Shown here: positions 1 to 64,000 of the stretch, piece by piece | Layout of the letters: each line of letters starts with the position of its first letter | Numbering within the stretch: the stretch's first letter is position 1 | Assembly (NCBI GenBank): GCA_029213195.1 | Contig: JARGNI010000031.1 | Location: 2,848 to 66,847, forward strand | Direction: 5' to 3' | DNA: 64,000 nt | Source of the DNA: Verrucomicrobiales bacterium | GTDB taxonomy: Bacteria; Verrucomicrobiota; Verrucomicrobiia; Verrucomicrobiales; DEV007 | Translations under genes and position numbers: made by a program | The notes under the pieces: generated by a model | Told to the model about the DNA's origin: nothing | The model's input: only the letters and a program-made list of their open reading frames with translations | The model's database searches: none

Positions 1-55
1 CGAGGATGATCGAGGATGATCGAGGATGATCGAGGATGATCGAGGATGATCGAGG
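1..55. repeat. 10-bp tandem repeat (unit CGAGGATGAT), at least 5.5 copies
   Basis: Five perfect copies of CGAGGATGAT and a half copy (CGAGG) start at base 1, so the array continues off the left edge. Read on the plus strand every frame hits TGA. Read on the minus strand all frames are open and give the decapeptide IILDHPRSSS repeated. A minus-strand frame with an ATG at 179 runs open through the array to the edge, so the array could lie in the 3' part of a gene outside the window. It could equally be an intergenic VNTR. The period is close to one DNA helical turn. Confidence 0.95.
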
Positions 56-292
56 CTTCGGCCTGATTTCTGGAGGCACCTCGTTCTGGTAGCCCTTGCT
101 GGGGCTGCCTCGTTTCTTGCCGGTCGCCCTGAAAGGGAAGCGACGCTCTGTTTTCCGTCGCCATCGTGCGCTCGTCCATCGCGAGCAAAGAGAGTTTTTC
201 GCAAATGTGAGACTACTGTTTAATAATTTTAAAATATTTGATTGATTAAGTCTTTCGGATGTCTTAATTTAAAAAAGTTCAGTTCCTCAGCC
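56..292. other. Non-coding stretch before the first gene
   Basis: This stretch follows the tandem repeat. Bases 56-200 are GC-rich with no supported gene, apart from the uncertain minus-strand frame that runs from 179 into the repeat. Bases 200-292 become strongly AT-rich (around TTTAATAATTTTAAAATATTTG) and probably hold the promoter and leader of the gene at 293. I cannot assign a confident -35/-10 pair. Confidence 0.5.
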
Positions 293-889
293 ATGACGAA
301 ATTCCTCATTCTTCTCCTTTCCGTCTCTCTTGTATCGATTGCCTACTCCGACAATGGCTCGCAGCGCAGTCGAGAGTATCGCCCGCTCGAGGCCAAGACA
401 GTTTCGATCCGAACGGGTGCTCGGGTGACTCCTTCACAAGAGAGCGCCCGCACCTTTCTCGATTTCAAGCGAATCGGATGGAGTCACTTCGACAATCGGG
501 AGTGGGAAAAGGCGACGGATGCCTTTCTTTCTGCGCTGGAGAAGGACCCTGAGAGCGTCGAGGTTGCCGAGGCTCTGGCAATGAGCCTCTATCGGGGTGG
601 GGACTATGAGTCAGCCTATCGACTTGGCGTCGAACTGCATCGAGTCATGCCTTCCGTCGGGAAGATGATCGCCGACACCGTCGCCTCCGATGTCCGATTC
701 ATGGTCAGCAAGGGCGAATACGAGGTTGCCCAGGAATTCCTGGTCCATTTCCCGGTCACGAACCCGTCGTATGCGCCGGCCCATGGTCTCGTTCAGGATG
801 CGACGACCATTGCCTCGGCAGTCGGGCCTCGTGGGGATGAGTCGATCGAACCCAGCAACGATGTCCGCGAATCTTTTGTAAGAAATTAG
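293..889 (+). CDS. Exported TPR-like protein of unknown function
   Basis: The 198-residue product starts with a clear signal peptide (MTKFLILLLSVSLVSIAYS, cleavage near residue 19), which is why I start at the ATG at 293 rather than at an in-frame TTG at 242 that would bury it. The central part has the alternating helical pattern of tetratricopeptide repeats (about residues 55-120, including WEKATDAFLSALEKDPESV and an A-LG-L style second helix). It probably acts in the periplasm as a protein-interaction module. No catalytic motif is visible. A strong intrinsic terminator follows 32 bp after the stop, so it looks monocistronic. The specific function is not recognised. Confidence 0.75.
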   Translation: MTKFLILLLSVSLVSIAYSDNGSQRSREYRPLEAKTVSIRTGARVTPSQESARTFLDFKRIGWSHFDNREWEKATDAFLSALEKDPESVEVAEALAMSLYRGGDYESAYRLGVELHRVMPSVGKMIADTVASDVRFMVSKGEYEVAQEFLVHFPVTNPSYAPAHGLVQDATTIASAVGPRGDESIEPSNDVRESFVRN

Positions 890-920
890 GAAGCGTCTTC
901 CCGTTTTCTCCCTTGGTTGG

Positions 921-951
921 AAAAGGCGGTCCTGCTAGGGGCCGCCTTTTT
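921..951 (+). terminator. Intrinsic terminator after the TPR-like gene
   Basis: The arms AAAAGGCGG (921-929) and CCGCCTTTT (942-950) pair perfectly around a 12-base loop, and the right arm merges into a T run. It ends the transcript of the gene at 293-889. Confidence 0.85.
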
Positions 952-994
952 CATGTCGAGATGGATAATCGAAATCGATCTCGTGTTTGCCAAA

Positions 995-1210
995 TCAAGA
1001 GGGCTGCGACTTCTGCTTTTTCAGATATTCCTTCTTCCACTCGGTTCGTTCGGTGGAGGCCCACTCCACAAGGACTCTCTCAAGGCCGACATCCTGTCCC
1101 GCATGCTCACTCTTGAGCCACTTTTGGCGAAGGATCTCGTCGCGTTCCGCCAGAAACTCCTGGTAGAGTTTGCTGTCGCGTGAGCTGGATTCGGTGGTTT
1201 TATCTGCCAT
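995..1210 (-). CDS. Small conserved-looking protein, function unknown
   Basis: This is a 71-residue charged protein beginning MADKTTESSSRDSKLYQEF. The ATG at 1210 is preferred over an upstream in-frame start because AGGA sits about 8 bases before it. The core, around residues 20-60, contains RQKWLKSEHAGQDVGLERV followed by a W. That pattern (basic-WL-SE-AG-DVG) is one I associate with small DUF4032-type proteins; this is recalled, not searched. There is no signal peptide or membrane segment, so it is probably cytoplasmic. It diverges from the PQQ-type gene at 1286. Confidence 0.6.
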   Translation of the reverse strand: MADKTTESSSRDSKLYQEFLAERDEILRQKWLKSEHAGQDVGLERVLVEWASTERTEWKKEYLKKQKSQPS

Positions 1211-1285
1211 TTTCAGGTCCTGAATTACGTGCACAAACTCAGCGGGCTGAGACGCTTTTTCAACCAAAGGAATCGTAAAATCATT

Positions 1286-2530
1286 ATGAACAAGAATGTG
1301 ATCCTCTTCGCAGCCGTGTTCTTGATCTCACCTCTTTCGGTTCTTGCCGACTCCGATTGGGTTCAATGGCGTGGCCCGTCCGGCAATGGCGTAGCTGCGA
1401 AGTCGGCAAACCCGCCGTTGGAGTGGGGGGAGAACCGGAACGTTCGATGGAAAATGCCGATTCCGGGGCGAGGGCATTCGTCTCCGGTTGTGACGGGTGA
1501 TTTCGTGGTTCTGACTTCGGCGAGCGAGAAGGAACAGTTCGTTCTCGGGATCGATCGAGCGTCAGGCGATCAGCGTTGGCAGTCCGTCCTTCATAAAGGT
1601 GGGATTCCAACGAATCTGCATCGCAAGAACACTGCGGCCACAGCGACGCCAACGACCGATGGAAAGTCGATTTATGTTCTCTTCCACAATCGGGGACGAC
1701 TCCTCTTGACCGCCCTTGATTGCGAAGGTCGTGAAATCTGGGAGAAAGACACCGGTCCGTTTCATTGCGACTATCGTTTTGGCTACGGGCCGAGCCCGAC
1801 TCTGCACAACGGAATGCTTATCGTCGCTTCCGAGTTTGCGGAAGGAGGCTATCTCGCTGCTTTTCGGAGTTCAGATGGTTCCGAGGTCTGGAGGATTGAT
1901 CGGAAGGTCAAGACTTCGTATTCTTCCCCGATCGTGGCTCATGTGGCAGGGAGGGATCAATTGCTGCTGAGCGGCGCCAACAAGATCATCAGTCTCGATC
2001 CAGCGAATGGAAGCCTGTTCTGGGAGGTCGAGGGAAGCTCACTCGCGACATGTGGCACGATGGTCTGGAATGAGGATACGGTTTTTGCCAGCGGAGGATT
2101 CCCAAATAAGGAGACGATCGCGGTCCGGGCAGACGGTTCGGGTGAGATTCTCTGGAGAAATACGGACAAATCCTACGAGCAGTCCCTGCTCTACACTGAT
2201 GGCCACATCTACACCCTGAACGACACGGGGATCGCGGTATGTTGGAATGCAGAAACGGGGGAGCGCAAGTGGAGGGAGCGTCTCGGAGGTCCGGTCAGTT
2301 CAAGCCCGATCTTGGCAGGGGCGAGGATCTACGCAACCAACGAGAGAGGCATCACTTTTGTCTTCGCGCCCAACCCGGACCGCTTTGAAAAACTGGCGGA
2401 GTTCCAATTGGGAGACGAGGGATTTGCGACCCCGGTTTTTGTCGGAGACACGGTATTTGTTCGCACGGCGGAACAGACCGGCTCCCGGCAGGAGTTCCTT
2501 TATTGTATTGGGACTGGTCCAGGGTCCTGA
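1286..2530 (+). CDS. Exported PQQ-type beta-propeller protein
   Basis: The 414-residue product has a signal peptide (MNKNVILFAAVFLISPLSVLA) and then DWVQWRGPSGNGVA, the usual opening of exported PQQ-like propellers in this phylum. Blade motifs recur through the chain (for example VLGIDRASGDQRWQ, LTALDCEGREIWEKDTG, ISLDPANGSLFWEVEG, VCWNAETGERKWRE), each with the A-G-W blade signature. It is likely a periplasmic eight-bladed propeller resembling BamB or the non-catalytic part of quinoprotein dehydrogenases. I see no haem motif or clear catalytic Asp set, so an enzyme role is not supported. The start at 1286 is chosen for the signal peptide; an in-frame upstream start at 1229 would hide it. Confidence 0.85.
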   Translation: MNKNVILFAAVFLISPLSVLADSDWVQWRGPSGNGVAAKSANPPLEWGENRNVRWKMPIPGRGHSSPVVTGDFVVLTSASEKEQFVLGIDRASGDQRWQSVLHKGGIPTNLHRKNTAATATPTTDGKSIYVLFHNRGRLLLTALDCEGREIWEKDTGPFHCDYRFGYGPSPTLHNGMLIVASEFAEGGYLAAFRSSDGSEVWRIDRKVKTSYSSPIVAHVAGRDQLLLSGANKIISLDPANGSLFWEVEGSSLATCGTMVWNEDTVFASGGFPNKETIAVRADGSGEILWRNTDKSYEQSLLYTDGHIYTLNDTGIAVCWNAETGERKWRERLGGPVSSSPILAGARIYATNERGITFVFAPNPDRFEKLAEFQLGDEGFATPVFVGDTVFVRTAEQTGSRQEFLYCIGTGPGS

Positions 2531-2556
2531 GTGTTGCCGTGAGGGAGGTCTCCTGA

Positions 2557-3918
2557 CTATCGCTGGGGAGCGACTCTTGCCTCCCACGCATCGAGCTCGT
2601 TTCTCAGGCCGTCGACGATCGCTTTGCCCTTTTCGGTATCCAGTTGACTTTCCTGCTCGCCGGGATCGGAGGCCAGGTCGAAAAGCCACTCGGAGGTTCC
2701 GTCTTCATCGATTCGCAGGATATACTTCCACTCGCCATCGCGGACCGCTCGCCAGGTTCTCTCGCCGCGTCGAGAGCGCCAGAAGAGGGTTCGGGAGTAG
2801 TCCTTCGCTCCACTCTGGACATGTTCCACGAGGTCATCTCCATCGAGAGTGACTCCCTGGGGGAGGCGGGCACCTGCCGCGTTGAGAAAGCTCGCGGTGA
2901 GATCCATCAGGCTCCCGACCTGGGCCGACTCCAAGCCGGCTTCGAGTTTCTCCGGCCATTGCATCACGAGAGGAACTCGGATGCCCCCGTCGAAGAGGGT
3001 CCCCTTGAAATCTCGCCAGGGGAGGTTCAATCCGGGTTTCATTGCGCCGTGATCACTGGTGAAGATCAGAAGGGTGTTGGAAAGTTGGCCGTGTTTCTCC
3101 AGGGCATCGATGACCGCACCGACCGAATCGTCGAGGGACTTCATCATCTCGATATAGGTCTCGCGAGTGCCAGTGGTCCACTCCTCGACCGAGGGGAGAC
3201 CGCCATCGTCGTCCTCAGGGCCCTGGAAAGGGAAGTGGGGCGCGGCGTGGGGCAGGTAGAGAAAGAAGGGTTGATCCGGCTGCATGGCTCGCTCGGCGAG
3301 AAACTCGAGCGCGTCTTCGGTGATGAGATCCGTCGTGTAACCCTCTCGTGTGATCGGGGTTTCCCCTTCGAGATACACTTCCAGGTCGGAAAGCTCCCGG
3401 TGACGGAAGTAGTCGACGTTGCCTCCGAGGAAACCGGTGAAATCGTGGAATCCCTGTTTCAGGGGAGAGAACTTCGGTTCGTAGCCGAGATGCCATTTTC
3501 CAAAGATGCCGTTGTGGTATCCGGCTTTTGCGAGGGCAGGCGCGAGGATGGCATACTCGGCGGGCAGACCGAGATCCTTTGCTTCCGCCAGTCGGATCGC
3601 GTCGTCGTAACGCCCAACGTTTCCGGTCCCAATCGCACATTCGAGGCCACCGACTCGCTGGGGATACCGACCCGTGAGAAAGGACACGCGGGAAGGGGTG
3701 CACTCGGGCCCCATCGCGTAGATGTTCGTGAAGCGGACGCCTCGTTTCGCGATGCCGTCGATGTGAGGAGTCTCCACATCGGGCGCTCCGAAACTGGAAA
3801 TGTCTGCATAGCCCATATCATCGGCAATGATGAAGACGATGTTGGGGCGTTCGGTGCTCTCGCCGATTTGGAAGAAAAGAATCAGCGAGAAGAGGAAGGG
3901 AGTGAGGCGGAAATTCAT
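2557..3918 (-). CDS. Exported sulfatase (arylsulfatase A family)
   Basis: The 453-residue protein has an N-terminal signal peptide (MNFRLTPFLFSLILFFQIG). It continues with RPNIVFIIADDMGYAD, the metal-binding start of sulfatases, and with the C-T-P-S-R motif at residues 73-77, in which Cys73 would be converted to formylglycine. The later GKWHLGY and FTSDHG segments are also typical. It should hydrolyse sulfate esters, probably on algal polysaccharide or glycosaminoglycan, outside the cytoplasm; the substrate cannot be told from sequence. A formylglycine-generating enzyme is needed and is not encoded in this window. It is convergent with the propeller gene and lies 37 bp beyond the thioredoxin-fold gene on the same strand. 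Confidence 0.93.
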   Translation of the reverse strand: MNFRLTPFLFSLILFFQIGESTERPNIVFIIADDMGYADISSFGAPDVETPHIDGIAKRGVRFTNIYAMGPECTPSRVSFLTGRYPQRVGGLECAIGTGNVGRYDDAIRLAEAKDLGLPAEYAILAPALAKAGYHNGIFGKWHLGYEPKFSPLKQGFHDFTGFLGGNVDYFRHRELSDLEVYLEGETPITREGYTTDLITEDALEFLAERAMQPDQPFFLYLPHAAPHFPFQGPEDDDGGLPSVEEWTTGTRETYIEMMKSLDDSVGAVIDALEKHGQLSNTLLIFTSDHGAMKPGLNLPWRDFKGTLFDGGIRVPLVMQWPEKLEAGLESAQVGSLMDLTASFLNAAGARLPQGVTLDGDDLVEHVQSGAKDYSRTLFWRSRRGERTWRAVRDGEWKYILRIDEDGTSEWLFDLASDPGEQESQLDTEKGKAIVDGLRNELDAWEARVAPQR

Positions 3919-3955
3919 TGTAATGGGCTGCAATTTAATGGGTTGGGTGTGGATT

Positions 3956-4540
3956 TTACCCGAAGTAATCCGGCGCCTCTCCCGGCTTCCACTTGATGTT
4001 GCAGCCCGTGCTCGGATACCAAGGTGTCGGAGTCGGGGTGCCGGAGATCAAGTCATTCACCGCCTGCCTCAAGTCCTCACCCGTCGGTTCGCCACCTCGA
4101 CCCGGGCGAGTATCGTCGTACTGGCCGGCGTAAGTGAGTTCGAGGTCCGAGTTGAAAAGATAGAAGTCGGGGGTGCAGGCAGCGGCATAGGCCTTCGCGA
4201 CTTCCTGCGACTCGTCGTAGAGATAGGGGAAATTCCATCCGCTTGTTTTCGCAAACTCGATCATCTTTTCGGGAGAGTCGGCAGGATAGTTGGCGACATC
4301 GTTCGCATTGATTGCGACGGTGGCGATTCCGGATTCGGCGATCTCATCCGCAAAGGAGCCGAACGAATCTGCCAAGTGAACGACGAAAGGGCAGTGATTG
4401 CAGACGAAAGCAATGAGCACGCCCTTCTTTCCCGAGATCACTTCGTCGAGAGCGATGCTCTCTCCATTGCCATCAGGGAGAGAGAAATGGGGTGCTTTCT
4501 GACCGGTTTGGAGTCGGAAGGTGGAGGGAACTTCAGCCAT
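3956..4540 (-). CDS. Thioredoxin-fold / AhpC-TSA-like protein with CNHC motif
   Basis: This 194-residue protein has the redoxin layout: KAPHFSLPDGNG near residue 15, a beta strand leading into CNHCPFV with Cys47 and Cys50, then an AINAND segment and a CTPDFYLF cis-Pro-type loop near residue 122. That pattern matches the thioredoxin-like/PRX-like family of soluble redox proteins often annotated as 'thioredoxin family protein'. There is no signal peptide, so it should be cytoplasmic. It probably reduces peroxides or disulfides; its partner is unknown. It precedes the sulfatase on the same strand and may be co-transcribed with it. Confidence 0.85.
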   Translation of the reverse strand: MAEVPSTFRLQTGQKAPHFSLPDGNGESIALDEVISGKKGVLIAFVCNHCPFVVHLADSFGSFADEIAESGIATVAINANDVANYPADSPEKMIEFAKTSGWNFPYLYDESQEVAKAYAAACTPDFYLFNSDLELTYAGQYDDTRPGRGGEPTGEDLRQAVNDLISGTPTPTPWYPSTGCNIKWKPGEAPDYFG

Positions 4541-4598
4541 GGGGGGGAAGAATGGATTGTGAAAATGGTTACGAAAGCTAAAACTTCTAGAGTCCGAG

Positions 4599-4627
4599 TT
4601 GACATTTTAGGCGAAAGCGCCTACATG
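4599..4627 (+). promoter_or_regulatory. Candidate promoter with hairpin upstream of rplI
   Basis: A consensus -35 (TTGACA, 4599-4604) is followed after 17 bases by a weak -10 (TACATG, 4622-4627). The spacer and -10 region also contain a perfect 6-bp hairpin, TAGGCG-AAAG-CGCCTA (4607-4622). The -35 match is strong and the -10 poor, so this is a candidate only. Confidence 0.4.
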
Positions 4628-4666
4628 TCCCGCTCATTTTTTGAGAAAGGGAAACCTGACCTGACC

Positions 4667-5158
4667 ATGGCTACTGTAGATGTGATTTTAAAGGAAAAGA
4701 TCGAGGGACTCGGCGCGGAAGCGGACGTGGTCAAGGTGAAGCGCGGCTATGCCCGTAACTTCCTGGTGCCGCAAGGCCGAGCATACGAAGCGACCAAGGG
4801 AAACCTTCGTCACGTCGAGCATCTCAAGGAGGTTCGTGCGAAGCGCGAGGCCGAGGAGATTGCCGATGCCGAGAACGCGGCAACGCGCCTCAAGAAGCTT
4901 CGTCTGTCGCTGGAACTTGCCGTGGGGCAAGGTGGCAAGGCTTTCGGATCGATTACGACGGCGGACATTGCTGACCTCATCAATGAGAAGAGCAAGCTCG
5001 ACATCGACCGTCACCAGCTCCTGCTCGACAAGCCGATCAAGTCGCATGGCAGCTACGACATTCCTGTGAAGCTTCATCCAGACGTGGAAGCCTCCGTTAC
5101 CGTTCGCGTCAAAGCTCCTGAAGAGGAAGCCGATACGGAAAAAGAAGAAGAGAGCTGA
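4667..5158 (+). CDS. rplI: 50S ribosomal protein L9
   Basis: The 163-residue product begins MATVDVILKEKIEGLG and contains the L9 signature for the N-terminal rRNA-binding domain (GLGAEADVVKVKRGYARNFL, then P). A charged connecting helix (residues 50-80) and the C-terminal domain follow, ending in an acidic tail. It binds 23S rRNA in the L1 stalk region. The ATG at 4667 is chosen because everything further upstream in the frame is unrelated to L9. It is followed by a strong terminator and then dnaB. The usual upstream neighbours rpsF, ssb and rpsR are absent; the upstream gene is on the opposite strand. Confidence 0.97.
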   Translation: MATVDVILKEKIEGLGAEADVVKVKRGYARNFLVPQGRAYEATKGNLRHVEHLKEVRAKREAEEIADAENAATRLKKLRLSLELAVGQGGKAFGSITTADIADLINEKSKLDIDRHQLLLDKPIKSHGSYDIPVKLHPDVEASVTVRVKAPEEEADTEKEEES

Positions 5159-5189
5159 TCGAATCTTTCATTTTCGCTTTGCGAAGACC

Positions 5190-5224
5190 GGGCGAATTGC
5201 TTACGTAGCAATTCGCCCTTTTTT
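5190..5224 (+). terminator. Intrinsic terminator after rplI
   Basis: A perfect 12-bp stem (GGGCGAATTGCT at 5190-5201 with AGCAATTCGCCC at 5207-5218) and a 5-base loop are followed by six T residues. It separates rplI from dnaB, so dnaB needs its own promoter or read-through. Confidence 0.95.
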
Positions 5225-5293
5225 GCGTCCGCTTCGATTCTTCGAAGGGACCGAGATCGGGTTCCCGCACCTCAACACAGACTTCCCGTTCCC

Positions 5294-6784
5294 ATGCCAG
5301 AATCCCGCGCTTCCGATCGCGGAGGTTCGTCGTCGCACGACGCCTCCAGCTCTCTCAAATCCGGTCCCAATGGGAAAGGTCGCAAGGATGGCGACCGCAA
5401 GTTCACCCCGGGTTCTTCCGAGGATCCTCTGCGTTCCATGCCCCTGAACGCGGACGCCGAGCGCGCTGCCTTGAGCTGCATGCTGCTCGACCCCAATGAA
5501 ATTCTTCCCAAGGCGATCGAGAAGATGTCACCTGCCTTCTTCTATGTGCCGGCCCATCGCACGATTTTCGAATGCATGCTGCATCTCTACAAGACGAGGA
5601 CGGGGGGGACCCTCGACCTCATTGTCCTCTCGACCGAGCTGGATCAGAAAGGGCAACTCGAATCGGTGGGAGGCCCCAAGGCTCTTGCGGATCTCCTCGA
5701 TGATGTTCCCACGACCGCGCTCTTCGATGACTACGTCCAGTTCCTGAAAGAGAAGTTCGTCCTCCGCCGGGTCATCCAGGACTGCACCGAGAGCGTGACT
5801 CGGGCCTACGACAGTCCGGAGAACGTTGCCGACTTTCTCGACTCGGTGGAGAAGAAGGTTCTCCAGATCCGGAACGAAACCGAGCAGGAAAAGGGGATCG
5901 AGGAGATGAAGGTCCACGTCCTCAATGTCATCCAGTCGATCCAGGACATGTACAACGGGGAGGGGGATGCCGGAGGCTTGATGACCGGATTCCACGACCT
6001 CGACGAGATGACCAATGGATTTCACGGAGGGGAGATGATTGTCGTCGCGGCTCGCCCCTCCATGGGTAAGACCTCGTTCGTGATGAACATCGTCGAGAAT
6101 ATCTCGATCCGGAAGGATAATCCGGTCCCGGTCGCGGTCTTCAGCTTGGAGATGAGCTGCGAATCTCTGGTCCAGCGGGTTCTTTGTTCCCGGGCCAAGG
6201 TCCAGATGCAGAAGCTGCGGGGTGGCTTTCTCGCGAAGCAGGATTTCCCCAAGTTGATGTCCGTGGCCGGGCAACTGGCCGAGGCTCCGATCTGGATCGA
6301 TGACACCCCCGGTCTTACGATCAACGAATTGCAGGCCAAGGCCCGCCGGCTCAAGCAGGAGCAGGACATCCGACTCATCGCAATTGACTATCTCCAGCTC
6401 TTGAAGTCTCCGGATACGGCGAGTCGGGATGGACGAGAGAAAGAGGTGGCCGAGATTTCGGGAGGGATCAAGGGGATCGCCAAGGAACTGAACATCCCCA
6501 TCATCGTTCTCGCCCAGCTCAACCGGAACCCGGATGGTCGTGGGGGAAAGCCTCGCATGAGTGACCTGCGAGAGTCCGGGTCGATCGAGCAGGATGCCGA
6601 CCTCGTGGGACTGCTGATGCGACCGGAGGTCTATGCCGACGATGAGGAAGACCGGGAGAGCAAGTGGGGAGAGGCCGAGTTCATCATCGCCAAGCAGCGA
6701 AATGGTCCGACCGGTGAGGTGCCACTGACCTTCCACAAGGAGTTCATGCGTTTCGACAACCGCGCCAAGGTGGACGAGGAATAG
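5294..6784 (+). CDS. dnaB: Replicative DNA helicase DnaB
   Basis: The 496-residue protein has the DnaB layout. The N-terminal helical domain starts around residue 50 (PLNADAERAALSCMLLDP) and the linker lies around 200. The RecA-like ATPase has Walker A ARPSMGKTS at 253-261, a Walker B-type LIAIDYLQLL, and the SDLRESGSIEQDADLV segment that carries the arginine-finger region. It unwinds DNA at the replication fork as a hexamer. The first ~49 residues are a low-complexity Ser/Gly/charged tail, longer than in most DnaB proteins; Met50 is an alternative start. An rplI-dnaB neighbourhood is common in bacteria. Confidence 0.97.
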   Translation: MPESRASDRGGSSSHDASSSLKSGPNGKGRKDGDRKFTPGSSEDPLRSMPLNADAERAALSCMLLDPNEILPKAIEKMSPAFFYVPAHRTIFECMLHLYKTRTGGTLDLIVLSTELDQKGQLESVGGPKALADLLDDVPTTALFDDYVQFLKEKFVLRRVIQDCTESVTRAYDSPENVADFLDSVEKKVLQIRNETEQEKGIEEMKVHVLNVIQSIQDMYNGEGDAGGLMTGFHDLDEMTNGFHGGEMIVVAARPSMGKTSFVMNIVENISIRKDNPVPVAVFSLEMSCESLVQRVLCSRAKVQMQKLRGGFLAKQDFPKLMSVAGQLAEAPIWIDDTPGLTINELQAKARRLKQEQDIRLIAIDYLQLLKSPDTASRDGREKEVAEISGGIKGIAKELNIPIIVLAQLNRNPDGRGGKPRMSDLRESGSIEQDADLVGLLMRPEVYADDEEDRESKWGEAEFIIAKQRNGPTGEVPLTFHKEFMRFDNRAKVDEE

Positions 6785-6880
6785 GACCCGAGCTCGGGTA
6801 GGTTGTGGGGCCAGCACGAGGCGGACTTCTCCGCAGCGCGCAGATATTGCGGAGAATCGGGGAGCAGCCCAAATGCGTCG

Positions 6881-6910
6881 TTGTATCTTGCTGCGCTTCG
6901 ACTGTATACT
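6881..6910 (+). promoter_or_regulatory. Candidate promoter for the Tat-exported oxidoreductase
   Basis: TTGTAT (6881-6886) and TATACT (6905-6910) are separated by 18 bases, 36 bp before the ATG at 6947. The -10 matches five of six consensus positions and the -35 three of six. Confidence 0.35.
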
Positions 6911-6946
6911 CCCCGGTCTCCCCGTGAGATCATTTCAACAACGTTT

Positions 6947-8389
6947 ATGGAAAAACCAACCACCCGTCGAAACTTCGTCAAAGGGGCTGCCGCAACGGCT
7001 GCTGCTTTCAATTTTCAGGTCGTTCCCAGCCGAGTATTCGGTGCGAATGACAAAATCACTCTCGCTGGAATCGGTACCTCCGGCAAAGGCGCCAGCGATA
7101 TCAGTGGATCCGCTGGAGCCGGCTTCGAGATCACGCACCTCTGCGATGTCGTCAACACCGACAAGTATCCCAATGCCGGCGGCGGTTGGGTGAAGACCCG
7201 GGAGAATTATCCCGACGCCAAGTTCTTCGAAGATTGGCGCGAGATGCTCGAGACGGAGGGAGACAAGATCGATGCGGTCACCGTTTCCACTCCGGACCAC
7301 GTCCACGCCCATGCTTCTGTCGCCGCGATGAAGAAGAACTGCGCGGTCTATTGCCAGAAGCCATTGACCCATGGCATCTGGGAGGCCCGCGTGCTCACGG
7401 AGATGGCCGAGAAGACCGGAGTCGTCACCCAGATGGGGAACCAGGCCCATGCCGAGAATCACATGCGCCGAGTCGTCGAGCTGCTCCGCGCCGGGTTGAT
7501 CGGAGATATCGTCGAAGTTCATGCCTGGACCAACCGCCCCATCTGGCCCCAGGGGATTCCCGAGTGGCCCGAGGCGGAGGAGGCACCCAAGCACGTCAAC
7601 TGGGATCTCTGGATCGGACCTGCTCCCTACCAGGAATACAGCTCCAAGATTGCGCCGTTCAAGTGGCGTGGCTACTGGGACTTCGGAACCGGAGCCCTGG
7701 GGGACATGGCCTGTCACATCATGGACGCGAGCTACTGGGCGGCTGATCTCGGAGCTCCTACGAGCGTCTCCGCGGTCAGTGCCGACGGACGTGGTGCGCA
7801 GAGTGACATCTCGCCTCCCACCTGGGCAACGATCGAGTATGAATTCCCCAAGAGAAAGGGTAAGAAGCCGGTCAAGTATGTCTGGTACGACGGCTACAAG
7901 GACGCCGTTTTCAATCCAGAGAAATGGGCTCTCGAGAGTTCGATCGATGGAGGCAAGATCCGTGAGCGAAACCTTCCTCCGAAGGAAGTTCTCGAAGGTT
8001 TCGGTGGCGATGAGCGTGGTGGCTACGGCTGCGTGATCATCGGAACCGAAGGAAAGGTCTGGTTCAATCGGAGCAAAGACAATTGGGTCGTCAAGCCCGG
8101 CAGCCTCATGGACGGATTCGATTTTCCCGAGCCAAGCATTCCCCGTGCTCGCGGCGAAAATCCTCACAACGAGTTCTACGATGCGATCAAGGCGGGCGAC
8201 CCTGCGCTGCCTCAGTCCAAGTTCGCCCAGAGCGGGCCCTTCACCGAGATGGTGTTGCTTGGAAACCTTGCGGTCCGGCTCAACAAGAAGGTCGAGTGGG
8301 ACTCCGAGAGTCTCAGTTCGCCGAACACCCCGGAAGCGGCCAAGCTCATCAAGCGCGATTACCGCGAAGGTTGGGAACTCAAGGTTTAG
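6947..8389 (+). CDS. Tat-exported Gfo/Idh/MocA family oxidoreductase
   Basis: The 480-residue product starts MEKPTTRRNFVKGAAATAAAF, a twin-arginine signal, which fixes the start at 6947. A Rossmann fold follows (KITLAGIGTSGKG, around residues 37-49). The usual EKP motif appears as QKPLTHG near residue 140, with GNQAHAENHMRR further on. The C-terminal half has the dehydrogenase substrate-domain pattern (WRGYWDFGTGALGDMACHIMD). Members are NAD(P)-dependent and act on sugars or sugar derivatives. Exported Tat-dependent versions with a retained cofactor are abundant in Planctomycetes and Verrucomicrobia. The substrate is unknown. It is monocistronic, with a strong terminator behind it. Confidence 0.9.
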   Translation: MEKPTTRRNFVKGAAATAAAFNFQVVPSRVFGANDKITLAGIGTSGKGASDISGSAGAGFEITHLCDVVNTDKYPNAGGGWVKTRENYPDAKFFEDWREMLETEGDKIDAVTVSTPDHVHAHASVAAMKKNCAVYCQKPLTHGIWEARVLTEMAEKTGVVTQMGNQAHAENHMRRVVELLRAGLIGDIVEVHAWTNRPIWPQGIPEWPEAEEAPKHVNWDLWIGPAPYQEYSSKIAPFKWRGYWDFGTGALGDMACHIMDASYWAADLGAPTSVSAVSADGRGAQSDISPPTWATIEYEFPKRKGKKPVKYVWYDGYKDAVFNPEKWALESSIDGGKIRERNLPPKEVLEGFGGDERGGYGCVIIGTEGKVWFNRSKDNWVVKPGSLMDGFDFPEPSIPRARGENPHNEFYDAIKAGDPALPQSKFAQSGPFTEMVLLGNLAVRLNKKVEWDSESLSSPNTPEAAKLIKRDYREGWELKV

Positions 8390-8427
8390 GCCGACGGGTT
8401 CTCTTCCTGAATTATTTCTTCCGAGAG

Positions 8428-8454
8428 CGGGAGCCCAGTCGGGCTCCCGTTTTT
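8428..8454 (+). terminator. Intrinsic terminator after the Gfo/Idh gene
   Basis: A perfect 9-bp stem (CGGGAGCCC at 8428-8436, GGGCTCCCG at 8441-8449) with a 4-base loop is followed by five T residues. Confidence 0.93.
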
Positions 8455-8514
8455 CGTTGACGGGTTGGGGGCACCGGGGAGAGCATCGCTCTTTGCTCCT
8501 TCTCCTCAGGCTTC

Positions 8515-9102
8515 ATGATCTTTTCCTGCTTCGCCGTTCTCGGATTCCTGATTTGGATAGGAGCCTCCCTCTTTCTTCTGTTTCGTGCCCGAACCCGGAG
8601 AGCAGGATTCATCTCGCTGTCCTTTGCCCTGGTAGCCTTCGCGCTTACGGTTTGGTGGTCTGATCCCGGTCGGATGACGAAAGAACCACCCGAGATGGAA
8701 GAGATCGTCGGGACCTGGAAGTGCTATCACGTCTCGCCGGGCTTTCTCAAGCGAGCGGGAATCTCGAGAGACGATTTCTCTTCGACGCTGGTATTCGCCG
8801 AGGACTCTACCGTTATCGTAGAGAGCATGCCCGACGAATCGGATACGGTATCGGCGAAGAGATCATGGAAACTTCAGCGTCCCGGGCTGACTCCGGCGGG
8901 AGCCTGGACGGTTGAAATCTCCTCGGGGCCGAGCCCCGGTCCCCACCGGCTGGTCTGTCGGAAGAAGATGGGTTTCCTGACCTTGTCGAAAGGAATCAAT
9001 CCCGTCTACGGAGAGAGGGCCTTGTATCGCCGTGTCTCTCCGGGGATCGAAGCTCGAGAATCTCCCGTCAAAGCGAAGAAGGAGGGCCAGGCGACCTTCT
9101 AG
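8515..9102 (+). CDS. Small membrane-anchored protein of unknown function
   Basis: This 195-residue protein opens with two hydrophobic helices (about residues 1-23 and 31-48), separated by a basic loop (FRARTRRAG). A soluble domain of about 140 residues follows, with a beta-rich pattern (EEIVGTWKCYHVSP, STLVFAEDSTVIVE) reminiscent of lipocalin-like 'how much' domains that begin GxW. The soluble part probably faces the cytoplasm if both helices span. I recognise no family. An AGG lies 6-8 bases before the ATG. The gene ends in a nested inverted repeat shared with the convergent giant gene. Confidence 0.65.
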   Translation: MIFSCFAVLGFLIWIGASLFLLFRARTRRAGFISLSFALVAFALTVWWSDPGRMTKEPPEMEEIVGTWKCYHVSPGFLKRAGISRDDFSSTLVFAEDSTVIVESMPDESDTVSAKRSWKLQRPGLTPAGAWTVEISSGPSPGPHRLVCRKKMGFLTLSKGINPVYGERALYRRVSPGIEARESPVKAKKEGQATF

Positions 9103-9120
9103 GGAAGGCAAACCTGGCCC
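9084..9120. terminator. Nested inverted repeat between convergent genes
   Basis: GGGCCAGG (9084-9091) pairs with CCTGGCCC (9113-9120), and inside it CCTTC pairs with GAAGG. It spans the stop codon of the plus-strand gene and lies just past the 3' end of the minus-strand giant gene. No T tract follows, so bidirectional termination is an inference. Confidence 0.5.
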
Positions 9121-9134
9121 ACGGAGTTCTCACT

Positions 9135-12100
9135 TCACGCCTTCTTCTTTCCGCGAGTGGGGGTGCTCATGAGAAAGGCAAGCCCGAGCAACAGGAGAAC
9201 CAGGACCAAAGCGGAACCGATCGCGAGACGATAGTTCGGCGAAAAGGTCAGATCGAGGGAGAGTGGGGCGTTCTCGGAGACTTGAACGGTTCGCTGGAAG
9301 GTGTAGACCGTGCCCTCCTCGGGGAGCGTGATCGTGATCGCCTGGGGAGCCGGCAGGGTGCTGCGTTGGTGATCGACAAGTCGACCCGCGATACGCGTCA
9401 GAGCGGCATTGTCCTCGCTCGTATTTCCCTGGAGCAACTGGCTGACTTCCTGAGGGCGATAGTTGAGGTCGCCCGCCTGAAGGACCCGGTTCTGATTGAT
9501 ACCGCTCTCGATCTGTTCTTCCTGTTGGTTGGGAGGAGTCTCACTCGGATTGTTGAGAAAGAGACGCTGACGGCGTGTGTTGAGTCCTACGACAGCCTGC
9601 TGCTTCTTCAGGTTCTCCAATTGAACCCGAGCATCCTCGTTCGAGGCGGCATCGAGGGCATACTGGTTGGCGACACTGTTGAAAGCCCAGCGAGCTTTGC
9701 TTTGGTCTCCTTCCTGGAGGAAATCATTTGCCTGCTTGAGGAGTGTGGCGGCTTTCTGGGCTTGCGCCTCTCGTTCGCCCTTGGCCTTGGAAAGGTAAGT
9801 GCTCTTGTCGAATTGAGTCCATCGCTGCTCTTGCTTGAGTTCGAGGTTTCCACTTCGATCGGTGAGAGAGAATCCCTTCGGAGCGACTACATTCCACTCG
9901 ATGTTTTCGAGTGGGACGTTGAGCTCGGGGCTGAGCAAGGCAAGGTCGTGGAGTTTCTCTCCCTCGATCGAATAGACAAAACGCACTTCGGCGGTCTTGT
10001 CGTCGGCGCCCGGCAGGATGTAGAACTGCCATGAATCTCCCTGGCGCACCGAGTGAACGCTCTCCCCGTTCACGAAGATGCTGAAGAGATCTCCGCCCGG
10101 AGGAAGGCCAACGGTAAGTCCGCTGCGCTGGACGACCTCCATGGTCAGGGAGACCGAGGTCAACTGGTCCCCAAGAGGAGAGAGCACTGAGGTCAGTTCT
10201 CCCCGAGCCACGCGAAGCTTGAGGGACTCGGCCAGGGAATGACGATCGACCCGGATCGGTAGCGTCTCGTCCGGAGAGATCGTGCGGAGCGAAAGCGCTG
10301 GAGCGGTGCGATTGCCCGCTTCGCGAAGCGATTGCGGCACCGTATTCCAGTCCGCATTCTGCCAGCCGCGGGGGAGTTCTCCAGGTTCGATTTCAAGTCG
10401 GCCACCGGCACGCACCGCAAAAAAGGAGGCCAGCTGACGGGCATCGGGGAGCGAAGCCGGCTGGAGATTTTCCTGGTCGTTGGCGCGATCGCCTCGGAAT
10501 TCGTATTCGATCCGAAGATCGATGCGACCGATCATGCGACGCTTGAACTGGATGCGCCAGAGGTCTTCCTCGTCCGGCACCTTGACGAGATCGCTGACCG
10601 CGTCGCCGGTGGCTCGCAAGGTGCGGTTGACTTCTTCGTCGGTGATGGGAAGTCGGATCAGAAGGTCCTGGATCGAGGCGTTCTCGACCTGGAAATTTCC
10701 GAAGAGCACGGTGCGAGTCTGTCCTTCTCGCAAGGTGATCTCCTGGAGGATCTCTCCGGTGAGCCAGGGATCGAGCTTCTCGATGCCGAGATTGAGGGTC
10801 CAGTCTTTCTGGAGAAGGCGAAAGGCGAGGGCTCCCTGGTCGTTTCCGCCGAGGGTTCGTGGGTCGACTTCGGAGACATTCTGACGGTTCAGGGTCCGGA
10901 GTCGGATCCCGGTCGTCGGTTGGAGGATGAGTTCTCCGGTCTGGCGGTTCGCTTCGCGCAGTTCGAAACGGGGAATGTTCCAGTCCGCGCTGGGGTCGGG
11001 AGCAGATCCTGTCAGCGAGACCGAGAACGCCTGGGCTCCGATCGTTTTTCCATTCAGATGCATCACGATGATGCGGTTGCCCTCTTCGGTCAGTTCTGCC
11101 CAGTGATGAAGGGAGTCGCCGGAAAGAGACTCGACTTCGAGCCCTTCGGGAAGTGGGAAGCTGAGTTGGAAAAGTCCGGCCCTCGTGATCTCTGCGGTCA
11201 GATTGACGGCGAGAACGACGCGTTCATCGCCGAGGGAGATGACTTGCTTGCTGTTGACCCGAATCTCCGGGGCGACGGGGGCGACTCGCAGGTCGAGACT
11301 GCCTCCATCGGTGCCATAGCGGTAGACGCGGTGCATGACGTTTCCTTCCCCGGCGTTGAGAGCCTTGTCGAAATCGGAAAGGTTGACGAGGGAAAGTGTT
11401 TCGGTCTCGGTCTTTTCTGGTTGGGCATCGGGGCCAAAGGCGAGGGCGACTCGTCCGACGTCGCTGTCAGCTTCGAGCACCCGCAGCGGAGCCAGGGTGG
11501 CATCGGCCGGAAGCGGGGCGAGACCACGCTGAGTCTCGACCATGATGACGAACGGCTTCGACTGTGCTGGCTCGAGACGAGTCTGCAGGAGACGAGTGTC
11601 GGCATCGAACTGCCAGGTCGCAATGGGGCCGGTCACTCCGCTCACGGTCAGTTCTTCGGGGATCTCGATTGTGAGATCGGAGATTTGTCCCTGGGCCGGG
11701 CGGATCTGGATGCGGTGACGACCGTCGATCACTCCCGGACTGGGAAGATAAAGGTGGGATGCTTCGACAAAGAATTGAGTCTCCTCCTGGCTGACATCGC
11801 GAGCCTGGGGACGGAGAAAGACTTTCGGATTGGGGCGCGGCGCCAGGAGGATGGATGCCGTGCTGGCTTGCTCCGATTTCTTGGAATCGATGCGAATGGC
11901 TTCCGGGCTTTGAAATTGCCAGTCCGGTTGGTCATAGCTGGCCTCGATTTTTTGAACCGCTGCCGGGCCCGTGGGGATGGAAAAACCTGCCGTCACATTC
12001 TTCACATCCATTTCGAAGGAAAACGTGGCGAGAAAATTGGCCTTCTCGGGGAGGGCAGGGGGAAATGGGTCCGCAAAGGGGTCCTCATCTACCACAGGCT

Positions 12101-15100
12101 TCGGAGCGGGTTCCGGGATGGTGATGAGGTAGCACAATCCCAGCCCCTCAACCTGCTGACGAGTAATCCGAAGCCCCTCGGCTTCGAACTTGGTCAAAAC
12201 GGCGGGAGCTCGAAGGAGGAGGAAACGGTCGCCTGTCTCTCCGCTGATACGGATCGAGCCAGTACCCTTGAGTTCGTGGTTCTCTTCCGAGAGTTTCCAC
12301 TCCTGGGTGATCTCGTTGGCAGGTTTCAAGTCCGCTGGCAGGATGCCCTGGGCCGAAACCGAGAGGGTTCCCAGGGAAAGGAGAAGCGCGCCGATCAATG
12401 TAGTTGCGGTTGCGCCTCCGCCTTCCTCCAGGTCGGTCGGTTCATCTCGCTCTTCTTCCGCCTTTCGCTTCTTTGCGGCAGCGCGTTTCTTTTTCATGTC
12501 TTTTCCGATGTGGATGAGCCTAGGGATGAGCAGGATGGCGATCCCGAGTCCAACCGCGAGGAAGAAATACGGAGTCCCGTTTCTCTGTAGAAGAATGCCG
12601 AGGGCTATCGCTACGATTCCCGCGACACGAAGAAGCCGGGCTCGGTCGGCAGCACTGGGGAAGAGAGAGAAGACAAGGGCGCTGATTCCGGCGACGACGA
12701 GAAGGGCTCCCAGCCAGGAAATGTTGGCCTGCCAGAGTTCGGTGTTCTGGATCGAAATCTCGAGGAGATCCTGGGGGAGTGTCACGGGAAGACTGATCTG
12801 GAGCGAATTCATCGGTCCGAAACCGGTGAAGGACCGAGTCGCCGAGACGATGCAAGCGAGTCCTGACGCGAGGTAGAAGCAGACCCCAAAAAATGTCCCA
12901 ATGCCGCCGAGTCGGACTAGGAACATCCCGATGGCGAGAAGGGCGAGAACGATGACAACCAGTCCCATTCCATTTTCGGCCAGCCATTCGAATCCCGTGG
13001 GGCGAAGCACGGGTGCAGGAGGAGAGACCGTTCCGCCACTTGGAACGAGGACGTAGTTTTCATCGGGAATCAGGCTCCATTCAGTCTTGAGAACCGGCAC
13101 CGTGACCCTCGGTAGCTGCAGCGTGGGATTCTCTCCCTCGACAACCGGTCGTCCCAGGCGGAGTCGAACCTCCGAAGGCGCATTGGAGTCGGTTACGGCG
13201 GGCAGGGGGATCAGCGTGGACTCGCCGGCCTGTCTCGCCGTGACGGGTTTCCCGGCGACGGACACGGCCCAGAGTCGGGTGTTCTCGGGCAGGTCGAGAC
13301 GCAGGGCCTGGCGACCCCGAGACTTTACGTAGTAGAGCAGGTCGGAGACCACCTCGCCATCGCGTGAGACTCGACTCTGGATTTCGGAGAATTCGATGAC
13401 CTGTCCGACGGTTGTGCCGGGCTCATACCAGGTGACATCGACGGCGAGATCGAAGGGACGACTCGTGTATTGCCAGGCTCCGAGGGAGGGCGCTGCGGAA
13501 AGGAGCTGGAATTCGGCCGGCAACTCGAGGGCATCCAGCTTGAGGAGGGTGTCGGACACGGTGGCGACCTCCGTCTTCACCTGCATCGGGCTGACGATCT
13601 GGAGAAAACCGCGCTCGCCTTCGACTCCGAGAGGAGTCACTCGTCCGGGTTGAATCGTGCCACCCTCGCGACCGAGGGGTTCCTCGAAGGTGATCAGGAG
13701 CGTGTAGGCACCGATCACAGGCTGGTGCAGCGTGACGAAGAGGGTTTCTTCGTCCTGGCGAAAGGAGCGGACATCCTTCCCGTCGGCGGTGACATTGCCG
13801 AGATCGGACGGGACCGTGACCGACAGTTCCGAGATCGGAGCTCCGGTGACGAAATAGTTGATGAGGACACTTCCGTAGGCGGTGCCTTCGCTGAGCGAGT
13901 AGAGGTGAAAGACGTCGGCCTGGATGCTCTTGGCGAGGACTTCGACACTCATCGTTGCCGACCAGTTCTGCTCCCGAATCCGAAAGGCTTGTTGGAGACC
14001 GGGAACCTGCTTCGGGAAATAAGAGAGGGGTTTCTCGACGAGCAGCTCGGTCTCGGTGATTCCGATGCGGAAGCCGGGCTCGGAAATGACCCCGATGTCT
14101 CCTCGGATCGCTTCCGCATCAGGGTGCTCGATGCGCGGCAGGATCCAGTCACCACCCTCGGCGGGAGTGCTCAACTCCCACTGCAGGGCGACGAGCTGGC
14201 GTCCGCTGACATCGGCGTTGAAAATGATCTTCAGCGTTCGCTGGCCATCGATGGGCTCCGACCCGACAACATAATCGGCGACAGATGCTCCACTGACGGA
14301 CACCACGGAATAGCCTTCGGGATAGAGGAGGTTCCATTCGCGGATGGGGGCTTCCCGGATGTCGAGTTCGAGCTGGCTCTCGATGACTCGGTCGGTGTCG
14401 GAAAATCGATAGAGCAGGATCTCGGAAACCGAGGTTTCGGGTTGAATCCGGTCGGCGGTGATCTCGTAAGCATATTCCGCCGAGGGAAAACGATAGACGA
14501 AAATCTGGCGGGCGGCGATCTGAGCGTCGGGATACTGATCGGGTGACAACTGGGTGAGCCCGGAAAGCCCCGACGTCTCGAGTCGGACGCTTCCCTCGTT
14601 GGTCAGGCGGATGTGTCCCGAATGTCGAACTGTTCCGATCGGAGTGATCTGGAGGGGCTCGGCCTTGACAGGAAAGGCACTGAGTGGCTGCTGGGTGCGA
14701 ATGACGAGCGCGGCCTGATCCTTGATGGGTTGGCTGAGCTTGACGGAAAGCTGACGACCATTGTCGTTTTGATCGAGCTTCCATCCCGCAACACCAGGGC
14801 CTTCGACATTGAGAATCTCTCCCTCGCCAGCCAGGTCCAGATCGAGCTGACTTAATTCCCCCTGGAGGATGCGATACTCGACCTGGTGGATTTGCTTGAG
14901 CAACCCTGCCGTGACACGGGTCTCGATCTTGGCCGTAGTACTGAAAAAGAGTTTCCCTTCGCCAATCTTTCTCGCCTCTTTCCAGGCGATGTGGCAGTGC
15001 CCAGTGGCAGGGAGAAATCCGGACTCACCCTCGGTGATGACTCCTCCATCGCGGAAGGTGACTTCTTCTTCGAATCCCTTGAGCGAGATGGGAGCCACGG

Positions 15101-16076
15101 TTCCCGAGGCGGCGCGGAAGGAGAGCTGTTTCCAGCCATCACCGCTCTGGATGCTGGCGACGAACTCGACTTTCACCGGCCACTCACCGGGCTTGTCGAA
15201 ATGGAGTTCATAGTGGGCGCCACCTTTCGGATGGGTGACGAGTACGAGATTCTGACTCTTTCCGCCGGGAAACGATTCGATCGCGACATCGCCCTCGAGC
15301 AACCTCAGGCTTGCTTCCGCTTCCGAGACACGGACGGTCCCCGTCAACTCAAAGGACGCAGACTTGCCATCCTCGGAGATTTCTCCAACGAGATTGGAGG
15401 AAATCATTTCGACCGGCTGAGGGGTGACTCCATCGCGGGAGAGCGAAAGGACGAGATTTCCCTGGCCCTTGCTCTGAAAGCGAACCGGGGGATTTCCGTT
15501 GTTGGCGAGAGGGAGGAAACCATCGAACTTGGTAGGTCGGGCATCCACGCCGTTGCGATACTGGAGTGAGATCAGCTGCTGGAATCCACTCGAAGCTCCG
15601 GTATCCGGGCCAAAGCTTGCGACGGTGAGAAGGGCGGGGAGTTCGAGGTCCTCCTGTTTCAACTGGATCGAGAAAACATGGTCGACCACAGGTTGGTCCG
15701 ACTTCTTGAGAGAAAGAGTCAGGTAGCGCTTTTTTTCCGTATCCGTTTCCACGGCCCAGGAGGCGAGAGTTTTTCCCTGCACCTGGACGACTTCGCCACC
15801 TCCGGAAAGCGCCAGGCGGAAGGTCGTGGCCTCTCCCTGGAGAACCTTTACTTTCGCTTTCGCATTGGTGTCGACCTGACTGCTGGAGACGACCACGGTG
15901 CTTTCGATCGAGGCCGTGTAGAAGAGAGGAGGCTTGGGCAGTTCGCCGCGAGCCTCGACGATGATCTTTCCGGTTCCGTTTTCACCGATACTCGCTCCCA
16001 CCGAAGCTTTGCCGTTCTTTTCCTGCGCAAAGAGCGAGGATCCGAGCAAGAGAAGGAGCAGGGGAAGTTTTTTCAT
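9135..16076 (-). CDS. Giant exported repeat protein with internal membrane cluster (2313 residues)
   Basis: The start at 16076 gives a clean signal peptide (MKKLPLLLLLLGSSLFAQ); a longer frame from 16127 would bury it. The first ~1020 residues are beta-rich with degenerate repeats. Each repeat pairs a segment such as YRILQGELSQLDLDLAGEGEIL with a V-G-V-W strand and ends in a Pro-rich strand before G-I-L-G-R-type residues. Several hydrophobic helices occupy about residues 1030-1190. A Lys/Glu-rich stretch (1193-1216) follows, then a second signal-peptide-like segment at 1222-1242 ending SVSAQG. More beta repeats follow, then a coiled/TPR-like region near 2090-2160 and one C-terminal helix (about 2283-2305) before a KKK tail. 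It is probably an envelope-anchored surface or periplasmic scaffold. The family is not recognised. It lies downstream of the sigma/anti-sigma pair on the same strand. Confidence 0.85.
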   Translation of the reverse strand: MKKLPLLLLLLGSSLFAQEKNGKASVGASIGENGTGKIIVEARGELPKPPLFYTASIESTVVVSSSQVDTNAKAKVKVLQGEATTFRLALSGGGEVVQVQGKTLASWAVETDTEKKRYLTLSLKKSDQPVVDHVFSIQLKQEDLELPALLTVASFGPDTGASSGFQQLISLQYRNGVDARPTKFDGFLPLANNGNPPVRFQSKGQGNLVLSLSRDGVTPQPVEMISSNLVGEISEDGKSASFELTGTVRVSEAEASLRLLEGDVAIESFPGGKSQNLVLVTHPKGGAHYELHFDKPGEWPVKVEFVASIQSGDGWKQLSFRAASGTVAPISLKGFEEEVTFRDGGVITEGESGFLPATGHCHIAWKEARKIGEGKLFFSTTAKIETRVTAGLLKQIHQVEYRILQGELSQLDLDLAGEGEILNVEGPGVAGWKLDQNDNGRQLSVKLSQPIKDQAALVIRTQQPLSAFPVKAEPLQITPIGTVRHSGHIRLTNEGSVRLETSGLSGLTQLSPDQYPDAQIAARQIFVYRFPSAEYAYEITADRIQPETSVSEILLYRFSDTDRVIESQLELDIREAPIREWNLLYPEGYSVVSVSGASVADYVVGSEPIDGQRTLKIIFNADVSGRQLVALQWELSTPAEGGDWILPRIEHPDAEAIRGDIGVISEPGFRIGITETELLVEKPLSYFPKQVPGLQQAFRIREQNWSATMSVEVLAKSIQADVFHLYSLSEGTAYGSVLINYFVTGAPISELSVTVPSDLGNVTADGKDVRSFRQDEETLFVTLHQPVIGAYTLLITFEEPLGREGGTIQPGRVTPLGVEGERGFLQIVSPMQVKTEVATVSDTLLKLDALELPAEFQLLSAAPSLGAWQYTSRPFDLAVDVTWYEPGTTVGQVIEFSEIQSRVSRDGEVVSDLLYYVKSRGRQALRLDLPENTRLWAVSVAGKPVTARQAGESTLIPLPAVTDSNAPSEVRLRLGRPVVEGENPTLQLPRVTVPVLKTEWSLIPDENYVLVPSGGTVSPPAPVLRPTGFEWLAENGMGLVVIVLALLAIGMFLVRLGGIGTFFGVCFYLASGLACIVSATRSFTGFGPMNSLQISLPVTLPQDLLEISIQNTELWQANISWLGALLVVAGISALVFSLFPSAADRARLLRVAGIVAIALGILLQRNGTPYFFLAVGLGIAILLIPRLIHIGKDMKKKRAAAKKRKAEEERDEPTDLEEGGGATATTLIGALLLSLGTLSVSAQGILPADLKPANEITQEWKLSEENHELKGTGSIRISGETGDRFLLLRAPAVLTKFEAEGLRITRQQVEGLGLCYLITIPEPAPKPVVDEDPFADPFPPALPEKANFLATFSFEMDVKNVTAGFSIPTGPAAVQKIEASYDQPDWQFQSPEAIRIDSKKSEQASTASILLAPRPNPKVFLRPQARDVSQEETQFFVEASHLYLPSPGVIDGRHRIQIRPAQGQISDLTIEIPEELTVSGVTGPIATWQFDADTRLLQTRLEPAQSKPFVIMVETQRGLAPLPADATLAPLRVLEADSDVGRVALAFGPDAQPEKTETETLSLVNLSDFDKALNAGEGNVMHRVYRYGTDGGSLDLRVAPVAPEIRVNSKQVISLGDERVVLAVNLTAEITRAGLFQLSFPLPEGLEVESLSGDSLHHWAELTEEGNRIIVMHLNGKTIGAQAFSVSLTGSAPDPSADWNIPRFELREANRQTGELILQPTTGIRLRTLNRQNVSEVDPRTLGGNDQGALAFRLLQKDWTLNLGIEKLDPWLTGEILQEITLREGQTRTVLFGNFQVENASIQDLLIRLPITDEEVNRTLRATGDAVSDLVKVPDEEDLWRIQFKRRMIGRIDLRIEYEFRGDRANDQENLQPASLPDARQLASFFAVRAGGRLEIEPGELPRGWQNADWNTVPQSLREAGNRTAPALSLRTISPDETLPIRVDRHSLAESLKLRVARGELTSVLSPLGDQLTSVSLTMEVVQRSGLTVGLPPGGDLFSIFVNGESVHSVRQGDSWQFYILPGADDKTAEVRFVYSIEGEKLHDLALLSPELNVPLENIEWNVVAPKGFSLTDRSGNLELKQEQRWTQFDKSTYLSKAKGEREAQAQKAATLLKQANDFLQEGDQSKARWAFNSVANQYALDAASNEDARVQLENLKKQQAVVGLNTRRQRLFLNNPSETPPNQQEEQIESGINQNRVLQAGDLNYRPQEVSQLLQGNTSEDNAALTRIAGRLVDHQRSTLPAPQAITITLPEEGTVYTFQRTVQVSENAPLSLDLTFSPNYRLAIGSALVLVLLLLGLAFLMSTPTRGKKKA

Positions 16077-16097
16077 GGAAAATAGGGTTCCGGATAG

Positions 16098-16114
16098 AGT
16101 CGAAAAGATCGACT
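16098..16114 (-). promoter_or_regulatory. Inverted repeat in the leader of the giant gene
   Basis: AGTCGA (16098-16103) and TCGACT (16109-16114) form a perfect 6-bp inverted repeat with a 5-base centre, 22-38 bp before the start codon. It could be an operator half or a leader hairpin. Confidence 0.3.
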
Positions 16115-16120
16115 GGGAAG

Positions 16121-16159
16121 TTGTCATTTGATTGTCAGCGAGTTGTCAGCGGTTTGTAA
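16121..16159 (-). promoter_or_regulatory. Four 11-bp-phased TTGTCA-type boxes upstream of the giant gene
   Basis: TTGTCA occurs at 16121, 16132 and 16143, with a degenerate fourth copy TTGTAA at 16154, each exactly 11 bp apart. The TGTCA-N6-TGTCA arrangement is that of Pho boxes and, more generally, of OmpR/PhoB-family direct-repeat sites. The boxes lie 45-83 bp before the start at 16076 and read TGACAA on the coding strand. Which regulator binds is not known. Confidence 0.55.
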
Positions 16160-16298
16160 AAAGGCAGAGGAGAAAGAGTGGCGGTCAACCCTGTAGGCTT
16201 GCCGACCCAACGGGGTGGGGTAGGAGAAGGAACAGGGTTGGATGGGGCATTGGAGAGGGGGGATTCAGGATCGAGATGGGGGCGTCGTTCGTGGATCT

Positions 16299-19200
16299 CT
16301 ACTCCGAGGTGAGCGACCGGGTTTTCTGGACCATTTCCTGAAGTTGCCTCAGGCCTTGGTCGCGTTTCCAGAGGGAGGGCAGATCGTTCAGAACGGTGGA
16401 AAGGGTTTCGAGTTCGACGAGTTGTCCGATTACGTCTTCCTTGAGACGGGACCCGAGGAAGGCAGCTGTACCGGCGACCCGCATGGCGGGCGCGGCCTGC
16501 TCGAATGGCGGGGTGTTGGGATCATAGAGAATCGGCCAGCGTTTCTCGACCATCTTACCTGTTGAGAGATCCCGAAAGCGTACAGAAACGGATCCGATAT
16601 CTCCTTTGCCTTCGGGCCGGGCTTCCACCTGGTAGACGGCCACTCCGGCTTCGGCGGCGGCGAGCTCGGCGGCATCGACGGCGTCGTTTCGGAAGTCCTC
16701 TTTCTTGAGCCGGTGTTTCTCGAATCCGATGAGTTGATAGGCTCCGACTCGATCGGGATTGAACTCGACCTGGACTTTCACATTCCCTGCGGCAGGACGA
16801 AGGGCACCGGCGATCTGGCGGGCAAACCCGGTGTCGGCATCCTCGGGTCGATCGAGAAGATAGTAGCGGCCATCTCCCTTGCGGGTGAGCGCTTCGAGAA
16901 TCTCATCGTTGAGTCCCTGGGCACCAATTCCAGCGGCATCGAAGGCGATTCCCGCGTCCCGGAATGTCTCGATCTTGGCGGCGAGACGGGTAGGTTCCGC
17001 GTCGCCCAGATTGGCGGCTCCATCGGTGAGGAGGATGATGCGGTTCTGGGCGTTAGGGACCTGCTGCTCCTGCGCTTTCTGGAAGGCGAGATCGAGCGCC
17101 GCCTCAAGGTTGGTTCCGCCCTCGCTGGGAAGGTTGACGACCCGGTCGAGAAGGGCTTTGGCATCCGCTCCCTTGGCGCGATCGGCGAGGAGACGAGGCT
17201 GACGAGCGAAGCTGATGAGGGTGACTTCGTCGGTCTCCTGCAATTGAGCGAGGAGGAGGCCCAGGGCGCGCTGCACCGTCTCACGGCGATCGGGACGCTC
17301 CATCGATCCCGAGTTGTCGAGGAGGAGGGTCAAGCGAAGTGGCACGGAGGCCTGGCGACCTCGCGCAGCCGTCGCGAGTGAGATGCGGAGCAGGTTGCGC
17401 TGCTGGATGAAGGGGTGACGCGCCTGGTTGAGAGCGACTCCGACCTTTTCTTCATGGGTCGGAATCGGATCCCGATAGTCGAGTGCGTTGACGAATTCCT
17501 CGACCCGGATCGTCTCCCGCTCCGGCCATTGGTTTTTGGAAAGGGCTGCACGGGCAAGATGAAAGGAAGAATCGCCGACATGGAGAGAAAAGGTGGAGAA
17601 GGGCTCTTCCTCGGCGCTCTTCTCGTCGAGCGCGAGCGATCGGAAATCGAATCCCCGAAGCTCCCGTGCTCCTCCAAGGAAATCTCGAGTGAATCGAACT
17701 TCCTCCTCCTTCTCTGCGGCTTCGCTCACCTGGTCGACGACGGCTTCGTCGGGATCGCGAGATCCGGAACGAAGTTTCTCGGTGATCTCCGCCTCGCCGG
17801 AAATGGATTCCTGCAGTCGAGCGACTCCGGCGATGATGACAGTTTCTGCCTCCTGCTCGGGACTCTTGCCCGATTTGTCCATCTCGAGCTTGCTCTCGAG
17901 CGAAGTGACCTCCTCCGAGAGATCGGAAAGCCTATGGAGGCTTTCGGCTTCCTCCTGCATGAGAGGCTGCTCGGCATCTTCCAGGGGAGCGCCACCGCCG
18001 CCACCACCGAAGCTCCCTTGGTGCGCGACCGGAGGAGCGAAGGGGTCGGCTGCAACAGACTTGTTGGGTGGCGCAGGGGTTTCCCAACCTTCCTTGATCT
18101 TCCAAAACATTCGGGCGCGGGTGTGGTCGCGGGCCTCGTCGTAGTATATTCCCCGGGTTCGCATCTCCTCGCTGTTCGATGCGATGAGATCGCCATCCAG
18201 CGCACTTTTCGGCATGGCGAAGTCGCTGTCTCCGAGGGGATTGGCGGCATTCGCTTTCTTTCTCTCCATTGCTTCCGTTCCTCCTCTCGGAGCGGCGAAA
18301 GGGTCGGCGCTTGGCTGCAGTTGACGACTCGAAAGACCGCCGGAACCCGCCTCGACCGGGGCGGCAAAGGGATCGATCGAGGCTCTACCTTCGGAGGCGA
18401 CTCCATTTCGGTCCTGATCCGCATCCGCACTGTAGAAGTGGAGGGAATTCGAAGCAGGTGCAGAGTCCTTCTTATCCATACCGGCTCCCCACTGTTCCAA
18501 ATCAATCGTGGTATCGTCAAAAGGATCAACCACGGCCAGGTTCGAGGTCGGCGGAGTTTGCTTGTCCGCAAAGGCGCGACCATTGACGATATCGACTTCA
18601 CGACTCTGGTCCCGGATTCCGCCGTCGATGGCCAAGCTGTCGTAGTTGTCCTCGTTTCGGGCAAGCCCGAAGGTCTGGGCACTTTCACTCTTCGCGACCT
18701 CCTCTTTGCGTCCAAAGTTCACCCCGGCGGGAACCGGGGCAGCAGGGGGTTGCGCGGCGGAACGATTCGCTTGCTGCTTTTCTGCCACTGGAAAACCAAT
18801 GGCGGTAGTGCCGTTCGAGACCATGGAGTCCATCTCCACGTTTCCGGAGGCGCCGATCTGGGTTTCGCCGAATCGTGATCCGATGTTTCCGGTGGCGACA
18901 GACTGATTCGAAGCAGGTGCCTCAAGAGCAGGGAGTTTCGTGCTCCCACTGACCCTTTTCATTTTCGATAAACTAGAGCCCCTCACCACTCCGTCGGTCA
19001 GAGCATACAGATGTGTGGTCGACGAGTCATTCTCTCCGGAGGAAGGAGTTGTAGCCTCCCCGGGAGATGCAGGGACTACCGCTTCCGCAGGCTTCGTCGT
19101 GATGGTGGGGCGGGATGGCTCCAGGGGAAGGGACTCTCGGATGACGCGGTCTTTGGTCCGGTTGTTTCCCTCGATCGAGACCGATTTCGCGCGATTCAGC

Positions 19201-19796
19201 TCATCCGCGTTCGACCTTTCCGATGCTTCAAGGGTAAACGACATATCGCTGGGCATGTCCATCGCGGCATCTTCCCGGACCGCAGCTTCCGCCGCGAGTT
19301 CATCATCCAGGTAGGCATAGCTATCGGTCCCCATTGCGGGCCGACTTGCCATTTGAACCCCCGGAAGAGTCCCGAAGACGAGCACCGCGACCAGTCCAAG
19401 GAGGCTGATCGATGCGGCAATCGATGCGGCGAACGGGAGAAATCGGATTTTCCTTTTCTTCGCTCCCTTTTTCGGCAGAGGCGACTTCGTCGAGGCGGGA
19501 CGGAGAAGGGATGGTCGCGATGCCTCTTGAGGCTCTCCGATCGTTGCGAGAAGTTTTTCCCGGCGTTCGGTCGAGAGCTTCCAATCGTTCTCTTCACTTT
19601 CGCTTCGCAGCGGGAGAGTTCCGAGAAGGGCATGAAGATCCAGCATTCTCTTGTAGAAAAGAGTCGCTTCGGGAGATTCTTTGATCCGGCGTTCGGTCTC
19701 TTCTTTTTCAAAGTCCGACGCTTCGCCCAGGATCATGGCAATGATGCGGGCTTCGAACTCAGGTTCCATCCAGGAGTGCAGATTTTCTTCGTTCAT
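16299..19796 (-). CDS. Anti-sigma-like / transmembrane / YfbK-type VWA fusion protein
   Basis: This is a 1165-residue protein. Residues 1-65 are helical and acidic (FEARIIAMILGEASDFEKEE onward), like the cytoplasmic part of membrane anti-sigma factors, without a zinc-finger HxxxCxxC motif. Residues 118-143 form one membrane helix after a KKGAKKRK basic stop. Residues 150-690 are low-complexity, rich in Ser/Asp/Pro/Ala. Near 720-800 comes the YfbK-type region that precedes VWA (FSTFSLHVGDSSFHLARAAL, VEEFVNALDYRDP). VWA starts near 820 with the MIDAS motif DNSGSM, and a C-terminal YfbK-type (DUF3520-like) domain follows. The orientation puts VWA outside the cytoplasm. Its ATG overlaps the sigma gene's stop by 4 bp, indicating coupled translation, so the sigma factor is its likely partner. 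Confidence 0.85.
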   Translation of the reverse strand: MNEENLHSWMEPEFEARIIAMILGEASDFEKEETERRIKESPEATLFYKRMLDLHALLGTLPLRSESEENDWKLSTERREKLLATIGEPQEASRPSLLRPASTKSPLPKKGAKKRKIRFLPFAASIAASISLLGLVAVLVFGTLPGVQMASRPAMGTDSYAYLDDELAAEAAVREDAAMDMPSDMSFTLEASERSNADELNRAKSVSIEGNNRTKDRVIRESLPLEPSRPTITTKPAEAVVPASPGEATTPSSGENDSSTTHLYALTDGVVRGSSLSKMKRVSGSTKLPALEAPASNQSVATGNIGSRFGETQIGASGNVEMDSMVSNGTTAIGFPVAEKQQANRSAAQPPAAPVPAGVNFGRKEEVAKSESAQTFGLARNEDNYDSLAIDGGIRDQSREVDIVNGRAFADKQTPPTSNLAVVDPFDDTTIDLEQWGAGMDKKDSAPASNSLHFYSADADQDRNGVASEGRASIDPFAAPVEAGSGGLSSRQLQPSADPFAAPRGGTEAMERKKANAANPLGDSDFAMPKSALDGDLIASNSEEMRTRGIYYDEARDHTRARMFWKIKEGWETPAPPNKSVAADPFAPPVAHQGSFGGGGGGAPLEDAEQPLMQEEAESLHRLSDLSEEVTSLESKLEMDKSGKSPEQEAETVIIAGVARLQESISGEAEITEKLRSGSRDPDEAVVDQVSEAAEKEEEVRFTRDFLGGARELRGFDFRSLALDEKSAEEEPFSTFSLHVGDSSFHLARAALSKNQWPERETIRVEEFVNALDYRDPIPTHEEKVGVALNQARHPFIQQRNLLRISLATAARGRQASVPLRLTLLLDNSGSMERPDRRETVQRALGLLLAQLQETDEVTLISFARQPRLLADRAKGADAKALLDRVVNLPSEGGTNLEAALDLAFQKAQEQQVPNAQNRIILLTDGAANLGDAEPTRLAAKIETFRDAGIAFDAAGIGAQGLNDEILEALTRKGDGRYYLLDRPEDADTGFARQIAGALRPAAGNVKVQVEFNPDRVGAYQLIGFEKHRLKKEDFRNDAVDAAELAAAEAGVAVYQVEARPEGKGDIGSVSVRFRDLSTGKMVEKRWPILYDPNTPPFEQAAPAMRVAGTAAFLGSRLKEDVIGQLVELETLSTVLNDLPSLWKRDQGLRQLQEMVQKTRSLTSE

Positions 19797-20374
19797 GATG
19801 CTTCCTCGATTCCGATTTGGCGGAGGTTTTCCGCGAGTTGTTTCAATAGATGGTGAAGGCGGTAGCCGACATTGCTGACGCTGAGTCCCGTTTCCTCTGC
19901 GATCTCCCGATACTTGAGATCCTCGAAATACTTCAGCCGGATCAGGGTGCGATCGCTCTCCTCAAGCTCAGCAAGGAGCAATCGGAGAAAACCTGCAGCC
20001 TCCATCCGGTGGAGAAGCCCATCGGTCTCGTCCTTGGCTGGCGTATCGGTTCCCGAGTCTTCGGACAACACCTCGCGACGATGATTCCGGTGGTGGTTGT
20101 AGGCTCGATTTCTGACGCTTCGAAAAAGCCAGGCGACCGGATTTTCCACCTCATCCCAATGCTGATGCAGCTGGAGGAACACCTCTTGGACCACGTCTTC
20201 GGCGACGGCTCTGGTCCCCGTCAGGGAGTAGGCGTATCTCAGGAGCGGAGTTTCTTGCTCGATGAAAAGGTCGGGCAATGCGGGTTTCGCCTGCCGGTTT
20301 ACTTGGGACGGTTCTTTCGCAGGCATGGGGGAGACGCGCGGGTCAGACGGGGGGATGAATTCAGGTTCACTCAC
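19793..20374 (-). CDS. ECF-type RNA polymerase sigma factor
   Basis: The 193-residue product has sigma region 2 at about residues 35-105 (LLRYAYSLTGTRAVAEDVVQ, then EVF, and PVAWLFRSVRNRAYNHHR) and region 4 at about 130-185, with the helix-turn-helix REIAEETGLSVSNVGYRLH. No region 3 is present, as expected for the ECF group. The start shown is a GTG at 20374; an ATG at 20326 (Met17) is an alternative, since the first 30 residues are poorly conserved in such proteins. The stop overlaps the start of the anti-sigma-like VWA gene by 4 bp (ATGA). It probably directs RNA polymerase to envelope-response genes, possibly including the giant gene. Confidence 0.92.
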   Translation of the reverse strand: MSEPEFIPPSDPRVSPMPAKEPSQVNRQAKPALPDLFIEQETPLLRYAYSLTGTRAVAEDVVQEVFLQLHQHWDEVENPVAWLFRSVRNRAYNHHRNHRREVLSEDSGTDTPAKDETDGLLHRMEAAGFLRLLLAELEESDRTLIRLKYFEDLKYREIAEETGLSVSNVGYRLHHLLKQLAENLRQIGIEEAS

Positions 20375-20766
20375 GATGTGACGGCTGGTTCTAGGGGGAT
20401 GACACGGCCGCGGAGATATTCTTAGAAATTCAGGGATACTTTTTTTCGCCGTGCTCCGGGTGTCGTCTCTCTACCGACGGCGAGAGATGACGTTTCTCGG
20501 AGATCTTCGAAGAAAGAGAGCACAGCTTCTCTCAGGTCGAGGGTATCGACTTTGGGAGCGGTGCCTAGACAAATCTCTTGCCGAATGGCCTCTCGGAAGA
20601 GCGATAGACCCATCCCCAGATCTTCTGCGTGGGATTCCTTCCTAGAGAGGTAACTCCGGTCCCTTGAAGCAAATTTGCGGAAAGTCGAGTCAATGGATCG
20701 CGTTTCTGGGAAAATCCGAAAATTTACATTGTAAAGTCATTCCTGTTTTCGCTACTCTCGCTTTCG
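20375..20766. other. Intergenic region between sigma factor and pseudopilin cassette
   Basis: This 392-bp divergent spacer should hold promoters for both flanking operons. It contains two perfect palindromes near the cassette, GCAAATTTGC (20669-20678) and TTTACA-T-TGTAAA (20723-20735), and a TTCT-T-AGAA element near 20426-20434. A 63-codon minus-strand frame (20422-20613) is open but has no supporting features, so I do not call it a gene. Confidence 0.5.
20723..20735. promoter_or_regulatory. Palindromic candidate operator upstream of the cassette
   Basis: TTTACA-T-TGTAAA is a perfect odd-centred palindrome ending 31 bp before the ATG at 20767. A second palindrome, GCAAATTTGC, lies 44 bp further upstream. 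Confidence 0.4.
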
Positions 20767-21444
20767 ATGCAGTGTGGTCAGGCCGTAGAAAGTTCAGAGA
20801 CAGGGAGTTCCCACTCTCGAGGATTCTCCTTGATGGAGATGATGGTCGTTCTTGCGATCATGTCCATCCTCTCTGCGGTCGTCGTCGGTTCGCTGGGTAC
20901 CTTGCGATCGACGAGTCTTTCAGTCTCAACCAGGGAATTCGCTGATTTCGTCAATCTCTGTCGAAGCGATGCGATTGCTAGGCATACCGCGATCCGAGTG
21001 GCGATCGTCGAGAGTTCATCCAGCGATCCCGATGAGAATTACAGGAAATACACGGCGTTTTCCTGGAACTCACAGACAAGGCAGTTCGAGCAGTATCGAG
21101 AGTGGGAGAGTCTTCCGGGGGACTTGGTTTTCGATCAGAGTCTTGCCGGTTTCGTCAAGGAATCGACCTACTATCAGGAGGATCCCTCTTCCGTCCGCGG
21201 CGACTACCTGATGCAGATTTCGGACAATTCCTTCGATCGCATGGTGACCCAGCTCTCGACCAACTACCGGTTCCGCTTTTTTGAATTCTCTCCCAGTGGG
21301 AGGGCTTCGGCGCCGGGTGGGGATCACCGGAATCTGGTCGTTGTCGTCCGGCCGGGAGAGGGAGGAACTGCGCGGGAGGTTCCCAACTGGTCACAATTCA
21401 ACATCGACACGCTGACAGGAAGGATTCGAGTCTACCGTCCATGA
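20767..21444 (+). CDS. Pseudopilin, Verru_Chthon cassette protein D type
   Basis: The 225-residue product has a type IV prepilin-like leader: a hydrophilic start, then RGFSLMEMMVVLAIMSILSA with cleavage between Gly and Phe and the Glu at +5 of the mature chain. The rest is a GspH-like soluble domain (TREFADFVNLCRSDAIARHT, then a beta-rich C terminus ending LTGRIRVYRP). It should be processed by a prepilin peptidase and assembled into a pseudopilus. Its size and its position as first gene of a D-B-C-A set match the Verru_Chthon cassette. Its stop overlaps the next start by 4 bp (ATGA). Confidence 0.85.
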   Translation: MQCGQAVESSETGSSHSRGFSLMEMMVVLAIMSILSAVVVGSLGTLRSTSLSVSTREFADFVNLCRSDAIARHTAIRVAIVESSSSDPDENYRKYTAFSWNSQTRQFEQYREWESLPGDLVFDQSLAGFVKESTYYQEDPSSVRGDYLMQISDNSFDRMVTQLSTNYRFRFFEFSPSGRASAPGGDHRNLVVVVRPGEGGTAREVPNWSQFNIDTLTGRIRVYRP

Positions 21445-21989
21445 TCAACACGCGAGAGAACGCTACGGTATGGCACGGACGGTCGGGGTTTTCTCTGATC
21501 GAGGTCGTCCTCGCGATGGGGATCGCGGCAATCGCGCTGGTGTCCATCCTCGGGATGCTCCCCTACGCGATGGAGTCGAGCCAGGCCAGTGCCGATCAGA
21601 CTGCGATCGGCACGGTTTTGGAGGAGGTCCACGACCGGATCAAGGGAGAGCCACTGGAGGTCGGAGTTCCTTCCGGATCCCCTTACTTTTACGATGCCCA
21701 GGGCCGCTTCTGGGAGGAAGGCGTGGCCGATCGAGAAGCAGGATCTGTGGGGAATGATCGTTTTTTCCGGGTGGATGTCGACCTGCAGGACCTCCCCTCG
21801 AGTGTTCCTTTCGAACATTCGGAGGGAGTGCTCGCTGCAGTCGTCGCGATCTCCTGGCCGGTGGATGAGGCGGGAGAACCTCGCGGCCGGGGAAATCCGA
21901 AGACCAGTATCACCTATCCACTGACGACCTTGACCGGGCCGGATTGGCAGGTCATCGACCCGGACTACAAACCAAAAGTGGAATATTGA
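21441..21989 (+). CDS. Pseudopilin, Verru_Chthon cassette protein B type
   Basis: The 182-residue protein has a prepilin leader MINTRENATVWHGRSG before FSLIEVVLAMGIAAIALVSI, with Gly/Phe cleavage and Glu5. The mature part is short, with a beta-rich segment (PYFYDAQGRFWEEG, NDRFFRVDVDLQD) and an AAVVAISWP strand typical of GspI/PilV-like minor pseudopilins. It is translationally coupled to the upstream D gene (4-bp overlap). It lies 13 bp before the C gene. It is membrane-anchored before assembly. The function of the cassette is not established. Confidence 0.85.
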   Translation: MINTRENATVWHGRSGFSLIEVVLAMGIAAIALVSILGMLPYAMESSQASADQTAIGTVLEEVHDRIKGEPLEVGVPSGSPYFYDAQGRFWEEGVADREAGSVGNDRFFRVDVDLQDLPSSVPFEHSEGVLAAVVAISWPVDEAGEPRGRGNPKTSITYPLTTLTGPDWQVIDPDYKPKVEY

Positions 21990-22002
21990 ATCCGAAGTCC
22001 CA

Positions 22003-23010
22003 GTGAAAGTTATTGAACCAGTCCGCATGCGTAGCGCAGGTCCTCGAGGATTCAGTGTCATCGAGTTGCTCGTGGCTTTCACGGTGTTGTCGATCTTGAT
22101 GACGATTCTGCTGGCCGCGGTCCCTTCGGTCACCTCGACCTGGATCGAAAGTGAACGTCGCATCGAGACCTACCAGCGGGCTCGGGGCGCCCTGGAGTTG
22201 CTGACGCGAGAACTGACCCCCGCGGTGGTCGATACCCGAATGCAGTTCATCGTGCTTCCCGGGGAAGAGCTGTTGGGCGCTGGAGCTCTCAATGTTGCGA
22301 GCCTTTCTCCCGCTCTTTTCTGGATGGCGCCGCTTGGGGAAGGGGGCGAGTTGCGATGCGTCGGCTATTACCTTTTCCGTGATGAAGAGAAAGGATTCTT
22401 CCGGCTGAAACGGGTCTACATCGAGCCCGACAATCCCGACGGCTATTTTCCAAGACTGGTGAACCTCGGGAATACTCGTGACCTCAGCATGCGGACCGAT
22501 CCGGTCACGGCTAGATGGTTTCTGGACAACCTGGATCTGCGAGCTTTTGACGAGCAGGATCCGGACAACGATGCGGTCGTCGTGTCCACTGCGGCGGACG
22601 GGGTCGTCGCTTTCTGGGTGCAGTGCTACGACCTTCTCGGCAATCCCGTGCCCTGGCTTTCCGAGGTGCGCAATCATCCCAGTTCGGACCTGATCTACAA
22701 TTCCGCCGCTTTCTTCCAGATGGCGACAACGACTCCTTTCGAATCAGGAGAGACCACTGAATTTCTCCGACTGTCCAAGCAGGTGATGAAGGCAAATCGG
22801 GTGCCTGCAGAGATCGAGATCTCGATTGTGACCATCGATACGGCACTGCTTGCTCGGGATAGGGAGATTCCTCCCATGGATTCGCTTCTCGTCGATGGCA
22901 AACTCGATATGGATGGGTCGGTGCAGCTCTATCTGCAGAATCTCGAGGATGCTGGAATTCGCGGGGCCGAGGTTTTTACAACAAGGGTCAAGCTGGTGAA
23001 CGGAACATGA
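22003..23010 (+). CDS. Pseudopilin, Verru_Chthon cassette protein C type
   Basis: The 335-residue protein has a prepilin leader (RSAGPRG before FSVIELLVAFTVLSILMTIL) with Gly/Phe cleavage and Glu5. The start shown is a GTG at 22003; the ATG at 22027 (Met9) is an equally plausible start and still keeps the leader. The mature part is GspJ/PilW-like, with a long helix (IETYQRARGALELLTRELTP) followed by a beta-rich domain (LFWMAPLG, LRCVGYYLFRDEE). Its stop overlaps the A gene start by 4 bp. GspJ-like minor pseudopilins usually sit in the tip complex of a pseudopilus. Confidence 0.85.
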   Translation: MKVIEPVRMRSAGPRGFSVIELLVAFTVLSILMTILLAAVPSVTSTWIESERRIETYQRARGALELLTRELTPAVVDTRMQFIVLPGEELLGAGALNVASLSPALFWMAPLGEGGELRCVGYYLFRDEEKGFFRLKRVYIEPDNPDGYFPRLVNLGNTRDLSMRTDPVTARWFLDNLDLRAFDEQDPDNDAVVVSTAADGVVAFWVQCYDLLGNPVPWLSEVRNHPSSDLIYNSAAFFQMATTTPFESGETTEFLRLSKQVMKANRVPAEIEISIVTIDTALLARDREIPPMDSLLVDGKLDMDGSVQLYLQNLEDAGIRGAEVFTTRVKLVNGT

Positions 23011-26000
23011 GGATAAAAAAGCTGAGAGTCGCGCCAAGTCGCACCAGGAGAAAGACCATCGAGCCTGCCCGGAAGAAACGGGGAGGGGCGCTCATCATGG
23101 TTTTGCTGGTTGTTTCGATGTTGGCCATCCTGACACTCGCGTTTTTCAGCACGATGCAGATCGAGGAGCAGGCTGCCCATGCTTTCGCGAACACTCAACG
23201 CGCCAAGATGGTGGCGCAGGGCGCCGTCAGTCATGGAATCGGGATCCTGAGAAACTCGATTCCGGAGCCTGCACTGATCAATGAATCGGCTGCCGATGCA
23301 CCCGGAGAAAACTGGGCGGTGAATCCAGGGCGTCTCACGGTATTTGATGATGAGGGCAATATCGAACATGTCCCGCTGCACACGGGAGTCGCGGAGCAGG
23401 ATCCGGCGTCGACTCGTTATCCCGACGTCCACTCGGTCGATCTCAACGAGCCGCTTCCCGGGAAAACCTACCCACCCATCGTCATGGAAGAAGGGCGGGG
23501 CGGAGAAGCCACGATTCCCCCGATGCGGGTGAAGTGGGTCCCCATGCTGAAGAAGCCGGGAGAGCCGGCCTCCGAAGAGAATCCGATCACAGGGCGCTAT
23601 GGGTTCTGGATCGACGACGAGAGTGCGAGGATCAATTTCAATGTCGCCTTGGGAAAGCCGGATCGAGATACGGTCGATCCTCAGCAATTCTGGGAGCAAT
23701 ACAAAATCGGGATGATGCCACCATTGTTCACCGCCGGCGCGGGAGATGTGGAGTTCAATGCCAAGAGCAAGGATCGCGAGTGGGCCCTGGGGCAACCACG
23801 CTCGGTCAATCTCGATGTGCTATTCAAGGATCGGTCTGATCTCCTCGCCGAGAAACTGCTGGCCCATGCCTGGCTGAGGGGATTCTCCCGATATCCCGAA
23901 TCAATCCTAGAGTTCGTCGATATGCCAGAGGCCGAACGCCGGGAATGGTATCACCGGAACAAATATTACCTGACTTTCTACAGTCGGGCCCCGGAGTTCA
24001 ATGCCTTTGGGCGTTCCCGTTTTTTTACGACCAATATCCCTCTCTCGCTCGAGGCTGGGCCACTCTATCAACTCCCGTTCGTTTACAATGGCCCGGGCAC
24101 GGCGGAACCCGACTACGAGATCGAAGGGATCATGCACCTCCACTCGCTCATGGGCAGTCTTGGCTTCACCCACGGAATCCAGGACGATTCGGACGACGAC
24201 CGAGGGAGCGTCCATGCGGCCAACATCGTGAATCGTGCCCAGTTCGAGATGCTGAAGCGATACATGGGGCGCAAGTGGCCGGGCTATGAGGAAACCTTTA
24301 TCGACAAATATGGAGAGGCGGAATGCTATCAGATGGCCCTCAGCATGCTGACGATGGCACGCATGGCGACCACGACGATGTCGACGAGAGGAAATCGTAT
24401 CTCGAGCCGTGACCTGGCCTGGCGTTCCACATCGGTGATCTATTCGCCCTTTTCCAAGGAGCGGCGTTGGGAGTATCCCGAGCGTCACTACTGGCAGGTG
24501 GAAACCGAGCCGCCCGGCGACGAGGGAGGAGCGAGGAAGGAGATTCCCATGTTGCCGCAAACGCAGGGACCTCATATCACCGAGGTAAGACTGATCTTTC
24601 GGTCACTCAATGCTCCGGGTGGAAATCCGACCAAGAAAATCATCGGGTTTCGATACGAAGTCGAATACTACCAGCACAGCCTCGGGCAGATCGTCTGGCT
24701 CAACGAGTTTCCGACCAAGGTGGATTACCTCCGTCTCGACATCCAGGGAGGCGGAAGCGGCATGCCGGGATTCTATGAGTTGGGCCCTGCGAACCCGGAG
24801 ACGACGGAAGAGCGGGCTATACGCAACGACGATCGGAACTGGAATTACAACACGACCAAGAACAAGAGAAATCCCGAGACCGGGGAGATCATCCGCAATG
24901 CGAAGGGGAAACCGATCCGCATCGTCGACCGTCGCAGCTTGGGGTCTCTCCGCATTTCGCCAGGGGGAAGAGCCCGAATCGCGAGCGTGCAGCATCCGAA
25001 CAAGAATCTCAGGAACCGTGTCGTTGTCGCGAGCCCTTGGCGATATCTCGGGAAGCGATCTCGCTGGCTGGCCAACCCTCAGGACAATCAGCCCAATGTC
25101 TTTGATGAGTTCGCCGAGGTCGATGTGACCAAGAACCGAAACCTGTCCATCGATGTGAGCTGGCGACTTGGGATGGGGGTTCGCGCCGATAGCCGACGTC
25201 CTCGCCAGATGATCCCACTGGGAGAAACCGAAGAAGACACCCTGACCACGACCATCGATCTCGATCTCAGATCCGGAGAGAGGAAGGTCGTATCCTGGCA
25301 GATCAATGATCCCCGGTTGAGTTGGAACAAGGAGGAGTGGATCATCGACACGGAAGACGGGGGGACTCCCGGGGCACCCAATGAAATCAAGGGAGAGGCT
25401 CTCGAACCCGCAGAATTGTCTTCGGAAAGGAGCAAGTATCGCTATTTCCAGAGAGGGCCAGGGAGCGCGCGAGACCCTGAAAAAGAGAAAGGAAGATCCT
25501 TCGGATTGAATCGACCTGATGAATACAACTCGCGAAGCCGGGTTTCGTCGAAGGGATACTGGAGTGTTCTTCACACCGGGATTCAGAACCGAGTTCCGTG
25601 GAGAACCCTCAACCTCGGAGCCAGAAAGGAGACCGAGGGTCCACCCGACTATCTCCTGCTCGATCTGCTCGGTGCGACCTATCCGATGCAGCACGACCAG
25701 TGGCGGATCAACTCGACCTTGCCCGACGAATTCTCGACCGCTTCATTCATGAACAGCACGGCGGGCCAGGTGAACATCAATTCCCGAATCTATCCGGAAG
25801 CGAACGAGTATTTCAAGCCTCCACCTCGAAAGAAGCCTTTGGAGGCGGTGTTTACCCACCTTCGTCCCGACGCGGAGGTGGATGCGTTTCTGGATGAGAT
25901 TGAGGACTACCAGAAAAACGAGTTCTTTCGCTATATCGGGGACCTGACGCTCGTCGATGGCTATCGTCGGTCCGATGCGGGCGCGACGGAGTTCGAGCAC

Positions 26001-26531
26001 GAGGAATACCTGCGGAACATGGCAGGATGCCTGACTACGAAATCGAATACTTTCGGTCTCTGGGGGGCGGCTCAAGTCGTGCAAAAAGTGAGAGGCAGTG
26101 AGAAATGGGGAGAATTTGAGGATGGTGACCGGGTGCTTGGGGAGAAGCGATTCTATGCGGTGATCGAGCGCTATGTCTGGCCGGGCAAGGATGGGCGTCC
26201 CGGAAATGCCCACGCCGACAGCCAGGGCCGATGGGACCGGTTGGCGGTTCAGAGGCAACCGGTCAACAACTGGTCGGGGGCGACCACCGATACCCTCTAC
26301 CAGCTCCCGGGCTCTCCACCGATGCGGAAGGGTGGGGGCAATCGATTGAGCCTCGACCTGCAGGGGACCTATCCCTGGTATGACGGGCCGCAGGAGGTGG
26401 GGATGGATCGCTACACTTCGAGAACACTCGGCAAAGTGAAGTGGACGGAAAGTACTCTCGAAGAGGCTTACAATCCTCCTCAACCTGTGATCAAATATCG
26501 CGTCGTGTATTTCAAGTACCTGGACGAATGA
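23007..26531 (+). CDS. Verru_Chthon cassette protein A type, large GspK-like protein
   Basis: This 1174-residue protein has a basic N terminus (ARKKRGGALIMVLLVVSMLA) with one membrane helix at about residues 28-48. It is followed by QIEEQAAHAFANTQRAKMVA, the helix seen in GspK/PilX-like proteins. An FWIDDESARINFN segment near residue 205 is typical of GspK-like folds ('DE.gkiNlN'). The remaining ~900 residues are a large extracytoplasmic domain with many Arg/Trp/Tyr. It is the defining large member of the cassette. Overlaps of 4 bp on both sides indicate coupled translation. It may be the pseudopilus tip or a secreted cargo. Confidence 0.85.
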   Translation: MRIKKLRVAPSRTRRKTIEPARKKRGGALIMVLLVVSMLAILTLAFFSTMQIEEQAAHAFANTQRAKMVAQGAVSHGIGILRNSIPEPALINESAADAPGENWAVNPGRLTVFDDEGNIEHVPLHTGVAEQDPASTRYPDVHSVDLNEPLPGKTYPPIVMEEGRGGEATIPPMRVKWVPMLKKPGEPASEENPITGRYGFWIDDESARINFNVALGKPDRDTVDPQQFWEQYKIGMMPPLFTAGAGDVEFNAKSKDREWALGQPRSVNLDVLFKDRSDLLAEKLLAHAWLRGFSRYPESILEFVDMPEAERREWYHRNKYYLTFYSRAPEFNAFGRSRFFTTNIPLSLEAGPLYQLPFVYNGPGTAEPDYEIEGIMHLHSLMGSLGFTHGIQDDSDDDRGSVHAANIVNRAQFEMLKRYMGRKWPGYEETFIDKYGEAECYQMALSMLTMARMATTTMSTRGNRISSRDLAWRSTSVIYSPFSKERRWEYPERHYWQVETEPPGDEGGARKEIPMLPQTQGPHITEVRLIFRSLNAPGGNPTKKIIGFRYEVEYYQHSLGQIVWLNEFPTKVDYLRLDIQGGGSGMPGFYELGPANPETTEERAIRNDDRNWNYNTTKNKRNPETGEIIRNAKGKPIRIVDRRSLGSLRISPGGRARIASVQHPNKNLRNRVVVASPWRYLGKRSRWLANPQDNQPNVFDEFAEVDVTKNRNLSIDVSWRLGMGVRADSRRPRQMIPLGETEEDTLTTTIDLDLRSGERKVVSWQINDPRLSWNKEEWIIDTEDGGTPGAPNEIKGEALEPAELSSERSKYRYFQRGPGSARDPEKEKGRSFGLNRPDEYNSRSRVSSKGYWSVLHTGIQNRVPWRTLNLGARKETEGPPDYLLLDLLGATYPMQHDQWRINSTLPDEFSTASFMNSTAGQVNINSRIYPEANEYFKPPPRKKPLEAVFTHLRPDAEVDAFLDEIEDYQKNEFFRYIGDLTLVDGYRRSDAGATEFEHEEYLRNMAGCLTTKSNTFGLWGAAQVVQKVRGSEKWGEFEDGDRVLGEKRFYAVIERYVWPGKDGRPGNAHADSQGRWDRLAVQRQPVNNWSGATTDTLYQLPGSPPMRKGGGNRLSLDLQGTYPWYDGPQEVGMDRYTSRTLGKVKWTESTLEEAYNPPQPVIKYRVVYFKYLDE

Positions 26532-27316
26532 AACGTTTTCTCATTTCATATTCTGCTTTGTTGGCTCGATACAGCCTGGTTCTGCTCGGAGGGACACTCT
26601 TTCCTGGCACGGCGCCGGGACAAGACTCCGGAGAGGAGATCGTCGTATTGGGTTCAAGCAAGCCGGTAGCGATGCTGCCTGTGAATCCACGCGAGCTGCT
26701 GTCCTTCTTACCCGAAGGGATCGAGGGATGGAAAATGACCCGATCGACCGCCGAGAACCGCTACGATGAGTGGCTCAGTTCGGTAGCGGAGCGACGCTTC
26801 GAAAGGCCTCGACCCGATGATCCGGAGGGGGCGGTCATGAAGGCGAGCATCCGCATCGAGGACACTGGCGGTTTTCGGCAGGCTCTGGGGATGTTCCAAG
26901 ACTTCGCACCTACAACCGGAGAGGGATTCGAAAAGAAGTTCATCCAGGAGAACCCAGCGATCATCATCAACTATGGCGCAGAGGATTTTGAGATCCATCT
27001 CCTTGCCGAGAAACGCTATATCGTAAGGATTTCCTGCGAATACCAGCCGCGACGTTTTTCAAAGGAATGGTTGGACCGCGTTGATTTCTCAGGGATTTCT
27101 CGGATCCCCAAAACCCAGCCCGTGCCTCTCCCCGAGGAGATCACGATGGTGAAGTTCGATGAATTGAACGACAAGAAGAACCGCAGCTATATCCTTGCCA
27201 CGACGCTGGGGGAGCGATCCGATTCCGAAGCCATCGAAGACGAGGATCAGTTGACTACCTTTGGGGAACAACCGACGGAACCTGTTGCAGAAGAGGAGGA
27301 GGGCGACGAGCGCTAA
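26528..27316 (+). CDS. Exported protein appended to the cassette, function unknown
   Basis: The 262-residue product has an N-terminal signal-like segment (MKRFLISYSALLARYSLVLLGG, possible cleavage after PGQ near residue 33). The ATG at 26528 overlaps the stop of the cassette A gene by 4 bp; an upstream frame start would lie inside that gene. The soluble domain has the pattern LSFLPEGIEGWKMTRSTAEN early on and a YIVRISCEYQPRRFSKEWLD segment later, ending in a very acidic tail. It is like the small 'yqgE-free' exported proteins linked to pseudopilin operons only by context. I do not recognise a family. Tight coupling argues that it works with the cassette. Confidence 0.7.
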   Translation: MKRFLISYSALLARYSLVLLGGTLFPGTAPGQDSGEEIVVLGSSKPVAMLPVNPRELLSFLPEGIEGWKMTRSTAENRYDEWLSSVAERRFERPRPDDPEGAVMKASIRIEDTGGFRQALGMFQDFAPTTGEGFEKKFIQENPAIIINYGAEDFEIHLLAEKRYIVRISCEYQPRRFSKEWLDRVDFSGISRIPKTQPVPLPEEITMVKFDELNDKKNRSYILATTLGERSDSEAIEDEDQLTTFGEQPTEPVAEEEEGDER

Positions 27317-27377
27317 GTGCACGAGTTTCAAGCCTCGCTCAGCCTTTTCCGACCGTAACCTTTTTGCAGATTTCGAA

Positions 27378-28172
27378 ATGACCCGCATTCTTTCCCTCAT
27401 TGGTCTCCTTCTTCTCACGGCTTGCTCCCAAGCCGAAAACGATGCCCTCTCGGACGATGCCCTTTCCGAGGAAGCCGCCGCCAAGGTGATGGCGGCTTAT
27501 CAGGCCGAGGAATACGATACGGTGATCGATCTTACCGCCGCGATTTCCGAGGGCAGTCGTTGGGATCGGGTGCGAACGCTATCGCTTCAGCGAAGAGGGG
27601 AGGAGCGTTTCTTCGAAGGCAAGATCGATGAGTCGATCGCGGACTTCGACGCCGTAATCGCCCGCGTCCCCGAGCAGGATCCGCATCATTGGCAGCGTGG
27701 CCTCTGCTACTACTACGCGGAAGAATACGAGAAAGGGAAGGCGCAGTTCGAAAGACACCAGGAGGTGAATTCACAAGATGTCGAAAATGCAGTCTGGCAC
27801 TTTATCTGTTCGGTTCGGGCCCCTGGGGGATCGGTCGCCTCCGCCCAGGAGAACCTGATTCCGATCCAGCGGGATTCTCGTGTGCCGATGGCCGAGATTC
27901 ACCAGTTGTTTTCAGGGGCCGGTTCGGTCGAGGACGTGCTCGCTGCGGTGAAGCCCAACAATGACAACGCCCTCTCCGAGACCGAGAGAAATCATCTCTG
28001 CTATGCGCATCTTTACCTGGCACTCTGGTATGAGGCGATTGGAGAGCAGGAGAAGTCCAACGAACACATTCAAAAAGCGGCCTATCAGTATCCCATGGAT
28101 CACTACATGGGCAAGACGGCACTCGTGCACGCCAAACTTCGCGGGGTGAAGCCGAAGTCGGGTGCGAATTAG
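27378..28172 (+). CDS. Lipoprotein with TPR-like helices
   Basis: The 264-residue product starts MTRILSLIGLLLLTAC, a lipoprotein signal with Cys16 as the lipidated residue, which fixes the start at 27378. The mature chain is helical with TPR-like spacing (AAYQAEEYDTVIDLTAAISE, then FEGKIDESIADFDAVIARVP, then YYYAEEYEKGKAQFERHQEV). It resembles TPR lipoproteins of the 'tetratricopeptide repeat protein' class that scaffold envelope complexes. It lies 61 bp after the cassette-linked gene and may belong to the same transcript. Confidence 0.8.
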   Translation: MTRILSLIGLLLLTACSQAENDALSDDALSEEAAAKVMAAYQAEEYDTVIDLTAAISEGSRWDRVRTLSLQRRGEERFFEGKIDESIADFDAVIARVPEQDPHHWQRGLCYYYAEEYEKGKAQFERHQEVNSQDVENAVWHFICSVRAPGGSVASAQENLIPIQRDSRVPMAEIHQLFSGAGSVEDVLAAVKPNNDNALSETERNHLCYAHLYLALWYEAIGEQEKSNEHIQKAAYQYPMDHYMGKTALVHAKLRGVKPKSGAN

Positions 28173-28230
28173 GCTTTCCTGATTTTACTCCAGGATAGTC
28201 AAAAGGGTCTCTGATCTCGAGTCGGTCAGC

Positions 28231-30957
28231 CTAGGCTGGCTCGACCCGAACGGGACAGACTTTCAATTCTGCGGTTTGTGTCACGGGGTCGTAGCCCGAT
28301 CCGGTGAGGATATTCACTGGCACTTCGGCAAAGGAGAACGAGGTGAAAACGGTCCCTTGGGGGGACATGTCGGTGACCTTCACTTCGATTTCAATTTCTC
28401 CTCGAGCGCTCGCCATTTTGGCCATGCCTCCGTGGACGAGACCCAGAGCCTCCGCATCGTCGGGATGGACTTCAAGCGACTCATGAGAGAGTAGATACTC
28501 GATCCCGGCGCTGCGACCCGTCTGGGTGCGGGAGTGATAGGCTTCGAGGCGTCGTCCTGTCGTCAGCCAGAGAGGAAACTCGTCGCTGATCACTTCGGCG
28601 GGGTCTCGGTATCCCACCACCGTGAACTTGCCACGGCCATTCTTGAATTCCTTTTCATGAAGACGTGGTGTGCCCGGATGATCGCGATCCGGAACCGGCC
28701 ATTGATATTCGCTGTCTTCGATCCGATCCCAGTCGAGCCCGGCATAGATGGGGCTGAGTTCACAGAGCTCGTTGAAGACGTCCCTGGCCGACTCGTATTC
28801 GAACCCGGGAACTCCCATTCTCTTGGCAATTTCACTCACGATCCACCAGTCGGGCTTGGCTTCGCCGACAGGCGGAACCGCAGCGCGAAGACGCTGAACG
28901 CGTCGCTCCGTATTCGTTTGCACGCCGTCCGTTTCTCCCCAGGCCGTGGCGGGAAAGACCACGTCGGCCAGTTGTGCCGTCTCCGTCATGAAAATATCGA
29001 TGACCACGAGATGATCGAGGCTCTTCAGCGCGTGTTCACAGTGATTCTTGTCCGGATCGGTCACGACGGTGTTCTCTCCATCGATCAGCATCGCATGAAT
29101 GCCTTTCCCGCAATTGTCGAGGGCGGTGACCTTGGTGATGCCCTTGGTCCCGTCGATCTCGGTCTGATACAGCTTGGAGAATTTCTCCGTGCTCTCCGGA
29201 TGGTCACAAGGCTGGAAGCCAGGAAAGTTGTTGGGTACGGCACCGCAATCTCCGGCTCCCTGGATGTTGTTCTGTCCCCGCATGGGATTGATCCCGCCAC
29301 CTTCTACTCCCAGGTTGCCTGTCATGAGGGCGAGGTTGCAGAGCGATTGGACATTATCGACCCCACAAATGTGCTCGGTGATGCCGAGGGTGTAGTAGAT
29401 CGCCGAGGGATTCCCTTTCCCGTAAAGCAGGCCGGCTTTCTCGATGTCAGCAGCCGGGACCTCGCAGATGTCGGAAGCCCACTCCGGAGTGAACTCCTTG
29501 ACGTGTTGCAGGAACTCATTGCCTCCTGCAGTTCGTTCCTCGATGAAGCTTGCGTCGATGAGGCCTTCGCGCTGGATGACGTGAGCCATCGCGAGCAACA
29601 GAGCCACATCCGAGCCCACACGGATCGGAAGGTGCAGGTGGGCCATCTTGGCCAAACGGGTTTGACGGGGGTCGGCGACGATCATGGTCGCGCCCGCAGT
29701 CAGGGCCCGCTTCAGCCGCGTAGCCGCGACAGGGTGGCATTCTGTCATGTTGGTGCCGATGGCAAAAATGACATCGGGCTTTTCCATATCCGCGAGAGGG
29801 TTGCTCATCGCGCCTCGTCCTATCGTAGCTGCCAGACCGGCAACTGTCGGAGCGTGTCACGCTCGCGAACAGTTGTCTATGTAGTTGGTCCCGTAGGTCG
29901 CCCGGATGTATTTCTGCATCGTGTAGGCGGCTTCGTGGGGAGCTCGACCGGAGGCGATCCCGTAGACACTGTGTCGTCCAAACTTGTCGCGGACCTTGGC
30001 AAAGCCGGCGGCGGCAAAATTGAGCGCCTCGTCCCAGTCGCACTCGTGGAGTTCTCCATCCTCACGGCGGATCATGGGTTTCTTGAGACGGTCGGCATTC
30101 TGGATGAAGTCGAACGCGAACTGCCCTTTGATGCAGAGGGCGCCCTCGTTGGCGGGGCCATCCATCGCTGGCTGGATCCCGACGATCTTGTCGCCCTTGC
30201 TCAGCATATCGACGGAACAGCCCACTCCGCAGTAGGGGCAGATGGTCCGTGTTTTCTCGATCTCTCCTTCGGTGTCAGAATCGCGCAGCGCTTTCTTGTC
30301 GCCGAGAGCGCCCGTTGGGCAGGTCTGGACGCATTGCCCGCAGAAGGTGCATTCCGAGTCGCGGAGGTCATTGTTGAACTCGGTGATGATCTGGGTGTCG
30401 AACCCGCGGTTCATCACGTTGATTGCATAGTCACCCTCGCGTTCCGCACAAACCCTGACACAGCGATAGCAGGAGATGCAGTTGTCATAGTCCCGCAAGA
30501 TGAAAGGGTTCTTGTCCTTGGTATTCGAGGTGCCTGATTTCTTGCCGGAGAAACGACCCGAGCGGGCGTCGTATCGGTCGACGAGAATTTTCAACTCCTG
30601 CGAGGCATAGCCGCTCAGCTGATTCACATCGACGTCGCGATTCTCGGAAGCGACGAGTTCGAGTAGCGTCTTGCGGTGCTTTTCGATCGCTTCGGTTTTC
30701 GTTTGGATGACCATGCCTTCGGTGGCCTGGGTCGTGCACGAGGCCACCGGATTCCTGATCCCTTCGACTTCGACGATGCAGAGACGGCAGGCACCAAAAG
30801 CCTCGAGTCGCTCATCGTAGCAGAGGGTCGGGATTTCACGGCGATGGCGTTCAGCTACCTCGTAGATGGTTTCGCCCGCTTCGAACGAGACTTTCTCGCC
30901 ATCGAGAGTGAGCATGAGCGCCTTTTCCGTCGTTTGTGCGTCTAGGTCGGAAATCAT
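28231..30957 (-). CDS. fdhA: Formate dehydrogenase catalytic subunit, selenoprotein (in-frame TGA = Sec367)
   Basis: The gene is one 908-residue frame broken only by TGA at 29857-29859, directly before codons for HAPTVAGLAATIGRGAM. Formate dehydrogenases carry Sec or Cys at exactly this place, between the CSRA-type and HAP motifs. N-terminal iron-sulfur sites are a [2Fe-2S] (Cys46, 57, 60, 74), two ferredoxin [4Fe-4S] clusters (Cys160/163/166/170 and 203/206/209/213) and the molybdopterin-domain cluster (Cys240/243/247/275). The rest is the Mo/W-bisPGD oxidoreductase fold, ending with the dinucleotide-binding domain. It oxidises formate to CO2 in the cytoplasm and passes electrons to the FdhB subunit encoded 39 bp upstream. 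A gene caller would report two pieces, 29857-30957 and 28231-29808, which are in the same frame. The selC/selA/selB/selD genes are not in this window. Confidence 0.93.
29828..29859 (-). promoter_or_regulatory. SECIS element directing selenocysteine insertion
   Basis: In the mRNA, UGA (29859-29857) is followed by a hairpin with stem GUUGCC (29844-29839) and GGCAGC (29833-29828), six pairs including one G-U. It is capped by the loop GGUCU (29838-29834). Eighteen bases separate UGA from GGUCU. As I recall the Escherichia coli fdhF SECIS, it has the same GGUCU loop and the same spacing; that loop is what SelB recognises. Confidence 0.88.
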
Positions 30958-30996
30958 GAGAAGAAGAGAATTTCGGATGAGTTCGAAGAAAAGGGT

Positions 30997-32670
30997 TCAG
31001 GATTCTTTGCTGAGATGCGCTTCCACTTGCTCGGGAAAATAGCGCACGAGGGATTCTGTCACATGCGGAGCTGCCATGCCGAGACCGCAGGCGCTGGTCG
31101 ATTTCATGGTGCTTCCGATATCGTCGATCTCGGCGAGCCATTCTTCGTGAGTCAGGTTGGGGGTGGCCCCATTGAGGCGCTCCGTGATACGCTGGGTGCC
31201 GATCCGGCAGGGAAAGCATTTCCCACAGCTTTCGTGGGCGAAGAATTCCATCGCGTTGTGAGCGGCCTCGACCATGTTTCGGGAATCGTCGAAAACCATG
31301 ATCCCGCCGGCACCGAGAAAAGATCCCCGGCTCTTGAGGCAGCCATCGTCGAGAGTGATTTCGGACAAGTCTCCACCGACGAAGCCACCAGAGAGGCCTG
31401 CCATCGTTACGGCTTGCACGGTTCGCCCCTCGGGAGGACCTCCCGCCCACTCATGAATCAGCGTATTCAAGGGAAGACCGAACGGGACCTCATAGTTGCC
31501 GGGGCGCTGCACATCGCCGGACAAGCTGATAACCTTGGTTCCCGCGAGGTCCCCGAGACCGAGTCCCTGATACCATTCGGCTCCGTTGGCCACGATGTGA
31601 GGGACTGAAGCGAGGGTCTCGACGTTGTTGACTGCGGTCGGCTTGTCATTGAATCCGTGCGTGACAGGGAAGGGCGGCTTGTTACGGGGGAAGGGGTGTT
31701 TTCCTTCAAGACTGTTGAGGAGAGATCCTTCCTCTCCACAGATATAGGCTCCGGCACCCCGCCTCACGTAGAGATGGAAAGTGAGGCCGGAACCCAGGAT
31801 ATTTTCTCCCAGCAGTCCGTTGGCGCGAGCGTCCTCAATCGCATTTTCAAGGATGGCTTCGGTCTCCGGGTATTCATACCGAAGGTAGATGAAGCCAAGG
31901 GGGGCACCTGTTGCAAAGGCGGCCAAAGTCATGCCCTCGATCACCGCAAATGGATCATGGTCCATGATCGTTCGATCCTTGAAGCAGCCGGGTTCGCCTT
32001 CGTCGGCGTTGCAGACAATGCACTTCGGATCTCCGGGAGCATCGGCAACCGCTTTCCATTTGAATCCGGTGGGGAAGCCAGCCCCTCCTCGCCCTGCCAG
32101 CTTGCTCTCGGAAACGGTCTCGATGACTTCGCCGGGAGTTCCTTTAAGTGCCTTCTCGAGGGCGGCATAGCCACCGGTCGCGCGATACCCATCGAGGGTC
32201 GAGCGTCCTTCTTCGCGAATCTGGGAAAATACGCATTCCGTGATCCCACCGGGATTCTCGGCCGGCATGGGGGTGGCGCGATGGACGAGGGAATCTTTGG
32301 TCTTTCCGACGAAGGCCTTGTCGTCGATGATCACGGGGATCATGTCGTCGCAGCGTCCGGCGCAGGGCATCGGGGTCGCACCGTCCTCTTTCAGCGACTC
32401 CAGCAGTTCGTTTCCCCCGTGGAGACAGCAGATATTTCCAGTGCAAACTCGAGGCGCCGACTTGCCGGGGGCTTCACGAGAAAAGTGGTGATAGAAGGTG
32501 ACCGTGCCGAACAATTCTGCCAGAGGAATACCAAGGCCCTCGGCCACGTCCCGAATCGTTTCCTCGGAAAGGTAGCCATCCCGATTGTGGAAGTCGTGGA
32601 GGAGTGGGAGAAGGGGGGCTGGCTCATCTTTCCATCTGGAAATGAGCGCTGCATTGCTTTCGCTGGGCAT
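30997..32670 (-). CDS. fdhB: NAD-linked formate dehydrogenase subunit, NuoE-NuoF fusion
   Basis: The 557-residue protein joins two modules. Residues 1-115 are NuoE-like with a thioredoxin-type [2Fe-2S] site (Cys76-x4-Cys81 and Cys103-x3-Cys107). Residues from ~150 are NuoF-like, with the FMN-binding GRGGAGFPTG at 193-202, ICGEEGSLLNSLEGKHPFPR, and a C-terminal [4Fe-4S] motif (ESCGKCFPCRIGT plus a later Cys in SACGLG). Such subunits take electrons from formate dehydrogenase and reduce NAD+. It is the first gene of a two-gene minus-strand operon, 39 bp before fdhA. The enzyme is soluble; there is no membrane segment. In FdsGBA-type enzymes the two modules are separate proteins. Confidence 0.92.
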   Translation of the reverse strand: MPSESNAALISRWKDEPAPLLPLLHDFHNRDGYLSEETIRDVAEGLGIPLAELFGTVTFYHHFSREAPGKSAPRVCTGNICCLHGGNELLESLKEDGATPMPCAGRCDDMIPVIIDDKAFVGKTKDSLVHRATPMPAENPGGITECVFSQIREEGRSTLDGYRATGGYAALEKALKGTPGEVIETVSESKLAGRGGAGFPTGFKWKAVADAPGDPKCIVCNADEGEPGCFKDRTIMDHDPFAVIEGMTLAAFATGAPLGFIYLRYEYPETEAILENAIEDARANGLLGENILGSGLTFHLYVRRGAGAYICGEEGSLLNSLEGKHPFPRNKPPFPVTHGFNDKPTAVNNVETLASVPHIVANGAEWYQGLGLGDLAGTKVISLSGDVQRPGNYEVPFGLPLNTLIHEWAGGPPEGRTVQAVTMAGLSGGFVGGDLSEITLDDGCLKSRGSFLGAGGIMVFDDSRNMVEAAHNAMEFFAHESCGKCFPCRIGTQRITERLNGATPNLTHEEWLAEIDDIGSTMKSTSACGLGMAAPHVTESLVRYFPEQVEAHLSKES

Positions 32671-32749
32671 GCGGGGAGGAAATCACGAATCGATGGTCCG
32701 GGTCAAGGACGCAATCAGGAGGTTTCTGTCAGGATAAAGGACCGGCTTC

Positions 32750-34399
32750 TCAGAGGGAAACTCCGCGCTTCCAGGGCTGGAAATCGTTCTGACCCAGAAT
32801 TTGTGCTCGGGTTCGTTTTTTCCCGGATGCGATTTCAATGAGTTCGGCAAGAAGGCTCGGCGCGAGCTTCTTCGGGGTAATTTCACCCCGGATGATTCCA
32901 CCGGTGTCGAAGTCGATGAGATCAGGCAGGCGTTGGGCGAGTTCCGTGTTGGTGCTGACCTTGAGCACCGGGCAGACTGGGTTCCCGGTCGGGGTGCCGA
33001 GGCCGGTCGTGAAAACCATGAGATTGGCGTGGGCTCCTGCCATTGCGGTGGTGGACTCGACATCACCTCCCGGTGTGCAGAGAAGGGACAAACCGGGCTT
33101 TCTCACGATCTCCGGATAGTCGAGGGCATCGACGATGGGGGAGGTTCCCCCTTTCTTCGCTGCACCAGCGGACTTGATGGCGTCGGTAATCAGTCCGTCT
33201 CGAATATTCCCCGGACTCGGGTTCTGGGAGAAATCGCTTCCGACGGCTTTTGCCCGAGCCGCGTAGGCGCGTGTCAGTTCGACGAATCGACCGGCGACTT
33301 CCTTGGAGACGCACCGGTCGACGAGTTCCTGCTCGACACCGCAGAGCTCGGGAAATTCCGAGAGGATGACCGATCCTCCGATTCCGACAAGGAGGTCAGA
33401 CATCTCGCCGACCGTGGGATTTGCCGAGATCCCAGAGAATCCATCGCTTCCGCCGCACTCCACCCCGACACAAAGATGCTCCAGCGAAGCTGGCGCACGT
33501 TCCACCTGGTTGGCCTCGATGAGTCCTAGAAAAGTCTCGCGAATCGCCGTCTCGAGCAGCGTTTTCTCATCCGGGAACTTCTGCTGTGTGAATTTCAGGA
33601 CAGGCCGGTCATGGTGGGGACTTCGCGCCTCGATCGCTTCCTCCAGCAATTCAAGCTGAGCATTTTCACAGCCGAGGCTCAGGACGGTGGCTCCGGCGAC
33701 ATTTGGGTGGGTGATATACCCGGCGAGAAGCCCGCAAAGCGCTTTGGCGTCGTCCCGGGTTCCCCCGCAACCGAGCGAGTGGGTGAGAAACTGGATGCCA
33801 TCCACGTTGGGGAAAACCTGTCGATCCGAAGAGGGGGCGGATTCCTCCAGCGAGATCGCTGCCATCTCGGACGAAGGTGTCCCGCCCTGGTAGGCCCCGA
33901 CAAGACGATCGGCGAACTGCTGGTAGTGCGTGGTGCGCTCGTAGCCGAGCGATCTTTCAAAAGCGGTTCGAATCGCATTCACATTTCTCGTTTCGCAGAA
34001 CACCATCGGGATTACGAGCCAGTGATTGGCGGTGCCGACCTTGCCGTCCGAGCGGTGATAGCCATCGAAAGTAGTCTCCTGCCAGGTCGAAACGTCCGGA
34101 GCAGACCATTCGAAGGACTTCGAGTCGTCGAGGGAGAAGTCGTCTGCTGCATGCTGGAGATTTCCGGTGTGAATGAGCCCTCCCTGGGGAATGTCCGACA
34201 TTGCGGCCCCTACGGTGACGCCATACATCGTGACCCGATCTCCTGGCGAGAGCGCGGAGAGGGCGAATTTCTGTTTGGCCGGAATGCTTTCTCGGATGGT
34301 CAGACTTCCGCGATCCGTGTCGACCTGCGCCCCTGCCTCGAGAGGGGTGAGCGCGACGGCGAGATTGTCTTGGGGGTCGATTTGTAAGAAGGAACTCAT
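32750..34399 (-). CDS. uxaA: UxaA-family hydro-lyase (altronate dehydratase type)
   Basis: The 549-residue product has an N-terminal SAF-like domain (about residues 1-85) and then the UxaA catalytic part, with THSLGCGGTRDDAKALCGLL and VGVECGGSDGFSGISANPTV as diagnostic stretches. The family dehydrates D-altronate (or galactarate) to a 2-keto-3-deoxy acid, using iron. The start at 34399 is chosen because upstream codons of the frame encode no conserved sequence. It diverges from an SDR dehydrogenase 56 bp away, which suggests shared control and a role in uronic acid breakdown. Galactarate dehydratase is the main alternative. Confidence 0.88.
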   Translation of the reverse strand: MSSFLQIDPQDNLAVALTPLEAGAQVDTDRGSLTIRESIPAKQKFALSALSPGDRVTMYGVTVGAAMSDIPQGGLIHTGNLQHAADDFSLDDSKSFEWSAPDVSTWQETTFDGYHRSDGKVGTANHWLVIPMVFCETRNVNAIRTAFERSLGYERTTHYQQFADRLVGAYQGGTPSSEMAAISLEESAPSSDRQVFPNVDGIQFLTHSLGCGGTRDDAKALCGLLAGYITHPNVAGATVLSLGCENAQLELLEEAIEARSPHHDRPVLKFTQQKFPDEKTLLETAIRETFLGLIEANQVERAPASLEHLCVGVECGGSDGFSGISANPTVGEMSDLLVGIGGSVILSEFPELCGVEQELVDRCVSKEVAGRFVELTRAYAARAKAVGSDFSQNPSPGNIRDGLITDAIKSAGAAKKGGTSPIVDALDYPEIVRKPGLSLLCTPGGDVESTTAMAGAHANLMVFTTGLGTPTGNPVCPVLKVSTNTELAQRLPDLIDFDTGGIIRGEITPKKLAPSLLAELIEIASGKKRTRAQILGQNDFQPWKRGVSL

Positions 34400-34455
34400 A
34401 GGGAGGGGGGATACTGCAATACTTGCGGAATTCGAGTCAACGTGCATCGTGTCGT

Positions 34456-35226
34456 ATGCCGAGCGAATTGTTCGATCTTACAGGAAAATCAGCTCTCGTC
34501 ACGGGAGGAAGTCGTGGACTTGGAAAAGCGATGGCGCGCGGGTTCGCCGAAAGTGGTGCCAATGTCCTGATCTGCAGCCGAAAGGAAGAAGAACTGGAGG
34601 CGGCCGCGCGGGAGATTGGAGAAGGACTGGATGTCGAGATTCACTATCGGGTCACCGACATGAATGACCGCGAGAGTGCCGATGACCTCGCCGAGATGGC
34701 CCTGGATATCTTCGGGACGGTCGATATCCTGGTCAACAATGCGGGGATCAATACTCCTCAGCCCATCGATGAAATCGACGACGAGGTCTGGGATCGCGTT
34801 CTCGAAGTGAACCTGACCTCCATCATGCGCCTGACGAGGGCGCTGGCTCCCGCCATGAAGGCTCAGAAATGGGGGAGAGTGATACACATCTCCTCGGTTC
34901 TGGGGGTGGGCTCGAAGCCGGCGCGGAATGCCTACTCGGCGACCAAGTCTTCGCTTCTCGGGCTGGCCAAGGCCAGTGCGCTCGATCTGGGGCCCTACGG
35001 AATCACCGTCAATTGCATTGGTCCCGGTCCATTCCTGACGGATATGCCCATGGGGCTTCTCAACGAAGAGGAAAAAAAGGAATTTTCCGACAAGACGGCG
35101 CTCGATCGCTGGGGACAACCTCGTGAACTTGCTGGGCCGGCCATCTTTCTCGCCAGCGAAGCAGGGAGCTATGTGACGGGCGAGATGCTCCTTGTCGATG
35201 GGGGTGCCTTTGCACGAGCGCTTTGA
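34456..35226 (+). CDS. SDR family dehydrogenase (gluconate 5-dehydrogenase-like)
   Basis: The 256-residue protein is a classical short-chain dehydrogenase. It has the cofactor loop TGGSRGLG (residues 16-23), NNAG (94-97), and the catalytic Ser147, Tyr160 and Lys164 (YSATK). The C terminus (GEMLLVDGGAF) is also typical. Its closest style is the gluconate 5-dehydrogenase/2-keto-3-deoxygluconate oxidoreductase group. Its position divergent from uxaA supports a sugar-acid substrate. The ATG at 34456 is chosen so the chain starts just before the first strand. The cofactor preference is not certain: an Arg after the Gly loop and SRKEE after strand 2 lean towards NADP(H). Confidence 0.88.
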   Translation: MPSELFDLTGKSALVTGGSRGLGKAMARGFAESGANVLICSRKEEELEAAAREIGEGLDVEIHYRVTDMNDRESADDLAEMALDIFGTVDILVNNAGINTPQPIDEIDDEVWDRVLEVNLTSIMRLTRALAPAMKAQKWGRVIHISSVLGVGSKPARNAYSATKSSLLGLAKASALDLGPYGITVNCIGPGPFLTDMPMGLLNEEEKKEFSDKTALDRWGQPRELAGPAIFLASEAGSYVTGEMLLVDGGAFARAL

Positions 35227-35288
35227 AAAATTGAGTTTCCAACACTTATTTTAGGTTTTATAGTAATTAGGTATTCTTAAGGGTTATC

Positions 35289-36101
35289 ATGAAAGTCTTC
35301 CAATCTACCTTGTTTCTCACCACCGCGGCCGCACTTTTCACCATTCCCTCTGGGGCGTGGTCCCAGGACGCGCCGGAGTCGATCGATCTCAATGATCCAG
35401 ACCTCGTTTTTGTCGATGATTCGGTCATCCCGATTCCGCTCGAGATTTTCGCTTCTCTCGACAAACTGGGGAACCAGGAGTGGGATACCCAGATTGTAGG
35501 ACGGAATATCCAGGTCGATGCCAATCGCTCCCGCACGGCGTTGTTGTTTGGATTGGTCGTCTCGGACGGATTCATTGCGGTGCAGGCAAAGGACAAGGAA
35601 GCGGTGAAGCGCATTGGCCGCGAGGTCCTCAAACTCGCGGGTTCGTTGGGGGTTTCGAGTTCTGTCGAGGCCCATGCCAATGCGATTGTGAACGGCGCGG
35701 GGCGAAGTGATTGGGATCTGGTGCGTCAGGAACTGGACCGAACTCGGCAGACGGTGGTGAACAAAATGACGGAACTCCGTGACGAAGAACTCGTCGCTCT
35801 CGTCAGTATTGGTGGTTGGCTGGGAGGAACGGAAGCCCTTGCCTCGGTCCTCAGAGAGAACTACTCCGCCGAGGGCTCGGATCTGCTCAATCAGCCCGAT
35901 CTCGTAAAGCAACTCAAAGAAGATTTCAACAGCCTCCCCAAGCGGGCTCGCCGCGGTAAAATCTTTTCGCAGGTATCCTTGACCCTCGAACACCTCGAGT
36001 CCCTCATGCGGAGCGATGAACGTGGTGCCATCAGCGAAGGGAATGTCATTGAGATTTCGGTGGCGACGAAAAACCTCGTGAAAGCGATTTATGAGAGTTG
36101 A
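35289..36101 (+). CDS. Exported protein of unknown function
   Basis: The 270-residue product has a signal peptide (MKVFQSTLFLTTAAALFTIPSGAWSQ, cleavage near residue 26). The mature part is acidic and mainly helical, with SRTALLFGLVVSDGFIAVQA followed by DKEAVKRIGREVLKLAGSLG and a coiled helix around LDRTRQTVVNKMTELRDEEL. No known family is recognised. It overlaps the next exported gene by 11 bp, so the two are probably translated together. An AT-rich 62-bp leader (with TATAGT at 35259-35264) precedes it. Confidence 0.75.
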   Translation: MKVFQSTLFLTTAAALFTIPSGAWSQDAPESIDLNDPDLVFVDDSVIPIPLEIFASLDKLGNQEWDTQIVGRNIQVDANRSRTALLFGLVVSDGFIAVQAKDKEAVKRIGREVLKLAGSLGVSSSVEAHANAIVNGAGRSDWDLVRQELDRTRQTVVNKMTELRDEELVALVSIGGWLGGTEALASVLRENYSAEGSDLLNQPDLVKQLKEDFNSLPKRARRGKIFSQVSLTLEHLESLMRSDERGAISEGNVIEISVATKNLVKAIYES

Positions 36102-36597
36102 AACGACTTTGACAACGCTTCTCGCGAGTGCGGCGACCCTCTTCATTGTGACATCGAGTTCGGCGCAGGATTCGGCTGCAGAGAATGCAGGCTCGGCTAC
36201 CGGGAGCGAGGTCACCGAACCACTCAACGACATCAAGTTGCTTGCGCAGCAGGCAGCCCTCCCTTCATTGAAGGGAGAGAATAAGTTCATTCTGAGGGAA
36301 TCCTGGTGGAGTGGAAATATTGCCCCAGGAAAAGCAAAGTTGATCCAGGTACAGCTCTTTCGCCGCAACATGTATCGGTTCTGGCTCGCGGTTCCCAACC
36401 AGAAGGCTGAGTTGAATCTCAACATTTACGATAGCGAGGGCAGCCTCGTTCCCGCAGAAACTAAGCTTCTCGAAGGCGAGCACATTGTCAGCATCACGGT
36501 GAAACCCGAACTCACGGGTGTCTACTACATCCGTGTATCGCTGAAAACGACGATCGATCAGCCTCAGGACTGGGCGGTCATCTACGCCTACCGCTAG
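36091..36597 (+). CDS. Small exported beta-rich protein of unknown function
   Basis: The 168-residue product has a signal peptide (MRVETTLTTLLASAATLFIVTSSSAQ). After a Ser/Glu-rich linker the rest reads as a small beta-sandwich: YRFWLAVPNQKAELNLNIYD, then HIVSITVKPELTGVYYIRVS, and a VIYAYR end. That pattern resembles pre-peptidase C-terminal (PPC)-like domains, which are secreted beta-sandwiches. The ATG at 36091 lies within the previous gene (11-bp overlap), indicating coupling. Confidence 0.72.
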   Translation: MRVETTLTTLLASAATLFIVTSSSAQDSAAENAGSATGSEVTEPLNDIKLLAQQAALPSLKGENKFILRESWWSGNIAPGKAKLIQVQLFRRNMYRFWLAVPNQKAELNLNIYDSEGSLVPAETKLLEGEHIVSITVKPELTGVYYIRVSLKTTIDQPQDWAVIYAYR

Positions 36598-36876
36598 GTG
36601 CGCTTGGCTAGACTTTCGGAACGGAGGCGCGAAATCTCAGGGAGCACGCTTCGGCTTTTGAATCGGTCCCTGAGTTTCAACAACGCGATAGTATCGTGAT
36701 TTCTTAGTGCCGATATCGGCATCTTTGTGGAGTTGCGATTCGTAGGCAGATATGGAAGATCAATATCGTGTCCTCGTCGCGAAAAGGCCTACACGAACGT
36801 CAAACTTCGGTGCCGCTTTCTCGTCTTTTACTGAGGAACTGCAGGAACGGCCTCGCGTAGCGAGGCCGTTTTTCTT
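36598..36876 (+). ncRNA. Structured intergenic region ending in an intrinsic terminator; possible small RNA
   Basis: The region holds two perfect palindromes, CGATA-G-TATCG (36686-36696) and TGCCGATATCGGCA (36708-36721). A long-range pairing follows, TTCGTAGGC (36739-36747) with GCCTACacGAA (36787-36797). A perfect terminator closes it. A plus-strand frame from 36752 runs straight through the terminator and shows no protein features. It may be the long 3' UTR of the preceding gene or a separate small RNA. I recognise no known RNA family. Confidence 0.35.
36847..36875 (+). terminator. Intrinsic terminator
   Basis: A perfect 10-bp stem (ACGGCCTCGC at 36847-36856, GCGAGGCCGT at 36860-36869) with a 3-base loop is followed by a T run. 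The nearest upstream plus-strand stop codon is about 250 bp away. It also separates the plus-strand genes from the convergent GNAT gene. Confidence 0.93.
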
Positions 36877-36887
36877 ACGACGGGAGT

Positions 36888-37343
36888 TCATTTTTTTTCG
36901 ATCTTCTCTTGGAAGGCCATGGATCGATGAGGGATTCCTGCTTCTTCAAATTCGGGCCCTTTCGCGACGAAACCAAAGGATTCGTAAAAACCGATTGAAC
37001 TGCTCTGGGCGTGGAGATGAAGCGTTGACGGCGGATCCAGCGAACTCTCGGCCCGATGCGTTTTCCAGGTCTGTATCACCTGTCTCATCAGCGCTGTGCC
37101 GATCCCCAAGCCTCGATAGGTCTTTAGCACTGCGACCCGTCCTACTTTTCCATTCGGGAGCAGCCTTGCCGTCCCGACGGCGTCACCATCCGGATTGCGT
37201 GCGAGAAAGTGTCGGGAAACGGCATCGTATTCATCCACTTCAATCTCTTCGGGAACTCCCTGCTCCTCCACAAAAACTGCTTTCCGAACGGCAAGCAAAT
37301 CGGATTCCGATTCTTCCCATTTCACGCGCTTGATTTCGATCAT
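36888..37343 (-). CDS. GNAT family N-acetyltransferase
   Basis: The 151-residue protein is a compact GNAT enzyme of the ElaA/YjcF type. It opens with RKAVFVEEQGVPEEIEVDE, the pattern of that subgroup. The acetyl-CoA pyrophosphate loop is R-G-L-G-I-G-T-A within VAVLKTYRGLGIGTALMRQ, and a C-terminal SIGFYESFGFVAKG follows. It transfers acetyl groups to an unknown amine in the cytoplasm. The start at 37343 (MIEIKRVKW) is preferred over a longer frame from 37379 because it begins directly at the first strand. Confidence 0.88.
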   Translation of the reverse strand: MIEIKRVKWEESESDLLAVRKAVFVEEQGVPEEIEVDEYDAVSRHFLARNPDGDAVGTARLLPNGKVGRVAVLKTYRGLGIGTALMRQVIQTWKTHRAESSLDPPSTLHLHAQSSSIGFYESFGFVAKGPEFEEAGIPHRSMAFQEKIEKK

Positions 37344-37453
37344 TTGTAAGCCGTGGCGGTTGGTCGATAGTTTGCCCATTTGAGAGCAGGGGGAGCTGGG
37401 CAGGAAACTCTCTCTGGAGAAAGTGGCACAGCACCTCTATATTTCGAGGAATT

Positions 37454-37975
37454 ATGGGACGGGTTCGTGATGCCATCAGCGGAATGTCCGGCGGGAAAGG
37501 AAAACTTCTCATCCTCGCTGGCGTCTGTGTAGCCGTGGGGTTTCTCCTCAATGCGGATAAGTATCTGGGGGGCGGGGAAGAAATTTCTCGTGGCGCGGCC
37601 AGTCCCGCCAACTCCCTCCAGAGCAATTGGACGGAAAGCAGCCGAGTCACGGAAGCCGCAAAAGAGCGTGCTCACACCTGGGGCGATGCGGCAATTCGCT
37701 TTGGTGGCAGTTTTATGGTGGCCATGATCATCGGGTCGCTCTTGCGCGCCTTTGTTCGCACCATGGTCATCGCGCTCTTGGTTGCAGGGGGAGTCCTCTG
37801 GTATCTTGACTCCAAAGATCTCGTCGAGCCCTTCTGGGAGGACGCGTTTCATTCCTGGGATCACGCCAAGGGGTGGATCCTGGCTCAGACCGACTCGGTA
37901 AAGCAATTCCTGCAGGGGTATGTACCTTCGATGACCTCAGCTCTGCTCGGGTTCGGGTTCGGATTGCGAAAGTAG
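37454..37975 (+). CDS. Small membrane protein of unknown function
   Basis: The 173-residue product has three hydrophobic stretches: around residues 17-33 (LLILAGVCVAVGFLLNA), 83-98 (FMVAMIIGSLLRAF) and 101-116 (TMVIALLVAGGVLWYL). The C terminus is amphipathic (SMTSALLGFGFGLRK). The two central helices and the Gly-rich end are reminiscent of the FUN14-like membrane proteins, but the match is by eye only. It ends 5 bp before the nucleosidase-like gene, so the two are probably one transcript. Confidence 0.65.
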   Translation: MGRVRDAISGMSGGKGKLLILAGVCVAVGFLLNADKYLGGGEEISRGAASPANSLQSNWTESSRVTEAAKERAHTWGDAAIRFGGSFMVAMIIGSLLRAFVRTMVIALLVAGGVLWYLDSKDLVEPFWEDAFHSWDHAKGWILAQTDSVKQFLQGYVPSMTSALLGFGFGLRK

Positions 37976-37980
37976 ATTCG

Positions 37981-38838
37981 ATGATGGGTAGGATTTCCTG
38001 GGTGATAGCCTTTCGGCCGGAGGCACAGCCGGTTATCGATCGATTTTCACTTCGAAAGGTAAAAAATGAGAGGGAGTTGTTTCCGGTCTATCGGTCCGAG
38101 GATGGAAGGATTTCCCTCGTCTTGTCGGGTTTGGGAAAGGTGCTCTCCTCAGCCGCGGCTGTTTACCTCGCATCCACAGAACCGGAAGATTCTCCCGAAG
38201 AGTCGTTGTGGCTCAACTTCGGAATCGCAGGGAGTGGAGAGCGGGATTTCGGAAAGGCATTTCTCGGGTCCCGGATCACGGATGAGGGGAGCGGGAAGTC
38301 CTGGTATCCTCCTGCAGTCTGGAGCCGAGGAACGGGTCCGGCACGTCGTGAAGTTCGCACCGTAGATCGTCCTGTCCTGAGCGGGATCGAAGGCTCGTCG
38401 CTGGTCGACATGGAAGCATCGGGTTTCATGGCCGCTGCTTCGAAGCTGAATACGCTGGAGTTCTGTCAGTGCATCAAGGTGGTTTCGGATGATCCTGACC
38501 ATTCCGTTCATGAAATCGACCGGAGCCGTGTCGAAGCTCTTTGTGAAAAGGCGTTGGATGAGTCTCTCCCTTTTCTCGAAGAGTTGACCTCGCTCTGCGG
38601 CGAAAGAGCAGCGCGACGTCGGGCTCCCGTGGGATTTCAGGAGTGGACGGAGAGGGTGAGATTCACGGTTTCTCAGGGGCATCAACTCCGCAAGTTGCTG
38701 CAGAAGTTTGAAATCCTGGGAGAAAGCCAACGGTCCCTCGACCTCCTGTCGGAGCGACGCTCCGAGCCGGCCAAGGCCTGCCTGCAGAGTCTGCGAGAAG
38801 AGTTGGAACTCGTTCGGATGCGGAATCGAGAGAAGTGA
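37981..38838 (+). CDS. MTA/SAH nucleosidase-like (nucleoside phosphorylase family) protein
   Basis: The 285-residue product reads as the PNP_UDP fold. It has VLSGLGKVLSSAAAVYLAS (the G-x-G substrate loop), NFGIAGSG, and SLVDMEASGFMAAA, the D-M-E motif that binds ribose and nucleobase in MTA/SAH nucleosidases. The C-terminal ~90 residues (after the last family helix near 195) form an extra helical region with many Arg/Leu, not part of the usual fold. It should cleave a purine nucleoside in the cytoplasm; hopanoid-type nucleosidases (HpnG) share this look. ATG codons at 37981 and 37984 are both possible starts. Confidence 0.75.
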   Translation: MMGRISWVIAFRPEAQPVIDRFSLRKVKNERELFPVYRSEDGRISLVLSGLGKVLSSAAAVYLASTEPEDSPEESLWLNFGIAGSGERDFGKAFLGSRITDEGSGKSWYPPAVWSRGTGPARREVRTVDRPVLSGIEGSSLVDMEASGFMAAASKLNTLEFCQCIKVVSDDPDHSVHEIDRSRVEALCEKALDESLPFLEELTSLCGERAARRRAPVGFQEWTERVRFTVSQGHQLRKLLQKFEILGESQRSLDLLSERRSEPAKACLQSLREELELVRMRNREK

Positions 38839-38947
38839 AGCCCAGCGCTTGGCTGGCCGGGGAGAAGCTCTTCTAAGATTTCCAAAGGATTTGGCTTGCT
38901 GTCGATTTGAAATCGGGCGAGAAAACAAGTGAATCGTAACGCTCCTC

Positions 38948-39526
38948 ATGGCTTCTTTCTCTTCGCTGATTTCCTCCATTCCTGATCTGGACTCTCTCTA
39001 TTTCGTTCTCTTTGCAGGGTTTGCGATTGCGCTGATCATCTGGATCATTCTCTGGATGCTGGGGGCTGACGATAGCCGAGCCGAAGATGAATCCGAGGAA
39101 ACTTCCTCTGAGAGCGTAAACGAGAAGCCAGAGCCAGAGCCAGAGCCAGCCAAGACAGCTGTTCCTTCGGCAACGACTACGGAAGGAGAAGACGAGATCG
39201 ATACCGCAACGGAAGAGGAAGCGGCGTCTCTGTTCGCGGATGAACTGGCTTCTGGGGACGTGAAGCAGGATCCAGTTTACGGAATCGTTTACACCCAAGC
39301 TCCTCAGGAGATTGACGATCTCAAGAAGATCAAAGGCGTGGCCAAGGTTCTCGAAGGAAAACTCCACGGCATAGGGGTCTATCGCTTCAAGCAGGTCGCG
39401 GTCTGGACCGATGCTGCCTGTGCCGAGTTTTCGAAGCTGCTCACCTTCAAGAACCGAATCTACCGAGACAACTGGATTGCCCAGGCGAAAGAGTTCCACC
39501 AGGAGAAATACGACGAAGAACTCTAG
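38948..39526 (+). CDS. Membrane-anchored protein with helix-hairpin-helix C-terminal domain
   Basis: The 192-residue protein has one N-terminal membrane helix (about residues 18-40, YFVLFAGFAIALIIWIILWM). A Glu/Pro-rich acidic linker (residues 45-110, including EPEPEPAK) follows, then an HhH-type domain (about 122-190). That domain has DDLKKIKGVAKVLEGKLHG, IGVYRFKQVAVWT and NRIYRDNWIAQAKEF, the order seen in proteins annotated as 'flap endonuclease-like' or 50S L17/L21-fused HhH modules. No nuclease residues are visible. The HhH part should face the cytoplasm and could tether nucleic acid or protein at the membrane. Confidence 0.75.
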   Translation: MASFSSLISSIPDLDSLYFVLFAGFAIALIIWIILWMLGADDSRAEDESEETSSESVNEKPEPEPEPAKTAVPSATTTEGEDEIDTATEEEAASLFADELASGDVKQDPVYGIVYTQAPQEIDDLKKIKGVAKVLEGKLHGIGVYRFKQVAVWTDAACAEFSKLLTFKNRIYRDNWIAQAKEFHQEKYDEEL

Positions 39527-39751
39527 CTGAGTGCCGTCTCCCAAACGACTTCCTGGTGGGCCATTTCGTGATTTGCGGTTCGCTTGATTCGAAAGAGCGG
39601 TCCTCACCTCGGTCTAGTCGAATCGACTGGTGGGGAAAGGCGGTTGAAGGTTCGAAAGAATTCGCAGAAACCATGCGTATTCGTGATGCAGGCAGACGAA
39701 TTGTAGAGTATCTTTTTATAAGGATAGACGGCGTCTCCCTGTTTCCCCCGT

Positions 39752-40624
39752 ATGGTTTCCGCTTCCCAATTATTGCCCTCTCTACGAGTCGCTCTTCTCG
39801 GATTGATCTCTGTTGCCAGTGTGTCGTGCGTCATGATGCCGGCCAACACGCACTGGGATCAGAAGCGTTCTCTGGCAAAGTATGACTCCATCGGGATCGA
39901 TGCTCCGGTCGCGCTTCCAGAGCTGTCTCATCGCAGCGATACCGGGTTTTCGGCTGCAGATTTCCTGACGCTCCACTCCGGATTGATTGTGAGTGGTGAA
40001 TACATCGACGAAGATTTTAAAAAGAAATTGGCAACCTCCAGAGAAAGCCAGGAAGGGGTTTTGGAACTCGGGTTTTCCGTTCCCATTGCCAAGGGGGGAT
40101 CAGGGTTCGGAAGTTGTGCTCCGGTGACGGCCGATGGCTATTTTCTCACGGCAGCTCATGTCCTTTCTCATGAAGAGTCTTTTGTTCTCTACGCGACTTC
40201 AAACAACAAGAAGACCTACATCGACTACGCTCCTGTCCGGGTCGTTTTCCGAAACGACGATGCCGATTTCGCCATCGTGAAGGCGGATGTGAAGACCCCT
40301 CGATACCTCCGCTATCGCAAGGAGAGCCTGACGACGGATACGACCCTCTTTGCCGGGGGCTGGATGCACGAGAAAGGCGGGGGGCTTTTCCTCGAGCATC
40401 AGGACATTCCGGGGCAGGCCGGCTATCAGAAAGTGGTCACAAGCTTGCCCATGATCAAGGGGGACAGCGGATCTCCGCTTATCGATCAGAAAGGTCAACT
40501 GTGCGGTGTCCTCAGCACCATGCGTCTCGGCGTGGTCATCAAGATGAAGCCGAAGTCGACCGCAGTCATGCTGGAGCCTTCGCGGATCGAGAGCATCATC
40601 CGCAAGGATCGCGCCCGCTACTAG
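39752..40624 (+). CDS. Trypsin-like serine protease lipoprotein
   Basis: The 290-residue product has a hydrophobic leader ending VASVSC (Cys26, probable lipidation). A chymotrypsin-fold protease follows with the full triad: His136 in TAAHV, Asp172 in DADFAIV and Ser239 in KGDSGSPL. It is shorter than DegP/HtrA and has no PDZ domain. It is likely anchored in the envelope and cleaves periplasmic proteins; the substrate is unknown. A palindrome AGACG-G-CGTCT (39726-39736) sits just before the gene, next to a TATAAG that could be a -10. Confidence 0.85.
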   Translation: MVSASQLLPSLRVALLGLISVASVSCVMMPANTHWDQKRSLAKYDSIGIDAPVALPELSHRSDTGFSAADFLTLHSGLIVSGEYIDEDFKKKLATSRESQEGVLELGFSVPIAKGGSGFGSCAPVTADGYFLTAAHVLSHEESFVLYATSNNKKTYIDYAPVRVVFRNDDADFAIVKADVKTPRYLRYRKESLTTDTTLFAGGWMHEKGGGLFLEHQDIPGQAGYQKVVTSLPMIKGDSGSPLIDQKGQLCGVLSTMRLGVVIKMKPKSTAVMLEPSRIESIIRKDRARY

Positions 40625-40652
40625 GCGCTTCTGTATGCTGTTCAAGCCCTTC

Positions 40653-41792
40653 TCAGGGTTGGGCAAAAAACTCCGATGCGTCGTCGTAGTCCAGTGGTAG
40701 AGATATCGGCTGTTTTCGAGCCGCTGCCATTTGCGCGGCCCAACCGACTTCGGCGACAGGAGCCGAGTTCACAAAACTCAGGAAGGACGATTCTCCTTTC
40801 TGGATGGAGTCGACAAAGTGGGCGATACACTTGTGAGTCTGGTGGTTCATGACATCCCCACTGTCGGGTGTCGTGGTCCCTTCGGGCCAGATGTGTTCTT
40901 CCTGACCTTTTGATCGGCATCTTTCAGGGTCGAGCGGGTAGACCCACTCGCCATCGGTGACTCGATTCGACCAGAAACGGATCTTCTGCTCACGGTCGAG
41001 ATAGCTGTCGAAAATGAGTCCGCCTTCCGTCCCGTGGATGTTGTGATAGGCATCGTATCCGTTCGCCTGATCGACGTTGCCAAAGCAGAGCCCGGTAGCG
41101 CCGTTGTCGAACTCGATATGGAGATTCCAGACTGCAGGGATTTCAAAATCCCGTTTGTGTACGGAAGAACTGCTCGCATAGACCCGGATCGGTTTGGCTC
41201 CCTGGGCCGCCATGATGTTCATCATGGCCGAGAGCGAGTGAATGATCCCCATCCCGATCGCGTCGCCCATGCGGTCTCCTGCCAGCTTCCAGACCTTGTC
41301 GCCCGAAATATTGATGGGGTGACGATAATTGATCTGGATCTGGGTGATCTGTCCAAAGTCGCCTCGCTTCGCCATTTCCTGGATCTCTGCCTCGAGCGTG
41401 TCGAAGTTCATCAGGTAGTCGACCATCGTGATCAGTCCGGGATTCGCTCTCTCCAATTCGAGTTGTCGAACAAACTCATCGAAGCTGGTCGCACAGGGTT
41501 TCTCGCAGAATACGTGCTTTCCCGCTTCGAGTGCGGCAATGGATTGACTGCCGTGGGCTTCGTTGGTCGAGCAGATGACCACTGCGTCGAGCCCTTCCGT
41601 TTCCAGGAATGTCTCGAAAGAGTCCGTAAAGAGCTCGGGAGAAAGGTCGAGAGAGCGGAGGACATCCTCGGCACGTTCCTGGTTTCGCTGGTAGACCGAA
41701 ACCACCGCAGTATCATCGCGTTCCACGATCCTCTTGAGCAGTGTCGCCCCCATCCAGCCGGCTCCAATCAATCCAATTCCAATTTGTGACAT
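40653..41792 (-). CDS. Gfo/Idh/MocA family oxidoreductase
   Basis: The 379-residue cytoplasmic protein has a Rossmann start GIGLIGAGWMG (residues 5-15), the conserved EKP motif (FCEKPCATSF, near residue 118), and the C-terminal alpha/beta domain with GDAIGMGIIHSLSAMM. These features mark an inositol 2-dehydrogenase-like NAD(P)-dependent sugar dehydrogenase. It lacks a Tat signal, unlike the first such enzyme at 6947. It diverges from a sulfatase gene 128 bp away, which suggests it handles a sugar released from sulfated polysaccharide. Confidence 0.9.
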   Translation of the reverse strand: MSQIGIGLIGAGWMGATLLKRIVERDDTAVVSVYQRNQERAEDVLRSLDLSPELFTDSFETFLETEGLDAVVICSTNEAHGSQSIAALEAGKHVFCEKPCATSFDEFVRQLELERANPGLITMVDYLMNFDTLEAEIQEMAKRGDFGQITQIQINYRHPINISGDKVWKLAGDRMGDAIGMGIIHSLSAMMNIMAAQGAKPIRVYASSSSVHKRDFEIPAVWNLHIEFDNGATGLCFGNVDQANGYDAYHNIHGTEGGLIFDSYLDREQKIRFWSNRVTDGEWVYPLDPERCRSKGQEEHIWPEGTTTPDSGDVMNHQTHKCIAHFVDSIQKGESSFLSFVNSAPVAEVGWAAQMAAARKQPISLPLDYDDASEFFAQP

Positions 41793-41920
41793 GGGGAGAT
41801 TCTGCCGAAGCGATGCGCTGCCACAAGACGAAAGTTTACGCAGACAGGGGATTGCCGGAAAGAAGGGGTTCCGTGTTTCCGGCTTTGCCTCCGATTCTCG
41901 AAAGTGCTAGCCTCCGCGCC

Positions 41921-43696
41921 ATGGCACGGACGATTGCTTTTCTCTTTGTTTTTTTCTGTTGTGCGCCGGCTTGGGGACAATTCCATTCGGAGAAGTCGGA
42001 TCAGCCCAATGTCATTGTTTTCCTGACCGATGACCAGGGGTGGGGGGATTTGAGCATCAGCGGAAATACCAACCTTTCGACTCCTGCCATCGACTCCCTG
42101 GCGAAGGAGGGAGCCAGTTTTCAGCGATTCTACGTTTCCCCTGTCTGCTCCCCGACGAGAGCCGAGTTCCTGACTGGACGCTACCATCAACGAGGAGGGG
42201 TCTATTCCACCTCGGCAGGAGGAGAGCGGCTTGATCTCGATGAGGTGACGATCGCGGATCTCTTCCGGAAGTCAGGCTACCGGACGGGAGCCTTCGGGAA
42301 ATGGCACAACGGAATGCAGTATCCCTATCATCCCAATGGGCGTGGCTTCGAAGAGTTCTACGGATTCTGCTCGGGTCATTGGGGCGACTACTTTTCACCC
42401 ATGCTGGAGCACAATGGGCAGATCGTCGAAGGGGAAGGCTTCGTCGTCGATGATTTTACGGATCGGGCTATCTCTTTCATTGAGAAACACCAGGGCGAAC
42501 CGTTTTTCGTGTATTTGCCCTACAATACTCCGCATTCTCCCATGCAGGTTCCCGGCGAGTTCTGGGATCGCTTCAAGAACAAGGAGCTGGCGATGAAACA
42601 TCGGGACCCCGGAAAGGAAGATGATCTTCACCTGCGGGCTGCTCTCGCAATGTGTGAGAACATCGACTGGAATGTGGGGAGAGTCCTCGAGACTCTGGAG
42701 CGGCTCGAACTCGAGAAGGAGACCATCGTGCTCTACTTTTGCGACAATGGGCCAAATGGTTGGCGTTGGAATGGAGGAATGAAAGGAAAAAAAGGTTCGA
42801 CCGATGAAGGAGGGGTTCGAAGTCCCTTGCTTGTTCGATGGAGCGGAACGATCCAGGCCGGGACGGAGATCGAGTCGCTATCGAGCGCCATCGATCTGCT
42901 CCCGACGCTCACGGATCTTGCTGGAGTACCGCGAGGAGAAGAACCAGATCTGGACGGAGCCAGTCTCGCGCCGCTTCTGTTGGGGGAAGAGGGCGCAGCG
43001 GCAGATTTTGAGAACCGCTTGATCTTTTCGGCTTGGAAAAAACGGGGCTCCGTGCGGTCCGATACGTTTCGTTTTGGAACGGATGAACAGCTCTTCCAGA
43101 TGAAGGAAGATCCGGGACAGCGAAAGAACGTGGCAAAAGAGTATCCAGACGTCGTCGATCGACTGAAACCAGTTCTCGGCTCATGGATGAAAGAGATGGA
43201 GGAAGAATTGGGGAGCGACAATCGCCCTTTTGTGATTGCTCATCCCGGTCATGCCTTGACCCAAGTGCCGGCTCGCGATGCCGTTGCCTCCGGCGGCATC
43301 AAGAGATCGAACAAGTTTCCGAACGATTCCTTCTTCTCAAATTGGACTTCCGTCGAAGAGACGATTTCGTGGAAAGCAGAGGTCGCGCAGGCTGGAACCT
43401 ACGAGGTCGAGCTGTTCTACACCTGTAAGGAAGAGAACGTGGGTTCGAAGATCCGATTGAGTTTTGGCGATGCAACTTTGGATGGCACGGTTGCCGAGGC
43501 GGTAGAGTCGGAACTGATCGGGGCGGACGAGGATCGGTCACCAAGGGTGGAGAGCTACACCCAGGACTGGGGACGCATGACACTGGGTACGATCGAATTA
43601 CCGGAGGGAAGAGGGGAGCTCACGCTGAAGGCGCTGGAAATCCCTGCAAACGAGGTGATGGACTTTCGACTCCTACTCCTTCGCAGGGTCGACTAG
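41921..43696 (+). CDS. Exported sulfatase with extra C-terminal domain
   Basis: The 591-residue protein has a signal peptide (MARTIAFLFVFFCCAPAWGQ). It continues with QPNVIVFLTDDQGWGD and the C-S-P-T-R motif with Cys76 as the formylglycine site; GKWHNGM and CDNGPNGW are further sulfatase landmarks. After the catalytic part (to about 460) a beta-rich domain (about 480-591, including ISWKAEVAQAGTYEVELFYT) looks like a carbohydrate-binding or lectin-like module. The substrate is probably a sulfated glycan. It converges with the L,D-transpeptidase gene, their stop codons sharing CTAG. The start at 41921 is set by the signal peptide. Confidence 0.92.
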   Translation: MARTIAFLFVFFCCAPAWGQFHSEKSDQPNVIVFLTDDQGWGDLSISGNTNLSTPAIDSLAKEGASFQRFYVSPVCSPTRAEFLTGRYHQRGGVYSTSAGGERLDLDEVTIADLFRKSGYRTGAFGKWHNGMQYPYHPNGRGFEEFYGFCSGHWGDYFSPMLEHNGQIVEGEGFVVDDFTDRAISFIEKHQGEPFFVYLPYNTPHSPMQVPGEFWDRFKNKELAMKHRDPGKEDDLHLRAALAMCENIDWNVGRVLETLERLELEKETIVLYFCDNGPNGWRWNGGMKGKKGSTDEGGVRSPLLVRWSGTIQAGTEIESLSSAIDLLPTLTDLAGVPRGEEPDLDGASLAPLLLGEEGAAADFENRLIFSAWKKRGSVRSDTFRFGTDEQLFQMKEDPGQRKNVAKEYPDVVDRLKPVLGSWMKEMEEELGSDNRPFVIAHPGHALTQVPARDAVASGGIKRSNKFPNDSFFSNWTSVEETISWKAEVAQAGTYEVELFYTCKEENVGSKIRLSFGDATLDGTVAEAVESELIGADEDRSPRVESYTQDWGRMTLGTIELPEGRGELTLKALEIPANEVMDFRLLLLRRVD

Positions 43697-45294
43697 GAAC
43701 TGAGACCGAATTTCTGAAGCATGATCCGGTCGTGTCCATACATGTCTTGATCGAAACGGACTCGTCCATCGCTCATGATCGTCGAGGTCCAGTAGATCAG
43801 GTAAACAGGCATCGGGGTGCTCAGAACTTCTTTCCGGTTGGGATTGTTCACGTCCTGCATCGCCGCGCGAGCGGAGTTGATATTCCATCCGCCATTTCGT
43901 TGCAGGAGAAGGGCTGCCAGTTCGTCGGGGCGCGATACGCGCACACATCCATGACTGAAGTCTCGATCGGCCCGCTCGAAGAGGCTGTGATCAGGCGTAT
44001 CATGCAGATAGACCGAGGAGTCGTTCGGAAAGATGAATTTGACGAGACCCAGCGAATTGTCTGGGCCGCCCGCCTGCCGGATAAGGAGACTGCCGGAGGC
44101 GGCTTTATTCAGATTCTCCACGGTGTTGGGCTTGATTTGGGAGTCCGAAGCCCCGTAGTGGGGGACCAGTTGGTAATTGTGCGAGGCCATGTAACCAACT
44201 GGATTGTTGAGAGCCTTGGGGACGATCTCGGTTTTGGCGATAGAGAGTGGGACATTCCAGTAGGGGCGGAAGAAGAGGTGCTTGATGTCCCCGTGAAAGA
44301 CAGGCGTTTGATGTTTGCCTTTCACCCCGACGATTACTTTCATCACCGTTACTTGCTTTCGGGCGTTGAACATTCGCAGGGCGCTTTCGGCGATGTTCAC
44401 TTCGATGTGTTCGACCTGCTCGTAAGCTCGAGGCATCCAGCGGAGGCGGTCGATATTGATGATGAGACTGTTGACTCGTTCCGTTGTGGGAATGTTGAGT
44501 TCTGCGAGGGTTTGCTGACCGATATATCCGTCGGGTTCGATGCCATGACGAAACTGGAAGGACTTGATGGAATCGGAAGTGCGTTGGTCGACGATGTTCT
44601 TTCGATTCTTGATCTTTGGACCCGGAGGAAGATCGCCCTCAGCCTGGAGCCGAGCGCGCAGAAGCTGCAATTCGGGGTAGGATGTGCCCGGGCCAACGGG
44701 TTGGGATGTGGCAGGGAGGCTTCTCCAACCTCCGAGGGAGTCTATCTTTCGGTATCGTTCCAGGGTCTCCACCATCTTGCGGTATCGATCATCCTGTGGA
44801 GGAGCGACGCGAAGGAGAAACTCGGACATCTGGGAAGCCGGCTGGGCCAGGGCCTGATCGAGAAAATGGTAGGCCGTGACCTTGCGCGTGATCTCGTCCC
44901 ACTTTGGGTGCACTGTCGTGGGATCGACGAAGCCGTAGGCAACCGCCTGGATGGCATACAGGGCAAGGCGGGTAGTTCCGACCTCCACTGCCGCTCGAGC
45001 GGAAGGATCTGCGCTGGGTGCCCTCCACTGGCGATCCCATTCGTCGAGTTGGAAGAGGCGAGGGGAAAGGCCGTGGGCATCGAGCGAGCGAATAAACTCG
45101 GCCAAAGCGGCAAGCCGCTCTCCGGTCCAGACTCCCTCGAAGTTGCGGGCGGCATACCAATCGCTGACACCCCCCCCGACTTTCTGTGCCTCGGGTTTGA
45201 TGAACTGAGCAAGTCTCTGGCCGTAGGAGGTGGAAATTCCACCGAACAAGACCAACATGAAAATGGTTGAAAATTGAAGGATGGAGCGACGCAT
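43693..45294 (-). CDS. L,D-transpeptidase (YcbB/LdtD-like)
   Basis: The 533-residue product has a signal peptide (MRRSILQFSTIFMLVLFGGISTSYG) and an N-terminal scaffold region. A peptidoglycan-binding domain (about residues 240-285, IKSFQFRHGIEPDGYIGQQT) follows, and then the YkuD catalytic domain with HGCVRVSRP near residue 448, whose Cys is the nucleophile. This is the YcbB order. It makes 3-3 cross-links in peptidoglycan or attaches proteins to it, in the periplasm. The diaminopimelate genes at the right end of the window supply the cross-linking residue. Confidence 0.92.
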   Translation of the reverse strand: MRRSILQFSTIFMLVLFGGISTSYGQRLAQFIKPEAQKVGGGVSDWYAARNFEGVWTGERLAALAEFIRSLDAHGLSPRLFQLDEWDRQWRAPSADPSARAAVEVGTTRLALYAIQAVAYGFVDPTTVHPKWDEITRKVTAYHFLDQALAQPASQMSEFLLRVAPPQDDRYRKMVETLERYRKIDSLGGWRSLPATSQPVGPGTSYPELQLLRARLQAEGDLPPGPKIKNRKNIVDQRTSDSIKSFQFRHGIEPDGYIGQQTLAELNIPTTERVNSLIINIDRLRWMPRAYEQVEHIEVNIAESALRMFNARKQVTVMKVIVGVKGKHQTPVFHGDIKHLFFRPYWNVPLSIAKTEIVPKALNNPVGYMASHNYQLVPHYGASDSQIKPNTVENLNKAASGSLLIRQAGGPDNSLGLVKFIFPNDSSVYLHDTPDHSLFERADRDFSHGCVRVSRPDELAALLLQRNGGWNINSARAAMQDVNNPNRKEVLSTPMPVYLIYWTSTIMSDGRVRFDQDMYGHDRIMLQKFGLSS

Positions 45295-45426
45295 CAGAGA
45301 AAAGAGGTTAGGAGATGTTAACTTTCCTTATTTTGGCGAGAGTTCAAATGGTAGTATGAAGCGATTGGCTTGCTTCTAGAACGTTTGGGAGAAGAAATTC
45401 ATGCAGCCTGATTGCGCCAATTCGCT

Positions 45427-45891
45427 CTAGGAGAGGTCATCCAGCGCGTCCCACACGTCAGGTCTCTCCGAGGTGGGTGGTTCGGTCGTCCCCTCGATGG
45501 CTTCGACGTCGTTTGCTTTCGGGCATTCCCGCCCCTCGATCAATTCATCGCATCGGGCATAGGAAGGAAGGTTCAGAAGAAAGTCTTCCCGTATGATTTC
45601 TTTCAAATCGAAACTCTTCTGACCCTCTTCGAGATCGAGGTCGGAAGTCCACTCCGGATAGTCAGCCAGGAAATCGACATACTCGAGACAGGTGCTGCAT
45701 TGAAGCTGGAAGGGGCCCTTCAGCTTTCCGGAAAAGGCAACGAGCTCTTCGAAAGCATACATCGTGATATCGTAGCTGACCTTTCCCATCGGGCGGATGC
45801 TGTCGTCCGGAGAGAGTTCGAAGATCGAGGCAGGAAATTCACCGGAATGGTGAAGTCCTTCCACGGGAATGTCGCTGATAAATATTTCCAT
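45427..45891 (-). CDS. YceD/DUF177 family protein
   Basis: The 154-residue product matches the DUF177 (YceD) family. It has an early LQCSTCLEYVDF segment with the two cysteines (CSTC), an acidic middle, and a late LPSYARCDELIEGRECP stretch. The family is linked to 23S rRNA processing and usually lies directly before rpmF (L32). Here no L32 gene follows: the next downstream feature, 130 bp away, is the L,D-transpeptidase. It is a soluble cytoplasmic protein. The function in this organism is unproven. Confidence 0.85.
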   Translation of the reverse strand: MEIFISDIPVEGLHHSGEFPASIFELSPDDSIRPMGKVSYDITMYAFEELVAFSGKLKGPFQLQCSTCLEYVDFLADYPEWTSDLDLEEGQKSFDLKEIIREDFLLNLPSYARCDELIEGRECPKANDVEAIEGTTEPPTSERPDVWDALDDLS

Positions 45892-46015
45892 GGCTGAAAA
45901 TCGTCGTTCTAGCTACTCCATAGCGCCTTCGAGTCGATCTCACCACCCATTTTGGGCGTCTTTCTGACACAGTCTCGGGTTGCCTCGGAGCGTTGGATAC
46001 CCTATACGGAGACGC

Positions 46016-47698
46016 ATGAGTCGTTACGCTTTGGGACTGGATTATGGCACGAATTCGTGTCGCTCACTTTTGGTCAACCTCGATAATGGAGAAGAGTTGG
46101 GTTCGGTGGTATTTCTCTACCCCTCGGGAAAAGCCGGAATTCTGACCGATCCGGGCGATCCCAACGTGGCTCGTCAGAACCCTCAAGATTACTTGGATGG
46201 GCTCGTCGCTATCATTACCGGCGCGCTGAACGAGGCAAAGCAAAAGGACCCCGATTTCAGTGCAAACGAAGTCATCGGTCTCGGCATCGACACAACGGGG
46301 AGCACGCCGCTTCCGGTCAATAAGGAAGGAACACCTCTCTCGTTTCTCCCCGAATTTGCCGACAATCTCAATGCGCATGTCTGGCTCTGGAAGGATCACA
46401 CCGCTCATACCGAAGCGGCAGCAATCACGGAAAAGGCTTCCGAATTGCGTCCGGAATATCTCGCCAAATGCGGTGGAATCTATTCGAGCGAATGGTGGTG
46501 GAGCAAGCTCTGGAGATGCAAGAACTGTGATCCCGATGTATTCGCTGCGGCCTACTCCTGGGTGGAGCACTGTGACTGGCTGCCAGCCGTCCTTACCGGG
46601 AACGATGATCCTGCGATCATGAAACGCAGTGTTTGTGCTGCGGGGCACAAGGCGATGTACAGCGAAGAGTGGGGCGGGCTACCCGATGAGAAGTTCCTGT
46701 CCGAACTGGATCCGGCGCTCGCGGACCTCCGTGACCGTCTCTATGATCGCGCCGATTCTTCGGATGTCTGTGCAGGGCATCTCACTGCCGAATGGGCTTC
46801 TCGTCTCGGCCTGCCCGAGGGAATCCCCGTTGCGGTGGGCGCTTTCGACGCCCATATGGGGGCCGTGGGTTCAGGCGTCGAGGCGGGTACGCTCGTCAAA
46901 ATCCTGGGGACCAGCACCTGTGACATTACCGTCCTCCCGAATTCAGAGGAACTCGGCGATGTCCCCGGAGTTTGCGGGGTGGTCGATGGCTCGGTATTGC
47001 CGGGGCATTTTGGAATCGAGGCCGGGCAATCCGCGGTCGGAGATATTTTCCTCTGGTTTGTGAATCACCTCGTGCCCGACTCCTACGGCGCAACCCAGGA
47101 TGAAAAATTCATCGAGATGGAACGCCGTCTTTCCGAACTGAAGCCTGGCGAGACCGGGCTGATGGCCCTGGATTGGAACAACGGGAACCGGACCATTCTC
47201 GTCGATGTGCAATTGAGCGGACTCGTTCTCGGCCAGACCTTGCATACCGAGGCTCACGAAATTTATCGGGCACTCATCGAGGCGACCGCATTTGGAGCCC
47301 TCACGATTGTGAATCGGATGGAGGAGTATGGGGTGAAAATCGACCGGATCGTGAACACGGGCGGGCTGGCAGTGAAGAACGCCTCCTTGATGCAGATTTA
47401 CGCAGATATCCTCGGGCGCCCTCTCCGTGTCGCATCGAGTGACCAGACTTGTGCTCTTGGGGCGGCCTTGTTTGGTGCCGTTTCCGGAGGAACGGTTTCT
47501 CTTGAGGAGATCCAGGGGAACTGCTGCCAACTCCGGGAGGTAGAATACCTTCCCATCTCGGAGAATCAGGAAGTCTATGAGGAACTCTACCAACTCTACA
47601 AAAAGCTCCATGATGGGTTCGGAGATATCGAGGGAGCTGCCCCGATTGGTCGCGTCATGAAAGACCTCATTGCGATCCGGCAGAGGCAGCGCAGTTGA
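46016..47698 (+). CDS. araB: Ribulokinase (FGGY carbohydrate kinase)
   Basis: The 560-residue protein starts MSRYALGLDYGTNSCRSLLV, the FGGY phosphate-1 motif. It has GIDTTGSTPLPVN, NAHVWLWKDHTAHTEA, and the C-terminal NRIVNTGGLAVKN-like adenosine region (INTGGLAVKNASLMQIYADI with VNTG). Length and motifs fit L-ribulokinase (about 560 residues) better than xylulokinase (about 490). It phosphorylates L-ribulose in pentose breakdown. No araA or araD is adjacent. The ATG at 46016 begins the conserved strand directly. Confidence 0.88.
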   Translation: MSRYALGLDYGTNSCRSLLVNLDNGEELGSVVFLYPSGKAGILTDPGDPNVARQNPQDYLDGLVAIITGALNEAKQKDPDFSANEVIGLGIDTTGSTPLPVNKEGTPLSFLPEFADNLNAHVWLWKDHTAHTEAAAITEKASELRPEYLAKCGGIYSSEWWWSKLWRCKNCDPDVFAAAYSWVEHCDWLPAVLTGNDDPAIMKRSVCAAGHKAMYSEEWGGLPDEKFLSELDPALADLRDRLYDRADSSDVCAGHLTAEWASRLGLPEGIPVAVGAFDAHMGAVGSGVEAGTLVKILGTSTCDITVLPNSEELGDVPGVCGVVDGSVLPGHFGIEAGQSAVGDIFLWFVNHLVPDSYGATQDEKFIEMERRLSELKPGETGLMALDWNNGNRTILVDVQLSGLVLGQTLHTEAHEIYRALIEATAFGALTIVNRMEEYGVKIDRIVNTGGLAVKNASLMQIYADILGRPLRVASSDQTCALGAALFGAVSGGTVSLEEIQGNCCQLREVEYLPISENQEVYEELYQLYKKLHDGFGDIEGAAPIGRVMKDLIAIRQRQRS

Positions 47699-47772
47699 AG
47701 CTTTGATTCTGCCCAGGTTCGACGGTTACCCCTCAGGCCAACTGCGGTGGCTAAGTCTCTTCCCGGAGAAAA

Positions 47773-47854
47773 TACCGGCGGCGGGAATCGAACCCGCACT
47801 CCCGAAGGAACGCGATTTTGAATCGCGCGCGTCTACCAATTCCGCCACACCGGC
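47773..47854 (-). tRNA. tRNA-Leu (anticodon CAA)
   Basis: The minus strand folds as a class II tRNA: acceptor GCCGGTG, D arm GCG...CGC, anticodon stem CGCGA/TCGCG with loop TTCAAAA (anticodon CAA), a long variable arm (TTCC-TTCG-GGAG), and T arm GCGGG-TTCGATT-CCCGC. The discriminator is A. No CCA is encoded. The first acceptor pair is G1-U72, a wobble, and T6-G67 is a second. Confidence 0.97.
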
Positions 47855-47953
47855 TCCACAAGGGGTCGCTCTCGAGAGTGCGTGAGAGCGAGGGAAGAGA
47901 GCGAGATACTAGCAAGCCCCGAAGGGAAATCAACTCCTTGTTTCTGATCGTCG

Positions 47954-48781
47954 CTAATCCAACCATTTGAGGTCGTCGAGTCTCGCCGAGACAAAGCCGA
48001 GAGATAACTGGGACTGGAGCTCAAGGGGGATGCGGTATTCGTCATCGGAGACCCAAAGCGTCGTCTTCTTGATCTTCTCGTAGGTCTTGATCGAGAAATC
48101 CGGATTCACCTTTCCGACTTTGGCGTCCAACTTGATCGTGCGATAGCGCTTCCCCTTGATCTTGCGTTCCTCGCTCCCAATAACGGTGAACTGGGCGAGA
48201 TACGGTTTGTTGAATGGGGTGACCACCATGCTGATCTCCTGTCCGGGCTCGAGCGATTGGCTCCGCAGGTAGAAAGCGGAGGAGAGGACATCCTGGCCAA
48301 AATCGAAGCTGAACCGGTTCGTTGCCGTGCGAGCGGCTTCGTCCCGCTTTTTCGAGGTGGTTGTGAAAACCTGTCGCTCATCCTCGAAAATGATGTCGTA
48401 GCTGCTCTCCTCGGTCCGGTCGACTTCTCGAAGCTGAAAAGTGATGGGGCGGAGTGAAGTTTCGTCGACGAGCGAACGAGCCCGAAAGTCGTAAGGCCAG
48501 AGCATTCTTGCGAATCCCGTGCTCCGCCCACTTGCGTCGCCAACGAAGCGGGTTTGAGATTCGCCGGTCTTGTCGATCGAGATCTGGAATTCGCCAGCGT
48601 TGATCCGATTGTTCCAAGCCAGGGTGTAGTCGAGATGGACAGGCCGGAGATTGGCGTGCTCTCCGGGAGGCAGCCGGGTAACCTCTTTCAACCAGTCGGG
48701 AGGACCAGACGGTTCCGATTGGAGGGGCAGCGATAGGATCGCCAGGCTGGCAGTGATGAGGGGAAGAACTTGGAGCTTCAT
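47954..48781 (-). CDS. Exported DUF3108-like protein
   Basis: The 275-residue product starts MKLQVLPLITASLAILSLPLQS, a signal peptide. The mature chain is beta-rich, with YTLAWNNRINAGEFQISIDK, YDFRARSLVDETSLRPITFQ, an EERKIKGKRYRTIKLDAKVG stretch and a WVSDDEYRIPLELQSQLSLG end. This order is that of DUF3108, periplasmic proteins of unknown role that may bind lipid. The start at 48781 is used because it opens the signal peptide; an upstream ATG lies four codons before. It is transcribed away from the BamB-like gene. Confidence 0.85.
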   Translation of the reverse strand: MKLQVLPLITASLAILSLPLQSEPSGPPDWLKEVTRLPPGEHANLRPVHLDYTLAWNNRINAGEFQISIDKTGESQTRFVGDASGRSTGFARMLWPYDFRARSLVDETSLRPITFQLREVDRTEESSYDIIFEDERQVFTTTSKKRDEAARTATNRFSFDFGQDVLSSAFYLRSQSLEPGQEISMVVTPFNKPYLAQFTVIGSEERKIKGKRYRTIKLDAKVGKVNPDFSIKTYEKIKKTTLWVSDDEYRIPLELQSQLSLGFVSARLDDLKWLD

Positions 48782-48878
48782 CTGAGGGGTCAAAGCGATT
48801 AAGCGTCGAAAGTTCGCATTTCTGTGTTCACGTAATAGTGGCGTTGATAATTCAGAAATACAAGATAATCATAGACGA

Positions 48879-50147
48879 ATGAATGAGCTAAACCAGTCAA
48901 AATTTTCACATTGGCTAAAATTTAATGGAAACGCACTATTCGGTGTGCTGGCTTTGGCTCTCCTGACTGCTTGCCAGGACGACGGTCCGGCGACCCCGAG
49001 TTCTTCTTCTGATACGAAGGGGGCCAGTGAAGTCATAGGTCAGGATTGGCCGCTTTTTCGCGGAGATCTCGAAATGCAGGGAGTGACGGAGGAGGCCCTT
49101 CCGACTCCCCTGGAGATGGCATGGTCCTTCGAGACTGGGGACGCGTCGGAGAATCGAGTGCCTCCGATCGAGGCATCGCCTGTGATTGCCGAGGGAATGG
49201 TGCTGTTCGGGACCCAGCTGGGTGTCTTCTTTGCGATCGACCTGGAGACGGGGGAGGAAAAATGGCAATTCAAAGCCGAAGGTTCCATTACCGCTCCAGC
49301 GGCGGCCCATGAAGGGCACGTCTATTTTGGGGACAACTATGGCTTTGTCTATGCGCTCGACCTCGCGTCGGGTGAAGAAAAGTGGCGCTTTGAAACCGAG
49401 GGGAAGATCGAGGGCGGAGTCAACGTTCTCCCGAGAGAAGGCGAATCTCCTGCCGTATTCATCGGGAGTCACGATTACTTCCTCTACAGCCTGGATTCTT
49501 CCAATGGAGAAGTCATCTGGAAGCATGAAACAGGAAATTACGTTGTCGCCACGCCTTCCATCATCAATTCCGGCGGCACCCAGGCAGTTTGTTTCGGAGG
49601 CTGTGACGGGTTGCTTCATGTGCTTCCCACGACAGGGGATGAGGAGGCCAAGCAGGAGATCGAAGTCGGGTCCTACATTGCGAACAGTGCTGCGGTGCGG
49701 GATGGCATCGCTTATGTCGCTCACAACGGAGGGGAGATCCTCGCGGTCGATATTGCCAGTGGCGAGGAAGTCTGGACCATTGAGACGGGGGCCGAGTATA
49801 CTGCCTCTCCCGCAGTCGACGAGAAGCTTCTCTACGTGGCAAGCCCCGACAAGAGCCTGGTCGCCTATGACCGGGTCTCCGGAGAAGAGGTGTGGAAATT
49901 TCTTTCCCGGCGCTCTCTCGACAGTTCTCCCGTCGTCAGTGGAGATCTGATCTGGCAGGGAGGGATGGATGGTCGGCTCTACGCCATTTTCAAAGCGGAT
50001 GGCAGCGAAGCCTGGAGCTATGAACTCGGGGCGCAGATCAAGGCGTCACCGGCGGTATCACGTGGGAAGTTGGTCATTTGCGGCACCGATGGGGTGGTGT
50101 ATGCTTTTCAGGCTGCTTCCGAGGATCCCGCTCCAGGCGAATCCTGA
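48879..50147 (+). CDS. BamB-like PQQ beta-propeller lipoprotein
   Basis: The 422-residue product has a hydrophobic leader ending LALALLTAC (lipobox; Cys near residue 32). The rest consists of PQQ-type propeller blades (for example FAIDLETGEEKWQFKAEGSI, YALDLASGEEKWRFETEG and LAVDIASGEEVWTIETGAEY), about seven in all. BamB in the outer-membrane assembly complex has this form, but so do other scaffold propellers. It is the first of a plus-strand gene set and ends 42 bp before a radical SAM gene, so a role linked to that cassette is possible. Confidence 0.85.
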   Translation: MNELNQSKFSHWLKFNGNALFGVLALALLTACQDDGPATPSSSSDTKGASEVIGQDWPLFRGDLEMQGVTEEALPTPLEMAWSFETGDASENRVPPIEASPVIAEGMVLFGTQLGVFFAIDLETGEEKWQFKAEGSITAPAAAHEGHVYFGDNYGFVYALDLASGEEKWRFETEGKIEGGVNVLPREGESPAVFIGSHDYFLYSLDSSNGEVIWKHETGNYVVATPSIINSGGTQAVCFGGCDGLLHVLPTTGDEEAKQEIEVGSYIANSAAVRDGIAYVAHNGGEILAVDIASGEEVWTIETGAEYTASPAVDEKLLYVASPDKSLVAYDRVSGEEVWKFLSRRSLDSSPVVSGDLIWQGGMDGRLYAIFKADGSEAWSYELGAQIKASPAVSRGKLVICGTDGVVYAFQAASEDPAPGES

Positions 50148-50189
50148 AAGTTTCCGTCCTATTCCGCGTCTTCATTCGTCTACACGATC

Positions 50190-51557
50190 ATGTCTACCCC
50201 CTCCAGCGATTCTCCCAGTCTCATCGAGAAAATCAAAGTCCCCCTGGCGACCGAAACGGAGGAGCAGACCGAGGTGGGAAACTATTTCGTGGCGAACTAT
50301 CCACCGTTTTCCTTCTGGGACCAGGAGCAGAAGAAGGAGGTCTACGACGTCCTCAATTCTCCTCGTCCGGAAGACACAAACCTGGGAGTTTATTTTCACA
50401 TCCCGTTTTGCCGGAAGCGATGCCATTTCTGCTACTTCCGTGTCTACACCGATAAGAATGCAAACGAGATCAATGCCTATCTCGATGCCGGGATTCGGGA
50501 GTTCGAGCGCTATGCGCAGACTTCTTACCTCGCAGGGCGGAAGCCACAGTTCGTCTACTTCGGGGGCGGTACACCAAGTTACCTTTCGGTGAATCAGCTG
50601 ACCGATCTCACCAACCGAATGAAGGATCTTTTCCCGTGGGATGAGACCGAGGAGGTCGCCTTCGAGTGCGAACCAGGAACCTTGACCGAGAAGAAGCTCG
50701 AGGCTTTGCGGGAAATCGGGGTGACTCGACTGAGCCTGGGAATCGAGAATTTCGATGATCATATCCTGGAACTGAACGGGCGAGCCCATCGTTCCAAGGA
50801 AGCCTTTCGTGCCCTGGGCTTTGCCAAGACTCTTGGGTTCGACCAGGTCAATATCGATCTGATCGCCGGCATGATGGATGAGACTCCGGAAAATTGGCAG
50901 AAGTGCGTCGAGACCGCGATCGAACAGGATCCTGACTGTGTGACGATCTACCAGATGGAGATTCCCTACAACACCACCATTTACAAGGAGATGAAGGAAG
51001 CCGGACGGATCACGGCTCCCGTCGCGGACTGGCCGACGAAACGGGCCTGGGTCGACTGGGCGTTCGATCGGTTCCAGGAGGCAGGTTACACGGTCAGCAG
51101 TGCTTACACGGTGGTGAAGAATCCCGAAACGACCAAGTTCGTGTATCGCGACAGCCTCTGGGAAGGGGCCGACCTGCTCTCGGCAGGAGTGGCCAGTTTC
51201 GGACATTTTGGAGGCGTCCACTACCAGAATCAGGCCGATGTAGGTCCTTACATGACGGAACTCGACTCTGGGGAATTGCCGATCTATCGAGCCTATCGGA
51301 CCAATCACGATGAACGCTTTATCCGCGAGTTCGTCCTCCAACTGAAGCTGGGCAAGGTCAAGCCGAGCTATTTCCAGGAGAAATATGGGGAGAATCCCGT
51401 CGAGCGTTTCTCGGCAGAGCTCAAGAAGCTTTCCGATGCAGGTTACTTCACCGCAGACGGCGACGAGATTCGCGTATCCCGGCAGGGGATGCTCCAGATC
51501 GATCGCTTTCTGCATGGATTTTTCCTCGAGGAACACCGGGATGCACGTTACACCTGA
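50190..51557 (+). CDS. Radical SAM protein, HemN/HemW-like
   Basis: The 455-residue product has the HemN-type radical SAM signature CRKRCHFCYF (CX3CX2C, about residues 74-81) followed by YFGGGTPSYLS, and a C-terminal HemN-like domain with SRQGMLQIDRFLHGFF. The family binds a [4Fe-4S] cluster and two SAM molecules. Members include the oxygen-independent coproporphyrinogen oxidase, the haem chaperone HemW, and class C methyltransferases of natural-product pathways. The neighbours, a chorismate-lyase-like protein and a halogenase-like flavoprotein, favour a natural-product role over haem synthesis. It overlaps the next gene by 17 bp. Confidence 0.85.
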   Translation: MSTPSSDSPSLIEKIKVPLATETEEQTEVGNYFVANYPPFSFWDQEQKKEVYDVLNSPRPEDTNLGVYFHIPFCRKRCHFCYFRVYTDKNANEINAYLDAGIREFERYAQTSYLAGRKPQFVYFGGGTPSYLSVNQLTDLTNRMKDLFPWDETEEVAFECEPGTLTEKKLEALREIGVTRLSLGIENFDDHILELNGRAHRSKEAFRALGFAKTLGFDQVNIDLIAGMMDETPENWQKCVETAIEQDPDCVTIYQMEIPYNTTIYKEMKEAGRITAPVADWPTKRAWVDWAFDRFQEAGYTVSSAYTVVKNPETTKFVYRDSLWEGADLLSAGVASFGHFGGVHYQNQADVGPYMTELDSGELPIYRAYRTNHDERFIREFVLQLKLGKVKPSYFQEKYGENPVERFSAELKKLSDAGYFTADGDEIRVSRQGMLQIDRFLHGFFLEEHRDARYT

Positions 51558-52173
51558 TCAAACGGATGAGGCACAGATGGAAGCAGCCAAAGCATATGCC
51601 GAGGCTCTCCACCGACTGCTGCCTTTTCATTTCTTCTACGAGAAATCCGAGATTGATCTCCCGGATTTCGAGTTTCTTGAAGGCGACGAAGTTCCCTACC
51701 CATATCGATCGCTTCTCGTGCATGAGAACGACATGACGCCCACGTTGGCGGCCTTTCATCACTCGCGGCTCTACCTGAAAGTTCATCACTCCGAAGCCAA
51801 CGATGATTTTGTGATGCGATTGGTCAGCCTCCACGCGGTCTCCTCCGACAAGCCCGTGGAATACGGAGCCATCGCAATCCAGCTCGGGTCCCTACCTGAC
51901 GAAGTGCGCGAGAAGGTCGTGGAGGGCAAGAAGCCCCTTGGTGGGTTGTTGGGCGAATATCAGGTCGTTCACAGTGGCAGTCCGCAAGCCTATTTTTCCG
52001 TTCCTGCCGATTCCCTGATTGCGGAGGCATTGCACCAGGAGGAAGGGCAGATCCTCTACGGACGTTGCAATCAACTCCTCGATAAGGAGGGAATGGTTTT
52101 CGCTGACATCGTCGAAATTCTCCCGCGGTGCAACGAGTCCGAACGATGGGTTGAGAACGTAACCCTTACTTAA
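51541..52173 (+). CDS. Chorismate-lyase-like protein (DUF98 type)
   Basis: The 210-residue product resembles the DUF98 chorismate pyruvate-lyase family: YPYRSLLVHENDMTPTLAAF, then MRLVSLHAV, PVEYGAIAIQL, KKPLGGLLGEY, and ILYGRCNQLLDKEGMVFADI. Family members convert chorismate to 4-hydroxybenzoate plus pyruvate, which serves as starter for aryl polyene, xanthomonadin, or quinone pathways. The ATG at 51541 lies inside the radical SAM gene (17-bp overlap), a sign of coupled translation. It sits 14 bp before the halogenase-like gene. The function is by family only. Confidence 0.75.
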   Translation: MHVTPDQTDEAQMEAAKAYAEALHRLLPFHFFYEKSEIDLPDFEFLEGDEVPYPYRSLLVHENDMTPTLAAFHHSRLYLKVHHSEANDDFVMRLVSLHAVSSDKPVEYGAIAIQLGSLPDEVREKVVEGKKPLGGLLGEYQVVHSGSPQAYFSVPADSLIAEALHQEEGQILYGRCNQLLDKEGMVFADIVEILPRCNESERWVENVTLT

Positions 52174-52187
52174 CCACTCTCCTGACT

Positions 52188-53471
52188 ATGAGCGAAACAG
52201 CACCTTGGGACACGATCGTGATCGGAGCTGGGCCTGCCGGCTCGACAACGGCGGCACTTCTCGCCGAGAAGGGGCACCGTGTGCTTGTTCTCGAAAAAGA
52301 AGCTTTTCCTCGTTACCACGTCGGGGAATCCCTGATGCCTTTTTGCTGGCACACGCTCGATCGACTCGGTCTTACCGAGGAAATGGACAAGATCGGGTTC
52401 CAGCAGAAGCACAGCGTCCAGTTTGTTTCGACAGATGGAGCCGTATCGAAGCCATTCTATTTCTTTCTTCACGATGATCATCCATCTGCCGTGACCTGGC
52501 AGGTTGAGCGAATGCAGTTCGATCAGCTTCTTGTCGACAAGGCCAAGGAACTCGGAACCGAGATTCGCGAAAAGCATCGCGTCGTCGACGTGATGCGAGA
52601 CGCTTCTGGTGCAGTCTGTGGAGTGGTCGCAGAAAATGCGGAGGGGGAGCGGAGCGAGTTGAGTTCTCGTCTCGTCGTGGACGCCTCCGGACGCGACTGT
52701 GTCGTCGCCAGCAAGAACAAGTGGCGGAACCGGGATCCCCAGCTCAACAAGGTTGCTATCTGGACTTACTTCGAGGGAGCGATGCGGGACCCTGGGCTGG
52801 ATTCGGGCTCGACTACAGTTGCCTATTTGCCCGAGAAGGGATGGTTCTGGTATATTCCAATGCGAAACAACCTGGTCAGTGTCGGTGTCGTCGCCGACAG
52901 GGACTACCTCTATCGAGATTCCCGTGATCCTGCCGAGATCTTTGCCCGCGAAATCGAGGAGAATGCCTGGGTGCGCGAGCATCTCAGCGAGGGATCGCAA
53001 GTCGGCGAATACTGGGTCACGGGAGAATACAGCTATCGCTCCAACTATTGCGCCTCTGACGGCGTGCTGCTCGTGGGAGATGCGTTTGCCTTTCTCGATC
53101 CGGTCTTTTCCTCCGGTGTCTTTCTTGCACTCAAGTCGGCCGAGCTGGCCGCGGATGCGATCGACGAAGCTCTCGGAAGAGGGGATCTATCTGCCGAGGC
53201 GTTTGCTTCGTATGGCAACGATCTCTGCACTGCGATCGAACGGATGAGAAAAATTGTGTATGCGTTCTACCGGGAAGAGTTCAGCTTTGGCGACTTGGTC
53301 AAGAAACATCCCCATCTCCGCCCGGTCCTGACGGATCTCCTGGTTGGGAATGTCTTCGTCGATCAGTTCGATGATCTCTTCGCTGCAGTCGAGGAAATCT
53401 GCGACCTCCCCGATGAGTTGCCGTATGGCTACCTCGTCGAAGAGCCTAAGCCAGAGGTGGCCATCGCCTGA
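52188..53471 (+). CDS. Flavin-dependent halogenase-like FAD oxidoreductase
   Basis: The 427-residue protein starts with an FAD-binding GAGPAG (residues 13-18) and EKEAFPRYHVGESLMP. It then shows both signature motifs of flavin-dependent halogenases: WFWYIP (219-224, WxWxIP) and FLDPVFSSG (302-310, FxxPxxSxG). Lys74 in FQQKHSVQF lies where the catalytic Lys is found in this family. Such enzymes use reduced flavin, oxygen and halide to halogenate aromatic or pyrrole substrates, often on a carrier protein. Non-halogenating relatives (geranylgeranyl reductase type) exist, so the reaction is unproven. It is the last gene of the cassette. Confidence 0.82.
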   Translation: MSETAPWDTIVIGAGPAGSTTAALLAEKGHRVLVLEKEAFPRYHVGESLMPFCWHTLDRLGLTEEMDKIGFQQKHSVQFVSTDGAVSKPFYFFLHDDHPSAVTWQVERMQFDQLLVDKAKELGTEIREKHRVVDVMRDASGAVCGVVAENAEGERSELSSRLVVDASGRDCVVASKNKWRNRDPQLNKVAIWTYFEGAMRDPGLDSGSTTVAYLPEKGWFWYIPMRNNLVSVGVVADRDYLYRDSRDPAEIFAREIEENAWVREHLSEGSQVGEYWVTGEYSYRSNYCASDGVLLVGDAFAFLDPVFSSGVFLALKSAELAADAIDEALGRGDLSAEAFASYGNDLCTAIERMRKIVYAFYREEFSFGDLVKKHPHLRPVLTDLLVGNVFVDQFDDLFAAVEEICDLPDELPYGYLVEEPKPEVAIA

Positions 53472-53502
53472 CAGGTCTGCATTCGAGTCCGCCTCTTGCG
53501 GG

Positions 53503-54945
53503 TCAAGGGACCACCGAGCTTTTTTCCACCGCCTCGAGATAGTTGCAGAGCAATGTGAGGTTCCTGGTCCAGGTCCTCGCGTCGGCCGAGTCACCCTCAC
53601 ACCAGATCCCATCCGTGTTTCTCTGGGAGAGGATCTTGGAAACGTTCTTTTCGAGATCGCGCTTTTCCTTCTCCCACGAGGAAGCGGATCGCTCCCCTGA
53701 GCGTTGCTTTCGGGCCTCAGACAGACTTCTCTCGAGAGCTGCTTCCATCCTCTCGATACGGTTTCCCCACTTGGGAGGAATCTGGAAACCGTAGTGGGTT
53801 GGGAGTTGGCTGTCATCATAGGTGAGGCGATAGCTTCCCGCCTCGCAATACAAGGGTCGGTTGGTTTTCAATTCGTAAAAGCGGGCCCAGGATCCATCAT
53901 CCAGCCTTGAGTCTCGGAGCCACGTAAGCGCTTCTGGGATTGGCTCGCGAAAGCGATCCATCCCTGTCGCGGCCCAGAGTTCGAAAAGCGTTTCGATCGC
54001 GCTGTAGGTCTCGATGGAGGAAACCGCTGGTGGCTCGAACCTTCGCGCCCAGACGGGATGCATTTCGAAATCGTACTGTTGAGCCCAGCCTCGCTGAGGG
54101 GCAGGCAGCTGGGCGAGCCGCAGGAAATCGCCGAGTCGGATGGCGGCTTCGACAAATTCTTCCTCCTGCGTCAGTTCATGAGCTTTCAAGAGGAGTCGAG
54201 CGATGTGGTAGAGGTTCCCGTCATTCAGGGTCAGGTAGCTGGAATAGGACACGTCCGGCCATTCTCGTGGCCAATCCTCAGGGAAGGTGGCAGAAGTCGG
54301 TTCGGTTTTCTCGCGGGCTGCACCCTCATATTTCTGGGGCCAGCCACCTGTAGGATCCTGTGCAGCAAGTAGTGAGGCCAGGCCGAAGTCGAGGGTGTCT
54401 CGCACGGCCTTGGGCTCGTCGATCGTGTGAACATATTCCAAGAGGAAGCTCAGGGCGGACTGTGTCTTGTTGTCATCGAGGGTCGAACGATGTCTCCGCT
54501 TTCCTGGATCCTTGTCACCGGCCGCGAACTGGGAGGCCAGGTGATAGCGGTTTGCCTGCTTCGGGTCGAAATCAAAATCCGAATCCCAGCCCCCGGACGA
54601 GAGCTGGCATCTTGTCAGGCAGATCGCCGCGTTGCCGGCTGCCTCAAGGGCTTCGGGAGATCCAGTGAGTTGATAGACTCGGAGGAAGGCGGGGCCAAGA
54701 CTGGTGGTCCCCGGAGGCTGGATCGAGATGACGGAGGAAGACGACCGGTGTTCGCTGTGGCCTTTTCCGGTGGAGAGCGTCCAACCCGATGCGTATCCGC
54801 CCTCGACCGAGAAACGGGAGTGAATCGTGCGAATCGCTTTATCCAGCGCCTCCTTCACCTGCGGTACCGAGACCGGCTCCGCCCGGGCAGGGCAAGCGGA
54901 GGATATCGTGACGATGGCCACGAATACAAGAAATCTCGGAAACAT
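53503..54945 (-). CDS. Exported pectate lyase-like protein (PL10 type)
   Basis: The 480-residue protein has a signal peptide (MFPRFLVFVAIVTISSACPARA). A helical-toroid enzyme fold follows, with DDNKTQSALSFLLEYVH, GGWPQKYEGAA, LNDGNLYHIARLLLKAHEL, and GWAQQYDFEMHPVWARRFEP, the region that resembles the PL10 calcium-site and substrate motifs. It should act outside the cytoplasm on pectate or a related polyuronate. Divergence from PL10 is notable, so a relative with another substrate is possible. It diverges from the ThuA-fusion gene. Confidence 0.8.
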   Translation of the reverse strand: MFPRFLVFVAIVTISSACPARAEPVSVPQVKEALDKAIRTIHSRFSVEGGYASGWTLSTGKGHSEHRSSSSVISIQPPGTTSLGPAFLRVYQLTGSPEALEAAGNAAICLTRCQLSSGGWDSDFDFDPKQANRYHLASQFAAGDKDPGKRRHRSTLDDNKTQSALSFLLEYVHTIDEPKAVRDTLDFGLASLLAAQDPTGGWPQKYEGAAREKTEPTSATFPEDWPREWPDVSYSSYLTLNDGNLYHIARLLLKAHELTQEEEFVEAAIRLGDFLRLAQLPAPQRGWAQQYDFEMHPVWARRFEPPAVSSIETYSAIETLFELWAATGMDRFREPIPEALTWLRDSRLDDGSWARFYELKTNRPLYCEAGSYRLTYDDSQLPTHYGFQIPPKWGNRIERMEAALERSLSEARKQRSGERSASSWEKEKRDLEKNVSKILSQRNTDGIWCEGDSADARTWTRNLTLLCNYLEAVEKSSVVP

Positions 54946-55073
54946 GGTCAGGAACGTAGCGGAGACAGGGATGCAGGAAAAGCTTCTTCCGTGTCCGATA
55001 CGCCACCGAGTTCCGATCGAGTCGGGGCGAATCTTTGGTTGCGAGTCCGGCTGGGCACTCGTTCAGTAGCACC

Positions 55074-58000
55074 GTGAGATTTCTGGGTCCGCGTTCCGAT
55101 TTGCTGCTGCGATTTTTCTTCGCTGTGGTCTTGTGTCTCTACCTTGGATGGGGCGTGGCGCAGGAAGAGTCGACTTCCCCGGTAGAAGATGGAAATGGGG
55201 AAGAACCTGCTGAGGTTGAAGAGGAACCGAAGCCGTTCCTGATTCTACTGATCCAGGGTGGCGCGAATCATCCCTACAAGCAGAGAGGAGAGATTCTCCG
55301 CAAGGGCATCGAGGAGCGGGTCCAGCGTGAAATCGAGTGGACCGTGATCGGAGACTTATCGGGGCGGAGTGACGTGGAGATCCCCGAACTGCAGGATCCG
55401 GAGTGGAAATGGGATTTTGATCTCATTCTTCACGATCATTGCTATTCGAGAGTCACGGCAAGTGAAGCCGTCGCGAACATTCTGCAACCTCACCAAGAAG
55501 GGATTCCTGCGGTCATCCTTCACGCCGCGCTCTGGTCCTTCCCTGCCCGGAGTGAGGGCGTGGGAGATTGGGCCCAGCTGACGGGAGTCGAAGTGTCCGG
55601 GGAAACCCTTCTGGATGGACTTGAGGTTTCGGATACGCCCACCGAGGACGCGCCTTTCAGCTGGAGCCCATCGTCAGATTGGCCGACCGACGAAGTCTAT
55701 TTGCTGAAGAACCTTCGGAAGGAGGCAAAACCTCTGCTAAGCGGTAAAGGGCTGACGAGTGGAGTCGAGCTCCCGGTTGCGTGGACGGGGACCTACTGTG
55801 GAGAGCAGGCACGGGTCATGTCGACGAGCTTGGGCAACCGAACCGAAACGCTGGCCCGGCCTGATTTTCTGGACCTCCTCAGTCGGGGGGTGCTTTGGGG
55901 GCTGGATGCGCCGGAGGAGTGGAACTCGGTCGCGGCTGACGAATCTCTGGCCGGACTGCAGTTGAGTCCACTTCCACCCGCTCTCCTGCGGATTGGGTCA
56001 GGTTCGGGGCCGCGGGGCGTTGCGAATGCGCTATCAGAGAATCTTGCCGGGGGACACGACGCGGATCGAGCCAGGGACGGAGACCCCGCGACCTATTGGG
56101 AGGCGGATGAGGCAGGTCCGACCTTCTGGACTCTTCAATTGCCGGTCGAACAGGTGCTTTCCGGAATTGCAGTCTCCGGGAAGGATCTCGAGTTCCCCGA
56201 GATGATGCTCGAGGTGCGTTCGAGCGAAACCAGTTGGCGTTCTCTAATGGAGGTCGATGCCTTTGTCGAGGAGATGAAGAAAGGGGCCCGCTTGTGGCGA
56301 CTCTCGGATCCAGTGAGGGTTTCGGAGATTCGGATAACCTTTCCCGAGAGCCGACCCGGACAGCGACATGGACTGAGGGAGGTCGTCCTCTACGCATCTC
56401 CTTCTGAAATTCCTTCGGTTTTCGACGCGGGGAATCCTCTCGCATCAGGGGATGGACTGCGGACTTTGCGCAAACCGGATCGTGATCCGCAGATTCGATT
56501 GCGAGCGGGATGGGATTGGACTTCGGCATCGCTCCTCCCGATCTCCCGTCCCCCGATTGATTGGTTTGAAATCGCGTCTGGAGATCTTTTCCTGTTCCCT
56601 GATTCATCGGATACCGAGGCTCCTCGCATTCTCCTCAAACGTGATAGCGGAGCAGGCGAGGAATGGGTTCCCTTCCTCGAATCGCTGCCCGATCCCGATC
56701 CTGTCGCTGCTTTCTGGGATGGCGAGTGGCTTGGGGTGGTCCAGGACGGTGCCATTACTCATTACCGAGATTCGAATGGCGACGGGAAAGCTGATGAGAA
56801 AAAGAATGGCGGAACCATTGAGATCGGGGAAGGAGAGCGACTCCAGCGACTTCGTCTCGGAGTGGATGGGTGGTGTTATGGAATGCTTTCCCGGGAGAGT
56901 GGAGATATCCAGGGGGAAATCATTCGATTCCATGCCGGAGGCGGAGAACTGCAAAGTCTTTTTTCATCCCCGTACCGGCTCGAGTCCTTTTGGCTTGAGG
57001 CCCCGGGGAAGCTTTGGGTGCAGGTGAGAGAGATTCAGGACGGGATTCCTTTCCGGGTTTTGCCGTTGCATGAGCCCATCCTGGAAGCTGATTTCGAACC
57101 GGAACGTGACTCGGATGTTAGCGCGGAGAGTGCCGTGGTGCCGACGTTCTTTTTTTGCGTGGACGGTTCTGTCTCCGCTCGAGGGGAAGCAGGAGAAGGG
57201 GCGGCTTCCACGATTCGAGAACTGGTCGAAGTGCCCAGCGTGCTTTCGGTGGCGGGGACAGGAAGCCGAGCCCTCGTTCTGCACCAGGAAACGGGAGGGT
57301 TTCGATTTTCCCAGCTGTCTCAGGGAGTGGTCGATCGACCAATGGTGCTCCTCGATGAGATTGCGAATGAGGATTTGCCAGGGTATCTCGACTCATCCTC
57401 TCCCCAGGTTCGGGTCGAGACCGTCTACGAATTGTTTCGTCGGAAACGGGATCTCACTGCGTTGGTCGCGAGAACAGGGGCGGATTTTTCTGAGAACGGG
57501 AAGATTGCACGGCTCGGTTATTTTTCTCAGCTCTCGAGCAGTTCATCTTTGGGCTATCTCGTTTCCGCAGCGAGAACCGAGCAGGCCCGCGTCGCTTTTG
57601 CACTCCTCGAGACGCATCCGTCTTCCGGGGATCTCGAGGTGTATCGGCAAATCCTGGAAATCGACGAGCCAGACGTCACGGCCCAACTGCTGGCGACCCT
57701 GAAGCGAACCGAATCCAAGAGGGAGGATTTCTTCCCCTTTCTCTATGACTGGACCGACAACGACTCTGCCCTCCTCGCGGGCACTGCAATGAGCTTCCTG
57801 CTGCGAAGCGAGATGGTGGAAGCGCTCTGGGAGGATCTTTCCGAAGGCGAAAACCCCGCACATGCCCTGGCGATGCTACGCTATATGCCAAAGAGCGAGA
57901 CAGCCCTGCGCCTCCTCGAACTCGTAGACCAGAGCACGGATCCTGAGTTCCAGCGTGATGGATTGCGTGTTCTCGCAGACCTCTACCAACAGAGTAAGAA

Positions 58001-59273
58001 GGGTTCTACAGAGGATCTCCACCGGATCGAAGAGTTTTTTCAAGAAGCGCTACAGTCCGAGAGATTTGCTCCCGACTTTCTCCTGGGTGAAATGCAGGCG
58101 AGCGGGATGAGTCCCGGCTCCCTGGATGATCTCTTGTCTCTTGCAGACAAGCATCTCTCGTTCGAGCCTTTTGTCGTGACTGCTCTGGAGTCTTCCGGTG
58201 CAGCTCCTTCTACTACCGCGGTGTCCTGGCTTGAAGGAATCCGAGAGGATTCCAGCCGCGACAGTCTCCTGCGGTTGCGGGCCTATCGACTTCTCTTGAG
58301 ATCGGCATCGGACGAGGAGGGCGGCGTTTTCGAGTTCATCGAGCCTCTCCTTTCGGAAGTCGCCAGCCGCGACCTCGGTCCCGAGTTGCGTGAACTCTGG
58401 TTCGAGATGCGGGTCGAGGAGCATGGATTGGAGTCATTGGAGAAACGGGTCCTCGAGTCGCGGTCGGTTCAGCATCGCGAAATTTTCTGGACCGCCCTGT
58501 GGGAGCGCATCGGTTCTGCCCGCATTTCGACCGAGGAGAAGGAACAGTTGGTTGGGGTTCTCGATCGGAGACTGTCCTCTGATCCCGGGAACTCCTTCGA
58601 GCTGGCAAAAATTCTACTTGGGGCCGAGAACGTTCCGGCAAGAAGCGAATCGTCCGAATCCGTCGAGTCCGAGAACGAGGGGGAACCGGAAGTAGAGGAG
58701 GATGCCGCGCCTCGGGCGGACAAAGCGAGCCGGCAGGAGAACCATCTCGCGGACCTTGTCAGGGAAGCGATCGCGGCACGCGTCGGCAAGAAGAACTTGA
58801 GAATCGAGCTGCCCGGCGCTTCCGAAGAGGAACTCGTCTCGCGGGTCGAAGCCGTCTCTCCCAGTCTTTCGCTGGGCTGGGAGACCTTTCGAACTTCACA
58901 CTGTGCCGATTGTCACAATATCCATCGCGAGGGCCGAGTGATCGGCCCGGATATTGTTGCTGCCGCCATGGAGAAGTCGACGGCGGAATTTGTCGGGATT
59001 TTCGGAACAGAAGAGGGAAACAAGTCGAGTCCCTACCGAGCCTATGTGCTGGAATTACAATCGGGCGCCAGTGTAATCGGCTGGATTCTGGACGAAAGCG
59101 ATGGGGTCTTCCGCCTGATGGACGTGGCCGGGAACCCGTTCGAGGTGGCGGAAAATGATATCCATCTCAATCGCGGCCCCATAGGCCCTCAGATGGGGAT
59201 CAAGGAAAAGAAGACGTGGACACCCGACGAGCTGGCCTCGCTGCGTGCTTTCCTTCGGAGCCTGAAACTCTGA
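55074..59273 (+). CDS. Exported ThuA / discoidin / HEAT / cytochrome c multidomain protein
   Basis: The 1399-residue product uses a GTG at 55074 that opens a signal peptide (RFLGPRSDLLLRFFFAVVLC). A TTG at 55035 is a less likely start. A ThuA-like domain spans about residues 45-285. It is followed by a discoidin (F5/8 type C)-like domain (about 320-440), a propeller-like region (about 460-740) and a long helical HEAT-type array (about 750-1200). After an acidic linker comes a cytochrome c module with the haem motif CADCH near residue 1277. The order resembles the 'PVC-type' dehydrogenase/haem proteins of this phylum. It probably oxidises sugars or binds carbohydrate at the cell surface; the substrate is unknown. 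Confidence 0.85.
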   Translation: MRFLGPRSDLLLRFFFAVVLCLYLGWGVAQEESTSPVEDGNGEEPAEVEEEPKPFLILLIQGGANHPYKQRGEILRKGIEERVQREIEWTVIGDLSGRSDVEIPELQDPEWKWDFDLILHDHCYSRVTASEAVANILQPHQEGIPAVILHAALWSFPARSEGVGDWAQLTGVEVSGETLLDGLEVSDTPTEDAPFSWSPSSDWPTDEVYLLKNLRKEAKPLLSGKGLTSGVELPVAWTGTYCGEQARVMSTSLGNRTETLARPDFLDLLSRGVLWGLDAPEEWNSVAADESLAGLQLSPLPPALLRIGSGSGPRGVANALSENLAGGHDADRARDGDPATYWEADEAGPTFWTLQLPVEQVLSGIAVSGKDLEFPEMMLEVRSSETSWRSLMEVDAFVEEMKKGARLWRLSDPVRVSEIRITFPESRPGQRHGLREVVLYASPSEIPSVFDAGNPLASGDGLRTLRKPDRDPQIRLRAGWDWTSASLLPISRPPIDWFEIASGDLFLFPDSSDTEAPRILLKRDSGAGEEWVPFLESLPDPDPVAAFWDGEWLGVVQDGAITHYRDSNGDGKADEKKNGGTIEIGEGERLQRLRLGVDGWCYGMLSRESGDIQGEIIRFHAGGGELQSLFSSPYRLESFWLEAPGKLWVQVREIQDGIPFRVLPLHEPILEADFEPERDSDVSAESAVVPTFFFCVDGSVSARGEAGEGAASTIRELVEVPSVLSVAGTGSRALVLHQETGGFRFSQLSQGVVDRPMVLLDEIANEDLPGYLDSSSPQVRVETVYELFRRKRDLTALVARTGADFSENGKIARLGYFSQLSSSSSLGYLVSAARTEQARVAFALLETHPSSGDLEVYRQILEIDEPDVTAQLLATLKRTESKREDFFPFLYDWTDNDSALLAGTAMSFLLRSEMVEALWEDLSEGENPAHALAMLRYMPKSETALRLLELVDQSTDPEFQRDGLRVLADLYQQSKKGSTEDLHRIEEFFQEALQSERFAPDFLLGEMQASGMSPGSLDDLLSLADKHLSFEPFVVTALESSGAAPSTTAVSWLEGIREDSSRDSLLRLRAYRLLLRSASDEEGGVFEFIEPLLSEVASRDLGPELRELWFEMRVEEHGLESLEKRVLESRSVQHREIFWTALWERIGSARISTEEKEQLVGVLDRRLSSDPGNSFELAKILLGAENVPARSESSESVESENEGEPEVEEDAAPRADKASRQENHLADLVREAIAARVGKKNLRIELPGASEEELVSRVEAVSPSLSLGWETFRTSHCADCHNIHREGRVIGPDIVAAAMEKSTAEFVGIFGTEEGNKSSPYRAYVLELQSGASVIGWILDESDGVFRLMDVAGNPFEVAENDIHLNRGPIGPQMGIKEKKTWTPDELASLRAFLRSLKL

Positions 59274-59323
59274 GGTTCCTCTCACGGGTTCGATGGGCCG
59301 AACGTCGACGAACGCGGGTCCGC

Positions 59324-59797
59324 TCACCAGGAATTTTGCCAGATTCGCACTCCTGCCGAATGCGTTTCTTTCTCCTCGGGGCTGACGAGGTCGGGGCGAA
59401 TTTCGGCAAGGGGGAGAAGAACAAAGCCGCGTTCTCTCATTCTCGGGTGAGGAAGGATCAACCTCTCAGACTCCATCTCGAGATCGTCATAGTAGAGCAA
59501 ATCCAAATCAATCGGCCGGGGAGCGTTGGTGGCCCTTTCTTCGGGCCGACCAAATCCTTTCTCGACTTCCAGGCAGTAGTTTAGAAGGTCGAGGGCGGAA
59601 AGCGCCGTCTCGATCTCAAGGACCGCATTGAGAAACTGGGGATCTCCTGGCGCACAATCAACCGGGTCGGTCTCGTAAACGCTGGAGATCCGTTCGACCC
59701 CCTCCTCGGCAATCGCCTGGAGTTTCTCGCGCGCCTGCTGCAGGAAGACGAGACGGTCTCCGAGATTGGATCCCAAACTGATTCCCACCGTCGCCAT
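59324..59797 (-). CDS. folK: 2-amino-4-hydroxy-6-hydroxymethyldihydropteridine pyrophosphokinase
   Basis: The 157-residue protein has the HPPK landmarks: ISLGSNLGDR near residue 5, TDPVDCAPGDPQFLNAVLEI, and RPIDLDLLYYDD, which contains the metal-binding Asp pair. It transfers pyrophosphate from ATP to the pterin in folate synthesis. The ATG at 59797 is preferred over a longer frame, which lacks any HPPK sequence. It is the last gene of the minus-strand run trpA-dapF-dapA-dapB-folK. Confidence 0.95.
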   Translation of the reverse strand: MATVGISLGSNLGDRLVFLQQAREKLQAIAEEGVERISSVYETDPVDCAPGDPQFLNAVLEIETALSALDLLNYCLEVEKGFGRPEERATNAPRPIDLDLLYYDDLEMESERLILPHPRMRERGFVLLPLAEIRPDLVSPEEKETHSAGVRIWQNSW

Positions 59798-59841
59798 TGC
59801 CAAGTATGAAGGGGAAGGAAGGAAAGCCGGAACGAAGTGGC

Positions 59842-60585
59842 TCAGGACCTCAGGCCCAGAACATCCTGCATATCGAAGAGGCCCTTTTCCAAACCCTCTG
59901 CGGCGACCCACTTGGCCGCACGAACGGCTCCATGCGCAAAGGTGAGACGACTCGAGGCCTTGTGTGTGAGCTCGACTCTTTCGCCGTCTCCGGCATAGAT
60001 CACGGTGTGATCACCGACGACATCGCCTCCACGGATCGCGTGGACACCGATTTCGGAATCGGTGCGGGCACCGACATCCCCATGTCGACCGTGACGACAA
60101 TCGTCCCGATAGGAGAGCTGCTTGACCTCGGCGAGGATCTCGGCAAGGCGGCGCGCTGTGCCACTGGGAGAGTCCTTCTTGTGTCGGTGATGCATCTCGA
60201 CGACTTCGAGATCAAATCCATCTCCGAGGATCTCGGCGGTTTTCTGGGTCAGCCAGAAGAGGGTGTTGACCCCGACGGAGTAGTTGGGGGCGTGCACGAT
60301 CGGGATCTCCTGCGAGGCGGTCTCGATCATTTGCAGCTGGTTCTCATCGTGTCCCGTCGTTCCCATGACGAGAATTTTTCGTTTCTCGACGCAGGCTTCG
60401 ATGAGCTCGTTGGTGAAGGTGGGGAGGGTGAAATCGATGACGGCGTCGCATTTTTCGAGCGCTTCGTTGAGCGAGTCGCCCAGGTCGATCGAAGCGGCAA
60501 TGCGGGCGTCCGCATCATCGCTCGCAGCCGCAGTGACGGCTTTGCCCATACGTCCGCGGCATCCGGTTACAAGAATATTCAACAT
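59842..60585 (-). CDS. dapB: 4-hydroxy-tetrahydrodipicolinate reductase
   Basis: The 247-residue protein has the NAD(P)-binding start MLNILVTGCRGRMGK (GCRGRMG), the DFTLPTFT strand, and the substrate motif EMHHRHKKDSPSGTA, in which the His pair and Lys take part in catalysis. It reduces hydroxytetrahydrodipicolinate in the lysine/diaminopimelate pathway. The ATG at 60585 is used; a longer frame from 60642 would overlap dapA. It follows dapA with a 49-bp gap. Confidence 0.97.
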   Translation of the reverse strand: MLNILVTGCRGRMGKAVTAAASDDADARIAASIDLGDSLNEALEKCDAVIDFTLPTFTNELIEACVEKRKILVMGTTGHDENQLQMIETASQEIPIVHAPNYSVGVNTLFWLTQKTAEILGDGFDLEVVEMHHRHKKDSPSGTARRLAEILAEVKQLSYRDDCRHGRHGDVGARTDSEIGVHAIRGGDVVGDHTVIYAGDGERVELTHKASSRLTFAHGAVRAAKWVAAEGLEKGLFDMQDVLGLRS

Positions 60586-60634
60586 GAGAAAAAGGGAGGA
60601 GGGTGAGGGGGGGGCGAAAAGGAAGTCTGCAGGA

Positions 60635-61516
60635 CTAGACAAGTCCGAGAGACTGAAGAATCGAGCGGAGTTGCTCCACTTTCTCGGAAGGCATTTCGAC
60701 CATGGGGAGGCGAAGCTTGGGAAGGCAGGCGCCGGTCAGGCCCAGCGCTGCTTTGATCGGCACAGGGTTGGTGTCGAGGGTGAGAAAGGCAGAGAAAAGG
60801 TCGCCATACTTGGCATGAATGGCTTCGGCATCGCCGATCCGCTTCTCCAGCATTGCCGACGTCAGGTCGGCCATGGCGGCAGGGATCAGGTTGGAAGCGA
60901 CCGAGACAACCCCGACGGCACCCTCTTTCATGAAATCGACAGTGAGGGCATCGTCGCCGCTGAGGATTTGAAACTCCTCAGGCAGGGCTTCACGGAGCTG
61001 GCGGACGCGCTCGGTGACTCCGCCCGCTTCCTTGATCGCGCGGATATTCGGACATTCGGCAATGAGCCGCTGCACGGTTTCGATATCGATCTGGATATGG
61101 CAACGACCAGGAATCGAATACAGCATCAGTGGCAGCTCGGTCGACCCAGCGATGGCTCGGTAGTGCTGGAACAATCCCTCCTGCGATGGCTTGTTGTAGT
61201 AGGGGGTCACGAGCAACGCTGCGTCGGCTCCGGCAAGTTCCGCCGACTGGGTCAGGTCGATCGCTTCATGAGTCGAGTTCGATCCGGTTCCGGCAATGAC
61301 GATGCCTTTGCCGCTCGCCTGTTTCACCGCGATCTCGATGACACGGCGATGCTCCTCGGTGGTTAGGGTTGCGGACTCCCCGGTGGTTCCGACCGGGACA
61401 ATTCCGCGTATCCCGTTTTCGAACTGTCGATCAATGATGGTCCGAAAGGCATCGGCATCGACTGTGCCTTGCTCGGAAAAGGGGGTTACGAGTGCGGTGT
61501 GGGCTCCGGCGAACAT
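60635..61516 (-). CDS. dapA: 4-hydroxy-tetrahydrodipicolinate synthase
   Basis: The 293-residue protein has the DapA motifs: PVGTTGES (residues 41-48), VTPYYNKPSQEG, Tyr133 in LYSIPGR, and the Schiff-base Lys162 in IKEAGG. It condenses pyruvate with aspartate semialdehyde. The start gives the typical MFAGAHTALVTPF. It lies 12 bp after dapF on the minus strand. Confidence 0.97.
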   Translation of the reverse strand: MFAGAHTALVTPFSEQGTVDADAFRTIIDRQFENGIRGIVPVGTTGESATLTTEEHRRVIEIAVKQASGKGIVIAGTGSNSTHEAIDLTQSAELAGADAALLVTPYYNKPSQEGLFQHYRAIAGSTELPLMLYSIPGRCHIQIDIETVQRLIAECPNIRAIKEAGGVTERVRQLREALPEEFQILSGDDALTVDFMKEGAVGVVSVASNLIPAAMADLTSAMLEKRIGDAEAIHAKYGDLFSAFLTLDTNPVPIKAALGLTGACLPKLRLPMVEMPSEKVEQLRSILQSLGLV

Positions 61517-61528
61517 GGGGAATCGGGT

Positions 61529-62341
61529 CTAGAGAGTGGAAAGGGTTCCGTCGAAGGTGAAATCGGCAGGGCCAAGTAGAGTGACCTTCTCGTAGTCTCC
61601 TTCCGCAAGGCGGTTGAATTCTACGGTGAGGGTATCGCCTCCAGCGACTTCGACGCGGATCGGAGGAGGAGTCTGGGAGAGCTCGTGGTGAAGAATGGCA
61701 CAGGCCACCATCCCGGTCCCGCATGCGAGGGTTTCGTCCTCGACACCGCGCTCGTAGGTGCGGATGGCGATCTTACCCGGTTCGCGGACTTCCACGAAAT
61801 TCACATTGGTTCCTGCCGGGGCAAACTGCTCGTGATACCGGACCGCCGAGCCCCACTCCCGAATATTCACGGCTGCAAGATCTTCGACGAAGAGGACGGC
61901 GTGGGGAACTCCCGTATTGATCGAGTGCACCATTGCCGTCGCATCCGCAATTTCCAGCTCCAGCCCGAGAGCCAGGTCGAAGGGTTTGCTCAGCTCGATC
62001 TTGACCTCGTCGCCGATGAACTCCGCCTCGATGACTCCCGCGATTGTCTCAAAGCGAGTCGAGGTAAGCTTCCCGCCCTCGAGTCGATTCACGAAACGGG
62101 CGAAGCAGCGAGCCCCATTGCCACACATTTCGGCTTCGCCTCCATCGGCGTTGTAGTAGCGCATCTTGTAATCCGCGCCACTCTCTGCGGGCTCTACCGT
62201 GAGAAAACCGTCGGCTCCGACTCCTTGCTGCCGCTGGCAAAGCGTCGCGATTTGCTCCTTCTGGAGTGAATGGGACAAATCGCGGTTGTCGATGACAACG
62301 AAATCGTTGCCAGCACCGTTCATTTTCGAAAATTCGAGCAT
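61529..62341 (-). CDS. dapF: Diaminopimelate epimerase
   Basis: The 270-residue protein has both catalytic cysteines in their motifs: Cys73 in MCGNGARC and Cys207 in ACGTGM. It also has MNGAGNDFVVID at the start and RYYNADGGEAEM. It interconverts LL- and meso-diaminopimelate for peptidoglycan and lysine. It lies 26 bp after trpA. Confidence 0.97.
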   Translation of the reverse strand: MLEFSKMNGAGNDFVVIDNRDLSHSLQKEQIATLCQRQQGVGADGFLTVEPAESGADYKMRYYNADGGEAEMCGNGARCFARFVNRLEGGKLTSTRFETIAGVIEAEFIGDEVKIELSKPFDLALGLELEIADATAMVHSINTGVPHAVLFVEDLAAVNIREWGSAVRYHEQFAPAGTNVNFVEVREPGKIAIRTYERGVEDETLACGTGMVACAILHHELSQTPPPIRVEVAGGDTLTVEFNRLAEGDYEKVTLLGPADFTFDGTLSTL

Positions 62342-62367
62342 GGAATGACTGAAGCTGATGGGAAAAA

Positions 62368-63177
62368 CTAGACCGACTTGGTGCCTTCGACAAGGGGTTT
62401 GACGAAGGACTCGATCGTCTCTGCAAGGGTTTCTGACGCTCCATTCGCCTCGACCTGACGAACGATCGCACTTCCGACCACGACACCGTCCGCAGCCTTG
62501 GCGACTTCCGCAGCCTGCTCGGGGGTGGAAATCCCGAAACCGACCACGACGGGTACATCGGTGTGCGCCTTGATGGCCGCCACATTCTGGTCGATTCCCT
62601 CGGCAAGACTTTGCTGTTCTCCGGTGACCCCTTCGCGAGAGACGTAGTAGATGAATCCTTCGCTGTTGCCTGCCAACTGTGGGATTCGTTCTTCCGGAGT
62701 CGTCGGGGCGATGAGGCAGATATGCTTGAGATCGTGGGCGTCGGTCAACTCGGCATTGCGATCGGCTTCCTCCGGAGGCAAATCGAGGAGCAGGATGCCG
62801 TCTGCACCCGCGGCAGCAGCATCGGCATGGAATGTCTCAAAGCCGTAGGTGTAAACCGGATTGAGGTAGGTGAAGAGGACGATGGGAGTTTCACTCGTTT
62901 CTCGAAACCTTCGGATCAGGTCAAGCACACCATGGGTATTGCCTCCCGCTTCGAGGGCTCGGTGGGCCGCCATCTGGTTGACGATTCCATCCGCCATGGG
63001 ATCGGAAAAGGGGATCCCCAGCTCGATGACATCCACCCCGGAACGATCGAGGGCATGCATGATGTCGAGCGAGCGATCCATCGTCGGATCTCCCGCGCAG
63101 ATGTAGGCGACAAAGGCGGATTTCTCCTCCTTTTTCAGCTCGGCGAAGCGGCGATCGATACGATTTTCCTGACTCAT
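62368..63177 (-). CDS. trpA: Tryptophan synthase alpha subunit
   Basis: The 269-residue protein has Glu52 in VIELGIPFSDP and Asp63 in MADG, the two catalytic residues. It also has LLLDLPPEEAD, IYYVSREGVTGEQ and GFGISTPEQA, the phosphate-binding end. It cleaves indole-3-glycerol phosphate. No trpB is adjacent, which is common in this phylum. The ATG at 63177 is used because the 91 upstream codons of the frame have no TrpA sequence. Confidence 0.95.
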   Translation of the reverse strand: MSQENRIDRRFAELKKEEKSAFVAYICAGDPTMDRSLDIMHALDRSGVDVIELGIPFSDPMADGIVNQMAAHRALEAGGNTHGVLDLIRRFRETSETPIVLFTYLNPVYTYGFETFHADAAAAGADGILLLDLPPEEADRNAELTDAHDLKHICLIAPTTPEERIPQLAGNSEGFIYYVSREGVTGEQQSLAEGIDQNVAAIKAHTDVPVVVGFGISTPEQAAEVAKAADGVVVGSAIVRQVEANGASETLAETIESFVKPLVEGTKSV

Positions 63178-63298
63178 AAATTGCGGCAGTATCGCTGCAA
63201 TTCCGAGGCAGGAAACCAGAAAAAGCCGGAAAATTCCCGCTCCCGGAAGCGGTCCGAACGGAACCGGTCCCGGAAGAGAAATCAGAGGGTGCAATCTT

Positions 63299-64000
63299 CT
63301 ATTCGAGAGCCTTCTCGATCGCGTTTTCGAGATCCGGGCCGCGAAGGTTCGAAGCAACGATTTTCCCGTCTTTACCGACGAGAAAGGTAGCGGGGATGCT
63401 GCTGATCCCGAAACGTTGAGCGATCTCGTTGCCCCATCCTTTTCCGTCAAAATACTGGGGCCAGTTCAGTCCGTTCTCGGTGACGAAGGTTTCGACCGCT
63501 TCCTTGTTTTCATCGAGGGAAATTCCGATGACTTCGAAGCCCTGCTCCTTGTATTTCTCATGCGCGGCCACCACGTTTGGCATTTCGGCGACACAAGGAC
63601 CACACCAGGTCGCCCAGAAGTCGACGAGGATGACTTTGTCCTTCATTTCGGTCAGGTCGATGTCTTCGCCCTTCATGCTGGTGAACGCGATTTCCATCGA
63701 GTCGCCGACCCCGGGGAGGTAGAGTTCTTTTCCGACGTTATCCAGGAACTGGGCAAACTGCTGGCCCTGGGGATGAGGCTCGAGATCCGCCTTTATTTTG
63801 GTGAGAAACGCCTTCGCGCGATCTCTCTGTCCGGAGACGATGGAAGCCTGGACGAAGGGCTGGGCGATCTCGGTCGCGATCAGTTGGAGATTGGCCTCGG
63901 CTCCTTTCTCGAGCAGGGCGTAGCGCTTTTCAATGAGGTCGGGCAGGGCCTCCTGCTTTCCGAGGTTTTGATTGGCATCGATGAGAATGGAGTAAGCCAG
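63299..64000 (-). CDS. TlpA/ResA-like thioredoxin-domain protein, 5' end beyond the window
   Basis: The frame is open from the stop at 63299 to the right edge, giving at least 233 residues with the N terminus missing. The C-terminal half is a TlpA-type thioredoxin domain with DFWATWCGPCVAEMP, GISLDENKEAVETF, and IPATFLVGKDGKIV. The N-terminal half is helical (LIEKRYALLEKGAEANLQLI). TlpA/ResA-like proteins are membrane-bound or periplasmic thiol reductases; the signal or anchor would lie outside the window. It precedes trpA on the same strand. Confidence 0.88.
   Translation of the reverse strand: MAYSILIDANQNLGKQEALPDLIEKRYALLEKGAEANLQLIATEIAQPFVQASIVSGQRDRAKAFLTKIKADLEPHPQGQQFAQFLDNVGKELYLPGVGDSMEIAFTSMKGEDIDLTEMKDKVILVDFWATWCGPCVAEMPNVVAAHEKYKEQGFEVIGISLDENKEAVETFVTENGLNWPQYFDGKGWGNEIAQRFGISSIPATFLVGKDGKIVASNLRGPDLENAIEKALE

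Follow-up and report, generated by a model that had tools for sequence, protein, structure and literature searches.

Organization of the three-gene locus

The minus strand of the window, the whole stretch of 64,000 nucleotides analysed here, carries three genes between positions 9135 and 20374, encoding an ECF sigma factor, an anti-sigma/VWA fusion protein and a giant exported protein. The sigma gene (19793..20374, minus strand) starts with GTG and encodes a short protein of 193 aa which, as in ECF sigma factors, has only regions sigma2 and sigma4 (Sigma70_r2, E 5e-14, and Sigma70_r4_2, E 1e-13, in Pfam). The fusion gene (16299..19796, minus strand; 1165 aa), which adjoins the sigma gene and the giant gene in relatives as well, begins with an ATG that overlaps the stop codon of the sigma gene as ATGA. 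The giant gene (9135..16127, minus strand), conserved in both Verrucomicrobiota and Planctomycetota, encodes 2330 aa when read from its first ATG and 2313 aa when read from its second. The spacer between the fusion gene and the giant gene (16077..16298, minus strand) measures 171 bp to the first ATG and 222 bp to the second, and contains no copy of the sigma promoter described below. A preliminary description of this DNA had reported three open reading frames on the minus strand with the ATGA overlap, which our coordinates confirm; the 2313 residues and the 222-bp spacer that it gave hold for the second ATG, while the first yields the longer protein and the shorter spacer.

Domain structure of the anti-sigma/VWA fusion

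The N-terminal part of the fusion (aa 1-112; 19461..19796, minus strand) was modelled with AlphaFold2 (AF2) using 50 homologues. The model (pLDDT 80) contains four helices, at residues 12-22, 28-40, 42-60 and 76-86, and shows the layout of class I anti-sigma domains, a three-helix bundle plus a separate fourth helix (PMC7406223). Nearly all of the best 18 Foldseek matches in PDB were anti-sigma factors, with E-values that are individually weak (0.4 and up), and the best nine matches in VIA-align were all anti-sigma factors (Z 3.2-6.3); the factors matched by the two programs were RslA, MucA, RsiW, RskA, RseA, ChrR and DdvA. The assignment as a class I anti-sigma-like domain rests on the fold, since the sequence search of PDB generated only one hit, to a coiled coil, which was taken as chance. 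The HxxxCxxC motif of the zinc subgroup is absent from this domain in the window; the motif is optional within class I anti-sigma factors (PMC7406223). As is also typical of the class, the gene adjoins that of its ECF sigma factor, in 62 of 62 loci. The anti-sigma-like tail proposed in the preliminary description is thus borne out by the four-helix model and by its nearest PDB folds, RslA, MucA, RsiW, RskA, RseA and ChrR.

Hydropathy placed a single transmembrane helix at aa 122-140 (19377..19433, minus strand). Given this single helix after the anti-sigma domain, the linker and the VWA module that follow it should be periplasmic. The module consists of a vWF_A domain (PF12450; aa 726-804; 17385..17621, minus strand; E 5e-15), a VWA domain (aa 822-983; 16848..17333, minus strand; VWA_2, E 9e-18) and a YfbK_C domain (aa 998-1119; 16440..16805, minus strand; E 4e-23). 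All three lie above the Pfam cut-offs, and together they form the architecture of the YfbK family. The DxSxS metal-site motif of the VWA domain is intact in the window, as DNSGS at aa 827.

The giant protein

HMM scans of the giant generated no Pfam match and no NCBIfam family of note, and its sequence matched nothing in PDB. The N-terminal 1044 residues were represented by an AF2 model built from 23 sequences. The model was all-beta with a pLDDT of 83 but a pTM of only 0.38, so that the arrangement of the domains is uncertain. Two of its beta domains resembled the N-domain of M1 aminopeptidases in VIA-align, one at model residues 375-543 (14448..14954, minus strand; Z 12.1, rmsd 4.2 Å over 160 residues) and the other at residues 547-712 (13941..14438, minus strand; Z 11.9, rmsd 3.5 Å over 154 residues). 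Residues 545-897 resembled ribophorin I/OST1 with a Z of 15 at an rmsd near 20 Å, and the integrin and complement hits in the Foldseek list were set aside for their very high rmsd. With neither a peptidase match in Pfam nor a sequence match in PDB, the giant was not assigned to the M1 aminopeptidases or to ribophorin I. The likeness to these proteins lies in the predicted fold of the beta domains; the giant differs from them in lacking detectable sequence homology and in being a duplicated array with membrane anchors.

Profile comparison identified the two halves of the giant as colinear duplicates (N3~C2, N4~C3, N5~C4 and N6~C5). A middle membrane region of six hydrophobic segments (aa 1053-1257; 12357..12971, minus strand) and a C-terminal transmembrane helix (aa 2301-2319; 9171..9227, minus strand) were found by hydropathy. 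Alpha-helical anchors of this kind point to the inner membrane, which makes the 'surface protein' of the preliminary description unlikely. The giant is probably not exposed at the surface, and is probably a periplasmic, duplicated array of beta domains anchored by helices.

Conservation of gene order

A profile of the giant detected 126 relatives in named genomes, and 80 of these loci were analysed. Judged by record title, the 80 loci belong to Verrucomicrobiota and Planctomycetota (e.g. Haloferula, Rubritalea, Rhodopirellula, Rubripirellula and Stieleria). The VWA gene lies directly upstream of the giant on the same strand in all 73 testable loci; in the remaining 7 of the 80, no more than about 220 bases separate the open frame of the giant from the end of the contig. 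The ECF sigma gene comes next, before the VWA gene, in 62 of the 62 loci whose contig extends far enough. Among relatives of the window's genome, strong giant matches either adjoin the VWA fusion or sit at a contig break. As order, strand and adjacency recur in 62/62 loci, the arrangement is not due to chance, and the three genes, previously proposed to form one locus, constitute one conserved cassette. Homologues of the giant that are unlinked from the sigma/VWA pair, which would have spoken against that proposal, were not encountered in this comparison. In relatives, the spacer before the giant has a median length of at least about 125 bp.

Several variants of the cassette were observed. In three loci that are planctomycete by title (L164, L166 and L177), the giant is encoded by two genes, split near the middle membrane region. 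Genome G040 carries a sigma gene and a shortened fusion of 710 aa without the VWA core (L043, 9662-12300), and a search of this genome did not find the giant. In genome G030, a sigma gene with its promoter is accompanied by a 383-aa open reading frame bearing the anti-sigma domain (L042, 6819-8533); VWA and giant genes were not found nearby. Remote relatives of the giant were seen in L091, L092, L093, L094, L096, L103 and L107, where two very large genes lie in tandem, with neither a sigma nor a VWA gene in the stretches examined around them.

A conserved promoter-like motif upstream of the sigma gene

An ECF-type promoter of the sigma operon is predicted at 20401..20427 (minus strand), with the sequence TTCTAAGAA-N13-GTGTC and a -10 element ending 26 nt before the GTG of the sigma gene. 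The corresponding motif, CTAAG-N15-GTGTC, was present upstream of the sigma gene in 63 of 63 loci, scoring 16-36 against a maximum of 11.4 for shuffled sequences. Its variants over these loci follow C[TC]AA[GT]-N15-(G[TGA]GTC or close), and the best spacing was 15 in every locus. As the model was trained on the same 63 upstream regions, the fair test is provided by five held-out sigma genes (L031, L040, L041, L042 and L043), the promoters of which scored 22-29. Sigma genes of a second sigma-VWA family scored below 7 and are regarded as having no such promoter.

When 3.1 Mb was scanned (both strands of the loci), one off-target site scored 15 or more, and the sigma promoter was the only strict match to the motif in most genomes scanned. 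We also considered a separate copy of the promoter for the giant, and rejected this because the motif scan found none before the giant. As the promoter is nearly unique per genome and absent before the giant, the main target of the sigma factor is predicted to be its own operon; the conserved motif is presumably the one read by this sigma factor. The earlier suggestion that the giant is a target of the sigma factor thereby gains indirect support, in that the sigma-linked promoter lies ahead of the operon and the giant has no copy of its own in front of it. The spacer of 171 or 222 bp before the giant in the window could hold another promoter.

Further strong copies of the promoter occurred in two genomes, both in one related family. 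One copy precedes an alpha-2-macroglobulin gene in G046 (L237, 839-865) and the other a gene for a 2118-aa exported protein in G040 (L236, 679-705); both genes are candidate further targets. Two additional matches, one inside a Fic-family open reading frame (G046:C170) and one in G000:C8, were treated as likely chance.

Composition of the linker

The linker between the transmembrane helix and the VWA module (aa 150-722; 17631..19349, minus strand; 573 aa) is hypervariable, other linkers being 13-24% identical to that of the window. Its change is fast: fusions with VWA regions about 94% identical have linkers that are 32-34% identical. When the window's own genome was searched in six frames, the 573-aa linker matched, besides itself, two secretins of the Amuc_1098 type and BamA at two separate places. 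The piece at aa 202-235 (19092..19193, minus strand) is POTRA-like, with 57% identity to the BamA of the same genome (E 1e-4) and weak matches to the POTRA and OM_YaeT HMMs. The piece at aa 546-577 (18066..18161, minus strand) is secretin-like (Amuc_1098 family, NF042912), with 59% and 56% identity to the two secretins (E 7e-8 and 2e-6). The third piece, TRDFLGGARELRGFDFRS at aa 700-721 (17634..17699, minus strand), resembles the RGF region of the BamA barrel (68% identity, E 0.026) and matches a second place in the same BamA open reading frame as the POTRA-like piece.

Similar results were obtained for other genomes. The linker of the relative G014 had two matches to BamA of its own genome (E 1.4e-15 and 4e-11), one to a Verru_Chthon cassette protein A (E 1.8e-15) and, with up to 71% identity, others to many proteins of about 300 aa judged to be OMP-like from their sequences. 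A Haloferula linker matched secretins and other, mostly exported-looking open reading frames of its own genome. Its secretin segment (GLRSGDGAINRNNIDAVLNNPNR) is also found within other, apparently unrelated Haloferula open reading frames (L195, 673-2250; L193, match at 595-765). One linker (L132, 3127-6870) additionally contains a stretch of about 250 aa similar to polysaccharide chain-length determinants of the Wzz/EpsF type.

A search of the whole of NCBIfam with 62 linkers matched 27 families. Essentially every one of the 25 listed concerns the cell envelope, secretion or lipoproteins; Amuc_1098 secretin was the leading family, in 28 of the 62. A Pfam scan of the same linkers, in which that of the window had no match, added TPR, PATR, STN, Secretin and DUF1559, with only 3/62 linkers reaching the STN model at E 0.01. 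Some pieces amount to whole TPR or STN modules. A reference set of outer-membrane proteins gave 166 matches from real linkers, in 24 of the 62, and 0 from shuffled linkers (5 each), size-matched control proteins and 200 neighbour open reading frames; this set was picked after the first matches, and the unbiased evidence is that from the own-genome searches and the whole-library NCBIfam and Pfam scans. Chance or composition was rejected as the source of the collage, given 0 matches in the controls versus 166 in real linkers. The order and content of the pieces vary between species. The pieces are not consistently closest to the copy in their own genome, and their capture is therefore not datable.

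These observations support the view that the linker in Verrucomicrobiota is a collage of envelope-protein segments from BamA, PilQ-like secretin, Verru_Chthon_A, other OMPs and autotransporter repeats, as judged by sequence similarity. Planctomycete linkers are variable too. Own-genome fragment searches in Planctomycetes bacterium SV_7m_r and Rhodopirellula sp. SM50 gave no clear linker sources, and the collage is therefore claimed for Verrucomicrobiota only. The second sigma-VWA family, which belongs to the same clade, has the same kinds of linker pieces: its members in L088 (2927-5872) and L090 (2761-5790) carry secretin TPR, an OMP piece, Verru_Chthon_A and BamA in their linkers.

Discussion

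The cassette is predicted to work like an ECF/anti-sigma pair, in keeping with its sequence and fold, and its sensor part and obligate giant are new. The linker collage, the promoter and the spread over two phyla go beyond the preliminary description. It shares with the ECF/class I anti-sigma pairs RpoE-RseA, SigW-RsiW, AlgU-MucA and SigL-RslA the adjoining genes for a sigma factor and a membrane-anchored anti-sigma factor, a predicted four-helix anti-sigma domain and a promoter before the sigma gene. It differs from them by the long hypervariable periplasmic linker with the VWA/YfbK module, the obligate third gene of 2300 aa and an apparently very small regulon. The likeness to FecI-FecR signalling with a TonB-dependent transducer is that the periplasmic part of the anti-sigma factor can hold STN-type material related to outer-membrane proteins (PMC11637429), whereas in the cassette few linkers have STN, no receptor gene is present and several unrelated envelope proteins are represented. 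The recurrent neighbours are the sigma factor and the giant, and a FecR-type system, with a FecR_C/STN domain and a TonB-dependent transducer in the locus, was not recognized. The second YfbK-type sigma-VWA family (L088, L090 and L097-L100) likewise has a vWF_A-VWA-YfbK_C module beside an ECF sigma gene, and L088 and L090 share linker piece types with the cassette; it differs in that its VWA region is only 30-35% identical and in having no giant and no such promoter. A full-text literature search, with most subscription papers and preprints outside its coverage, returned no description of this gene set, and the fusion possibly includes a sensor of a new kind.

Sequence analysis established the order of the genes, their domain architecture, the promoter motif and the composition of the linker, and we propose, with a probability of about 0.65 for the mechanism as a whole, that the operon is a self-contained, autoregulated signalling system of the cell envelope. 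At rest, the anti-sigma domain would hold the sigma factor at the inner membrane. A signal in the envelope would be read by the periplasmic linker and the VWA module, and the sigma factor would be released through regulated proteolysis or a conformational change. Once free, it would transcribe mainly its own operon, through to the giant, so that more giant is made as an effector, perhaps as an envelope scaffold, and more anti-sigma factor is made as feedback. The least certain step, and a rather doubtful one, is that the linker in Verrucomicrobiota docks to, or competes with, the machinery of outer-membrane assembly and secretion; it is suggested by the composition of this linker, with its pieces of BamA, secretin, pseudopilin-like and other envelope proteins.

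The same pieces admit other readings. There is close to an even chance that the collage has no sensory role, the linker being a permissive, disordered periplasmic spacer that captures in-frame coding fragments, of which only those suited to the periplasm survive. The very fast change of the linkers in sequence and length, the variation of piece order and content between species, the lack of the pieces in planctomycete linkers and the secretin piece in other Haloferula open reading frames are consistent with such a spacer. It accounts less readily for the near restriction of the recognized pieces to envelope and secretion families, for the same few source proteins in many species, for a collage in two sigma-VWA families and for pieces that are whole TPR or STN modules. 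The linker may instead mimic clients: its pieces would vie with genuine outer-membrane and secretion clients for access to Bam, secretin, chaperones or proteases, and the release of the sigma factor would be set by client load. The nature of the pieces (BamA POTRA, barrel strands, the BamA C-terminal region, secretin segments, Verru_Chthon_A and OMP segments) and the recurrence of the collage in two sigma-VWA families argue for mimicry, but conserved segments are also the easiest to detect, and the pieces are absent in Planctomycetes, so that mimicry is not needed for the system as such. We consider client mimicry unlikely, and no more probable its fuller form, in which a continually renewed collage of segments from proteins that are to be assembled or exported (BamA, secretin, pseudopilin-like protein, OMPs and autotransporter repeats) senses outer-membrane biogenesis, the sigma factor is freed by client load or by failure of the machinery, and the design is common to both families.

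Two further possibilities concern single parts of the system. One STN domain can bind another, and an STN-like subdomain is found in anti-sigma factors of the FecR type (PMC11637429). By analogy, the TPR-STN part derived from secretin might be a docking module that reports on the outer-membrane secretin through STN-STN contact, as in FecR, with the small pieces as decayed remains. TPR/STN or secretin matches in many linkers fit this somewhat unlikely reading, as do the known STN-STN binding and the FecR subdomain, but it leaves the BamA, Verru_Chthon_A, OMP and autotransporter pieces unexplained, and the small number of linkers reaching the STN model (3/62 at E 0.01) argues against it. The giant, in turn, might belong to the sensor rather than the output, its periplasmic beta domains binding the VWA module and signalling through it. 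This is suggested by the strict gene linkage, by the intact metal site of VWA and by G040, where no giant was detected and the VWA gene is shortened and lacks its core; this is the single case of co-loss seen, and we regard a sensory giant as quite improbable.

The self-contained signalling system that we favour is an ECF module defined by gene-order and promoter evidence in two phyla, the main predicted target of which is its own operon with an envelope protein of 2300 residues. It offers a testable entry into envelope signalling of Verrucomicrobiota and Planctomycetota. A functional linker collage would represent a new sensor design, in which a protein displays pieces of clients to report on the outer-membrane assembly line. 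Even without a function, the recurrent uptake, in frame, of fragments of outer-membrane genes by a single hypervariable region would be a striking evolutionary process.
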